Virus record (IMG/VR): IMGVR_UViG_3300028031_000001
Span: 64,001-108,641 of that record
Length of the DNA: 44,641 bases
From: a virus
Direction: 5' to 3' (one strand)
Positions 1 to 44,641 of the stretch are shown here, one piece after another (the stretch's first letter is position 1; every line of letters begins with the position of its first letter). The translations under genes were made by a program, and so were the position numbers. Below the pieces are notes generated by a model. The model was not told the origin of the DNA. It worked only from the letters and a program-made list of their open reading frames with translations, and did not search any database.

Positions 1-87
1 TGGTCTCCAATCGTGACTTATGCGCCTATTTTAGAGTTGTTTTATACTCAACCCGAGACATTGAGGTTACAGATAGGAACGCCTTAA
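1..87 (+). CDS. 3' end of an unidentified gene (partial)
   Basis: An open frame enters from the left edge and stops with TAA at 85-87, sharing its last base with the ATG of the next gene (TAATG). Only 28 residues are visible, starting WSPIVTYAPI and ending QIGTP. The same tight TAATG coupling recurs downstream, which supports this as the true end of a + strand gene in the same operon. No domain can be named from so short a piece. Confidence 0.7.
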   Translation, partial: WSPIVTYAPILELFYTQPETLRLQIGTP

Positions 88-449
88 TGTTACGTTGGAT
101 TTTACCATTATTGATATGTATTCCGGCATGGGCGCTGAAAACCGGCCCGGAATATATACTCACATGGTCGAGACCCACTCAATACGTAGATGGCTCTCCA
201 CTACCTATAGAAGAGATAGGTGGGTATAAATTAATTGAAATATTTAATGGGGTTCGTACCGAAAGAATTTTACCAGCTTCTTCTTTAATGTACTCAGGCG
301 TTAGAAAAATAGGAGATAGATATTGCTGGGAGTTAGCCGCATTTGATATTCAAGGCGATACCAGTGCATACAGCAAACAGGTTTGTAAAACATTTTTTGA
401 AGGAGACGTTTTTACACAGCCACAATTTATAAGATTGGAGATAGATTAG
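87..449 (+). CDS. Secreted fibronectin type III-like small protein
   Basis: This 120-residue protein begins with a short signal-peptide-like segment: MLRW, a hydrophobic run LPLLICIPAW, and a possible cleavage after AWA. The mature part has the look of one fibronectin type III domain, with YILTWSRPTQ as the first strands (tryptophan core), IGGYKLIEIF in the middle, and YCWELAAFDIQGDTSAYS as the final strands. Two cysteines (YCWE and QVCK) could form a disulfide after export. The start overlaps the upstream stop as TAATG. Proteins with a signal peptide and one Fn3 domain occur among phage structural genes and are thought to help virions or cells adhere. Export is inferred from the N-terminus; the specific role is unknown. 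Confidence 0.6.
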   Translation: MLRWILPLLICIPAWALKTGPEYILTWSRPTQYVDGSPLPIEEIGGYKLIEIFNGVRTERILPASSLMYSGVRKIGDRYCWELAAFDIQGDTSAYSKQVCKTFFEGDVFTQPQFIRLEID

Positions 450-450
450 A

Positions 451-831
451 ATGGCTAACGTATTACATAGAACAAGTAAACAATTTATTAAATCTGTTAA
501 TACGGTCAAATACCCCCCTACGACATGGATTATTAACCCAGATTTATCCGGAATAACTGAGAGAGAATCTAAGTACTGGAATATAAATGGTGACCAAGTT
601 ACCGATATGAACGTCACCCAAAAAGATGCGGTAGATGCTCTAGAATCTGCCGAAATAACAACCGAAAAACGAGGCGAAGATAAGGCCGAATTCGATGAAC
701 GAATTATGTTTCGCGCTATGATGCATGTAATGTTAGACTTGTATAATGCCGGTAAGAAAGTTGGAGCGCCAGATGTTTCTATATCTCAAATTAGAACTCG
801 CGTTCGTAATAAAATGGATGGGCTTAACTAA
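451..831 (+). CDS. Conserved phage protein of unknown function
   Basis: A 126-residue protein with no signal or membrane segment. The N-terminal third (VLHRTSKQFIKSVNT, then TWIINPDL) resembles a small protein I recall beside virion genes of other tailed phages, where it has no assigned role. The middle is acidic and predicted helical (TQKDAVDALESAEI). The C-terminal part, with DERIMFRAMMHVMLDLYNAG followed by SISQIRTRVRNKMDGL, looks like two amphipathic helices. Its TAA is directly joined to the next gene's ATG (TAATG), so it belongs to the same late operon. A virion component or assembly factor is inferred from position only. Confidence 0.6.
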   Translation: MANVLHRTSKQFIKSVNTVKYPPTTWIINPDLSGITERESKYWNINGDQVTDMNVTQKDAVDALESAEITTEKRGEDKAEFDERIMFRAMMHVMLDLYNAGKKVGAPDVSISQIRTRVRNKMDGLN

Positions 832-1331
832 TGGCTAGTGGAAAACTTTGCGCTGCAATTATAAGGGACATGCCAACTGCTGACGGGCCTAATGCTTCAT
901 TAGGTGTTTTGCTCGGAGCCACAACAATTGGTGAACAGATTCCAACGTTAGACTTCGATGATACTACTATTGAGTATTGGGATTATTTAATCGATATGGA
1001 GTCCTATGATGCTGGAGGGTTAACCGTAACGCTTAAATATTCTGCCGCAGCATCTTCAGGGGATGTAGACTTTGAGTGCGCGTTTCGACGTATTGGTGAT
1101 GATATTGAGGATATTGACACCACCGCGCACACCTATAACTTTAATACCGCAACTACCACAGTGCCCTCCGTTATCGGGGAAATAGGATATCACGACGTAG
1201 TATTTACTGACGGCGTAGATATAGATTCAATAGCGGATGGCGAACTGGGTATCTTGCGTATCAGGCGAAATTCTGCCGACACTTTAGTAGGGGATGCATC
1301 GCTTATATCGGTTCTAATTAGAGAAACCTAG
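831..1331 (+). CDS. Beta-rich virion-associated protein
   Basis: A 166-residue protein without cytoplasmic enzyme motifs. Its sequence alternates short beta strands and turns (LTVTLKYSAAASSGDVDFEC, then YHDVVFTDGVDIDS and GELGILRIRRN), as in a single jelly-roll or beta-sandwich domain. Comparable proteins sit next to fiber or adhesin genes in other phages. It starts at ATG on the stop of the previous gene and is followed after two bases by the GTG of the very large repeat protein, so co-expression with that protein is likely. A virion or adhesin accessory role is inferred from fold and position. Confidence 0.55.
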   Translation: MASGKLCAAIIRDMPTADGPNASLGVLLGATTIGEQIPTLDFDDTTIEYWDYLIDMESYDAGGLTVTLKYSAAASSGDVDFECAFRRIGDDIEDIDTTAHTYNFNTATTTVPSVIGEIGYHDVVFTDGVDIDSIADGELGILRIRRNSADTLVGDASLISVLIRET

Positions 1332-1333
1332 AA

Positions 1334-4300
1334 GTGGCAGCTTTAAATTTTACAGCTAATGCCGGAATTTACTGGCCAATTGATCTGGACTTTACTGGTG
1401 ACGAATGCACCATAATGGTTTGGATGAGACCTACCGTTTGGGACGCTTCTAACGATTCCGCATTTATTAAAAGAAATACCTTTGGAATTGGAACGGATGA
1501 TAGTGGAGGCGTAGACGCCATTCGAACCTACTTTAAGGTGGGTGCAACAAATTATAACGACTTTGAAACGGGCGCAACCGAAAGTATGGATGCCGCCAAG
1601 GTTAATAAGTGGTTTCATGTGTGTATAAGATACAAAGGCGACGGCACAGAAGGTTTAAGGTATTTAGCCTATCAAGATTCGTTAGATATAGAGTCCGAAA
1701 GGATTAGAGATGCGGCGAAAACTGGAAATATTTCAAACAGTAATCATTCTTATTCGATGGGTGCAAGATTCGATAATCTTAACGGCTCATCTATCAGCAC
1801 AAAATACACCGGAGCCGTTCTTTGCGGTAAAGTTTGGGATGGCTGGTTAACTGTAGATCAAATACGTGACGAACGTAAGAGTATGTTCCCTATTCATCGT
1901 CTAGATAAATTAATATTTTTCTCAGACACATCTCAAGTTCTTTCTCAAGACCTAACAGGGAATTTTGGTACCGCAGTTGACGCGGATGGTGGCAATCCCA
2001 CAACTTTGTATTCTGGAGACCTACCGGTCGCATTGCTTAGACCTCGAAGAGTGCCGGGTCTTATTCTGCCGTTTCCATCTACAACCATTATTAGTCTTAG
2101 TTTATCCAATTCCTCATCGACAGGTAGTATCGAAACCTTATCGGTAACTGAAAATCACGATTTAACGTTAGCTAGTACAAGCTCTACTGGTAGCGTTGCT
2201 GACGTATTAATAACTCAAGATAGAAACTTATTAATTACGAGTGTAAATTCTACGGGCAATGTTGATACCGTATCGATAACTCAAAACCATGACTTAGTAG
2301 CAGCTAGTATAAACTCTTCTAGCTCTATCGATAATATTTTAATTGCCCAGAACCACGCTTTAACAGTGACAAATTTAACCTCTACGGGAAATATAGATAC
2401 AGTTGTCGCAACACAGAGTCACAATCTAGCCGTTGGGAGTTTAGCCTCTACGGATGAAATTAACTCCTTAGCGATTACTCAAGATAAAAACCTCACCCTG
2501 CTAAGTGGAAATTCTACTGCTAATATCAACACTACATCAATAACTGTAAACCATAATTTAATAGTGGCTGGAACAAATTCTGCTGGTAGCGTTGCTGACG
2601 TATTAATAACTCAAGATAAAAACTTAACCCTCTTAGGTGTAAATACCACCGGCAGCATCGACGCTACACCAATAACTCAAAACCATAATTTAACAGGGGC
2701 TAGCGCAAACTCCTCTAGCTCTATCGATAATACCTTAATTACTCAAGGTATAAATTTAATAATTGCAGGTACAAACTCCGCCGCAAGCGTAGATACCGCC
2801 TCAATAACTCAAAACCATGATTTAGAGTTCACGGGTTATTTTGTGCCGGCATTAAACCCAAAACAGATTCTATCGAGCCCATTTATTTTTACCTCTGGAT
2901 ATTTTAAAGGCCCAAATACTTCTATTTCCGGAGAAGGTACATTGGTAGGCCCAGACGGAACTCTTGGCGGCGCAATATTAACCAATGATGGCGGAAATTT
3001 TAATTACCTTTTTGGTGTAGCATCTGGCTCCGCAGGTTTAAGTAAGTACGTTGCGGATATAGTTGTTCAAGCGGGGGACGGCGTTCCGGAGTCCGCAACA
3101 CACCAAATAGGAATTTATTTTCAAGGCGTATACAAGGCCGCAACAGGCACTATCATATCCGGCCCCGGAAGTGTATCAGGAACAGATTTGCAGTCAGTTA
3201 CTGGCCTCAGCCAAACCGAATGGACTCACATAAAGGTAGTTTTAGACGCGGAAACTAGTGACGCGGTTACGGTTCGAACATTCCCAGCAGAACCCGGATC
3301 AGTTTCTAGCAAAAATAACTACTGGTATATAGGATTCCAAGCGGGTATCGCTCCCGGAGATAGTGGTGAACCAGAATTAATAGGTTCTGTAGATTCTTTG
3401 GCATTAACGCAAAATCAAGACCTTGTAATTTCCGAAATATCCCAATCCACAAGTACGTCAGATTCAATATCTATAACTCAAAATCATGACCTAGATTTTA
3501 ATGGATATTTTATACCCGCATCCAACCCAAAACAAATACTTACTAATCCATACGACTTCACTACAGGATATTTTAAAGGCCCATTCACCGTGATTGCCAA
3601 TGCGGGAGTTATTATAGGCCCAGACGGAACTCTTGGTGGTGCGAGCCTATCCAACAATAACGACCCCGATCCTTTTAATTATCTGATAGGATCAACGCAA
3701 GGGAATTTAGGTAACGTAAGGTATGTAGTAGACCTTTTGGTAAGAGCTAGTAATGACGATCCTAGCTCTGGAAATAGCGGGTTGTCACTTTTCCATGACA
3801 CTGTATTTTCACCCTGCACAGGCACAATTATCTCCGGGCCGGGAACTATATCAGGCACCACTATAATAGAGGTTTCGGGGTTAAGCGAAACACTGTGGAC
3901 TCACTACAAAGTAGTTAGTAACGACCCGCTACCTAACGCCACACTTGCTTGGTCTATACCCGCGAGAGGCGGTGTTGGGTCAAATGATTATTGGTATATG
4001 GGGTTTCAGGAAGGAACTGTTCCCGGAGATAGTGGAGAACCACAATCAACGGGGTCTATTAATTCTTTAGCTATTACCCAAGATCAAAATTTATTAATAT
4101 CAGAAATCGCCTCTACAGGAAATTCATTCGATGTGATAATTTCCCAAAATCAAGATTTGATTTTGGAATCTATTGTTGGAACAGGACAAATAAATACTGT
4201 AGAAGTTGTTAAGGCTATAGCGCTTTCTGCGGATAACTTATTTTCAGACGGCATTATCGGGTCGGTAACAATAGATCAAGATTATAACTTAACAATACCA

Positions 4301-5077
4301 CCGTTAAGTTTAGAAACTTCCACAGATAATGTAGCAATTACCCAAGGACACGACCTTGCAATATCTTTAACAAGTTCTATAGGGGCGTTAGACGCGCCAT
4401 TAATTGCTAAAATTATAACGCTTTCGAATTTAAATGTTGTTATGGAATCTAACATAATAGGCGTCTCTATAACACAAAACCACAACCTAATCACTTTGAT
4501 AATAAACTCTATAAGCGAATTATCAGATATATCGCTAACACAAAATTATAATTTATTAGTTAGTGACGTATTACTATCTTCAACTTTAAATGCTATAGAG
4601 TTAACTCAAGGTCAAAATCTGTCGATAACAACGACAGAATCTAACTCTCAAAATTTTGACACCTCCGTAACACAAATTCATAATTTAAGTAGTGAAGATA
4701 TTGAAAATATAGGGTCTATATTTGACATACAAATAACCAAAACTCTGTATATATTCCCGCTTGATATACAAGAAACGCCGACTATTGATGATGTTTCAGC
4801 GATGGTGGGGCAAGTTTTGGTTTTGCAGAATCTATCTTCATTCGGAAATATAGATGGTATTACGTTTCCAATACTATCTGCCGGATATTTAAAAGCATCT
4901 ATAACCTCACAACCGGCAATATATTTCAATACAAACATATCCAACACAAACAACTTAAAGGCTGTTGTTGCTTCACATCCAGCGCTGGCATTTGATAAAA
5001 TATTATCTAATGTAGGAATAGATTTAGATGTAAAAATTGATTCCAGTGTAAAAGCTAGCGTTAGGAACGGGTATTAA
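1334..5077 (+). CDS. Giant LamG/22-residue-repeat surface protein
   Basis: A 1247-residue protein starting at GTG two bases after the previous stop. Residues 1-200 look like a LamG/concanavalin A-like lectin domain (TIMVWMRPTVWDASN, NKWFHVCIRY, GKVWDGWLTVDQI). From about residue 255 a tandem 22-residue repeat begins, with consensus STGSVDTVSITQNHDLTLAS. Two copies of a roughly 190-residue beta domain (about 495-684 and 719-906; both begin with a GYF(V/I)PA sequence and contain KQIL, GYFKGP, GPDGTLGGA, ISGPG and PGDSGEP) interrupt the repeats. Degenerate repeats continue almost to the end. The layout suggests a long surface fiber or adhesin that binds carbohydrate, but no catalytic motif is visible. 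It ends at a real gap containing a strong promoter. Confidence 0.75.
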   Translation: MAALNFTANAGIYWPIDLDFTGDECTIMVWMRPTVWDASNDSAFIKRNTFGIGTDDSGGVDAIRTYFKVGATNYNDFETGATESMDAAKVNKWFHVCIRYKGDGTEGLRYLAYQDSLDIESERIRDAAKTGNISNSNHSYSMGARFDNLNGSSISTKYTGAVLCGKVWDGWLTVDQIRDERKSMFPIHRLDKLIFFSDTSQVLSQDLTGNFGTAVDADGGNPTTLYSGDLPVALLRPRRVPGLILPFPSTTIISLSLSNSSSTGSIETLSVTENHDLTLASTSSTGSVADVLITQDRNLLITSVNSTGNVDTVSITQNHDLVAASINSSSSIDNILIAQNHALTVTNLTSTGNIDTVVATQSHNLAVGSLASTDEINSLAITQDKNLTLLSGNSTANINTTSITVNHNLIVAGTNSAGSVADVLITQDKNLTLLGVNTTGSIDATPITQNHNLTGASANSSSSIDNTLITQGINLIIAGTNSAASVDTASITQNHDLEFTGYFVPALNPKQILSSPFIFTSGYFKGPNTSISGEGTLVGPDGTLGGAILTNDGGNFNYLFGVASGSAGLSKYVADIVVQAGDGVPESATHQIGIYFQGVYKAATGTIISGPGSVSGTDLQSVTGLSQTEWTHIKVVLDAETSDAVTVRTFPAEPGSVSSKNNYWYIGFQAGIAPGDSGEPELIGSVDSLALTQNQDLVISEISQSTSTSDSISITQNHDLDFNGYFIPASNPKQILTNPYDFTTGYFKGPFTVIANAGVIIGPDGTLGGASLSNNNDPDPFNYLIGSTQGNLGNVRYVVDLLVRASNDDPSSGNSGLSLFHDTVFSPCTGTIISGPGTISGTTIIEVSGLSETLWTHYKVVSNDPLPNATLAWSIPARGGVGSNDYWYMGFQEGTVPGDSGEPQSTGSINSLAITQDQNLLISEIASTGNSFDVIISQNQDLILESIVGTGQINTVEVVKAIALSADNLFSDGIIGSVTIDQDYNLTIPPLSLETSTDNVAITQGHDLAISLTSSIGALDAPLIAKIITLSNLNVVMESNIIGVSITQNHNLITLIINSISELSDISLTQNYNLLVSDVLLSSTLNAIELTQGQNLSITTTESNSQNFDTSVTQIHNLSSEDIENIGSIFDIQITKTLYIFPLDIQETPTIDDVSAMVGQVLVLQNLSSFGNIDGITFPILSAGYLKASITSQPAIYFNTNISNTNNLKAVVASHPALAFDKILSNVGIDLDVKIDSSVKASVRNGY
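2097..2826 (+). repeat. 66-nt in-frame tandem repeat array
   Basis: Inside the giant protein, about eleven units of 66 bases each encode the 22-residue motif ending ITQNHDL or ITQDKNL. Units keep the reading frame and differ mainly at silent or conservative positions. A 36-base stretch at 2187-2222 is exactly repeated at 2583-2618, and a 16-base stretch at 2321 recurs at 2717. Both offsets are 396 bases, exactly six units. Confidence 0.85.
2818..4053 (+). repeat. Duplicated embedded beta domain (two copies)
   Basis: Two diverged copies of a roughly 570-base domain-coding segment, about 2818-3387 and 3490-4053, lie within the giant protein. Shared landmarks in the same order are PKQIL, GYFKGP, GPDGTLGGA, TGTIISGPG, a W-T-H motif, NYWYIGFQ or NDYWYMGFQ, and PGDSGEP. 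They are separated and flanked by the 22-residue repeat. Confidence 0.8.
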
Positions 5078-5102
5078 CAACCTAAATTAATTATGTTATA
5101 AT
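5074..5102 (+). promoter_or_regulatory. Sigma70-like promoter with extended -10
   Basis: TTAACA at 5074-5079 (5 of 6 to consensus) lies 17 bases before a perfect TATAAT at 5097-5102, which is preceded by TG one base upstream (extended -10). The start of transcription would fall near 5109, about 30 bases before the ATG at 5138. It sits exactly in one of the few intergenic gaps. Confidence 0.75.
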
Positions 5103-5137
5103 ACGTAGCAATCAAACCTGATTTTATGTAAAAAACT

Positions 5138-5455
5138 ATGCCTATAAAAGCAATTTTTGAAAATAATGACATGCTTATCGAGGTTGATGGTTTAAGGCAC
5201 TCCGTAACAAACGAATATATCAATGACGCAATTGTTACAGTTACCCTATTTAAAGATTCTGTAGAGGTTACTGGGGAAACATGGCCGTTATCAATGGCAT
5301 ACGTTGCGGGAACTAGAGCGGTTTATAGGGCTATAATAATAGGGTCTATAGATTTGGTAGATGGAGAAAGGGTGGACATTGTAGTCTCAGCACTTGGTGA
5401 TGGACTTACAGCAGAATTCAATTGCAACGTTAAAGTTAAAAAACGTTGTGAATAA
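5138..5455 (+). CDS. Ig-like small virion protein
   Basis: A 105-residue protein, first gene after the promoter at 5074-5102. It begins MPIKAIFENNDMLIEVDGL and shows the alternating strands of an immunoglobulin-like domain (DAIVTVTLFKDSVEVTG, GTRAVYRAIII, ERVDIVVSAL). This kind of short protein, with the segment on new content in valence (NDA(I/T)VTVTL) and a W-P-L motif, is frequent next to virion proteins of siphoviruses. No signal peptide or membrane segment is seen. A decoration or adhesin-accessory function is inferred from fold and context. Confidence 0.6.
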   Translation: MPIKAIFENNDMLIEVDGLRHSVTNEYINDAIVTVTLFKDSVEVTGETWPLSMAYVAGTRAVYRAIIIGSIDLVDGERVDIVVSALGDGLTAEFNCNVKVKKRCE

Positions 5456-5468
5456 TTAAATATTTTAT

Positions 5469-5490
5469 TTTAACCGTTATATAGGTTAAA
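5469..5490 (+). promoter_or_regulatory. Inverted repeat in the leader of the 564-residue protein gene
   Basis: TTTAACC at 5469-5475 and GGTTAAA at 5484-5490 are perfect inverted arms around an 8-base AT-rich centre. The element lies between two genes, 17 bases upstream of the ATG at 5507. It could be an operator or a weak RNA hairpin; there is no T-run, so it is not a clear terminator. Confidence 0.4.
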
Positions 5491-5506
5491 CATTGGAGAT
5501 TAAAGC

Positions 5507-7201
5507 ATGGCTATGGTAGATGCAGATTGGAGTATTACCCGTTCTAGTGGTGATATTAGATACATAGGAGATGACCACGGTGGTGGATCACCTTCTTACG
5601 CGACAGTTATTCAATTGCGTCGTTGGTTGGGTGCGTTCTCGGATGACGCGGCAAGTTCCGGCGATGATCAGTACGATATCACAGATGATGCCGCTTCTGA
5701 TCGTTCAACCGATAATATTATTACACTATTGGGTAATTATAATATAGACGATACTGCCGCTGAGCATTTGTTCGATGGATCAATTATTCAGGGTACTGGC
5801 GGAACTGAAGAGTATTACGATGGAGTTGTAAATTTTGGCAACGCAGACGTACAAATTCAAGTGCACCAGAATGGTGCTGTCCTATCAGACGATTGGTGGA
5901 ATTTTTCAAGCGCCGGTTTGAACCCAGACGCCGCTCAGGGAATTTCTCATAGATTCATGATAAAAACCAGAACAGCCGGTTCCGATATTGATGGTCGTAG
6001 ACTTATCGGTACGTCCAGAACATTTGGTAATGGCTATTCTGAATTCAAAATCAACGGCACAGCTCGTGGTAATAACGTATTCGCCCTTAAAGATTCCGCA
6101 GATTTGAACAACGCCACAATAGTTGGCACTGTCGCGGGTTGGACAGGTATTGCCTTAACCACTCAAGGCTATGTAGGTTTGGATGTAAACAATGATTCCT
6201 CAAATGAATTTTATTACTCGGAGTGGAATACCAATCAACCAACTAGAAGTATTAATGATTTCTACGAACGCATGAAATGGTTACAACGCGATGGATCGGC
6301 AGAAACTCTTTGGGGATTAAACGGAGAATTATTCCGTGGAATTACTCATGAGATAGTTGTTGATACTCCAACCGGAACTTTTAACGCTTTCGAAGACGTT
6401 TCTTGGACTGGTGGTACGGGGCAAATGCTTGCTATTAATTCAACTACCGCCGCCACAACTATGTGGATTCAGCTATTAACCGGAATCGCACCTACTGACG
6501 GACTAACAATCACAGGTGGAATATCATCCGCCACGGTTGATGTTAACGTTACCGTTACAGATAGAGAACCTAGACTAACATTCCCATTTATTGGGGCGTC
6601 AACCGGAACCTCTATTGTTGGTGGTTATGGTACAGGCATTGAAGTTAACGATGTAACTGCCGCAGACAAGTTGTTCGACTTAACGGATACTCAAATCGTA
6701 CCTCCCAATAACGTTACTTTCGACGTGCTTGGTGTTGTATCTGGAGAAGATAGAATACTAGTTACTACGGATGCAGCAGGCGCTATCGACACAAACCATT
6801 ATATACTTAATGGTGGGTTGGTTGGGGCTGCTGTTACAGCAGTTACCGTTTCCGGTGCTATCGATTCTGATACGCCTTCGTCTGGTACTATTCGTATCGA
6901 ACGTGATAGTGGTGCATACACACTCCATCCCTATAGTGCGTTCTCGGGTTCTGACTTTACTATAACGTCTCACGACTTTAGTACCGACAATGCGGCAACG
7001 ACTAACAACGTTTATAATAGTTATATCGACAAGCTTGCTGGCGGAACTACTGAATCATTCACCTACGTTTATAACGCAGACAGAACTCTGTTTATTCGAG
7101 TTAGAGATGGTGGTATTACACCTATTAAGCCATTTGAAACAACGGCTGTTATGGGATCAACTGGTGGTTCGGCTACGGTTATTCGAACAAGCGATGAGTA
7201 A
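5507..7201 (+). CDS. Large beta-rich virion protein
   Basis: A 564-residue protein starting MAMVDADWSITRSSGDIRYI after a good ribosome site (TTGGAGAT). I recall this N-terminus from phage structural proteins, but it has no assigned function. The sequence is rich in Gly, Asp, Thr and Ser, and nearly free of Cys and Lys, as in secreted or virion beta proteins. Residues 1-290 form one block (with DDHGGGSPSY, YYDGVVNFGNADVQIQVH, GYSEFKINGTARGN); the later half looks like successive beta-sandwich modules, ending TVIRTSDE. It is followed without gap by the next gene (TAATG). A spike, fiber or capsid-decoration role is inferred, not shown. Confidence 0.6.
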   Translation: MAMVDADWSITRSSGDIRYIGDDHGGGSPSYATVIQLRRWLGAFSDDAASSGDDQYDITDDAASDRSTDNIITLLGNYNIDDTAAEHLFDGSIIQGTGGTEEYYDGVVNFGNADVQIQVHQNGAVLSDDWWNFSSAGLNPDAAQGISHRFMIKTRTAGSDIDGRRLIGTSRTFGNGYSEFKINGTARGNNVFALKDSADLNNATIVGTVAGWTGIALTTQGYVGLDVNNDSSNEFYYSEWNTNQPTRSINDFYERMKWLQRDGSAETLWGLNGELFRGITHEIVVDTPTGTFNAFEDVSWTGGTGQMLAINSTTAATTMWIQLLTGIAPTDGLTITGGISSATVDVNVTVTDREPRLTFPFIGASTGTSIVGGYGTGIEVNDVTAADKLFDLTDTQIVPPNNVTFDVLGVVSGEDRILVTTDAAGAIDTNHYILNGGLVGAAVTAVTVSGAIDSDTPSSGTIRIERDSGAYTLHPYSAFSGSDFTITSHDFSTDNAATTNNVYNSYIDKLAGGTTESFTYVYNADRTLFIRVRDGGITPIKPFETTAVMGSTGGSATVIRTSDE

Positions 7202-7527
7202 TGGCTACACAGTATCAATGGAAACAGTTTTGTGACGCTATGGCTATGGGCCGCGTAGGCCCATACCAACAAAAAAATAGTGTTTCTGGAGAAAATTGCA
7301 TAAGAGATTATAGTAGCGCAGGTAAAATTGTAGCCTCTATGAAAGTTTTAGGGGGAAACTCCAACAAACTAGGTCAAGAATGTATCAGGGAGTTTTTTGT
7401 GCTTAAAGATATTCTCCATAAATGCGCTGACATATATCAAATTACGGATGCGGAGTGGTATGAATGGGATAATGCGCGAGACGATTTTCATGATGAAAAG
7501 TGGTTACTCGAACGTAGGCGCGTTTAA
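7201..7527 (+). CDS. Small virion-associated protein of unknown function
   Basis: A 108-residue protein whose ATG overlaps the previous stop and whose own stop overlaps the next ATG (TAATG at both ends). The sequence is mostly helical, with MATQYQWKQFCDAMAMGRVG at the start, NKLGQECIREFFVLKDILHK in the middle and YEWDNARDDFHDEKWLLERR at the end. It has aromatic and charged residues unlike the beta proteins around it. The position between large virion-type proteins suggests a chaperone, linker or small structural part. No known domain was recognised. Confidence 0.55.
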   Translation: MATQYQWKQFCDAMAMGRVGPYQQKNSVSGENCIRDYSSAGKIVASMKVLGGNSNKLGQECIREFFVLKDILHKCADIYQITDAEWYEWDNARDDFHDEKWLLERRRV

Positions 7528-8681
7528 TGACATTTACTATACCTACCGCAGTTCTGCAAATGCAGACAGATTGGGATTTAGATGCTAGGGCTAGAGGATC
7601 GTTTGCTGGGGCTGGTGAGGCTCAACCGGGCACTAGAAATCTCAAAACAAATGGCTCTCTACCACTTACCGGTTCACCCGCTACAGCGTTTGTTAACACC
7701 CAAACGAGTTCTTCTACCGGGCCTTTAAGAGGGGTGTATTGGGAATTCTTAGCAACTGGTGGATACGATGTATCCGTAGATACTAAGGTGGTTATATGGA
7801 ACTGGCAGTTCAATGCCCCAAATAGAGTTCAGTGTGCTGCCGCTGCTAACGATGGAGTTGTTTTCAGACTTGGCACTGGAACTGGCTCACCCCCCGTCAA
7901 TTACAAAACATGGCAGATCGCGGGAAATGATAAGGTGGGGGGTCAAGCTAGAGAAAACCCTAAGATGATTGTGGTTGATATGAATGTTGCAGACCATAAT
8001 GCATTAATAGGCACTTACGACAATACCGACGTTGAATGTTTTGGGTTTGGCACTGTCCGGTTTAATCTGTCAGGGTCAAGCACCACTCAGCATTTCCATC
8101 CAAGAATTTTTGTTTTTGATACTACCAAAAACGCTACCAACATTCCAAGATTTACCGGAGCTTTGTCTGATTGGGATGATATGGTAACGGCTGTAGGTAC
8201 TGCGTATAATACTAAAATAACAGACGAATGGATTAAAAGGGAGGGCTCTATATTTAGCTATGCCGCGCCTTGGGAGATAGGAAATAATAGCACCGTCACT
8301 ACGTTTAACGATAATGGGGTTAGCGTATTCTGGCCAAATTCAAATGATGTAAATGACCCTAGAGTGCATGTAACTGACCAAGCGTTTAGGGGGTATTTGA
8401 ATCTTAGAAATAACGTAGCAGATACCGCCATTTTTAGCGGGCTTTATGATGCCGGCAATAGTTATCCGCCTTGGGATTTTAATCAAAACGACGCCGCCGT
8501 AGTTACATTTTCCAGTCCAACCTTTAAACGTATTGGAACTTTTATTATGGGCTCTAGTATAACAGGCCCGGCAACATTTGATGATTGTGGATTAATAGAT
8601 TATCAAGATAATGGGGTTAATTTAGATGGTTCAACATTTAGAAACCCTCACGCGAGTCATCTTGTGAGTTTGGCAGCATGA
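7527..8681 (+). CDS. Virion beta protein, shorter copy of a tandem pair
   Basis: A 384-residue protein clearly related to the N-terminal two thirds of the next gene. Shared landmarks are DTKV(V/M)(I/L)W, QFNAPNR(V/I)Q, the TGS/APPxNY region, NDVNDPRV, TTQAFR or TDQAFR, YLNLRNNVADTAIFSG, and GSSITGPATFDD. It ends shortly after VNLDGSTFRNPHASHL, where the paralogue carries on for about 190 more residues, so it lacks the C-terminal modules. Its stop overlaps the next gene's start as ATGA. A part of a surface spike or fiber is likely from context. Confidence 0.6.
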   Translation: MTFTIPTAVLQMQTDWDLDARARGSFAGAGEAQPGTRNLKTNGSLPLTGSPATAFVNTQTSSSTGPLRGVYWEFLATGGYDVSVDTKVVIWNWQFNAPNRVQCAAAANDGVVFRLGTGTGSPPVNYKTWQIAGNDKVGGQARENPKMIVVDMNVADHNALIGTYDNTDVECFGFGTVRFNLSGSSTTQHFHPRIFVFDTTKNATNIPRFTGALSDWDDMVTAVGTAYNTKITDEWIKREGSIFSYAAPWEIGNNSTVTTFNDNGVSVFWPNSNDVNDPRVHVTDQAFRGYLNLRNNVADTAIFSGLYDAGNSYPPWDFNQNDAAVVTFSSPTFKRIGTFIMGSSITGPATFDDCGLIDYQDNGVNLDGSTFRNPHASHLVSLAA

Positions 8682-10348
8682 CTTTCGCCTTGCCCGCCGT
8701 TCAAGACTTATGCAATTTAACCAGAAGCTCTGGGGATTCTAAATGGCTTGCTGATATTAATGCCCCAAGCAACACCGGCACAAAGTCTGCCGGAAGCTTG
8801 CCTATAACTGGCGTAGCTACTGAATTTGATAATAATACAAACGCCTCTGTAAAAGGATACGCTAAAGAGTTTGAAAACGGTCAATCGCCCGTATATGATG
8901 TTTCTAGCGATACCAAGGTTATGTTGTGGCATAGTCAATTTAACGCTCCTAATAGGATACAAGTCGATACAGTCGCTGCTGGTGGGGTAAGATTGCGCAT
9001 TTATTCCGGCACTGGTGCCCCTCCTGCCAACTATAGGGAATTCTATTTGGGTGGTAGGGATACCCCGTGGGCTGAGTGTATAAAAGGCCAATATCCTTTA
9101 ATAATTGATTTGAATGATTCGTCGCACGATGCTAGTTCTGGTACGTTTGATAATACATCAGTTACTAGTTTTGCATATTTAACTGCTAGACTAAATATGG
9201 CGGGTTCCAGCACTAATTGGAATTATCAAGGCAAACTATACGTTTTAGATACTATAAAAACATCATCCAGTACTCCGACATTTACTGGGGCATCGGAATT
9301 TCAAGATGCGGTTGATCTAATTCAGGGGTTTGATTATACCGATAAATTGGGTAATTGGATACGCAAGATAGGGGATGTTATATTTATAGATATGGGTTTT
9401 CGCGTTGGAGATAACTCTATCGAAACAGATTTCAACGATAACGGCCTTACTATTATTAGTCCGGTATCTAATGATGTAAATGACCCTAGAGTTAGAGTAA
9501 CTACTCAAGCATTTCGCACCTACTTGAATTTAAGAAATAACGTAGCGGATACTGCAATATTTAGCGGCACATGGATTTGGCAAACTAGAGCGCATTTTGA
9601 TTGGAATCAAAACAATTCTGCCGTAGTAACTTTTAACAGCCCAACTTTCAAGGGTATGGGAACTTTTACATTGGGTTCATCTATCACCGGCCCAGCAACT
9701 TTTGATGACGTAAATTCTGTCATATTCGCAGACACTGGGATAAATATAGATGGGTCATTATTTAAAAATCAAAATGGAAATTATGGGCTAGAAATAACGG
9801 CAGGGGCTATGGATATTACAAATATGCGGTTTGAGAGTTATGCGTCTGCGCACGCGATTCTTATAGATACAGCAGGTACTTACAACTTTGATAACGTTTT
9901 GTTTGATCAATCCGGAACTAACGATATCGAAACGACACACGCTACTGGTACAGTAACGATCAACATTTCAAACGGAGGCACAGTACCCTTGGTTACGGAG
10001 ACCGGAGCGGGGACTGTTGTTATAAATAACAATATAACCATATCCGTAAAAGCAACCGACACATCAGGAACAAATATAGAAAATGCCAGAGTTAGAATTG
10101 TTGCGAATGAAACGGTCGGAACGATAACAACGGGTGATGTTATTTTAACGGGCTTAACTAACGCATCCGGTTTATTAGAAACCACGACATTTAATTACGA
10201 AGGTGCGTTTGATCCTTCAGGTCTTGATTGCTTGCTTACGGTAAGACAGGGGTCGGTTTCTCCATACAAAAAATCTATTGAGAAAAAAGCTATAATAATT
10301 ATATCTACAGGATTCAATACAACAGAGGCGATGATATCAGATGAGTAA
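8678..10348 (+). CDS. Virion beta protein, longer copy of a tandem pair
   Basis: A 556-residue protein. The first 360 residues match the preceding gene in order and spacing. After GSSITGPATFDD it continues with a beta-helix-like stretch (ITNMRFESYASAHAI, YNFDNVLFDQSGTND), then a C-terminal domain around residues 450-556 (ISVKATDTSGTNIENARVRI, LTNASGLLETTTFNYEG) resembling the carboxypeptidase-regulatory/Ig-like modules used on phage surfaces. The stop overlaps the ATG of the coiled-coil gene that follows. The order suggests that the two paralogues arose by gene duplication and that this copy carries the extra outer domains. Confidence 0.6.
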   Translation: MTFALPAVQDLCNLTRSSGDSKWLADINAPSNTGTKSAGSLPITGVATEFDNNTNASVKGYAKEFENGQSPVYDVSSDTKVMLWHSQFNAPNRIQVDTVAAGGVRLRIYSGTGAPPANYREFYLGGRDTPWAECIKGQYPLIIDLNDSSHDASSGTFDNTSVTSFAYLTARLNMAGSSTNWNYQGKLYVLDTIKTSSSTPTFTGASEFQDAVDLIQGFDYTDKLGNWIRKIGDVIFIDMGFRVGDNSIETDFNDNGLTIISPVSNDVNDPRVRVTTQAFRTYLNLRNNVADTAIFSGTWIWQTRAHFDWNQNNSAVVTFNSPTFKGMGTFTLGSSITGPATFDDVNSVIFADTGINIDGSLFKNQNGNYGLEITAGAMDITNMRFESYASAHAILIDTAGTYNFDNVLFDQSGTNDIETTHATGTVTINISNGGTVPLVTETGAGTVVINNNITISVKATDTSGTNIENARVRIVANETVGTITTGDVILTGLTNASGLLETTTFNYEGAFDPSGLDCLLTVRQGSVSPYKKSIEKKAIIIISTGFNTTEAMISDE

Positions 10349-10616
10349 AGAAATGGATGAATTAAAAAAGTTAGAATTATCTTTGGGCGAAAGAATGAAA
10401 AAGATAGAAGAGGTTAGAGATTCTGGCGCAATTGTAAAAAACGCAGAAGCTATGAAAGAAACAATACAGCATTGGAATAAATTATATCTTGATTTGGATA
10501 CCCGCATAACCGCTATAGATAATAACATTACTGTGTTTATGCAAACCGTAAAAGATATACAAGATAATAACACTCTAGCCCTGCAACAATTAAGGGGAAC
10601 TGGCCCTACCGCGTAA
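10341..10616 (+). CDS. Small coiled-coil protein
   Basis: A 91-residue, strongly charged protein that begins MSKEMDELKKLELSLGERMK and is predicted almost wholly helical with heptad-like spacing of hydrophobics (MKKIEEVRDSG, LYLDLDTRITAIDNNITVFM, VKDIQDNNTLALQQL). There is no signal or membrane segment. It overlaps the stop of the preceding gene and ends in a TAATG overlap with the next. A scaffold-like, trimerising or chaperone part for the neighbouring virion proteins is possible, but nothing in the sequence proves it. Confidence 0.6.
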   Translation: MSKEMDELKKLELSLGERMKKIEEVRDSGAIVKNAEAMKETIQHWNKLYLDLDTRITAIDNNITVFMQTVKDIQDNNTLALQQLRGTGPTA

Positions 10617-11179
10617 TGACGATAAGTATCAACCCATCCACATTTGTTATAACCGTACCAAAGGCAGATTTAACCTTGGTCTCGGGAACTTTGTATGAGC
10701 ACGATACAGAGGCATTTAGGTTACAGCTTATAAGTTGGGAACAAAGTGAAACTGGTATGAATTTTTTGCGAACTCACATCCACAATACCGTAGTATCTGT
10801 GGCTGGATTAACTTTGGCTAGAGTGATACAAATTATAGCCCCATATTCCGTTAAATATGAAGATGGAATATACTCGGTTAGATTGGCCGGTTCGAACAAT
10901 AACATATTTGATGTGGAGAGCGGAATACTTGTGCAAAATTCTGTACAAGTTATACCAAATAACTCTGCCGGACTACAGGTTGTTTCTGTTGGCTCTGGGC
11001 TGTCACAATCCCAATCGGACGAATTAACATTAGTTAAAGAACTTATGGAGTCTGATCAGGTATTCGATAACACATCTGGGCTGCTACATTATTACCGAAA
11101 AGGAACATTGGTAGATTTAATACCGCCTAAGATTGTATCTGGCTCGAAAGTGGGTCAAGATTCGTCGTTGGAGGAATAG
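10616..11179 (+). CDS. Conserved phage virion protein of unknown function
   Basis: A 187-residue protein with segments (INPSTFVITVPKADLTLVSG, THIHNTVVSVAGLTLAR, YSVRLAGSNNNIFDVESGIL, NSVQVIPNNSAG) that I recall from a widespread siphovirus structural family with no assigned role. The N-terminal 130 residues look all-beta; the C-terminal 55 are helical and end with charged SGSKVGQDSSLEE. Its start is coupled to the previous stop, and the following ATG comes right after its stop. In other phages such proteins lie near the tail or fiber genes. Confidence 0.6.
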   Translation: MTISINPSTFVITVPKADLTLVSGTLYEHDTEAFRLQLISWEQSETGMNFLRTHIHNTVVSVAGLTLARVIQIIAPYSVKYEDGIYSVRLAGSNNNIFDVESGILVQNSVQVIPNNSAGLQVVSVGSGLSQSQSDELTLVKELMESDQVFDNTSGLLHYYRKGTLVDLIPPKIVSGSKVGQDSSLEE

Positions 11180-11419
11180 ATGTTATTAGCGGGATACCTA
11201 CTGTTGTCGGGAGATGGGGCCGGGCTATCACCAATAACCTATATTCAGGGTGGAGTTGATATTGCCTTAGAGTCGCAAGAACCATCTTCTGTATTAACGC
11301 AAATTGAGTACTCTCTATCAACTAGCGAATTCAACATCGAACAAGCGAATGAAACCATTGAGGTATTAATCGATACAGAGGTTTCAAAATTAGACATATC
11401 GATTGATGAGGAAAATTAA
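11180..11419 (+). CDS. Short hydrophobic-start protein, unknown
   Basis: A 79-residue protein that starts immediately after the previous TAG. The first 14 residues (MLLAGYLLLSGDGA) are hydrophobic but too short for a membrane span and lack a clear signal cleavage site. The rest is acidic (VDIALESQEPSSVLTQIEYS, IEQANETIEVLIDTEVSK). Its stop directly precedes the next ATG. It is kept as a gene because it fills the space in perfect register with its neighbours; no function is proposed. Confidence 0.5.
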   Translation: MLLAGYLLLSGDGAGLSPITYIQGGVDIALESQEPSSVLTQIEYSLSTSEFNIEQANETIEVLIDTEVSKLDISIDEEN

Positions 11420-12223
11420 ATGACCGAATTTATAGTTAAACAAGGCGATACAAGCGCAACAATTAATGTTGGCTCTTCGTCTATGATAAGTACAACTGGA
11501 TGGACTTGCACGTTAAGAGTTTTGGATGATACCGGCACAGCTTTGATAAATAGAGTTGTGGCGGACATTAGTCCGTCTAAAGATAAATTTTTAGTATCCC
11601 TAACCCCAACAGAAACTGGGGCATTGGCTGTAGAAACTTACAGAATGATTATCGAATTAACTAATGCCGCACTAACACCTCCATTTAATTTAGAAGATCA
11701 ACATATTTTGGTTATAAACCCCCAAATGGAAATCGGGGATTTGACTGGGCTAATACAACTAACCAAAGGCTCAAATAGCTTTGCGGATTTGGAGACTCTT
11801 ATTTTGAAGCTGTCACAAATGCCCGCGTTAAGTGCGGCCCAATCAGCAGATAGAAATCAATTAAAGGGTGCGCTAATTTCTGCTTACGAAAACATAGGTT
11901 TAGTAACTACAAACTTTGAAGTTTTTGACGCAACGTTGGCAACTTATAAAACCAGCACGAGAGACTTTACCTTGATAGACATAGATGCACTAACTGCCGT
12001 AAAACAAGCCGCTTTAATTAGGGCTCAGCTAGTTGAAGGAAATTCTATATTGGGTGGAAATCCCATAGAGGATAGGAGGCGAGAAGGTATGATGTCTGAC
12101 AGAATAGGTGATTCAACAAGTTTTTTTAGAACCAGTTTACCGCTTGAAATGCCTGTGTATAGAGATACCGCAATGGCGCTAAAGGGTTATATAATTTGGA
12201 CTAAACAGATCGGTAGGGTTTAA
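11420..12223 (+). CDS. Baseplate/upper-fiber-like protein with Ig-like N-terminus
   Basis: A 267-residue protein. Residues 1-105 form an Ig-like domain (EFIVKQGDTSATINVGSSSM, GWTCTLRVLDDTGTALI, YRMIIELTNAAL) similar in style to the N-terminal domains of phage baseplate-upper proteins and to the 105-residue protein at 5138. Residues 110-230 are helical (SFADLETLILKLSQMPALSA, LIDIDALTAVKQAALIRAQL). The C-terminus carries a basic stretch (GNPIEDRRREGMM) and a final hydrophobic segment. Virion attachment or multimerisation is inferred from the fold. The gene abuts both neighbours. Confidence 0.5.
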   Translation: MTEFIVKQGDTSATINVGSSSMISTTGWTCTLRVLDDTGTALINRVVADISPSKDKFLVSLTPTETGALAVETYRMIIELTNAALTPPFNLEDQHILVINPQMEIGDLTGLIQLTKGSNSFADLETLILKLSQMPALSAAQSADRNQLKGALISAYENIGLVTTNFEVFDATLATYKTSTRDFTLIDIDALTAVKQAALIRAQLVEGNSILGGNPIEDRRREGMMSDRIGDSTSFFRTSLPLEMPVYRDTAMALKGYIIWTKQIGRV

Positions 12224-12958
12224 ATGGAAATATCTAAGGATTTTGAAACTCAAATAATAGAGTCATTAGCGGTATACTCATGCTTTAAGAGGTCTATATT
12301 TGAAGAATTTACAAGCTTCCTGATGTCCAAAAATGCCTCTAGCTATAAAGGCTCTAAGGTTCTAGGTGATATATTAGAAAAGCAGTTGAAAAGATACTCT
12401 AAAAAATTGTCCAAGAGAATGCTAGACAATAAAGAGTTTTCCTATACAGCAATTTTAAAGTCAGCCCTTACTGGGGTTAAAGAAAACCCATTCACAGATA
12501 AAGAGTTGGACGCGGTGGAGAATTTTTCAGAACTTATAATAGGTGATGCAGAAATAGCCATTAATAATCAAATGAATGCGGATGTCAGACGCCTTAAAGC
12601 TTGCTTCTCTAGGTTTCACCTGAAGGTTAGTATGAATACAGGCCATTCAATGAGCCATGAGGCCGCTGTGAGGCTAGAAAGGTCTAAAGTAATACCATCG
12701 GTAGAGTCTTACTGCAAATCCGCTGTAGGCTTCCATACAGATTCTGAATTATACGTACAGAGGCGACTCAGATCGGCCTTCTATAAAACCTTCAACACAT
12801 CTATGACTTACTTTCTGACAAAAATTGGGGATGATAGAGCTAGAATAGAAAGTCCAAGGATGTCAAACAATACTTCGTTTAGATTAGAAGAGTATGAGGA
12901 TATTGAAAATAAGTTTTTTCACCTGAATTCTGTAGCGATAGTACTGCCTATGGCCTAG
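12224..12958 (+). CDS. Unknown helical protein before the connector genes
   Basis: A 244-residue protein, lysine-rich and predicted mainly helical (ESLAVYSCFKRSIFEEFTSF, VLGDILEKQLKRYSKKLSKR), with a His/Ser-rich centre (FHLKVSMNTGHSMSHEAA). It lacks signal peptide, membrane spans and recognisable domains. It ends 28 bases before the head-tail stopper gene, at one of the few promoter-bearing gaps, so it closes the accessory block. A cytoplasmic assembly factor or a minor capsid component are both possible. Confidence 0.5.
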   Translation: MEISKDFETQIIESLAVYSCFKRSIFEEFTSFLMSKNASSYKGSKVLGDILEKQLKRYSKKLSKRMLDNKEFSYTAILKSALTGVKENPFTDKELDAVENFSELIIGDAEIAINNQMNADVRRLKACFSRFHLKVSMNTGHSMSHEAAVRLERSKVIPSVESYCKSAVGFHTDSELYVQRRLRSAFYKTFNTSMTYFLTKIGDDRARIESPRMSNNTSFRLEEYEDIENKFFHLNSVAIVLPMA

Positions 12959-12986
12959 TGACTAATGCTTAAAAAAATGTTACAAT
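12958..12986 (+). promoter_or_regulatory. Promoter directly abutting the stopper gene
   Basis: GTGACT at 12958-12963 (4 of 6 to TTGACA) is 17 bases from TACAAT at 12981-12986, which has an upstream TG (extended -10). The -10 box touches the first ATG at 12987. Initiation 7 bases past the box would begin at the second in-frame ATG at 12993. Confidence 0.55.
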
Positions 12987-13352
12987 ATGGCAATGCTGCG
13001 TACAACAACATTCAGACCTCATTTGCAGGTTGATTTGTTCCGAGTATCAGGGTTCAACTCCGACGGAAGCTCCGCCACAACAGAATCTACCAAAGTTGGT
13101 ATATCAATCGTGACTTTGGATGCGAAATCGCAGAAGACTCCCTTAAGGTTAGGGCAGTCAGGGTCTGTATCTAGAGCGGAAGAATTGATCTACGATGGGA
13201 GGGTATTAATTCACCCCAAACACGATATTACTCACGGTGATGTTTTGGAAATTTTTGGGCTCCAATATAAAATAGAATCTATTTTTCCTAGATACGAAAT
13301 CTCTGGGTTGTTAAATCACAACCAAGTGGAGCTAAACAGATGGGTAAATTAA
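12987..13352 (+). CDS. Head-tail joining (stopper-like) protein
   Basis: A 121-residue protein in the standard place for the head-completion/stopper protein: directly before HK97-gp10-like and tail-terminator genes. The sequence is a small beta barrel type: a strongly beta centre (GISIVTLDAKSQKTPLRL, ELIYDGRVLIHPKHDITHGD) and a terminal DVLEIFGLQYKIESIFPRYE, as in SPP1 gp16 or HK97 stopper-like proteins. The next ATG lies within its last codons. Start choice is uncertain: ATG at 12987 and 12993 are in frame, neither has a Shine-Dalgarno site, and a promoter -10 lies immediately upstream. The family call rests on length, fold pattern and synteny. Confidence 0.6.
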   Translation: MAMLRTTTFRPHLQVDLFRVSGFNSDGSSATTESTKVGISIVTLDAKSQKTPLRLGQSGSVSRAEELIYDGRVLIHPKHDITHGDVLEIFGLQYKIESIFPRYEISGLLNHNQVELNRWVN

Positions 13353-13780
13353 TAGAAGTTTTTGGAATATCCAAAACAATGAGACGCCTTGTTCGTGTAG
13401 AAAAAAAAACAAATAGAAGAGCTTTAGCGGCAGTTCGAAGAAACGCAAAACTGATACAAAAGCGGGCTATAGAGTACGCACCTGTAGATGAGGGGTTTCT
13501 GGAAGACGCCATCCGTATAGGAGAAGTTAGGGGCGGAAAAAACAGATTTGAATTTTTGATAGGTGTGGATACAAACAAACTCGGGCCGTCGTATACCCAG
13601 CGTGGGTTTAGATATGACATAGCTATGCATGAAGGTTCTTACAGGCTTGGTATAAAGTCAGCAGAAAAAGAAGCGTTTTCTGGAAAAAATGTAGGGCCGG
13701 GGTATTTATCAAGAGCTTTTAAAGATTACGAAAAGAAAGTTATAAAAGATGTTGAGGAAGCTTTAAGAGGTAGTTTTTAA
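13340..13780 (+). CDS. HK97 gp10-like tail component
   Basis: A 146-residue basic protein of the HK97-gp10 family, the tail or connector completion protein found between stopper and tail terminator. Family marks are the N-terminal basic helix (KTMRRLVRVEKKTNRRALAA), LIQKRAIEYAPVDEGFLEDA (the usual A-P-V-D-x-G-x-L motif) and the C-terminal GPGYLSRAFKDYEKKVIKDV (x-x-P-x-L-x-x-A-x). Length is typical. The ATG lies 13 bases inside the end of the previous gene, and the stop overlaps the next start as TAATG. The protein likely acts at the head-tail interface during tail maturation. Confidence 0.8.
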   Translation: MGKLIEVFGISKTMRRLVRVEKKTNRRALAAVRRNAKLIQKRAIEYAPVDEGFLEDAIRIGEVRGGKNRFEFLIGVDTNKLGPSYTQRGFRYDIAMHEGSYRLGIKSAEKEAFSGKNVGPGYLSRAFKDYEKKVIKDVEEALRGSF

Positions 13781-14154
13781 TGGATTTAGAACCGCTTATA
13801 GATTACTTAGAAAGAGAAAATTTAGGAACACCGGGGGTTGATTTGTTTCGTCATTTCATGCCTTCAGAAGTAGAAGAAGGAATCCTTGTAACCGTCCGAA
13901 CAGCTATCAATATAGATAGATATTTGGGGTATTGCGAAGGAGACTTCCAAGTTATTGCGCGAGGTAAAGATTACGATCAACCTCGCTTGTTTATGGTAGA
14001 AGTTATGAAAGCGTTTAACCAACAAGGTCTGACCTTGGGGGACATGTACTTCCATTATATCTTACCAAAGCACGAACCACTGTTATTTCCCAAAGCCGAG
14101 AGTGATCTCAAAGAGGTTTCGGTAAATTTCGAATTTAAATTTAGTCTCGTCTAA
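13780..14154 (+). CDS. Tail terminator protein
   Basis: A 124-residue protein sitting just before the tail tube gene, as lambda gpU does. Length and strand pattern (VDLFRHFMPSEVEEGILVTV, GDFQVIARGKDYDQPRLFMV, LKEVSVNFEFKFSLV) fit the tail-terminator family, which caps the growing tail tube and joins it to the head. The motif with Y-x-x-P (DYDQPRLFM) and the closing beta strand are typical. The call is from synteny and fold pattern. The stop codon is part of the perfect hairpin that precedes the tube gene. Confidence 0.65.
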   Translation: MDLEPLIDYLERENLGTPGVDLFRHFMPSEVEEGILVTVRTAINIDRYLGYCEGDFQVIARGKDYDQPRLFMVEVMKAFNQQGLTLGDMYFHYILPKHEPLLFPKAESDLKEVSVNFEFKFSLV

Positions 14155-14165
14155 TTATTAGACGA
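14147..14165 (+). promoter_or_regulatory. Perfect RNA hairpin before the tail tube gene
   Basis: TCGTCTAA at 14147-14154 pairs perfectly with TTAGACGA at 14158-14165 around a 3-base loop. The left arm contains the stop codon of the tail terminator. The Shine-Dalgarno AAGGAG (14167-14172) follows one base later, 6 bases before the ATG. The hairpin may protect or separately set translation of a major protein. Confidence 0.6.
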
Positions 14166-14178
14166 AAAGGAGAATAGA

Positions 14179-15051
14179 ATGTCTTTTCAATTATCCCCTA
14201 ATACGCAGAACATCCGCCTTGGAACCTGCTCAATTAGATACAAAGGTGTAGACCTTGGATACACAATGGGTGGAGTAGAAGTAGAAGTTACAACTACTAC
14301 ACACGAAACAAAAATTGATCAATTTGGTGACGTTGTAGCTAACGAGTTTATCCAAGGTCGTAACATCATGGTTTCAGCACCTTTAGCGGAAACAACGCTT
14401 GACAATATGATCAAGTTGATGCCGGGTGCGGCTTTTGTCGCTGAAGGCGGTGGGCAATCTACAGGTACGATTACCGTAGCAGCAAACCCAGCCGATGCAG
14501 AAACTGTTACAGTTAATGGTCAAGCTATTACTTTCAAAACAACCGGCGCTATCGCTTTCAATAGTGAAGTTAATATCGGCGCTGATACAACCATAACAGC
14601 TTCGAATCTAGCAACTTTGATTAACCTTGGATCGGATAACGACTTTGGTAACTTAGGTGCTGTATCCGCAATCAATGTGGTTACAATTACATACGCCCTA
14701 TACAGCGCTGCCGGAAACTCTGTCGGCCTTATAGATGGAACGACTGGAGATTTGACACTCTCAGGAGCAACGTTAACTGGTGGTTCTGCACCCACAAAGC
14801 AACGCGTAGAAGTATCTACCGGTGTTGGTGTGTCTCTACTTGACATCGCTGGAGAACTTACTCTTCACCCAATTGCTAATGCAGCGAATGATTTGACGGA
14901 AGACTTGGTAATCCCAAGAGCCGCAACTCCGGGTGGGATGAGCTTTTCTTACAAATTCGACGAAGAACGAGTATTCAACGCCGAGTTTAAAGGATACCCA
15001 GATGCCGCAGGCGTAATCTTTATTTACGGCGATAAGACAGCAACAGCGTAA
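14179..15051 (+). CDS. Major tail tube protein with inserted beta domain
   Basis: A 290-residue tail tube protein (lambda gpV role). Residues 1-95 have the usual tube start (IRLGTCSIRYKGVDLGYTMG, VEVEVTTTTHETKIDQFGD, IMVSAPLAETTLDNMIKLMP). The C-terminal block (LTLHPIANAA, DLVIPRAATPGGMSFSYKFD, NAEFKGYPDAAGVIF) completes the fold. About residues 97-205 are an extra module (TITVAANPADAETVTVNG, ITFKTTGAIAF) of a kind I recall from other phage proteins, probably exposed on the tail surface. The gene has the best ribosome site in the region and is bracketed by two hairpins, consistent with very high expression. Polymerises into the tail tube around the tape measure. Confidence 0.8.
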   Translation: MSFQLSPNTQNIRLGTCSIRYKGVDLGYTMGGVEVEVTTTTHETKIDQFGDVVANEFIQGRNIMVSAPLAETTLDNMIKLMPGAAFVAEGGGQSTGTITVAANPADAETVTVNGQAITFKTTGAIAFNSEVNIGADTTITASNLATLINLGSDNDFGNLGAVSAINVVTITYALYSAAGNSVGLIDGTTGDLTLSGATLTGGSAPTKQRVEVSTGVGVSLLDIAGELTLHPIANAANDLTEDLVIPRAATPGGMSFSYKFDEERVFNAEFKGYPDAAGVIFIYGDKTATA

Positions 15052-15074
15052 GCTGATTAATAAGATTTAAATCC

Positions 15075-15096
15075 GGGCGGCCCTTCGGGGCCACCC
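15075..15096 (+). terminator. GC-rich UUCG hairpin after the tail tube gene
   Basis: GGGCGGCCC (15075-15083) and GGGCCACCC (15088-15096) form a 9-bp stem with one C-A mismatch, closed by C(TTCG)G, a very stable tetraloop. There is no T-run after it, so it may be an attenuator or mRNA-stabilising structure rather than a full terminator. Its GC content stands out from the AT-rich surroundings. Confidence 0.5.
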
Positions 15097-15119
15097 ACTT
15101 ATGTAACTGAGGAAATATA

Positions 15120-15452
15120 ATGGAATTGTTAAATCTAGATGACCTAGTAAAAGTTGGTCGGGAAGTTGTTCTTTCAGGTGAAACCTACAAAGTTGTAGAT
15201 CAAACTGTTGGAGATATGGTTGATGCATTAAGGTTGGCAAAAAAAGTAGAGAAAAATCAGGATGACCCAGAGGTTATACTAGGTTCTCTTCTTTCGACTG
15301 CCCAGCGTTTAATACCTGCCTGCCCGAAAGACGTTTTAAATAAGATGGTCGCTAGACAGTTATCGGCTTTGATTGAATTCGCTTCCGCTTCTGACGAAGA
15401 AGTTATAGAAAGCGCCGAGGTCGAAGTGGTAGATGGTGACGAGGGAAAGTAG
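15120..15452 (+). CDS. Tail assembly chaperone G
   Basis: A 110-residue protein in the lambda gpG position between tail tube and tape measure. It starts with MELLNLDDLVKVGREVVLSG and a beta strand (YKVVDQTV), then continues as helices (DMVDALRLAKKV, DPEVILGSLLSTAQRLIP), with an acidic tail (ESAEVEVVDGDEGK). It binds the tape measure during tail assembly and is not in the mature virion in the lambda paradigm. The frame ends at TAG 15450-15452, immediately past a slippery GGGAAAG, so a fraction of ribosomes should continue into the T frame. Confidence 0.8.
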   Translation: MELLNLDDLVKVGREVVLSGETYKVVDQTVGDMVDALRLAKKVEKNQDDPEVILGSLLSTAQRLIPACPKDVLNKMVARQLSALIEFASASDEEVIESAEVEVVDGDEGK

Positions 15453-15760
15453 GAACCGTAGAGGCGATTGATTTCGTCTGGGTTTTTTCTAAATTCTGTC
15501 GCTTCTACGGATTTACCGATGCTGATGTTTGGGGTATGCCTACGCGCCGATTTTGGGCTATGGAAAACCAAATTCAAAGAATACAGGCTGGCGATGACTT
15601 AAGAATGGTTAACGTTGGTATTGCAGCAGCAAGTGATGAAGCCCGCAAAGAAATTACGGAGCGACTGAGCTTAGAAATCGGTGAACCGTTTAAAATGAAA
15701 CGCGAAAAAATAGTTAAACCAGAAGCTAGTGCCGCAGCACGCATGAACGCGCTGATCTAA
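15120..15760 (+). CDS. Tail assembly chaperone GT (-1 frameshift product)
   Basis: A -1 slip on GGGAAAG at 15443-15449 joins the 110 G codons to a second open frame from 15449 to the TAA at 15758-15760, giving about 213 residues. The T part adds 103 residues: VGTVEAIDFVWVFSKFCRFYGFTD, then WGMPTRRFWAMENQIQRI, and RKEITERLSLEIGEPFKMKR. Upstream of the slip the T frame is closed by TGA at 15437-15439, so only a shift between 15440 and 15449 can work. In lambda, GT recruits the tail tube protein to the tape measure complex, and the G:GT ratio matters. The T frame stop overlaps the tape measure ATG (TAATG). Confidence 0.85.
15443..15510 (+). promoter_or_regulatory. -1 ribosomal frameshift signal with downstream stem
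   Basis: The slippery heptamer GGGAAAG (15443-15449) is in the proper phase (G GGA AAG). Six bases later, CCGTAGAGGCG (15456-15466) pairs with CGCTTCTACGG (15500-15510), an 11-bp stem with one G-U pair and a 33-base loop. Lambda uses the same heptamer; the long stem at ribosome-pausing distance is the typical stimulator of -1 shifts elsewhere. Confidence 0.85.
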
Positions 15761-18700
15761 TGGCATTTTCTGAACTGGTAGTCAGTCTTGATCTCGACGG
15801 TAAAAAATTCAACGCCGGGATTAGGATTGCCAAAAAAGACTTAGATAAGTTTCGAACTTCACTCGCAAAAACTAATGGCCCATTAAGAAGAAGCTCTAAG
15901 AGTGTAAAAACTTGGGGCAGAACATTCCGCGACACCTTTATCGTGCTTGGCCTAGCAAGGGCGGCATTCCAAAACCTAATATCTGTAGTTAATTTACTGC
16001 CCCGCGCCATGCTTGAAGCTAACGCGGAGATAGAGCGTATGCAGGCGTTAATGATGGGGTTGGATACCAGCACCAACGACGCAGCTAAGAGCCTATCCAA
16101 TGCTAACGAAAACATTCAAAAACTATTTACCTTATCAAGTAACTCACCCTTCGCAATTAATGCCGTAACAGATTCTTTCGTAAAGATGAAGGTAGCTGGC
16201 CTTGATCCATTGGCTGGCCCACTGCAAGCGCTGACAGACTCAGTAGCTAAATTCGGAGGTACGACAGAACAATTAAAACGAGCCTCTATAGCCATCCAAC
16301 AGATGGCCGGTAAAGGTGTTATCTCGATGGAAGAATTAAGACAGCAGCTTGGTGAGGCTGTGCCTAACGCGATGGCTACCATGTCAAGAGCTATTGGTAT
16401 AAGAATGGAAGCTTTGGTAGATATAATATCTCAAGGTAACCTTGAGGCTGTCACAGCGCTAAAAGCTATGTTCCAACAAATGGCTATTGAAAATTCCGGA
16501 GCTGCCGAGAAAATGTCTAAGACATGGAACGGCACAATGAATAGGATGCGTAACCAATTTACCTTGCTTATGAAAGCCGTTGGTGATGCCGGTGCGTTCG
16601 AAGCGTTTAAAAAACAACTAGACGAAATAGTCGGTCTAATGTCAGACGATACAATTAGGGAATTCGCCGTTACTCTGGGTGCCGGTATGGCAGACTTAGT
16701 TGTTGGTCTTAGAAAAGTTGTTTCGGTATTAATTGAATTTAATCAGATTATCACCTTAGCATTTAAGGTGTTTCTTGGAACAGCCGTTGCGAACGGTATA
16801 ACCTCCATAATAGGAAGATTGGGTGGATTGTGGGCTGTTACCCAAATTGCAACTCTTAATTTTACAAAATGGACATTTGGAATAGGTGCTGCGAAAACAA
16901 AATTAGTTGCATTACAAGTTCAACTAACGGCTGCAAATATATCAATGGCCGGATACTCATCGGTGACACGACTTGGCATCATAGCTACTAATGCATTTAC
17001 AGTATCTATGAGAGGTCTTGGTATAGCAATGAAATTTGCCTTTGGGCATATTGGCCTTATTGTAGGCGCGGTATTGATAGCTATAGAGGTTTGGGATAAA
17101 TTCGTTGGTGGCCAAAAAAGAGTATTAGATTCGATCAGAGAAACGGATGGGGCTTTAACAGCCCTACAAGAAAAACAACTAACTCAGGGGATTAGAAATC
17201 TTCGGGGTGAAAAAAGGGTGGCTGAACTTAGGTTACGCCAACTAGAATCGTGGGCTGGGGATGAAATAGCAATTAGAACGCGTCTCGCTATAGCGAACGC
17301 TAACGAAGAGGATGGTAAGCGGACAGCAGAAACAAGGGTTTTAAGTCAACTACTAAGCCATCAAAGAGAAATTGCGCGTATAACGACACAAATAGAAGAA
17401 GATAAGAACAGAATTACAAGTTCACAAGAAACAATAGCGAGTGACACAATTAGGGCGGCAGAGCTGGCAGCTCAAAAACAATTCGCCGCTGCAATACTTA
17501 AAAATTCAGAAGACAACGCTAAAAACTTTCTAGAGTTACAAGCTAGAACCCTAACCAATATGGAGTTAGGCAATGTGGCGGCTGCAAGAGAATTTAAAGC
17601 TGGTCAAGAACAAATACTTCAAGAACTGTTTCAGCTTGACTTAAGTTCCGCTAGGAATTTGCTTAAATTGCAAGCGGACACAAATAAATCTCTCAAAGAT
17701 GAAGATTTAAAGGCGGGTCAAGCAAGGCTAACCGCGTTACAAACATTAACGGAAGAGCTGATAGAACGTGGCGCCCTTACTATACAAGAAGCTACAATTT
17801 TTGGAGGAGATGATGGTCAAACAGAAGTTAAGAAGTTAGAGACCTTAGTCGCAAATACAAAAGCAGCTATAGCTGGTATGAAGGCAGAACTTAGAGGCAC
17901 AAACTCTGAAATTGCAAAGTTCATAGCGAAGTTTGATACAAAAGCTTTGGTAGAACAAGAATTGATTACTCAAGAGCTAGCCGATTCTATCCTTAAACTG
18001 AGGGGAGAGTACGGCGATCTAGCAGAGACTCTGAAAGATTTTAAAAAAAATAATACAGAATTTAACTCTATTACTAAAAAGGCTGAGAAGCTAACCGTTG
18101 TGATAGAAGCTCTAAACGCCAAAGCTGAGAATTCCAACAACCCATTTGTTAAAATGGCTGGTGGATTGAAGGCGGCTGAATTTAGAACACAACAATTGAT
18201 AGATAGGTTATTAGAATTACAATCTAACGGCAACCTCAGTGATGACAACCAACTTAAAATTCAAGGTCAGATTGATTCCTTAAGATTGAGTTTGGAAAAA
18301 CTTCCAGACGCTTCTAGAAAAGCCGGTATAGGCGAGATAAGTGAAGAGCTGAAAGATTACCAAGAGACGTTACGCAACACCGCGGCGGCTGCTGAATTCT
18401 CATTCAACAGGCAGAGAGACTTCTTAGATAAATTTGTTAAAGAGTCTGGTGATAAATTCACAGAGCTAGATAGGAAGATGGTTGATGAGTATCGAGCCGC
18501 TTTAGACCACATGGAGCTGTTACAGGGCAACGCCTTAGCATCATTGCTGCACGAATGGGAAACAAAAACTCTAGATATGAATGACGTATGGGCTAAAGGC
18601 ATACAGGGTATGGCGGACGCTTTAACAGAGTTTGTAACGACCGGAAAGTTTAAGTTTAAAGATTTAATTAGATCAATCATAAAAATGATCATACAATCCA

Positions 18701-19164
18701 GAATACAACAAATAATTGCCGGACTGTTTCAAGCTTTTCCGGGGTTCAATAGCTCGACAGCGGGCAGTCTCGGGGCAAATGTTAGCCCAAACTTTCAAAC
18801 AGGTGTGACATTCGCCTCTGGTGGGGTAATGGGAAGTAGGGGAAGTGTAGCTCTTAATAAATACGCCAATGGCGGTATAGCAAGATCGGCACAGGTGGCT
18901 GTATTTGGAGAAGGAGATGGGGCGGAAGCTTTCGTTCCTCTACCTGATGGTAGAAGCATTCCCGTAACAGTAAGTAGTGACAGTACTAATAAAGGCGGTG
19001 GAACCGGAGACGTGACTGTAAACCTTATAAACGAATCCGGAACTCAGTTAAACGCGGATGCGAAGCAGCCTAAGTTCGATGGGGAAAAGATGGTATTAGA
19101 TGTGGTGATGAGAAATCTATCGAAACCCGGTAGGTTTAGGGACGTAATGGGGGGTGCTAGATAA
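15760..19164 (+). CDS. Tape measure protein
   Basis: A 1134-residue protein right after the GT chaperone, as expected for the tape measure that sets tail length. It starts with a tail-specific N-terminal region (ELVVSLDLDGKKFNAGIRIA), has long coiled-coil and alpha-helical stretches (for example 470-720 and 850-950), and hydrophobic segments near residues 320-360 and 425-450 (IGLIVGAVLIAIEVW). Family marks are the SPFAINAVTDSFVKMK block, the QQLGEAVPNAMATMSRAIG block typical of the tape_meas_nterm region, and a Gly-rich C-terminal part. At about 0.15 nm per residue it would specify a tail of roughly 170 nm (inference). Confidence 0.9.
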   Translation: MAFSELVVSLDLDGKKFNAGIRIAKKDLDKFRTSLAKTNGPLRRSSKSVKTWGRTFRDTFIVLGLARAAFQNLISVVNLLPRAMLEANAEIERMQALMMGLDTSTNDAAKSLSNANENIQKLFTLSSNSPFAINAVTDSFVKMKVAGLDPLAGPLQALTDSVAKFGGTTEQLKRASIAIQQMAGKGVISMEELRQQLGEAVPNAMATMSRAIGIRMEALVDIISQGNLEAVTALKAMFQQMAIENSGAAEKMSKTWNGTMNRMRNQFTLLMKAVGDAGAFEAFKKQLDEIVGLMSDDTIREFAVTLGAGMADLVVGLRKVVSVLIEFNQIITLAFKVFLGTAVANGITSIIGRLGGLWAVTQIATLNFTKWTFGIGAAKTKLVALQVQLTAANISMAGYSSVTRLGIIATNAFTVSMRGLGIAMKFAFGHIGLIVGAVLIAIEVWDKFVGGQKRVLDSIRETDGALTALQEKQLTQGIRNLRGEKRVAELRLRQLESWAGDEIAIRTRLAIANANEEDGKRTAETRVLSQLLSHQREIARITTQIEEDKNRITSSQETIASDTIRAAELAAQKQFAAAILKNSEDNAKNFLELQARTLTNMELGNVAAAREFKAGQEQILQELFQLDLSSARNLLKLQADTNKSLKDEDLKAGQARLTALQTLTEELIERGALTIQEATIFGGDDGQTEVKKLETLVANTKAAIAGMKAELRGTNSEIAKFIAKFDTKALVEQELITQELADSILKLRGEYGDLAETLKDFKKNNTEFNSITKKAEKLTVVIEALNAKAENSNNPFVKMAGGLKAAEFRTQQLIDRLLELQSNGNLSDDNQLKIQGQIDSLRLSLEKLPDASRKAGIGEISEELKDYQETLRNTAAAAEFSFNRQRDFLDKFVKESGDKFTELDRKMVDEYRAALDHMELLQGNALASLLHEWETKTLDMNDVWAKGIQGMADALTEFVTTGKFKFKDLIRSIIKMIIQSRIQQIIAGLFQAFPGFNSSTAGSLGANVSPNFQTGVTFASGGVMGSRGSVALNKYANGGIARSAQVAVFGEGDGAEAFVPLPDGRSIPVTVSSDSTNKGGGTGDVTVNLINESGTQLNADAKQPKFDGEKMVLDVVMRNLSKPGRFRDVMGGAR

Positions 19165-19518
19165 ATGGTCGCTATGGTGTTACAATCGAGACAAGATTCC
19201 GCACAGTTCGCCGAGGGTCACATAGATAATGCCATCAAAGCGAAGGCTGAAGGTGGTTATACCTCAACAAGACCTAGATATACTAGAAATATGTTGAAGG
19301 AATTCCACACGGGGTTTTCAGACCTAACAGAGGCGGAAAAAAATATATTTGAAGCTTTTGTGGAAGATCATGGGACGTTTTTAATATTCGAATGGATTCA
19401 TCCAACTACCGCGATACAATATTCTGTAAGATTCGATAATGTTCCGCAAATAAAATACATTGGGCGTGGAACATTTAGGTTTTGGAGTTCCACCGGAATA
19501 GTTTTAAAAGAGGTTTAG
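19165..19518 (+). CDS. Minor tail protein M-like
   Basis: A 117-residue protein following the tape measure, in the lambda gpM position. The central part (ARYTRN-like TRPRYTRNMLKEFHTGFS, DLTEAEKNIFEAFVEDHGTF, IFEWIHPTTAIQYSVRF) resembles the gpM family and other tail-tip hub proteins. The last part is beta (YIGRGTFRFWSSTGIVLKEV). Its ATG is placed directly after the tape measure stop; the first ATG is followed by an in-frame ATG at 19174 that could also serve. It should take part in building the tail tip with the L, K and I-J products. Confidence 0.65.
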   Translation: MVAMVLQSRQDSAQFAEGHIDNAIKAKAEGGYTSTRPRYTRNMLKEFHTGFSDLTEAEKNIFEAFVEDHGTFLIFEWIHPTTAIQYSVRFDNVPQIKYIGRGTFRFWSSTGIVLKEV

Positions 19519-19519
19519 T

Positions 19520-20146
19520 ATGCCAAGGGCGTTAACGATAGCTGAAGTTATCGATAAAAATAAAATATCTTCTGATAGGGTTTGGGTTTATGCCATGAAA
19601 ATATTCGTGGTTGATTCTGCGGGCAGTCCCGTTGAAGAATTAAACTTGGTAAATAATAACGAAGACCTAACTATAGACGGAGAGGTTTATACAGCCTCAT
19701 CTTTCAGTGTTGAAAAAAAAGAAACTGGGGATAGTCTAGGCTCTATAAAAGTAACAGCTCACGACCATACTAGATTTTTACAAACCAGATTGCAGCAGTA
19801 TTTTGGCGCGGTAGGGTTTGTAGTCCACATAAGTTTTGCCCTAACGGACGATGGTTTACCAACAGCAAGTTTAAATGCGGACTTAGTAGAAGAATACAAA
19901 ATAATAATGTCTTCCGCTAACGATTTTATGGTCTCATTAGAGCTAGGCGCAGACAGTCCGCTTAATGTATTAATACCTAAAAGGGTTCAATCTCAAGATA
20001 GATGTTCATATAGGTACAAATCTATAGAGTGTGGATACGTAGGTGCGGAAACTTCGTGCGATTTTACCTTGGATGGCGCAAATGGGTGTGCGTTTCACAG
20101 CAATTCACCAAGATTTGGAGGTTATCCGGGCATTAAAATAAGGTGA
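19520..20146 (+). CDS. Tail tip protein L-like with iron-sulfur cysteines
   Basis: A 208-residue protein in the lambda gpL position. The N-terminal two thirds are beta-rich (VWVYAMKIFVVDSAG, EDLTIDGEVYTASSFSVE). The C-terminal domain carries four cysteines, C162, C171, C180 and C190 (RCSYRYKSIECGYVGAETSC then NGC), in the arrangement of the gpL family, which is known to bind an iron-sulfur cluster. The GTG of the next gene overlaps its TGA. It likely links the tape measure complex to the central fiber protein J; cluster binding here is inferred from the conserved cysteines. Confidence 0.8.
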   Translation: MPRALTIAEVIDKNKISSDRVWVYAMKIFVVDSAGSPVEELNLVNNNEDLTIDGEVYTASSFSVEKKETGDSLGSIKVTAHDHTRFLQTRLQQYFGAVGFVVHISFALTDDGLPTASLNADLVEEYKIIMSSANDFMVSLELGADSPLNVLIPKRVQSQDRCSYRYKSIECGYVGAETSCDFTLDGANGCAFHSNSPRFGGYPGIKIR

Positions 20147-20520
20147 GCATATCGGTTTCAGACCTTATAGGGAAACCCTTTGAATATAACGCAAGAGGGC
20201 CTGAAAAATACGATTGTTGGGGTTTGGTTATGGAAATGCAGCGCAGAAATGGTATAAAGATACCGGATTATGAAAGCCCCACCGCTTGGCAAGACATATC
20301 GAAACTTATGAGGCGGGAACTTGTGCAGTGGGAAAGGGTTGATCAAGAACCATATTCCGTAATGTATATGAAGCTAGCTACACAACCAAGTCACGTAGGA
20401 GTTTATTTAGGGTTTGGAAAATTTATACACGCTAGTGAATCTAGCGAAATGGTTCGTATAGAAAGAATTAGATTTTGGGAAAATAATATTGTTGGATACT
20501 ACAAATATATCGGAGCTTAA
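20143..20520 (+). CDS. Tail tip NlpC/P60 peptidase (K-like)
   Basis: A 125-residue NlpC/P60 cysteine peptidase, the lambda gpK C-terminal type, cleaving cell wall peptides during DNA entry. The catalytic Cys is C25 (KYDCWGLV), the His is H84 (PSHVGVYLG), and H96 (KFIHAS) is the likely third residue. It lacks the JAB/MPN domain found N-terminal to this domain in lambda gpK, so it is the single-domain form. Translation starts with GTG in a GTGA overlap with the L gene. The I-J frame starts within its last 32 bases. Confidence 0.85.
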   Translation: MSISVSDLIGKPFEYNARGPEKYDCWGLVMEMQRRNGIKIPDYESPTAWQDISKLMRRELVQWERVDQEPYSVMYMKLATQPSHVGVYLGFGKFIHASESSEMVRIERIRFWENNIVGYYKYIGA

Positions 20521-23500
20521 AAGAGAGATAAAAAATAATGAAATTGCGTTTTTCATTATGGATAATCTTCTTGAGCCGGAAAACACTCTAGTAGAAAATA
20601 GAGAGTGGGAAGATGGTGTGCCCTTAAGTATGTATTTAGGAGACTTAGGGGAAGATTGGACTGTAATTCATAATGCCAAACATATAATTCCTTCGGAATT
20701 AAAAAATGTAATACCTAAAGCTATGGATATTGTTGTTGTAACAATAACCCCAAATGGAGACGCATTTAAAGCTGTTTTAGCTATCGCAGCTATCGTTGTA
20801 ATTAGTTATTTTACCTTTGGGGCGGGAGGTTTAGCAATTGGGGCCGGAGAGGGTGCCGGATTCTTAGGCTCTTTTGGTGGAACTTTTCTAGGAGCTAATG
20901 GCTTCGGGGCATTCTTAGCCGCTTCTGCGGTATTTATTGGCGGATCAATGCTTGTTAACGCCATTCTAGGGCCGAAACCTCCGGGGTCTGGAGACGAATG
21001 GACTAATGATCCTACTTATGGCATCGATGGGCCAAAGAATTCCTCAACGGCGGGCATCCCAACTCCAGTAATTATAGGCCCATATAGAATGGGCGGAAAC
21101 TTTATAGCTGTTCATACTACAAATGGCGAACAAGTACTAGATGGCAAAGCATCCATCCAACCCGACTGGAGTCTGGCGTATAACGATTACGACAATTATG
21201 ATCCCGGCGATTCATACAAAAGTGCTATGGGTGGTTTGGCTGGAGTATCTACGGAAAATACACGCGGTGACCAATTCCTGTATATGCTAGTGAATGCGGG
21301 CGAAGGTGAGATAGAGGGTATTAGTGAGGTAGAAATAAACGACCAACCAATATCTAATTTTAAGAACGTAGAGTTCGTAGCAAGAATGGGGGTTGATAAC
21401 CAAGTATCAGTTCCAGCGTTTAATGACATTCTGGTTCCCCAAAGCGTAGCGGCAGAAATAAACACAGCCGCAACTTGGGTTGAAAGACAAACTGATAGTG
21501 CGGTAGATAGAGTTCGGGTAGACGTTGTTTTCCCTAGAGGGTTGTTTGGAATATCCTCAAAGGGTTCTAGAAGATTAACAACTGTAAATATAAGAATAGA
21601 AATTAAAGAACAATCTTCCGGAATTTGGTTGAATTTTATTGATTTGGCCACGGCCACCCCACTCCAAACCGTATATTCTGTAACAAAAAATTCCACAGAA
21701 GCTGTAAGGCTTAGCTACTTTAGCCCTCAATTACCTACAAACGCTATCTATGACGTAAGGGTTCAAAGAGATAATATCACCATAGAAGATAGTAACATGC
21801 GTGATATGGCTTGGGCGGATATGTTTTTAATAACAGACCATGTTGTTGATTACAATCATACAGCCGTTCTGGGAATAAAGGTAAAGTTGGATGAGCAGCT
21901 TAACGGTATTCCAAAAATAACTTTTATAAATAAAGGTATAAAATTAAGAAATTATGACGAAACTTTAGGTTGGCAAACAACACAAACTGACAATCCAGCT
22001 TGGATTGTTTGGAACGCAATGACTAATAGTCGATGGGGCGGCTCTATATCAGAATCTAAAATGGACTTATTTTCATTTAGAGAATGGGCTCAGCATTGTA
22101 ATGACGAAAATATAGTTTGGCGCGGAGTCTTTGAACGACAAAGATCAATGTGGGATCAAATACAAAGAGTTCTACAGATAGGTAGAGCGACAATTATGCG
22201 TATTGGCACAATCTACTCTATAACAATAGAGAAGGCGAAAGACTCTTCGTTTATGATAAATAACACCAATATAATAGAGGGCTCTTTTAGCCAATCTTGG
22301 ATTAGTAATGAGGATAGAGCCAATGAAGTTGAGGCGACTTACTTCGATAAAGATGATGGATTTAGACCTAAAGTCACTAGGGTCGTATTACAATCAGTTC
22401 AAGACAAACAAACAAAGGTAATATCCACAAAGTCCACTTATTACGGGATTGATAATTTAGAGCAAGCCCAAAGACAAGCTCAATTCGAGCTAAACTTAAA
22501 CGCCCTAATTTCCATCGTAGATTTAGAAGTTACAATGGACGGGTTAAGTTTAGTTGTTGGGGATTTAGTTTCTGTGCAACATGATCAACCGGAATGGGGG
22601 GATGGGGGAAAATGCGTAGCGTCTTCAACAACCACGGTTGTAAATCTCGATAGAGAAGTAGATGTCGTTTCTGGAACCTATCAACTTATGGTGGCGTTCG
22701 ACTCCTTAGTTAGGCATACCAATACTGTTTCGGGAGTTAGTGGAAATATTGTATCCATTACAGGATTGGATTGGACTGCAATCGAAGGTAGCCCTTCAAG
22801 AGTCACTATAAACGGCATAGAGCATACAATCCTGAAAGAAGTTATTTCTGGGGGTGCTGACGGTGTAGAAATAGCAGATGTAACTGGAATATCTGGCGGA
22901 AATACAGCCAGCGTTATAGAAACGGACGCTTCAGAAATAAGAACCATCACTGAAGGCGTAGGGGTTTACTCCATTCTTACCGCGTCTAGCGCATTTAGCC
23001 AAGCCCCATCTCTTTATGATAAATGGATATTCGGGCCTATAAATCAAAATGCTGTAGAATATACGGTTCGAGAAATAAGTTCATCTTCTTCTGAAAATTC
23101 ATACGCGTTATCCTTATTAGAATATAATGTTGGCGTATTTAATACAGACCCCGGAACAGTAGTGTCGCCTTTTTCGTACACAACTGACGCCCTATTGCCG
23201 GTAACTTTTCCAGCAACCCCGGTAATACAAGACGTTTTAGAATCATCCTTCTCTGTAAAAAGATATGAAATTCATTTAAATTGGAGTCATAGCGACTTTA
23301 GATATAAAGACGCACAAGTTTGGTACTCAAAGAATGGCTCTGCGTTTGAAAATATGGGATTCTTCCCTTCTTCATTTTCAACCGAAGCGGATTTGGGAGA
23401 TGATTTACAATTTGTTGTAGTGCCAAGAAGTATAGAGTTAATATTAAGCGTAAGGGATTCACAGCTAACTATATCGCACACTGTAACATCTCTCGAAGAA

Positions 23501-26500
23501 AACCCATCTATACCGATTGGTATCGTTGAAAGGCTTGGAGACACATTTGAAGACAACGATCTTGTTAGAGTTAAAGCCACTTGGAATGAAAAAGCAAATG
23601 TCGTTATAGATGAAACTTCAGAACTTATAACTAACGAAGTAACTGCCGGAATTTCTGGAATTTATTCATATCAGTTGGGAGATAACTTAGCTGATGACGA
23701 AACATGGCGCGGTATTGATAGAAGATTCGCTATGCCAGTTGTACAGGGGGTGGTGTACAGGTTAACAGCGACATTCAGAAGGGTTACTGGTGCAGGCTCT
23801 ATATATATCGGTGTAAACGGGTTCTCCGGAGATGTCGCTAATGGGGCAGGAGCTTTAGTAAACAGAAATGGGCTAGACTCATACGCCCTACAACATTACT
23901 TCGGAAAGGCAAACTATGTTCCCGCAGGAACATCTTACGAAACAGTTGAAGCGTTTTTTACAAAAGATGATGTGGCGTACGCATTAAATCTTGGAACGTT
24001 AGATAACCCACACATGTTACATCCGGACGTTGAATATATAGCGCCCATGTTTATCGCTAACAGTATAGCGCAGAGTGGCGAATACAGAATTGCGGAAATT
24101 AACGTAGAAACGAGAATTGGGGATCAACCGTTTTTAATTGGCGCTACACAACCAACAGCGCTTACAGCAGAGCCAACACCAACTGGTATATATACTAGCT
24201 GGACTAGACCTCCGCTAAGCGAATATAGAAATATAAGGGTTTATGCCAGTTCTCAAGACGATTGGACAATGGGAACAACTTTAATTTATGAGGGTGTAAG
24301 TGATAATTATCATCACGAATGGACTACAACGGACAAGTCTTTAGTTGGAAAGTTGAGGTATTTTTGGATTGTTGGTGTTGACTCTCAAGGTGATGAATCA
24401 TCTCATCTTGACGAAGTTGGTGGGACAGAAATAAGTACTGTATCTGCGACTGGTGGCAACACAGCACAAATTACGCTGGTACAAAGTCTAGCGGCAGAAC
24501 CAACACCGCTAGGAATACAAGTAACTTGGGCGAATCCATTAGCCGAGCCACAATTTAAAGAGATAGTTCTATATGCCAACTCTCAAGATAGCTGGACGGT
24601 AGGGCATGTAGAAATATATCGCGGTCTAATGAGTTCGTTGGATCACAACTTCAGCAATACTTCAAAATCCATTGTTGGAAAAACTCGATACTACTGGATA
24701 ACGTCAGTTAATCCGGCAGGTATAGAGTCTAGCCACGGCGCTGATATATCTACAGTAACTGCCACTGGAGCAGATTTTGCCGCTGTGGCATCATCTTCTC
24801 TGGCAGCAGAGTCTTCAGCTTTAGGAATCCACGTAACATGGGATAACCCAATTGATGATCCAAACTACCAACTAACTAGACTATATTCAAAATCTGTAAA
24901 TGACTGGACAACCCCGCCATCTGGAGCGGTGTTGATTTGGGAAGGCGTGGCTAGCTCCTATGAGCATAATTTTAGTACCACCGATAAGTCTATTATAAAT
25001 AAAACTCGATACTACTGGATAACTACGGTAAATAATGCTGGGGTAGAATCGGGTCACGGTGCAGATGTCAGTACGGTAGTTGCAACTGGTGGGAACACGA
25101 CAGCCGCAGCATCATCTTCTCTGGCAGCAGAGTCTTCAGCTTTAGGAATCCACGTAACATGGGATAACCCAGTAGGTGATGCAAGTTACGCACTAACAAG
25201 ATTGTATTCTAAGTCCGTTAGTAACTGGTCGACCGCACCAGTAGGGGCTGTATTAATTTGGGAAGGCACTGGAAGCTTCTACGACCACAACTTTAGTACT
25301 ACAGATAAATCCATAATCGGAAAGACAAGGTATTATTGGGTTACTACTGTAAACCAAGCCGGTGCTGAGTCAGGTCATGGAGCGGACATAAGCGCGGTAG
25401 TCGCAACTGGTGGCGATCCCACACCCCCTGCGGCCTCTGGTAGCGGCCTGACGGCTGTATCTATTCCTGCCGGAGTAAGGGTTGGCTGGTCTAACATAGT
25501 AGCTGGAGAATTTGATCATGTAGTAATCTTTACCTCTCACCAGAATACCTTTGCAACCCATAATGAAGTTATATTCTCAGGAGTTGCAGAGGCATTCGAT
25601 CATTATGGAGATGTTGGGGACGTATCTATAACAGGTTTAGACCGCTTCTATTGGATAAAATTTGTAAACGCTAACGGAAGTACTTCCGCTGTGTTCCCAG
25701 CCAACGTATCTGCAATTACGGCTACGGGCGGGGACACATCAATAGCCACCCCTACAGGATTGACCGCCACTTCTATTACTGGGGGTGTACATTTAGAGTG
25801 GACTGATTTATTATCATCCACATGGAGTCAGACCAATCTATACACTTCAAATCAAGATACATTCTCCACCGACAATGAAATAATATTTGCCGGAGCTGGG
25901 GGATTCTTTGATCACTTTTCAGACTCTATAAATTCTGACATAACAGGCCAGACCCGATACTATTGGATTAAATTTTTAAACGGAGCGGGTGGAACATCAC
26001 CAATATTTCCAGCTAATGTAAGCGCGGTTACTGCGGTAGCTGGAATAGTGGCACCTTCTGACGCAACCAACAATAAAGTTTGGTTTTTAAGTTCCATCCC
26101 GACAAGTCAAGGTACAGATGGGGATTTGGCAAAGGTAACTATAGCCACGATTGTAACTTTCTACTTAAAGGAAGGTGGTTCATGGGGCTTAGTAAGCGAC
26201 CAGACAGCACAGAATATTTCTGCGGGGATATCAGCTCAAGGCGATTTGGCTACGCAAAATACAGTTGATTGGCAGACAGATGTCAGTGGTTCTGGAATAC
26301 CAGCAGATAACGCTACAAGAAATACCATTACCTCCGGAACTGCTAACCCCTCTGGCGGTAATGATGGGGACTTATATCACGAGAATGATGTTGATTCGTG
26401 GTGGGCAAAAATAAGCGGGACTTGGCGAGAAGTTTCTGATACAACAGCTAATAATATTGCCGCAGCCATAACTCTTCAAGGCGATTTAGCAACACAAGAC

Positions 26501-27700
26501 ACCGTGGACTATGGGACAGATGTAATAGGAACAAAACCCCCGGATGATGCAACCAATAACGAAGTAACTACAGGGACTAGCGACCCAACAGGCGGTTCAG
26601 ATGGAGACATTCATTATAAGACCACAGGCCAAGCCAACTGGGTAAAAATAGGAAGCAATTGGACGATAGTTGCTGATACTACCGGAGCTAACACAGCAGC
26701 AGATGTAGTAGGCCAAGGCGATTTGGCTACTCAAAATAATGTTGATTGGCAGACTGACATTGGAGGTGCAAACAAGCCAGTCAATAATGCCACAAGAAAT
26801 TTAATTGTTGTAGGAACTACGGCGAACCAACCTGCTAATGTTGATTCAGAAACAAATGATTTGTTTTTTTGGACTACACTTGATGGGGGTCTTCCTGTCG
26901 GGAATATTCAATACTATAGCTCGGGGGGGGCTTGGACAGATTTCGAGACCAATGCATTTACGCTTGCTGGCAACCCGCCCTCATGGTACGCCACTTCTGC
27001 TGCTAATTTGAGTGAAGTGGCCGCAGCTAATGCACTTAAATTTGGGGGGGTTTTGCCTTCTGGGTATATAACCACAACAGGGAACATTGGCAGTACCACA
27101 GGGGCGGCAGATGATAGTGATAAGTTAGGTGGGGTTACTGCGGCAAATTATGGCCGGACAGATATTACTGAGAACTTTAAAGATACTGTTCATACCAAAG
27201 TTTCGCTAACAACCAGCCTTGGTGGCGCAGGAACTATAGCCGTAAATGGCCCCGGAATCGCGTATGTTGGGTCATCATCAGGAGGGGGCTTAGCCACAGT
27301 AATTGGGTTTAGATGGAATTCCCCAGACATGATTGGGGTTGTTAATGATAGTACCAACTTTGTCGTTGGCACTAGTTCAGACTATCGCCTAAAAAATGTA
27401 AAAGGCCCAATAATAAATGCCCTATCCACTTTGCAAAAAATACAAACGTATGCGTATACGGTAGTTGATGACGAATCAGAAGTTATTCATTATGGGTCAT
27501 TAGCTCATGAAGTACAGGAAATTTTGCCCAGCTTGGTTACTGGCGAAAAAGATGGTATGCATACGCATACGAACGAGGATGGAACAAAAAGAACTAACCC
27601 ATCTTACCAGTCTATAAATTATGCGTTGTTAGTGCCATTTTTAATAGAGTCTATAAAAGAGTTAACCGCTAGAGTAGAGGAATTGGAGAAGAATAAATGA
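20489..27700 (+). CDS. Tail tip I-J fusion, receptor-binding fiber with S74 chaperone
   Basis: A 2403-residue protein with the host-specificity J role. It starts at TTG 20489 (GGGA 9 bases upstream) or TTG 20492; the first ATG (20558) would cut the conserved beginning. Residues 1-90 resemble a tail-assembly I domain, and 94-160 are a Gly/Ala hydrophobic region. J-type domains follow (YGIDGPKNSSTAGIPTPVII, RGLFGISSKGSRRL). Residues about 1224-1855 are six roughly 100-residue Fn3-like repeats (TRYYWI, SHGADIS). Three 75-residue shaft repeats follow (QGDLATQNTVDWQTD). Residues 2295-2403 form an S74 self-cleaving chaperone: S2297-D2298, R2300, K2302 in TSSDYRLKN, then a coiled coil. Confidence 0.9.
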   Translation: MLDTTNISELKREIKNNEIAFFIMDNLLEPENTLVENREWEDGVPLSMYLGDLGEDWTVIHNAKHIIPSELKNVIPKAMDIVVVTITPNGDAFKAVLAIAAIVVISYFTFGAGGLAIGAGEGAGFLGSFGGTFLGANGFGAFLAASAVFIGGSMLVNAILGPKPPGSGDEWTNDPTYGIDGPKNSSTAGIPTPVIIGPYRMGGNFIAVHTTNGEQVLDGKASIQPDWSLAYNDYDNYDPGDSYKSAMGGLAGVSTENTRGDQFLYMLVNAGEGEIEGISEVEINDQPISNFKNVEFVARMGVDNQVSVPAFNDILVPQSVAAEINTAATWVERQTDSAVDRVRVDVVFPRGLFGISSKGSRRLTTVNIRIEIKEQSSGIWLNFIDLATATPLQTVYSVTKNSTEAVRLSYFSPQLPTNAIYDVRVQRDNITIEDSNMRDMAWADMFLITDHVVDYNHTAVLGIKVKLDEQLNGIPKITFINKGIKLRNYDETLGWQTTQTDNPAWIVWNAMTNSRWGGSISESKMDLFSFREWAQHCNDENIVWRGVFERQRSMWDQIQRVLQIGRATIMRIGTIYSITIEKAKDSSFMINNTNIIEGSFSQSWISNEDRANEVEATYFDKDDGFRPKVTRVVLQSVQDKQTKVISTKSTYYGIDNLEQAQRQAQFELNLNALISIVDLEVTMDGLSLVVGDLVSVQHDQPEWGDGGKCVASSTTTVVNLDREVDVVSGTYQLMVAFDSLVRHTNTVSGVSGNIVSITGLDWTAIEGSPSRVTINGIEHTILKEVISGGADGVEIADVTGISGGNTASVIETDASEIRTITEGVGVYSILTASSAFSQAPSLYDKWIFGPINQNAVEYTVREISSSSSENSYALSLLEYNVGVFNTDPGTVVSPFSYTTDALLPVTFPATPVIQDVLESSFSVKRYEIHLNWSHSDFRYKDAQVWYSKNGSAFENMGFFPSSFSTEADLGDDLQFVVVPRSIELILSVRDSQLTISHTVTSLEENPSIPIGIVERLGDTFEDNDLVRVKATWNEKANVVIDETSELITNEVTAGISGIYSYQLGDNLADDETWRGIDRRFAMPVVQGVVYRLTATFRRVTGAGSIYIGVNGFSGDVANGAGALVNRNGLDSYALQHYFGKANYVPAGTSYETVEAFFTKDDVAYALNLGTLDNPHMLHPDVEYIAPMFIANSIAQSGEYRIAEINVETRIGDQPFLIGATQPTALTAEPTPTGIYTSWTRPPLSEYRNIRVYASSQDDWTMGTTLIYEGVSDNYHHEWTTTDKSLVGKLRYFWIVGVDSQGDESSHLDEVGGTEISTVSATGGNTAQITLVQSLAAEPTPLGIQVTWANPLAEPQFKEIVLYANSQDSWTVGHVEIYRGLMSSLDHNFSNTSKSIVGKTRYYWITSVNPAGIESSHGADISTVTATGADFAAVASSSLAAESSALGIHVTWDNPIDDPNYQLTRLYSKSVNDWTTPPSGAVLIWEGVASSYEHNFSTTDKSIINKTRYYWITTVNNAGVESGHGADVSTVVATGGNTTAAASSSLAAESSALGIHVTWDNPVGDASYALTRLYSKSVSNWSTAPVGAVLIWEGTGSFYDHNFSTTDKSIIGKTRYYWVTTVNQAGAESGHGADISAVVATGGDPTPPAASGSGLTAVSIPAGVRVGWSNIVAGEFDHVVIFTSHQNTFATHNEVIFSGVAEAFDHYGDVGDVSITGLDRFYWIKFVNANGSTSAVFPANVSAITATGGDTSIATPTGLTATSITGGVHLEWTDLLSSTWSQTNLYTSNQDTFSTDNEIIFAGAGGFFDHFSDSINSDITGQTRYYWIKFLNGAGGTSPIFPANVSAVTAVAGIVAPSDATNNKVWFLSSIPTSQGTDGDLAKVTIATIVTFYLKEGGSWGLVSDQTAQNISAGISAQGDLATQNTVDWQTDVSGSGIPADNATRNTITSGTANPSGGNDGDLYHENDVDSWWAKISGTWREVSDTTANNIAAAITLQGDLATQDTVDYGTDVIGTKPPDDATNNEVTTGTSDPTGGSDGDIHYKTTGQANWVKIGSNWTIVADTTGANTAADVVGQGDLATQNNVDWQTDIGGANKPVNNATRNLIVVGTTANQPANVDSETNDLFFWTTLDGGLPVGNIQYYSSGGAWTDFETNAFTLAGNPPSWYATSAANLSEVAAANALKFGGVLPSGYITTTGNIGSTTGAADDSDKLGGVTAANYGRTDITENFKDTVHTKVSLTTSLGGAGTIAVNGPGIAYVGSSSGGGLATVIGFRWNSPDMIGVVNDSTNFVVGTSSDYRLKNVKGPIINALSTLQKIQTYAYTVVDDESEVIHYGSLAHEVQEILPSLVTGEKDGMHTHTNEDGTKRTNPSYQSINYALLVPFLIESIKELTARVEELEKNK
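24788..25171 (+). repeat. Near-identical Fn3 repeat segments in the J protein
   Basis: A 63-base run at 24788-24850 recurs identically at 25109-25171, and AAAACTCGATACTACTGGAT at about 24679 recurs at 25001. The two neighbouring Fn3 repeats have recently been copied or gene-converted. The 321-base spacing is one repeat unit. Confidence 0.85.
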
Positions 27701-27987
27701 GATATTATGTAAGACAAGATGAAAGAAATCCATCAGAGTTTGTGCACTGGGTATACGGGCCAAGGGCTTTTGGAAATGATTTAAACTTAGCCATCACCAT
27801 ACCCGAAGATCGTATAGATCAATTAAGGGAGGGATTCACGGCGGTGGCGGTTGATTCCGCTGATACAGCGGCTGTGGAAGTTAAGCATAGAAGAGTTGCT
27901 TATGCGGATATGCCTATCACAAGCCCTAAAGATTCGGATTCCCACTTTAAGACATTACAAATATTTGAGGAGAAGCCTAGTGCGTAA
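27697..27987 (+). CDS. Unknown protein downstream of the receptor fiber
   Basis: A 96-residue protein starting MRYYVRQDERNPSEFVHWVY in an ATGA overlap with the J stop. It has a central acidic stretch (ITIPEDRIDQLREGFTAVAV) and ends with FKTLQIFEEKPSA. There are no membrane segments or known motifs. Position directly after an S74 fiber suggests a fiber cofactor or an assembly chaperone, but the sequence gives no independent support. Confidence 0.5.
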   Translation: MRYYVRQDERNPSEFVHWVYGPRAFGNDLNLAITIPEDRIDQLREGFTAVAVDSADTAAVEVKHRRVAYADMPITSPKDSDSHFKTLQIFEEKPSA

Positions 27988-28171
27988 CACAAACCAAAGA
28001 GTACCTATAGCCGAGTACGAATATTTGCTTAATAATAATCTAAATCCATTGGATTATTTGACAGAGCATGAGGTAAGAAACAACACTATACTTAGGAAGT
28101 TGTTTTACACCCAGCACACCGAATACCCAGATGATCACATAGAAACAATAGAAGGTTTAATCCTGCAATGA
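27980..28171 (+). CDS. Small unknown protein (GTG start)
   Basis: A 63-residue protein starting at GTG 27980, chosen because GAGGAGAAG lies just upstream and because the longer in-frame start at 27851 would be inside the previous gene. It reads MRNTNQRVPIAEYEYLLNNN, then LNPLDYLTEHEVRNN and HIETIEGLILQ. Composition is acidic and helical with no membrane or metal motif. It overlaps the next gene (ATGA). A recognition or scaffold role cannot be judged. Confidence 0.55.
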   Translation: MRNTNQRVPIAEYEYLLNNNLNPLDYLTEHEVRNNTILRKLFYTQHTEYPDDHIETIEGLILQ

Positions 28172-28473
28172 AACTTAATAAGCCAGAACTTGTAGATGAG
28201 CTAACGGACTATACTAGAAATCTATTCTTTAAGGTTAAGAGAAAACACGGTATCGAAGAGAGTAATAGAATAACTTGGAGACCTGATCAGATAGGCCCGA
28301 TAGTATTTGGATACTCAAAAGATGCGGAACAGTTTACTGTAGTATTTGATGCTACTATAGCCCACAAGTTTGACAAGAAGACTAAGAAGGCTATATTGGA
28401 CTCCATCGCCAAGACAATATCAGAGGCTTATGATGTCTTAAGCTTAAAAGATATTAAAGAGTCTATGGCCTAA
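28168..28473 (+). CDS. Unknown protein before the lysis cassette
   Basis: A 101-residue protein, basic and mixed alpha/beta: MKLNKPELVDELTDYTRNLF, then KVKRKHGIEE, and DKKTKKAILDSIAKTISEAY. Its start overlaps the previous stop as ATGA. It is followed by a gap of 79 bases with a promoter core. It does not show membrane segments, so it is more likely the last tail-region gene than part of the lysis cassette. Confidence 0.5.
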   Translation: MKLNKPELVDELTDYTRNLFFKVKRKHGIEESNRITWRPDQIGPIVFGYSKDAEQFTVVFDATIAHKFDKKTKKAILDSIAKTISEAYDVLSLKDIKESMA

Positions 28474-28512
28474 ATACTACGCCCTATAGGTATACTTATT
28501 TGCAGCTATATA

Positions 28513-28521
28513 TGTTAAAAT
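28513..28521 (+). promoter_or_regulatory. Extended -10 promoter core before the lysis genes
   Basis: TGTTAAAAT at 28513-28521 is an extended -10 (TG-n-TAAAAT) inside an intergenic gap; a good -35 box is not seen at 17 bases (TACTTA). The 11-base string ATGTTAAAATA matches the cores at 5094 (ATGTTATAATA shape) and at 12978 (ATGTTACAATA shape) except at one base. Confidence 0.5.
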
Positions 28522-28552
28522 AAGCCACACAAAAGGGCCAGCGGGAATCCTT

Positions 28553-28690
28553 ATGGAATACAACACACAGCCGGAAAATTCTGAGCAAAAGATTGGAGCA
28601 GTATTGAAGTGGAAACTAATGTTTATTGGTTTATGTTTATCTTGGGGCTCATTTCTTTTGGCGGCATCGCAATTGCAGCCGCTGCTTTAG
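28553..28690 (+). CDS. Small candidate membrane protein overlapping the next frame
   Basis: A 45-residue open frame starting at ATG 28553, with GGGA six bases upstream, and lying closest to the promoter core. It has a hydrophilic N-terminus (MEYNTQPENSEQKIGAVLKW) followed by one hydrophobic stretch (LMFIGLCLSWGSFLLAAS) that could span the membrane. Its last 82 bases overlap the 116-residue protein in another frame, as in some phage holin/antiholin or spanin pairs. There is no lipobox match, so it is not an obvious outer-membrane spanin. Being short and without homologues known to me, it could be spurious. Confidence 0.4.
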   Translation: MEYNTQPENSEQKIGAVLKWKLMFIGLCLSWGSFLLAASQLQPLL

Positions 28691-28959
28691 TTAAAAAAAC
28701 TCCAGATGCTATAAAAATCCAAACCGAAAGTATAGAAGATTTAAAAAAACTTTTAGATATACATATTGATGGAGGCGAGTTGGCGCGAACACAAATACAC
28801 GAAGCCATTATAGAGATTAAAAAGGTCGTTGATAATTTAAAATATCAACACGACCATTCTGACAAATTTGGCTTCGGAACGCAAAAAACAGAGAAAGAGC
28901 TTGGACAAGTTCACAACCTTTTAATACGCTTGATAGCGAAAATAGACGTGATGAAATGA
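28609..28959 (+). CDS. Single-span membrane protein with coiled coil (holin or spanin candidate)
   Basis: A 116-residue protein starting at GTG 28609 with GGAG ten bases upstream. Residues 5-28 (YWFMFILGLISFGGIAIAAA) form one membrane span; the rest is a charged helical region with heptads (SIEDLKKLLDIHIDGGELAR, IIEIKKVVDNLKY). It directly precedes and overlaps (ATGA) the endolysin. This is the layout of a holin, or of an inner-membrane spanin, whose soluble coiled coil lies in the periplasm. The charged residues after the span make either reading possible, and the sequence alone does not decide. Confidence 0.55.
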   Translation: METNVYWFMFILGLISFGGIAIAAAALVKKTPDAIKIQTESIEDLKKLLDIHIDGGELARTQIHEAIIEIKKVVDNLKYQHDHSDKFGFGTQKTEKELGQVHNLLIRLIAKIDVMK

Positions 28960-29444
28960 AATTAACTGAAAATTTCAGCCTTAGAGAGTTTGAAGTATCT
29001 CAAACCGCAGCTCGTGGCGGTTATTCAAATAGAATTCCAGAGGAACTTATTGAAAATATAGAGGTCGTAGCTTACTGGTTGCAAGACTTAAGGGATAGAC
29101 TTGGGGAGGAGTGTGAAGAAAATATTCCACTATCGATATCATCAGGCTACAGAGGAGATAGGCTTAATAGGGAAATTAGAGGGTCTAAAAATTCAGCTCA
29201 CGTTAAAGCGCTCGCCGCTGACTTTACATCTAATACGCTAGGAGCACCATCGGTATTTAATTTTATACTACGCCAGCGTAACATGCGTTTCGATCAATGT
29301 ATTTTAGAATTTGACAAATGGGTTCATATTGGATTTAAAAGAAACAGAGCCCAAGAAAGAAATCAAATATTAATAGCTACAAAGAAGAGTAATTGGAGGG
29401 GAAAGATGGTTACTCACTACGAAGCAATTAAGCGTCCATTATAA
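28956..29444 (+). CDS. Endolysin, M15 peptidase family
   Basis: A 162-residue protein with the zinc peptidase M15 signature (D-alanyl-D-alanine carboxypeptidase/L-alanyl-D-glutamate endopeptidase fold): SGYRGDRLNREIRGSKNSAH ends at H82, D89 (ALAADF) and H124 (KWVHIGF) give H-D-H zinc ligands. Residues 1-15 (MKLTENFSLREFEVS) form the short N-terminal strand common to M15 endolysins. No signal peptide is present, so release needs the membrane protein just upstream, whose stop overlaps this ATG. It should cleave the peptide part of host peptidoglycan at the end of infection. Confidence 0.85.
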   Translation: MKLTENFSLREFEVSQTAARGGYSNRIPEELIENIEVVAYWLQDLRDRLGEECEENIPLSISSGYRGDRLNREIRGSKNSAHVKALAADFTSNTLGAPSVFNFILRQRNMRFDQCILEFDKWVHIGFKRNRAQERNQILIATKKSNWRGKMVTHYEAIKRPL

Positions 29445-29461
29445 ATTACTGAGGATACACA

Positions 29462-30826
29462 ATGGCTGGAAACTTAACGGTTGAGCAGTTCGCCATTATC
29501 TGGAATGATACAGATAATTTTCCAACAATAAAATCTATAGCTAGACATACGGGATACAAGCCTTCTGCCATCAAGAGTAGAGCTAGTAAGATTAAAAAAA
29601 GATATCAAGATGGTAAGGATGCGCCAGAGCTTTTAAACCGAGGAAACATTAGGAAAAAGAAGCCATTGGTTACTGAGATGCGACACCGATATCTGGCAGA
29701 TATAACGGAAGAGCAGTTAGTGCAGATTCTACGTGACCTTGCTATAGCGCATGAAGATAAAGTCATAACTAGAAACTTTTTTCGAGCCCAGACTGACATA
29801 TCCGATTCTACTTGGAACAAATATTTCGGCACCTTTCAAGAATACAAACGTCAAGCTGGTTTAGAATTAACCAGAGAGCAGCACGCCCTTGAGCGACAAA
29901 CCGCTAAGCACGTTTCATCAGACCACTACCGAGACTTCAACACTCGCCACAACTATTCAGATCGATATAACAGACCCAACGGTAAGAAAATTCAAACCGT
30001 AATTGGTTGTAGTGACCTACATGACGAAGAGATTGATCCATTTTGGTTGAGAGTTTTTATTGAGACTTGCAAAATGGTTCAGCCGGACGTCATCAATTTT
30101 GGTGGAGACATCTTCGACTTACCCGAGTTTAGTAAGTTCGCAGTTGATCCAAGAGAATGGGACGTTGTTGGGCGAATCAAGTTCGTTCATAAAAACATCT
30201 TCCTGCCGCTGCGTGAGGTCTGTCCTGACGCGCAAATAGACTTCATTGAGGGAAACCATGAGTTTAGACTTATAAGGCACCTAGCGGACGCCACACCGGC
30301 CCTGAAGGCCATCCTGTCCGACCTATTAGGGCTGACAGTATCATCACTGCTTGGATTAGAAGAATTTGAGATAAATTATATCTCAAAAGGCGACCTTGCC
30401 GCATTCAATCAAGGCGATAAAAATCGAGAGGTAGAAAAATCCTATAAGATATACGACGATACCATACTTATTCATCACCACCCTCATGCGAAGAGCTGGG
30501 GACTGGCTGGTTGGAATGGTCATCATCATTCTTGGAAGGTAGACCACTTAAAGAACGTGGTCAACGGAGGCTATCAGTGGTTGCAGCTAGGAGCTGGTCA
30601 CAGGTTACGCGCTTCATACACAGAGGGAGAATTCTGGTCATTAGGATTCAACATCTGCCACTATAACAGGGAAACCAAATCGGTGCTTCATGAGTACGTA
30701 AATATTACCGATATGGCATGTGTGGGTGGGGTTTATTTTACCCGCACAGCGCAAGAAAGTATCGGAGAGTTTGCTATTCGTGGTAAGGGAGCAAATGAAA
30801 AAATCCAAAAAGGGTCGTCGTATTGA
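29462..30826 (+). CDS. Metallophosphoesterase with N-terminal DNA-binding-like region
   Basis: A 454-residue protein of the calcineurin-like phosphoesterase superfamily. The motif set is complete: DLHD (GCSDLHDEEID), GGDIFDL, EGNHEFR, HHHPH and NGHHHSW. Residues 1-60 look like a helix-turn-helix (TIKSIARHTGYKPSAIKSRA), and 60-160 are charged helices, so it may act on DNA or RNA. Its G/C use is higher than in the neighbouring late genes. The PhoH gene starts within its last 32 bases. Substrate unknown: nuclease, phosphatase or cyclic nucleotide phosphodiesterase all remain possible. Confidence 0.8.
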   Translation: MAGNLTVEQFAIIWNDTDNFPTIKSIARHTGYKPSAIKSRASKIKKRYQDGKDAPELLNRGNIRKKKPLVTEMRHRYLADITEEQLVQILRDLAIAHEDKVITRNFFRAQTDISDSTWNKYFGTFQEYKRQAGLELTREQHALERQTAKHVSSDHYRDFNTRHNYSDRYNRPNGKKIQTVIGCSDLHDEEIDPFWLRVFIETCKMVQPDVINFGGDIFDLPEFSKFAVDPREWDVVGRIKFVHKNIFLPLREVCPDAQIDFIEGNHEFRLIRHLADATPALKAILSDLLGLTVSSLLGLEEFEINYISKGDLAAFNQGDKNREVEKSYKIYDDTILIHHHPHAKSWGLAGWNGHHHSWKVDHLKNVVNGGYQWLQLGAGHRLRASYTEGEFWSLGFNICHYNRETKSVLHEYVNITDMACVGGVYFTRTAQESIGEFAIRGKGANEKIQKGSSY

Positions 30827-31505
30827 TAGCGACGAATTAGATAGAACTTTTTACCAGAAAAGGGGTCGAAGACCAAAGATACGCGCACTTACGGAAGCGC
30901 AGGGTCATTACATAATAAGTGTTCAAGAGAATGACGTAACATTCGGTATAGGCCCAGCAGGAACGGGAAAAACTTACGTCTCTACCTGCTTAGCGGCAGA
31001 ATCTTTAAGCAAGGGTGATGTAGAAAAGATTATATTTTGCAGACCTATGGTAGGATGTGATGAAGATATGGGGGCATTACCGGGGGATATTCATCAAAAG
31101 TACGATCCTTGGGTGGAGCCTGTTGTGGAGGTTCTTGAGGAGCGTCTTGGTAGAAGTCAAGTGCAGATGTTTTTAAAGAACGGTAAGATACAAGCCAAGC
31201 CTATGATGTATATGCGAGGCAAAACGTTTGACAATAGCTTCGTAATTTTAGATGAGGCGCAAAACACAACACCGCAACAGATGAAAATGTTTTTAACGAG
31301 GATAGGTAACGAATCTATAGTGGTTGTAGATGGAGATTTGGATCAATCTGACCTTAAAGATAAGCGGGGAAACTCTAGACCAAACGGTTTAGAAGAAGCT
31401 GTTTATAATTTAAAGGATATAACAGGAATTGGTATAGTTCGTTTTGATATCCACGACATTGTTCGTAGCGGCTTGGTTAAAAGGATTTTAGAAGCTTACG
31501 CATAA
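30795..31505 (+). CDS. phoH: PhoH-like P-loop ATPase
   Basis: A 236-residue PhoH family ATPase, chosen to start at ATG 30795 after AAGGGAG; the longer in-frame start at 30720 lies deep in the previous gene and gives a meaningless N-terminus. Motifs are Walker A (GIGPAGTGKTYVS), Walker B (NSFVILDEAQNTTPQQMKMF), and the sensor region (GNESIVVVDGDLDQSDL). PhoH-like proteins are common in marine and large phages, often beside other nucleic acid genes, and have been linked to RNA metabolism; the biochemical role in phage is unsettled. It overlaps the phosphoesterase gene and likely shares its expression. Confidence 0.85.
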   Translation: MKKSKKGRRIDSDELDRTFYQKRGRRPKIRALTEAQGHYIISVQENDVTFGIGPAGTGKTYVSTCLAAESLSKGDVEKIIFCRPMVGCDEDMGALPGDIHQKYDPWVEPVVEVLEERLGRSQVQMFLKNGKIQAKPMMYMRGKTFDNSFVILDEAQNTTPQQMKMFLTRIGNESIVVVDGDLDQSDLKDKRGNSRPNGLEEAVYNLKDITGIGIVRFDIHDIVRSGLVKRILEAYA

Positions 31506-31510
31506 AGTGC

Positions 31511-31539
31511 TTGCATATTGAATGGTTATACTGTATATT
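31511..31539 (+). promoter_or_regulatory. Promoter before the unknown/Hfq-like/helicase group
   Basis: TTGCAT at 31511-31516 and TATATT at 31534-31539 are separated by 17 bases, with a TG two bases before the -10. Directly after lies the inverted repeat TTATTTT-A-AAAATAA (31538-31552), with a close relative at the 35964 promoter. Confidence 0.5.
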
Positions 31540-31564
31540 ATTTTAAAAATAAGAAGACTAAATT

Positions 31565-32323
31565 ATGAAAGTATTCACTGGTGGAAATGCGAGTCATAAA
31601 GTATATAGCGGACAGGTTGTTAAATATATTCGACCCTCTCTAGCTAAAAAAGAGTCTGGGTTATACAATACAAAATGGTGGGACTACCGTTTTCGGAATA
31701 ACGATAGCGGTAGTTTTTCACCTATGCATCCAATGGAAGCTACCCATCTTTTTGCCCATCACTTTATTATAGAATCAAAAAGGGCGCATTCTGAAAGAAT
31801 CGACAAAAATTCCTCCAATTTTAAAGTCCCCATCACTGATGGGAGTTTACTAAGAGCTAAGAAAGGTGTTGTGGTTAGCGCTTGGAAGGGTAGGCAGGCT
31901 GCTGATACGCTAGGAGTCCCATATAGTTATTGGTGTTCTCAAGCTATGCGCTATTCTGATATATTTAATTGGCAAACGCTACCTCTAATTAATCAAATAT
32001 ACTGTAAGACAGTTTCTGTAGAAAAAGATAATGCCATAAGTATAGTTGATTATATTTCAGAGCAATGGACTAAGCGAAAAAAATCTTACCTTCAAAGGGG
32101 GAGTAGCTTATTTTACAAAACCCACTACTCTAGCTTTCAACATCCATATCAAATCGAACACGCAACGCATTTATTAGATTATGCTAACCAGTCAAATGAT
32201 ACAACTAGGATGGTTATGGATTTGATAGAGGATGATTTTTTAAACGATAAATTAATACGAAATTATTTTGGCGAAAAAAGAGCTAAAATAATGTTAGAAA
32301 AAATTGCGGTATTATCCGCTTAA
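31565..32323 (+). CDS. Unknown protein with a possible helix-turn-helix
   Basis: A 252-residue protein that opens an apparent promoter-led unit. It has His/Asn-rich N-terminal third (HPMEATHLFAHHFIIESK), a central RKGRQAADTLGVPYSYWCSQ-like helical region (AWKGRQAADTLGVPYSYW) that could be a helix-turn-helix, and a helical C-terminus (RMVMDLIEDDFLNDK, KIMLEKIAVL). There is no enzyme motif I recognise. It is immediately followed by the Hfq-like gene, so a link to RNA or gene regulation is conceivable but only from position. Confidence 0.6.
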   Translation: MKVFTGGNASHKVYSGQVVKYIRPSLAKKESGLYNTKWWDYRFRNNDSGSFSPMHPMEATHLFAHHFIIESKRAHSERIDKNSSNFKVPITDGSLLRAKKGVVVSAWKGRQAADTLGVPYSYWCSQAMRYSDIFNWQTLPLINQIYCKTVSVEKDNAISIVDYISEQWTKRKKSYLQRGSSLFYKTHYSSFQHPYQIEHATHLLDYANQSNDTTRMVMDLIEDDFLNDKLIRNYFGEKRAKIMLEKIAVLSA

Positions 32324-32339
32324 TCCGAGGAGTAGTAGA

Positions 32340-32594
32340 ATGGGCGAAAAACACAACAATAGCTTTAGAGAAGATTCAAGTTCAAAGCATCACGAAAAAG
32401 CGGTCGGACATGAAAGACCTTTAGCCTCAATGATAAAGCGCGGTAGGGATATTCACATCGAATTCGTAAATGATAAAGAACCAATCTCCGGCCTTATTAC
32501 AAGTTTTGATAAGTTTTCCATAACTGTGAATTTTGGCGGTGATATACCTATAACATATTTTAAACACAATATATCTGGCTTCACAGAGGTTTAA
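32340..32594 (+). CDS. Hfq-like Sm-fold RNA-binding protein
   Basis: An 84-residue protein starting at ATG 32340, 7 bases after GAGGAG; the longer frame to 32304 begins inside the previous gene. Residues 28-80 line up with Hfq: PLASMIKRGRDIHIEFVN (N-terminal helix and first strand; Hfq has PFLNALRRERVPVSIYLVN), GLITSFDKFSITV (Sm1; Hfq GQIESFDQFVILL), and FKHNIS (Sm2; Hfq YKHAIS). The basic rim patch RR.R corresponds to KRGR. The loop before FKH is about two residues longer. Hfq is a ring that pairs small RNAs with mRNAs. Phage copies could redirect host or phage RNA control. RNA binding here is inferred. Confidence 0.75.
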   Translation: MGEKHNNSFREDSSSKHHEKAVGHERPLASMIKRGRDIHIEFVNDKEPISGLITSFDKFSITVNFGGDIPITYFKHNISGFTEV

Positions 32595-32597
32595 TTT

Positions 32598-34001
32598 GTG
32601 AGTGAGGCGGAAGATAATGTCAAAGAGGCAATCGTTAAACAGTTGACTGGTAGTTTTGAGAACATCGAGTCTACATCAGAACCTATAGAGAAGTACGAAT
32701 TCGACGCTGAATTTCAGAGTCGAATCGCCTCTCTTATGGTTACAGATGTGGGTTTCGTTCGCAGAACTGACGGACTTATACTCCCAGACTATTTCGAAAA
32801 CGAATGTCAAGCTATTCTGGTCAACACTTGTCAGGAATATTTTGAAAGATATAAGAGTGTGCCCGCTAGTAATTCCGTATGGAAGCAACTGCTTGTGGAT
32901 AAAATTAAAGCTAAAAATCTTAGAAAAGATGTTGGGATTGAGGCCATCAAAGAAGTTTTCAAACTTCGTAAGAAAGATTTGTCCGATGCAAATTACGTAG
33001 TGGATGTTGTGGCTAAGTTTGCAAAGAATGCGGCGGTAGCTCAAGCAACTATGGAGATGATTGATTTAGCCGAGAAGGGTGACATGGAAGCCGCTCAAGA
33101 AATTATGGAGAAGGCATTTAGGGTTGGTGCTTCAGAAGAATTCACAGACCACGACTATTGGAATGAAATTGAGAGAAGAACCCAATACAGAAAAGATAAA
33201 CTGTCGGGATTGATTGCACCGGATGGCATCCCAACGGGAATTAAAAAGATCGATAGAGAGTTGTTCCACAAAGGCTGGGGCAGGAAAGAACTCACGGTAT
33301 TTATGGGTGGCGCTAAGAAAGGCAAATCTATGGCATTGGGTGAGTTCGCAGTTAGAGCGTCCAAGCTAGGCCACAACACGTTGTACTTAACGTGCGAAGT
33401 CTCTGAGGCCATAATACAGGATAGAATGGACGCCAACATATCATCCATAGAGATGGGTATGTTGGAATTAAACTTGAATGCGGTAGAAGCAAGTGTTAAA
33501 ACGAATAGAACTGCCGGGGTTGGAGAGCTTCGAGTTGCAGAATTTGCATCTGGAACTTTAAAGGTTAGTGGTATACGTAGAATTCTAGAAAGATATAGAG
33601 CTGATGGAATTATATTCGATATGATTGTTGTAGATTATGCGGACATCCTTGCTCCAGAGAACTACAATGCCAACAGCGCTATAGAAAACAGCAGACTGAT
33701 TTGGTTGGCTCTAAGAGCCTTAGCGTTTGAAGAGAATGCGGCTGTAATGACAGCAACACAAACTAATAGAGAAGGTTTTAAATCTACTGTGGCGAAGGCG
33801 GGGGACGTTGCGGACGACTTTAACAAGATACGGATAGCCGACTTGGTAATCTCAATCAACAGAGATGAAGATGAGACTAGAGAAGGTAAGGCTAGGTTGT
33901 TCTTTGCAGCGTCTCGAAATCAGGCTGGTGAATTTACAATACGCATCGAACAAGACTTGGCTAAAATGAAATTTGTTAAGAAGGTGACGGGGAGAGCATA
34001 A
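32598..34001 (+). CDS. DnaB-like replicative helicase
   Basis: A 467-residue RecA-fold helicase of the DnaB family, starting at GTG 32598. Residues 1-190 are a helical N-terminal region; the motor begins at about 205 with GIPTGIKKIDRELFHKGWG and the Walker A VFMGGAKKGKSMALGE, then Walker B IVVDYADIL and the TATQTNREGF motif. A conserved Arg finger region (KARLFFAASRNQAGEFT) follows. It lies between Hfq-like and DUF551-like genes and before the primase, as in a phage replication module. It is the likely replicative helicase working with the polymerase at 39641 and the primase. Confidence 0.85.
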   Translation: MSEAEDNVKEAIVKQLTGSFENIESTSEPIEKYEFDAEFQSRIASLMVTDVGFVRRTDGLILPDYFENECQAILVNTCQEYFERYKSVPASNSVWKQLLVDKIKAKNLRKDVGIEAIKEVFKLRKKDLSDANYVVDVVAKFAKNAAVAQATMEMIDLAEKGDMEAAQEIMEKAFRVGASEEFTDHDYWNEIERRTQYRKDKLSGLIAPDGIPTGIKKIDRELFHKGWGRKELTVFMGGAKKGKSMALGEFAVRASKLGHNTLYLTCEVSEAIIQDRMDANISSIEMGMLELNLNAVEASVKTNRTAGVGELRVAEFASGTLKVSGIRRILERYRADGIIFDMIVVDYADILAPENYNANSAIENSRLIWLALRALAFEENAAVMTATQTNREGFKSTVAKAGDVADDFNKIRIADLVISINRDEDETREGKARLFFAASRNQAGEFTIRIEQDLAKMKFVKKVTGRA

Positions 34002-34240
34002 TGGATGGATGGAAAGGTATAAAAAATGAATTGCCAACCGAATATACGCCTGTTAGAATACTTATCAGCGGTTGCATGTCAAGCTATGGGTATATGGTTG
34101 GCGCTGGTTGGGAGTTTTCTTATCCAGCTCACTATAAGTTACTAGATATAGAAAAAGTCACTCACTGGAAAACATTACCTGAGCAGAATTATGATTCTAG
34201 GATTTTACCTCCAGACGGGGAGAATTCTGTTGGACACTAG
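34001..34240 (+). CDS. DUF551-like small protein
   Basis: A 79-residue protein with the DUF551 pattern: MDGWKGIKNELPTEYTPVRI (W-x-x-I-x-x-x-L-P), then VTHWKTLPEQ near the C-terminus. These small beta proteins are common in phage genomes and have no known function. It overlaps the primase start. Confidence 0.6.
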   Translation: MDGWKGIKNELPTEYTPVRILISGCMSSYGYMVGAGWEFSYPAHYKLLDIEKVTHWKTLPEQNYDSRILPPDGENSVGH

Positions 34241-35312
34241 AGAACTAAATTCCCAACTAGAACAAATGGAGATAGAGGATTTTTTAGTTTGGTATGGGGT
34301 TGATTATAAAACGGGAACCGGAGCTTCTGGCCCTCAGCTTAACGTTAAAGAATGCCCATCTTGCGGTGGAAATTCTTGGAAGGTTTATATTGGAGCGGAG
34401 ACGGGATTAGGAAATTGTTTTCACGGAGATTGCGAAAAAACATTCAACAAATATTCTTTTATAAAATGCTTATTTAATAACAGCCATAAGGAAGCTATAA
34501 AAGAGATTGAAAAATATTCCAGAGAACTTGGTTGGAGACCTAAGAAAAAGAAAGCCCCGAAGAGACAATCGGTCACATTCATGATGCCCGAGACGGAAGA
34601 AATTAGTCGAGGTGGTATAGCTTATGATTACTTAATACGTCGGGGATTTTCAGAAGATGATATAGATTATTTTGGTTGGAAATATTGTAAAGAAGGTAGT
34701 ATAATTTTCTTTAATGAAAAAAATGAACAGTGCGAACAATGGTTTAGTAAGAGGTTGATATTTCCAGTTATAGATTTGAACGGAAAAATAGTTACCTTTC
34801 AGGGTCGGGACATAACCGATTCTGCGGACAAAAAATATAAATTTCCAGCAGGGCAACCGGGAACGGCAAAGTTTTTATATAACGGTAATAATGTTATAGG
34901 GAAAAGTCATATTATAATATGCGAGGGCGTAATGGACGTTGCCGCTACAAGATTTTCAATAGATCGTTCGCCAGAGTTGGAAGGTTGCGGTGTTGTAGGA
35001 ACATTCGGTAAGCACTTATCAAAATCAAAAAATAATAGTGACGACCAATATGGAAGGATTTTAAAGTTAAAAAATCTTGGCTTGGAAAAGGTTACATTTT
35101 TGTGGGATGGGGAGCCAAAAGCAATTAAGTCAGCTATAGAACACGCAATAGCGCTGAGAGGTCTTGGGCTTAATGTATCTGTCGCAACGCTGCCAATGGG
35201 TAAAGACCCAAACGAAGTATCAACTTCGGTAGTTATAAAGTCTATAAAGAATGCGGTAGTATTAACTCCATTACTTACTATAAAGTTGAAAATGCAATTC
35301 ATTAATAAATAA
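34230..35312 (+). CDS. Zinc-finger/TOPRIM primase
   Basis: About 360 residues if started at TTG 34230, 7 bases after GGGGAG; ATG 34191 gives 13 more residues but lies far inside the previous gene without a Shine-Dalgarno site. The zinc part is CPSCGGNSWKVYIGAETG followed by NCFHGDCEKTF, in the style of phage DnaG/T7-type primases. The TOPRIM part has IIICEGVMDVAATRF (the conserved Glu) and WDGEPKAIKSAIEHA, where DGE replaces the usual D-x-D. The gene follows the helicase, so it should make primers for the polymerase. The C-terminal part (NEVSTSVVIKSIKNA) is short. Confidence 0.8.
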   Translation: MDTRELNSQLEQMEIEDFLVWYGVDYKTGTGASGPQLNVKECPSCGGNSWKVYIGAETGLGNCFHGDCEKTFNKYSFIKCLFNNSHKEAIKEIEKYSRELGWRPKKKKAPKRQSVTFMMPETEEISRGGIAYDYLIRRGFSEDDIDYFGWKYCKEGSIIFFNEKNEQCEQWFSKRLIFPVIDLNGKIVTFQGRDITDSADKKYKFPAGQPGTAKFLYNGNNVIGKSHIIICEGVMDVAATRFSIDRSPELEGCGVVGTFGKHLSKSKNNSDDQYGRILKLKNLGLEKVTFLWDGEPKAIKSAIEHAIALRGLGLNVSVATLPMGKDPNEVSTSVVIKSIKNAVVLTPLLTIKLKMQFINK

Positions 35313-35325
35313 ATTAGAGGAAATT

Positions 35326-35967
35326 ATGAAACCGATGATAATAACATTAACCGGCCCGTCTTGCGCTGGCAAAACTTACTTATTAAATAGTCTTTTAAAA
35401 GAATATCCGAATATATTTGCGAAACTATTAAGTGATACGACTAGAGAAAAACGAATTGATGAGAGTGAGGGTGACGAATATAATTTTATCAGTAAGGAAG
35501 ATTTTATACGTAAAAATATTAACGACGAATACTGTCAAACGGTAAGTTTTAACGGAATTAATTATGGAACTAAAAGGGAGGCGCTTACTTATGCCTTTGA
35601 AACTGGGTTAGTGCCAATAAGAATCGTCGAGCCCACAGGAATTGCGCAGTTCAGAAAAATATCACAAGAGCTAGGATGTATGTATTTTTCTGTATACGTG
35701 GACGAAGAACCTGTAGTTGTTATGTCTAGATGGATCGAACGTTATAGAAATGAAAAAAACCCTAACACAGAATATTACGCCCTTAGAATATTGCAAACTA
35801 TTTTTTCAGAAATAACATGGATAGATCAAGAGGACTACGACTTTTATTACAACGAAAGTATAGTCGACCCTCTCGAATTATCATACGCCTTAAGCAGAAT
35901 AGCCAGCGGCAACATGCCGATAAGTACGTGTAGAAAAATATTTCCTATGCCGGAAAATAATTCTTGA
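35326..35967 (+). CDS. Guanylate kinase-like nucleotide kinase
   Basis: A 213-residue P-loop protein with guanylate kinase features: Walker A LTGPSCAGKTYLL, the lid-type SDTTREKRIDESEGDEYNF (GMP kinases have TTRxxRxGExxGxxYxF), and INYGTKREAL. The second half is helical and has less family resemblance. The expected reaction is ATP-dependent phosphorylation of a nucleoside monophosphate, likely GMP, which would help supply DNA precursors; substrate is inferred. A strong promoter starts inside its last bases (the TTGACA at 35964 includes its TGA stop). Confidence 0.65.
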   Translation: MKPMIITLTGPSCAGKTYLLNSLLKEYPNIFAKLLSDTTREKRIDESEGDEYNFISKEDFIRKNINDEYCQTVSFNGINYGTKREALTYAFETGLVPIRIVEPTGIAQFRKISQELGCMYFSVYVDEEPVVVMSRWIERYRNEKNPNTEYYALRILQTIFSEITWIDQEDYDFYYNESIVDPLELSYALSRIASGNMPISTCRKIFPMPENNS

Positions 35968-35992
35968 CATTATACCGCTTTAAGTTTATTAT
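35964..35992 (+). promoter_or_regulatory. Strong sigma70 promoter before the AAA+/VWA module
   Basis: A perfect TTGACA (35964-35969) is 17 bases from TATTAT (35987-35992). The TGA of the previous gene is contained in the -35 box. The inverted repeat TTATTT-AA-AAATAA (35989-36002) overlaps the transcription start. The ATG at 36027 is about 25 bases past the expected start. Confidence 0.8.
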
Positions 35993-36026
35993 TTAAAAAT
36001 AAGCAAAATAATAATTAGGAAATTAT

Positions 36027-37871
36027 ATGGAAGTACCTATAGCAAGAGTAAAAAAAATTAGAGCAATAAGACACTCTATATCTAATACAGTGCGTATGTT
36101 AGCTGGAAGACAATTGCAAGTTAGGCAAGCTGGTTCTAAAGCTTATGTTAGATTGGATGAAACAGGTGTACCAAATTTAATAAATATACCAGTAATTCCA
36201 GACACGGCTTCGGATAAATTATTAAATGGTGTGCAGGGTTATCTGGATCATGAAATTGGTCATGTATTATTTACAGATATAAATGTTTGGAGGTTAAAAG
36301 CTAAAAAAAGCACCCCACAATTAGAAACCTTTTATTGGAATATACTAGAAGACTCTTTCATTGAGAAACGCATGATTGATCGATTCAAAGGATCGTCTTT
36401 TAATTTAAATAATTCCCGAGAATTAATGATTGACCATATAGATGGAATAATTCCAACAATAAAATCTGACAATGGTAGTGAGAAAGAATGGTGGAATCTT
36501 TTTTGCGTTTGCGCCCTAAGAGCTATGTCTGGCGAAAGTATATTTGTATCGTATATGGAAGACAAATGGCATCTAATACCAAATTCGGTAAAGACTTTAG
36601 AAAAATTTAAGTCGGAACTTCTGACTGTAGAAAGCACTAAGGAAGCTTCTAACTTATCTTTAAGAATAGTAGAAGCTTTATTTGGGAAGCAAAATCCGGA
36701 AGACGAAAAATCTCCAGAGAATAACGCTGAAGGGAAGCCATCTGAAGGGAAGCCATCTGAAGACGAATCATCTGAAGACGAATCATCTGAAGACGAATCA
36801 TCTGAAGGGAAGCCATCTGAAGACGAATCATCTGAAGGATTTAAAGTCAACGAAGATGATTTAGGTAATAACCCATTTACCTTGGAGGACTTTGATTCTG
36901 GTCAGGCTACTACACAGCAGAATTTAATGGAAATTATTATATCGAAAATCGCCGTTGATGAATTTAATAGTACAGATTATATACCATTTACAACATCAAA
37001 TGACATAATAGAGCCGGTTAAAATGCCACAAAATATGGCTGGGGTAGATAGGTCATTCGAAATTATAGATTCAAAATCTAAAGAGATGGTAGGTGTTTTA
37101 CAAAAAGGTCTAGAAAGAGCGTTCCTAGCTATGAGTAAAAAACGCTGGGAATCTGGCCGAACATCAGGGAAACTAAATACTTCCGGACTATCAAGGTTAG
37201 TGGTTGGTGATGATAGGGTATTTCGTCAGCGCGTAATAACAAAAAGTAAAGAAGTCGCCGTTTCTCTTTTGATAGATTGCTCCGGATCGATGTCTGGTAG
37301 GGAGATAAGATTAGCAATTATGGCCGCATGGTCTTTATCAGAAGTGATGGATAGGCTTAATATTAGCAGTGAAGTGATTGGATTTACGACCGAATATTTT
37401 CCATATAATGCGACAGAATCATTGAAAAAAGATAATAGGGACGGAGACTTATATAGCAGATTTAGACCATTATATATGCCAATATTTAAAACTTTTATAG
37501 ATAGGTTCGGAATAGTCCAAAAAAAACGTTTAGCTGTATATCACGCTGGATTGGGCCATATGTCCTGTAATATAGACGGAGAATGCTTAAGGATCGCTGC
37601 GGATAGGTTGATGAATAGGCCAGAATCCGGAAAGACTATCATAGTGTTGTCAGACGGATATCCCGCTGGCGATGGAAATTCTCAAAAATTAAGATCGCAC
37701 TTAAAAAGTACCGCCTTGGATATAGAAAGGGAGGGTATTAACGTTGTTGGGATAGGCATAGGAACCGACGCCCCTGCCAGATTTTATAGGAAGCATGTAA
37801 AGTTAGATAATATAGATGATTTGCCTAGTACAGTTTTGAGTAAATTGAGAGAAGCAATATTACAACCATAA
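36027..37871 (+). CDS. CobT-like VWA protein with zincin motif
   Basis: A 614-residue protein. The N-terminal region holds a zincin-like metal site: H75-E-I-G-H79 in LDHEIGHVLFTD, and E108-D109 in WNILEDSFIEKRM as likely third-ligand region. An acidic, repetitive linker (residues about 220-280; seven EGKPS or EDESS units) leads to a region ending in GLERAFLAMSKKRWESGRTS. A VWA domain has the MIDAS D417-C-S419-G-S421 (LIDCSGSM) and VLSDGYPAGDG. This is the CobT/DUF2201-type layout that pairs with MoxR/CobS AAA+ proteins, and that partner is next. Peptidase activity is predicted from HEIGH but not shown. Confidence 0.8.
   Translation: MEVPIARVKKIRAIRHSISNTVRMLAGRQLQVRQAGSKAYVRLDETGVPNLINIPVIPDTASDKLLNGVQGYLDHEIGHVLFTDINVWRLKAKKSTPQLETFYWNILEDSFIEKRMIDRFKGSSFNLNNSRELMIDHIDGIIPTIKSDNGSEKEWWNLFCVCALRAMSGESIFVSYMEDKWHLIPNSVKTLEKFKSELLTVESTKEASNLSLRIVEALFGKQNPEDEKSPENNAEGKPSEGKPSEDESSEDESSEDESSEGKPSEDESSEGFKVNEDDLGNNPFTLEDFDSGQATTQQNLMEIIISKIAVDEFNSTDYIPFTTSNDIIEPVKMPQNMAGVDRSFEIIDSKSKEMVGVLQKGLERAFLAMSKKRWESGRTSGKLNTSGLSRLVVGDDRVFRQRVITKSKEVAVSLLIDCSGSMSGREIRLAIMAAWSLSEVMDRLNISSEVIGFTTEYFPYNATESLKKDNRDGDLYSRFRPLYMPIFKTFIDRFGIVQKKRLAVYHAGLGHMSCNIDGECLRIAADRLMNRPESGKTIIVLSDGYPAGDGNSQKLRSHLKSTALDIEREGINVVGIGIGTDAPARFYRKHVKLDNIDDLPSTVLSKLREAILQP
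36729..36833 (+). repeat. 15-base tandem repeat in the VWA gene linker
   Basis: Seven perfect 15-base units, of two types: GAAGGGAAGCCATCT (EGKPS; units 1, 2, 6) and GAAGACGAATCATCT (EDESS; units 3, 4, 5, 7). Period and frame are exact. The number of units is likely to vary between isolates. Confidence 0.9.
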
Positions 37872-37884
37872 TTAGGAGATGTAT

Positions 37885-39072
37885 ATGTCAGATAATAAAA
37901 AGATAGTATGTATGATATGTTCAAAAAATGCCCACTCTATAAAAGTCCACATTAAAGAGGATCATTTTGCAGGTTCTAAACAACCTTATACATTTGAGAA
38001 ATATGTAGAAAAATATCCAGAAGCTCCTTTATTGACTTCTGCCGCCGTTGAATATATGAAAAAAATGAGAGCTGAAAGAGTGAAATCTCCGAAACCAACT
38101 ATATTTAAATACAATTTAGACGAAAATAAAAAGCCTATGGCGGAATTGTTTGGATTAAGCGATGCTAATGGGAAAAATATATCTGGAAAAGATATTATGA
38201 TTGGAGTTTCTGACGAAATTAAATTTCCAGAATATGTTCCGCAAATAGATTCTTCATATGTATACCCAGTGACCACGCTAAAAACGGTTTTAATGGCGTT
38301 AAGTCAAAATATTCCCGTATATATATATGGCCATGCAGGTGTGGGAAAAACATCTTTATTTGAACAAATTTGTGCTAGAACTAACAACCGTATGATACGA
38401 ATACAACATACAGCCAATATAGAAGAGTCGCATATTATCGGCCAATGGACTGTGGAAAAATTTAAGGACGAAGAAAGCGGCCAGCTAATATCTGAAACAG
38501 TTTTTAAACTCGGCCCCCTAGCCGTAGCTATGAAGTATGGATTTTACTATTTGGCAGATGAATTTGATCGCGGACATCCGACGGTTATGTCAATTTATAA
38601 TGCGGTGCTGGAAGGTAAGCCTTTAATAATTCCCGAGGCTGATGAAGATAATAGGGTTATAACACCTCATAAAAATTTTAGGTTCGTGGCAAATGGAAAT
38701 AGCAACGGCTCTGGGGATGAGACCGGCCTTTACCAAGCCACTATCATGCAAGACGCCGCCAGCATAGAAAGGTTTGGAGTGTGCTTGAAACTGAATTATA
38801 TGAGTCCAGCCAAAGAGCTGAAAATGATTATAGACAAGACTGGGTTGCCATCCGAAGACGCGGAAAGGGTTGTCAGTTTTTGCACTAAAATTAGAGAGTC
38901 TTACCCATCTTCAGTATCTTTAACTATTGGCCCTAGAGTAGCAATTACTGCCGCCGTAATTGGGCTATTAAGTGGAAATATAAAACGTGGTATAGAATGC
39001 GCCTACGCTAATAGATTACCAGAATCTGAAAGGGAGTCTGCGCTAGCAATATCTCAAAGGATTTTTGGATAA
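37885..39072 (+). CDS. CobS/MoxR-like AAA+ ATPase with zinc finger
   Basis: A 395-residue AAA+ protein. Start at ATG 37885, six bases after GGAG; the ATG at 37879 touches the ribosome site. Residues 9-27 are a C-x2-C-x9-H-x4-H zinc finger (CMICSK...KVHIKEDH). The ATPase core has Walker A YGHAGVGKTSLF, a Walker B-like YLADEFDRGHP, and the sensor region FRFVANGNSNGSGDETGLYQ, as in CobS and MoxR. The partner VWA protein is the previous gene. Such pairs remodel or insert metal into client proteins in other systems. Here they may work on a phage or host protein; client unknown. Confidence 0.8.
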   Translation: MSDNKKIVCMICSKNAHSIKVHIKEDHFAGSKQPYTFEKYVEKYPEAPLLTSAAVEYMKKMRAERVKSPKPTIFKYNLDENKKPMAELFGLSDANGKNISGKDIMIGVSDEIKFPEYVPQIDSSYVYPVTTLKTVLMALSQNIPVYIYGHAGVGKTSLFEQICARTNNRMIRIQHTANIEESHIIGQWTVEKFKDEESGQLISETVFKLGPLAVAMKYGFYYLADEFDRGHPTVMSIYNAVLEGKPLIIPEADEDNRVITPHKNFRFVANGNSNGSGDETGLYQATIMQDAASIERFGVCLKLNYMSPAKELKMIIDKTGLPSEDAERVVSFCTKIRESYPSSVSLTIGPRVAITAAVIGLLSGNIKRGIECAYANRLPESERESALAISQRIFG

Positions 39073-39639
39073 GTGGGTGACTTAAAACCACCATGCTATG
39101 GTATATCGATATGTTTCAATAGGGAGTCTAAAACCTGCAAGACCTGCTCATTTGAAAATCAGTGTTTTGCGGATAGTAAGGAAGAGGCTATATCTCTATC
39201 GAAAGACTATATTATGGATGACTGGTTAGTTAGGTTTGATTGTAAGTCCGATAACTTAACCACCAATAAAGTTAGAAATGCAGCCGTAGAGCCTGTATAT
39301 TGGGTCTTAACTAAAGAATTGCAAGAAGTTGTCAACTGTATGCCGGATAGGCCAGCTAAGATAGCAAAGTCTATTGTCAGGTGTGGTATAGATATTAAAG
39401 GTAAGATGGCTTTAGGCATCAACCCAATAAAAAGAAGAAAGTACAAGTACCTTAAGGACGCTTGTGACTTTTTGTTGGACGATGGCTACTCATATCAAGG
39501 CTTGACTCAATACTATATGGACAAATATAAGTGTGGAGTTTCAACTGCTCGAAATTATACTTGGCTTTCTACTGAAATTCTGTTAGGGTTACAGGTAATT
39601 GAGTGGTATGATAGCAGACTCATCCTGAGAGGCGAATAA
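39073..39639 (+). CDS. Cys-rich protein with a possible wHTH
   Basis: A 188-residue protein starting at GTG 39073 right after the previous stop. The N-terminus has clustered cysteines (PCYGISICFN, KTCKTCSFENQCF) suitable for a zinc or iron-sulfur site. The C-terminal half is helical (LKDACDFLLDDGYSYQGLTQ, TARNYTWLSTEILLG) and might be a winged-helix-like domain, ending VIEWYDSRLILRGE. It is placed between the AAA+ and the polymerase, so a DNA replication or regulation role is suggested by context only. Confidence 0.55.
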   Translation: MGDLKPPCYGISICFNRESKTCKTCSFENQCFADSKEEAISLSKDYIMDDWLVRFDCKSDNLTTNKVRNAAVEPVYWVLTKELQEVVNCMPDRPAKIAKSIVRCGIDIKGKMALGINPIKRRKYKYLKDACDFLLDDGYSYQGLTQYYMDKYKCGVSTARNYTWLSTEILLGLQVIEWYDSRLILRGE

Positions 39640-39640
39640 T

Positions 39641-42600
39641 ATGACGTGTATGATAGGAGCGAAAACAGATTTCTCTCTAAAAGAGAGTGTGCTGAGTGCT
39701 AAGTATTTAGTAAATAAAGCTAAAGAGCTTGGGTACGATGCTATAGCTATCGCCGACACATCCTCTATCAACGCACTGACAAAGATATTCGCTGAAGCAA
39801 AGAAGGCTGACATAAAAGCGATCATCGGTGTTACGTTCACAGTCACTGACGACATCCATTACCGCGATGCAAAGCGTGGCACCCCCAAGACTAAGAAGCC
39901 TAGATTCCACAGACCAGTTCTGTACGCAAGAGATCAACACGGCCTAAGCGTGATAATGAATCTTGTAACTCTATCCAATGATGCGAATCACTTCTATTAT
40001 AACACGCAGATAAATCTAGAAGAACTACTATCCGCCATCAAAGAGGGTGGAGTTGTGTATTCGACTGGCGAAGCTTACTCGACGTTTACACATCCAGAAT
40101 ATATAGAAATTTTGCATTTGGTGGATTCTGCCTGTATAACATCTACACTCCAGTCTGCCACACCAAACGAATCTTTAATGTTCGGAGCGGTAGTCCCTGT
40201 AGATACCCCATACTACGATATGATTACACAGCGAGCAATATCTTGGATAAAATTTGACGCAACCCGTAATTTAATTATTTCAAAGCCGGTACTTCACAAG
40301 AAAGGTAAGGCCGATGTCCGTAATACTATGGACTGTATTCTTAACCGCAACAAGGTTGACAGTCCGTGGCGCAATGAGCCAGCGGAATTTCATCCAGAAC
40401 AACCTGCTATAATCGTGATGATGGTAGGGTTCCAACAAGCCAGAATTTCAGCCAACAGCACAGGCGATTTATCCGATATATTATTCGATGGTATTAAAGT
40501 TTTCGAAGATTCGTTCACATACGAATTCAAGAAGATGCCTATCTCCCTACCTGAGATATCCACTACGCCAAAAGAAACTCTGCTGAAGTTGTCTATCGAA
40601 GGATGGAAGAATCGAATTGCTAAAACTGTGTTGGGCTACAAGCCGGACGCATCCGAATTGCCGAAGTACAAAGAGCGCCTGAAGTACGAACTAAAAACCC
40701 TAAACGACATGGGCTTTGAGAATTACTTCCTGTTGGTTGAGAAGCTGACTACATGGTGTGCCGAAGAAGGAATTTTTGTTGGCCCCGGACGAGGCTCTGT
40801 CGGTGGTTCACTAGTAGCCTACCTGCTTGGAATAACAGACGTCGACCCTATCCGCTTTGGATTGATATTCGAGCGATTCATTAACCCCTCACGATTGGAC
40901 TTGCCAGATATCGATTTGGATTTCATGTCCTCTCGCCGTCATGAAGTGGTCACTTATTTAAGGGATCAATTTGGAGAGGATAACGTGGCTGGTATATCTA
41001 ACTACGGAGTTATGGGGCCATCATCTTCACTGAGAGCTGTGGGTTCTGCTCACAACTTAACGCAGGACGAAATCTCCTGCTCCAAGATGGTTCCGAAAGA
41101 GCATGGCATACCAATGAAGTTGGAAGCTTGCGTGGCAGAGGTTCCAGAGCTGGAGAGATTCGCAATTGACCATCCAAGCATCTGGGAAGAGGCTGTCGAG
41201 TTGCAGGGAGTGTTCAAAAATTACGGCACGCACGCCGCAGGTATAGTTGTGTCTGGAGTACCAATCAAAGAGAGAGCGGTTGTAGAGAGACGCAAAGATA
41301 AAGTCTGGTCTATCAATTGGGACAAGCGTGTGGTGGAAGACTTCGGTCTAGTTAAGTTGGACGTACTAGGTCTACAGACTCTGGACATCCTAGCAAAAGC
41401 TAATGAATATCTAATTGATGACGGCAAAGAGTCAATCAATTATAAATCTATAGAACTGACAGATGGAAAGGTGTTAGCTGGATTTGCCAAGGCCGAAACT
41501 AAAGGTGTATTTCAGTTTGAAGGTGGTGGTATGAGACACCTTCTTAAGGAACTGGCTGACGGTGACAAAATATCTTTCGAGGATATTACAGCAGCAACGG
41601 CACTGTTTCGTCCCGGCCCAATCGATGCTGGATTGATGGATGACTACGTACAGATTAAGCAGGGTGCTTCGTATCCTAACTACCTGCATCCAGCTATGGA
41701 ACCAGCACTGAAAGAAACTCAATCGGTGATTGTGTATCAGGAACAAGTGATGCAGATCGCTCGTGACTTGGCCGGATTCTCATTCGCGGAAGCTGACGTA
41801 CTTAGAAAAGCTATGGGCAAGAAAGACCATGACTTAATGGCACAGCAACGTAGCAAGTGGGTTGATGGATGCTTAACAACTCATAACATGGATATTATAA
41901 CTTCAGGTGGTCTGTTCGATCAGGTTGAGAAGTTTGCTGGCTACGGCTTTAACAAGTCTCACTCAGTCGAGTACACAATTATATCGTACTGGTCTATGTA
42001 CGTGAAAACGTATCACCCTGCCGTATTTTACGCGGCGGCGTTGTCAGTCTTGGACGAACCGAAGCTGATGGGTCTGGTGAAAGAGGCAGAGACTAAAGAT
42101 ATATTCGTTCGATCACCCGATATAAATAAGTCTTCAGACCGATATGAGGTTGTTAAAGAATTGGATGGTGGTATATCTTTGTACGCTCCATTCCAAGCTG
42201 TGAAAGGAATCAGTGAAAAAGGTGCGGCGGCGATCTTGGAAGCACAGTTGAACACTGGGGCGGGCATGGGTTTGTTCACAAGCAAGGCCAACTTCCTAGC
42301 CAGAGTAAACAAAAGATTCGCAAATATCAGAGTACAGTCTGCACTGGATAAGATTGGGGCGTTTGCTTCAATAGAATCTGACCAGCTACCAGCCTCTGAC
42401 ATCAGCAGGTTGAGAGATCAAAAGGAACTATTACCGGGGATTGTTACTAGAAATGTTATGACAGACCGGTCTATAATGAAGGATAAGGAATCTCTAGCGT
42501 CCCTACGTGAGGTTTTGCAAGAAGTTCAGGGCTGTTCTGCCTGTAGTTTGCAGGGAGAATGCCACCCCAAGCCAAAAATGGGTAAGACTGCGAAGATAAT

Positions 42601-43051
42601 GATCGTCACGGACTGCCCCAACTGGGGTGAAGAGAAGATGATGGGCACTGGAGAGGGCTGTACAGCCTTACGAGAGGCTTTAAAGGTTGCAGACATACCG
42701 ATGGCAGACGTATACCTAACATCGCTTGTGAAGGCTCTCAAGGGCTCTGGACAGACGCTACAGAACGAGTCAATCATAGGTTGTTCTGGGTTTCTAGATC
42801 GAGAGATAGAGATATTGAAGCCGCCAGTGATTGTTGTGCTGGGATCGGCAGCATTCAGGCACCTATACCCAGAAGCCAAAGGTGGGTGGGAAGAATTAAA
42901 TGGGCAGGTTCAGTATATTTCAGAGACAGATATGACATTGGTATGCGGATTGAATCCTTTGATGGTTCACTTTGATAAAACCAAGCAGATACACTTAAAC
43001 GACGCACTAATTACAGCGAAGAGTTTATTTAAGCTACCTACCAACCTCTAA
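39641..43051 (+). CDS. DNA polymerase III alpha fused to a UDG-like domain
   Basis: A 1136-residue C-family polymerase. The N-terminal PHP domain is degenerate (AKTDFSLKESVLSAKYL; IADTSSINAL has D-T where active PHP domains have D-H). The palm has GPGRGSVGGSLVAYLLG (about 381), PDIDLDFM (about 421) and KLDVLGLQTL (about 573), giving the three catalytic Asp. Later parts are FRPGPIDAGLMDDY and GFNKSHSVEYTIISYW. Residues about 955-1136 are a UDG family 4/5-type domain (QGCSACSLQGEC, TDCPNWGEEKMMGTGEG, EILKPPVIVVLGSAAFRHLY, LNPLMVHFD). The enzyme copies the phage DNA; the fused domain may recognise uracil, but its active-site motif is altered. Confidence 0.85.
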   Translation: MTCMIGAKTDFSLKESVLSAKYLVNKAKELGYDAIAIADTSSINALTKIFAEAKKADIKAIIGVTFTVTDDIHYRDAKRGTPKTKKPRFHRPVLYARDQHGLSVIMNLVTLSNDANHFYYNTQINLEELLSAIKEGGVVYSTGEAYSTFTHPEYIEILHLVDSACITSTLQSATPNESLMFGAVVPVDTPYYDMITQRAISWIKFDATRNLIISKPVLHKKGKADVRNTMDCILNRNKVDSPWRNEPAEFHPEQPAIIVMMVGFQQARISANSTGDLSDILFDGIKVFEDSFTYEFKKMPISLPEISTTPKETLLKLSIEGWKNRIAKTVLGYKPDASELPKYKERLKYELKTLNDMGFENYFLLVEKLTTWCAEEGIFVGPGRGSVGGSLVAYLLGITDVDPIRFGLIFERFINPSRLDLPDIDLDFMSSRRHEVVTYLRDQFGEDNVAGISNYGVMGPSSSLRAVGSAHNLTQDEISCSKMVPKEHGIPMKLEACVAEVPELERFAIDHPSIWEEAVELQGVFKNYGTHAAGIVVSGVPIKERAVVERRKDKVWSINWDKRVVEDFGLVKLDVLGLQTLDILAKANEYLIDDGKESINYKSIELTDGKVLAGFAKAETKGVFQFEGGGMRHLLKELADGDKISFEDITAATALFRPGPIDAGLMDDYVQIKQGASYPNYLHPAMEPALKETQSVIVYQEQVMQIARDLAGFSFAEADVLRKAMGKKDHDLMAQQRSKWVDGCLTTHNMDIITSGGLFDQVEKFAGYGFNKSHSVEYTIISYWSMYVKTYHPAVFYAAALSVLDEPKLMGLVKEAETKDIFVRSPDINKSSDRYEVVKELDGGISLYAPFQAVKGISEKGAAAILEAQLNTGAGMGLFTSKANFLARVNKRFANIRVQSALDKIGAFASIESDQLPASDISRLRDQKELLPGIVTRNVMTDRSIMKDKESLASLREVLQEVQGCSACSLQGECHPKPKMGKTAKIMIVTDCPNWGEEKMMGTGEGCTALREALKVADIPMADVYLTSLVKALKGSGQTLQNESIIGCSGFLDREIEILKPPVIVVLGSAAFRHLYPEAKGGWEELNGQVQYISETDMTLVCGLNPLMVHFDKTKQIHLNDALITAKSLFKLPTNL

Positions 43052-43062
43052 TAGGAAATAAT

Positions 43063-43371
43063 ATGGCAAGATTAAGAATACCAAAGTCATTAAGATTGAT
43101 GGGTCACGACATCGAAGTTGTGATGGTTGATGATTTAATAGAGGAATGCGAATTGCTTGGCGACTGCGACTTTTACGAAAATGTAATACGAATACAGACA
43201 CCAATACCCGGAATATTGACTCGCTCCCAAGCTGTTCAAACGTATTATCATGAACTGCTACATTTCGCATTTCACCTAACAGGTTATGAGAAGGAAAGTC
43301 AGGACGAACAGATGGTCGATAGGATCGCACAGTTAATTCACCAAGCTTTGGTATCAGCGAAATATAAATAA
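43063..43371 (+). CDS. Small HELLH zincin-like protein
   Basis: A 102-residue protein with the zinc motif H63-E-L-L-H67 (QTYYHELLHFAFHL), and D81-E82 (ESQDEQMVDRIAQL) as candidate third-ligand region. Short proteins of this ImmA/SprT-like design occur in phages beside DNA polymerase genes and may act on DNA-bound or regulatory proteins. A protease function is inferred from the motif. A good promoter follows it. Confidence 0.65.
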   Translation: MARLRIPKSLRLMGHDIEVVMVDDLIEECELLGDCDFYENVIRIQTPIPGILTRSQAVQTYYHELLHFAFHLTGYEKESQDEQMVDRIAQLIHQALVSAKYK

Positions 43372-43379
43372 AATAAAGC

Positions 43380-43408
43380 TTGACCTTTATAAAAACAATA
43401 GGTAGAAT
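43380..43408 (+). promoter_or_regulatory. Promoter before the helical protein and SSB genes
   Basis: TTGACC (43380-43385) is 17 bases from TAGAAT (43403-43408), each 5 of 6 to consensus. The ATG at 43415 follows after 6 bases, so the transcript begins near that ATG, at about 43415, giving a very short or absent leader. Confidence 0.75.
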
Positions 43409-43414
43409 GCGCAG

Positions 43415-43915
43415 ATGAATCAGACTAACACTCAAAAACCACTCAAAGAATTTATAGATCAGGAAAAACTGAGAGAGGATTTAGCATTTGGAGAATATGA
43501 TTTGTCCGATGCTGTATCTATTCAAGCTGGACTTTTTTCATTCTACGCATCTATGCATACAAATGCTATGCTACAAACGGAAAAAAGCAGATCATATTTT
43601 GAGTTAGTAGAGGCTCAATTGGATACAAAAATTCGCATACGTGCTTCTAAAGCTGGTGAAAAAATCACCGAGAAGCAGATAACGAATAAGATTAGGATGC
43701 AATCTATGTACCGTATAGCGGAAGCTCGATACTTCGATGCAAAGTTTATATCTCGATCTTGTAGGGAAGCTCAACAGGCCATCAAAAATAAAGGCGATAT
43801 GCTGGTACAAGCAGCAAAAGCAAAAACTATTGAGATGCAAGGCCAGATGAGATTTTCAGGCAATGGTGGGGGCCAAAGCCCATCACAACGAATACAGGAA
43901 GCGTTGGATAAGTAA
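43415..43915 (+). CDS. Helical protein beside SSB, possibly recombination accessory
   Basis: A 166-residue lysine/glutamate-rich protein. It is predicted helical (ESMHTNAMLQTEKSRS-like ASMHTNAMLQTEKSRSYFEL, EKQITNKIRMQSMYRIAEAR) with a flexible glycine-rich C-terminus (RFSGNGGGQSPSQRIQE). Phages often put a helical DNA-recombination helper (for example UvsY-like) next to the SSB gene. That fits the position and composition, but no residue-level family match was made. Its ATG lies near the transcription start predicted from the TTGACC/TAGAAT promoter. Confidence 0.5.
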   Translation: MNQTNTQKPLKEFIDQEKLREDLAFGEYDLSDAVSIQAGLFSFYASMHTNAMLQTEKSRSYFELVEAQLDTKIRIRASKAGEKITEKQITNKIRMQSMYRIAEARYFDAKFISRSCREAQQAIKNKGDMLVQAAKAKTIEMQGQMRFSGNGGGQSPSQRIQEALDK

Positions 43916-44060
43916 CAAAGGTAATGGGCTGAAAACCTATTACCTTGCCTATAGGTGGTGATCTCAGGTCTTTCTACATACATAGGGGATCGGAAGCCAC
44001 TCTACCAGCACAACATATCCTGATTCGAACTTAAAACCGATAGTAAATAGGAAATAAAAC
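43916..44060 (+). promoter_or_regulatory. Structured leader of the SSB gene
   Basis: This 145-base gap contains two mutually exclusive hairpins: AAGGTAATGGG (43918-43928) with CCTATTACCTT (43936-43946), 11 bp with one G-U pair; and ACCTAT (43935-43940) with ATAGGT (43951-43956). The gap is much longer than others in the replication half. A ribosome site (AGGAAATAAAAC) precedes the ATG at 44061. Confidence 0.5.
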
Positions 44061-44641
44061 ATGTCCGAAAAAAATACAGTAGCATCCCTCATGGCGCAAG
44101 CCAAAGAAAAATCTGAAGCTAAAAAGGCTGGTGGCATTCGTCCAATCAAGCCTTCACAAGGTAACCACACATACAGGATTTTACCGTCTTGGCGTGGTCT
44201 TGATGCGGATGGTGGTAGTAATCCATTCTGGCATGATTTCGGTCAACACTTTATCCGCCCTGCGGCTGGTTCAAAAGTGGAGTCAGTTTATGTTTGCTCT
44301 CACAAAACTTTCGAAGAAGAGTGTGAAGTGTGCAATGCAATCAACCAGTCTATGCGTCTGGATGGAGTTTCAGATTCAGATTTGAAAACTCTTAAAGATG
44401 CTAGAGCATCACAGCACTATTTAATTAATGTACTGCATCGATCCGGCCCAGCAGATAAGGTTAACGAGCCACAACTAATGGTTGTTGGTTCCAAAATCTT
44501 TGAACAGATTGCTGATATCGTTGGTATGTACAATGATATAACTGATTTAGCTACTGGTCGCGATATTGCTATTACTCGCAAAGGTACTGGCTTTGATACA
44601 ACATATAATGTTGTACCAACGGCAGCACCATCTGTGGTGGA
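44061..44641 (+). CDS. gp32-like single-stranded DNA binding protein (partial)
   Basis: The open frame from ATG 44061 runs to the window edge (193 codons and two bases; no stop). It starts MSEKNTVASLMAQAKEKSEA and has a gp32-like core: RILPSWRG, NPFWHDFGQHFI, VYVCSHKTFEEECEVCNAIN and QHYLINVLHRSG. The zinc ligands would be H63, C79, C88 and C91, matching the H-C-C-C set of T4 gp32 in kind and near spacing. It should coat single-stranded DNA during replication and recombination. The acidic C-terminal tail, if present, lies beyond the edge. Confidence 0.85.
   Translation, partial: MSEKNTVASLMAQAKEKSEAKKAGGIRPIKPSQGNHTYRILPSWRGLDADGGSNPFWHDFGQHFIRPAAGSKVESVYVCSHKTFEEECEVCNAINQSMRLDGVSDSDLKTLKDARASQHYLINVLHRSGPADKVNEPQLMVVGSKIFEQIADIVGMYNDITDLATGRDIAITRKGTGFDTTYNVVPTAAPSVV

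Follow-up and report, generated by a model that had tools for sequence, protein, structure and literature searches.

The window analysed here is a stretch of 44,641 nucleotides, covering positions 64,001 to 108,641 of the IMG/VR virus record IMGVR_UViG_3300028031_000001, a 108,641-base virus contig. On its plus strand lies an open reading frame of 1136 amino acids with an ATG start (39641..43051), encoding a DnaE-type DNA polymerase III alpha with a C-terminal domain resembling uracil-DNA glycosylases (UDGs). The protein belongs to PHROG_405, a full-length phage DNA polymerase family that covers residues 7-1128 (E 4.7e-263). Upstream of the polymerase are a CobT-like VWA gene, a CobS-like AAA gene and a small gene, and downstream is a gp32-like single-strand binding protein. 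Elsewhere the record encodes a thymidylate synthase and a DnaQ-like exonuclease, and neither a dUTPase nor a dCMP deaminase was found in it above the Pfam threshold; with thymidylate synthase present and these two enzymes absent, there is therefore no sign of dU biology.

Pfam domains follow one another along the reading frame in the order PHP, DNA_pol3_alpha, DNA_pol3_finger, HHH_6 and UDG (PF03167), and the AlphaFold2 model of the full-length polymerase reached a pLDDT of 88.5 and a pTM of 0.82. The PHP domain (residues 1-295; 39641..40525, plus strand; Pfam PHP) has lost its metal-binding H-x-H, reading KTDFS where HxHxxxS is expected; the columns were counted over 53 relatives. The palm, thumb and fingers of the polymerase core (residues 296-790; 40526..42010, plus strand), assigned by Pfam and by a structural match to DnaE over residues 1-916, carry an intact PDIDLDF at 422-428, and the catalytic Asp residues of this motif (423, 425 and 427) and D574 are invariant in the 53 aligned rows. 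The helix-hairpin-helix (HhH) region (residues 791-916; 42011..42388, plus strand; Pfam HHH_6 at 821-914) is the last part of the full-length model that aligns with E. coli DnaE (5fkw), and the NCBIfam DnaE models end near residue 914. The features of a C-family polymerase (PHP, Pol3 core with its catalytic Asp triad, and (HhH)2) are all present and in order. The OB fold and tau-binding C-terminal domain of a typical DnaE1 are absent after the HhH region, and the UDG-like domain follows residue 947 instead. Since E. coli DnaE aligns over residues 1-916 of the model and UDGs over 948-1135, the UDG-like domain occupies the place of the OB and tau-binding domains.

This domain (residues 948-1135; 42482..43045, plus strand) was delineated by Pfam, sequence matches to the PDB and the AlphaFold model as a family-4 fold with its catalytic residues lost. 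PF03167 matches residues 984-1084 (E=3e-8, 34.2 bits against a cut-off of 24.3) and is scored by 73/73 aligned relatives. The C-terminal 198 residues match family-4 UDGs in the PDB by sequence (4zbx, 3.6e-10; 1ui0, 4.4e-9), and a profile of the 73 sequences finds such enzymes there at 1.3e-21. An AlphaFold2 model of the isolated domain, based on the 73 window and contig sequences, had a pLDDT of 89.1, and its best PDB matches in Foldseek were family-4 UDGs and UdgX (4zby, 1.2e-12). Superposition with VIA-align, the check proposed in the preliminary description of this DNA, returned a family-4 fold (T. maritima UDG 1vk2: Z 23.6, rmsd 2.3 Å, 184 residues), with 6iod and 6l6s among the top matches. 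By class, Z scores were 21-24 for family 4 and UdgX, 18.5 for family 5 (2d3y) and 13-14 for TDG/MUG, so that the earlier assignment to family 4 or 5 holds for family 4 and not for family 5. The UDG-superfamily identity of the domain is confirmed, far beyond chance, and the fusion of such a domain to a replicative C-family polymerase, recognized beforehand from the sequence, is supported. The domain falls short of the curated NCBIfam cut-offs (Arch_udg NF040953, 45.4 vs 250 bits; TIGR00758, 38.8 vs 125.3 bits), and the UdgX signature GEQPG and the KRRIH R-loop with its nucleophilic His are absent, the window having a short ALKGSGQ loop. The phiLo family-A polymerase 9qhs is also a structural match (Z 14.5); by sequence the 73-sequence profile matches it weakly (E 0.4), which served as no more than a lead until the folds were compared.

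Uracil binding in family 4 and UdgX relies on the Asn of the TN motif and the His of motif B, motif A reads GE(A/G)PG or GEQPG, and H109 of UdgX takes the role of N89 of the T. thermophilus enzyme (PMC10359453). The 73 relatives were fetched through motifs in the linker preceding the domain, outside the pocket; the pocket was therefore not selected for in these sequences. Their alignment revealed a uniform loss. Motif A is degenerate, and T-D-C-P-N at residues 990-994 (42608..42622, plus strand), already read correctly in the preliminary description, stands where family 4 has GE(A/G)PG; D991 and P993 are each present in 73/73, and the motif-A Glu is thus Asp throughout. In the segment T1027-S1028-L-V-K1031-A-L-K1034 (42719..42742, plus strand) Asn has become Ser, the third Cys has become Ala, and there is a new invariant Lys; K1034 replaces a family-4 Pro. 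The uracil-binding TN Asn occurs in 0/73, with Ala, Ser, Thr or Gly in its place, and the catalytic Asn of the CRPPxNR loop likewise in none. Motif B, HPS/HPA in family 4, aligns with N1105-P-L (42953..42961, plus strand; N in 48, S in 21 and H in 1 of 73), its His being lost in 72/73, with Asn or Ser in 69. In MVHFD, the segment singled out earlier for its His, H1110 is not the motif-B His, since the motif lies five residues earlier, at N1105-P1106-L1107, with His replaced by Asn; the VIVVLGSAAF segment reported alongside it is present at 1063-1072. Eight positions are invariant in the 73 sequences: D991, P993, Y1025, T1027, K1031, K1034, E1055 and G1068.

Compared with family-4 UDGs (T. maritima TM0511, S. 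tokodaii 4zbx, T. thermophilus 1ui0), the domain shares the fold, the order of secondary structures, the two N-terminal Cys, Cys4 and the scaffold residues P993, Y1025, T1027, K1031 and P1106, whereas the motif-A Glu, TN Asn, loop Asn, stacking Phe, third Cys and motif-B His are replaced, and the window domain is covalently joined to a polymerase. As far as sequence can tell, the C-terminal domain is probably a family-4 UDG fold without catalytic activity, in other words a pseudo-glycosylase, and uracil excision by it is very unlikely; the earlier suggestion that it may bind rather than cut fits the disappearance of all catalytic signatures. The accompanying idea of uracil sensing or repair is unsupported: in UdgX and other UDGs uracil is hydrogen-bonded by the TN Asn and the motif-B His (PMC10359453), the very residues that are lost here. 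The uniform loss of catalytic residues was not found stated in the literature searched and is the new part of this work.

A remade metal site accompanies these changes in some members. Family-4 UDGs bind [4Fe-4S] through four Cys. In the alignment C965-x2-C968 (42533..42544, plus strand) corresponds to family-4 Cys1 and Cys2, the first two putative ligands, and C1048 (42782..42784, plus strand) to Cys4, and H975 (42563..42565, plus strand), which co-occurs with the Cys set in 28/28 sequences, is a putative fourth ligand. Of the cysteine set to be inspected for Fe-S binding according to the preliminary description, the C-x2-C pair and C1048 are present, and the third family-4 Cys is replaced in 73/73, leaving the four-Cys [4Fe-4S] set incomplete. 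The Cys-Cys-His-Cys set is complete in 28 of the 73 and in no other sequence; among the 45 sequences without C-x2-C, His975 remains in 3 and Cys1048 in 1. An all-or-none distribution of this kind suggests that the four residues make up a Cys-Cys-His-Cys metal site and that the other members lost it as one unit. Where it is kept, in part of the clade, it would be a stabilising site derived from the [4Fe-4S] site. We did not find this ligand set stated in the literature searched.

The DnaE-UDG fusion itself is already known, having been reported in 2013 and annotated in Rhizobium phage RHEph10. The available part of Timinskas et al. 2013 describes an additional polymerase of some Yersinia pestis and Salmonella enterica strains in which the OB and C-terminal domains are replaced by a UDG domain (PMC3919608). 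The window protein matches this DnaE-UDG polymerase (DnaEX variant; PHROG_405), with PHP-Pol3-(HhH)2 followed by PF03167 in place of OB and CTD. Phage context, motif analysis and domain function are not given in that part of the report, so that, of the preliminary description's proviso that this might be a described architecture with a known other role, the architecture is indeed described and the role is not given there. The Y. pestis and S. enterica polymerases and that of phage SSU5 share the order PHP-Pol3-(HhH)2-UDG, and the SSU5 protein aligns with 97% of the window protein at 36% identity. None of the metal ligands is left in SSU5-type domains, whereas the window retains Cys-Cys-His-Cys. 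Full-length homologues with the same gene order occur in Nickievirus (DnaE of Pseudomonas phages nickie and hairong) and in RHEph10, at 47% and 42% identity, and in hairong, RHEph10 and SSU5 the polymerase likewise has CobT/CobS-like genes upstream. Nickievirus differs from the window by sequence divergence only, and RHEph10, whose record is already annotated as uracil-DNA glycosylase-like, is without the Cys set.

We then surveyed the distribution of the fusion. In INPHARED, 30 records match at least 80% of the protein, and comprise Nickievirus, Rhizobium RHEph10 types, Stenotrophomonas ANB28 types and SSU5-type enterobacterial phages. The whole polymerase as a single-sequence query found no relative among viral contigs, and an alignment of the C-terminus as query found 143 IMG/VR loci. 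In bacterial genomes four contigs carry it, two of them at 112-118 kb, the size of a whole phage. Whether the domain is optional was tested by searching with the polymerase core alone: it is present in all 46 complete loci whose core is at least 46% identical, and among 30 more distant DnaE loci 7 have an ordinary family-4-type UDG at the C-terminus and none was detected in 23. The mean identity of the domain (40%) exceeds that of the PHP domain (34%). Its universality in this phage lineage was not found stated in the literature searched. An assembly error as the source of the fusion is ruled out by the same architecture in isolated, sequenced phages and in the 46/46 complete loci.

UDG folds have also been joined to unrelated phage polymerases. 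For PaBG, the phage DNA polymerase I was described as carrying a UDG domain (PMC7412058), and family-A phage polymerases (SPO1 gp31, PaBG gp205, PMBT14, phiLo 9qhs) resemble the window in this fusion but differ in polymerase family and in placing the domain at the N-terminus, not the C-terminus. Glu, Asn and His are kept in 52/60 family-A fusions, a fraction biased towards intact motifs by a sample fetched with patterns containing motif A or TN. Named degenerate ones are SPO1, vB_EalM-132, LysYB1 and the PMBT14/Serbin/P744 type, and the PMBT14 type has D-x-P-N and a Lys at 1034, as in the window's DnaE clade. In the tree the window's DnaE clade forms a single group (100/100) and the PMBT14 type lies beside the intact ctfzr933 (98/91), a placement which, given the same D-x-P-N and Lys, argues for a separate inactivation with similar changes. 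Seven distant DnaE fusions (L155, L239, L245, L250, L254, L256 and L257) retain nearly all catalytic residues, and the generalisation that DnaE-fused UDG domains are always inactive is thereby ruled out. Several intact DnaE fusions keep the PHP H-x-H metal motif that is lost in the window's clade. A joint origin of inactive and intact DnaE fusions is neither established nor rejected (AU p = 0.43). Since most sampled family-A fusions and the seven distant DnaE fusions keep all or most of their catalytic residues, inactivation occurred more than once. We consider it possible, if somewhat doubtful, that UDG folds in phage polymerases of families A and C were repeatedly inactivated, converging on a remade pocket (D-x-P-N plus a new Lys), and that the pseudo-glycosylase is a module which recurs in the replisomes of bacterial viruses, a counterpart of the poxvirus D4 arrangement; part of one lineage would have gained a new Cys-Cys-His-Cys metal site. 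The parallel between the DnaE clade and the family-A fusions was not found stated in the literature searched.

The linker between the HhH region and the UDG-like domain is itself conserved as RDQxELLPG. It contains QKELL (residues 927-931; 42419..42433, plus strand), which by its conservation (Q927 in 70/73, L930 in 71/73, L/M/I931 in 73/73) is a putative sliding-clamp binding pentapeptide. In the clamp consensus QL[SD]LF, positions 1, 4 and 5 matter most, according to the 2013 report (PMC3919608); Q927, L930 and L931 fit these positions, in the same place as the DnaE motif. Because no sliding (beta) clamp was detected in the phage record above the Pfam threshold, the polymerase may, on this sequence evidence, borrow the host clamp through the putative motif.

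A repair fold without its chemistry, yet kept in all close relatives, indicates a replication job that does not involve uracil. We tentatively favour a reading in which the dead family-4 UDG fold is a fixed, non-enzymatic C-terminal module of DnaE in a lineage of phages and phage-plasmids of ~100-120 kb, serving to dock or brace and not to read or remove uracil. It would replace the OB and tau-binding domains found in cellular DnaE and, we infer, hold the polymerase on the fork chiefly through a docked partner protein or by bracing the enzyme itself; the pocket that once took uracil may be closed by the new residues Asp991 and Lys1034. No docking partner protein for the domain was identified. 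The mean net charge of the domain is -4.1, against +2.5 for standalone, +3.8 for family-A fused and +11.7 for intact DnaE-fused domains, a crude measure that hides local positive patches; the intact fusion L155 is also net negative (-3). A negative net charge favours protein contacts over non-specific DNA tracking, and because of it we prefer docking or scaffolding to template binding, without strong conviction. The conserved Lys/Arg residues (1031, 1034, 1073, 1080 and 1115) could face DNA, which would count against docking. Likewise, D-x-P-N and Lys at 1034 in some family-A fusions could mean a common ligand in place of a sealed pocket.

The main alternative, which we hold to be unlikely though worth serious consideration, is a template-binding or processivity module, in which the dead fold, taking over from the OB domain, would keep hold of the single-stranded template before it enters the active site. 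The position of the domain in the full-length model and in PMC3919608 agrees with this, the family-4 UDG and UdgX folds bind single-stranded DNA (6iod and 6l6s), the invariant K1031 and K1034 adjoin the former DNA-binding pocket in sequence, and a phage sliding clamp was not found in the genome by Pfam. There is also a precedent: the poxvirus UDG is a subunit of the polymerase holoenzyme and confers processivity on it; whether this calls for its catalytic activity is disputed, some studies finding that it does not (PMC10115419, PMC10253040). Poxvirus D4/E4 with its processivity factor A20/A22 resembles our case in that a UDG fold works for a replicative polymerase and is reported to do more than excise bases, and differs in belonging to another UDG family, being a separate subunit and remaining an active enzyme. 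Against template binding, the window domain is net negative, unlike most active relatives, its DNA-intercalating motif B is degraded, and the conserved clamp-like QxELL suggests that a (host) clamp gives processivity. Improbable in our view is a passive relic, a structural cap inherited from an active UDG fusion that now only stabilises the polymerase C-terminus: the absence of the metal site in 45/73 and the intact DnaE-UDG fusions of more distant phages would fit, but the domain was never lost in 46 complete relatives, is conserved above the PHP domain and has acquired the new invariant residues D991 and K1034.

Readings that keep a role for the base fare worse. One is a sensor: on meeting uracil or a modified base in the template, the domain would bind it, leave it uncut, and stall or steer the polymerase. 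The phiLo family-A polymerase, which has a UDG-like domain and was solved with a modified template (9qhs), could speak for this, as could several degenerate family-A fusions whose neighbours include genes for thymidylate synthase and dCMP deaminase. Among the degenerate fusions is that of SPO1, a phage with hydroxymethyluracil in its DNA. We judge such a sensor very improbable here, where the domain lacks the Asn and His that bind uracil as well as the stacking Phe, and the genome has, by Pfam, thymidylate synthase without dCMP deaminase or dUTPase. Least credible of all is an active glycosylase with altered chemistry that removes uracil or some other base as the DNA is copied; the fold and the invariant polar pocket residues D991, T1027, K1031 and K1034 could accommodate one, but the residues with a demonstrated part in binding or activating uracil in family 4 and UdgX have all been replaced (PMC10359453), and excision on a replicating template would make abasic blocks.

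Genes of this kind should accordingly not be annotated as uracil repair. Because SSU5-type enterobacterial phages carry the domain, its function is testable in laboratory strains, and because it replaces two domains of cellular DnaE, these phage polymerases offer a natural test of what those domains do.

The PHP domain of the polymerase (window 39641-40525) has lost its metal-binding His-x-His, as it has throughout the clade of DnaE polymerases with a predicted inactive UDG-like domain, and a separate DnaQ-like exonuclease gene lies at 15620-16108 of the full record (IMGVR_UViG_3300028031_000001). Seven distant phage DnaE polymerases (comparison loci L155, L239, L245, L250, L254, L256 and L257; 1133-1340 aa when read stop to stop) carry a family-4 UDG at the C-terminus, in which the catalytic residues and the four cysteines are nearly all intact, and the H-x-H motif is present in their N-terminal PHP domain. 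A family-4 UDG domain that appears intact forms the N-terminus of many family-A polymerases from phages, proteins about 800-890 aa long; some degenerate family-A fusions, namely those of PMBT14, Serbin, P744 and KimJongPhill, adjoin deaminase or thymidylate synthase genes. The family-A loci concerned are L104-L129 among others, together with L093, L098, L099 and L101.

In several relatives the polymerase gene is in two parts, broken at about residue 745 (L012 3749-4510, L025 4878-5578, L035 about 5507, L059 327-1065 and L084 480-1255), and most of these harbor a putative HNH-like homing endonuclease ORF between the halves. Short conserved tails, of about 50 aa on the N-terminal half, are found on both halves, and in SSU5 a segment resembling such a tail is inserted in frame. 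This arrangement is reminiscent of nrdA of phage Aeh1, a 'gene in pieces'.

Two contigs from bacterial assemblies, one of 112,764 bases from Magnetospirillum molischianum (L186) and one of 118,187 bases from Phyllobacterium myrsinacearum (L187), share the size and the polymerase of these phages and are therefore likely phage-plasmids.

Directly upstream of the polymerase lie CobT-like VWA and CobS-like AAA genes (window 36027-39072), a pair that also precedes the polymerase in hairong, RHEph10 and SSU5. This recurrent pairing may represent a replication or remodelling module rather than cobalamin synthesis.
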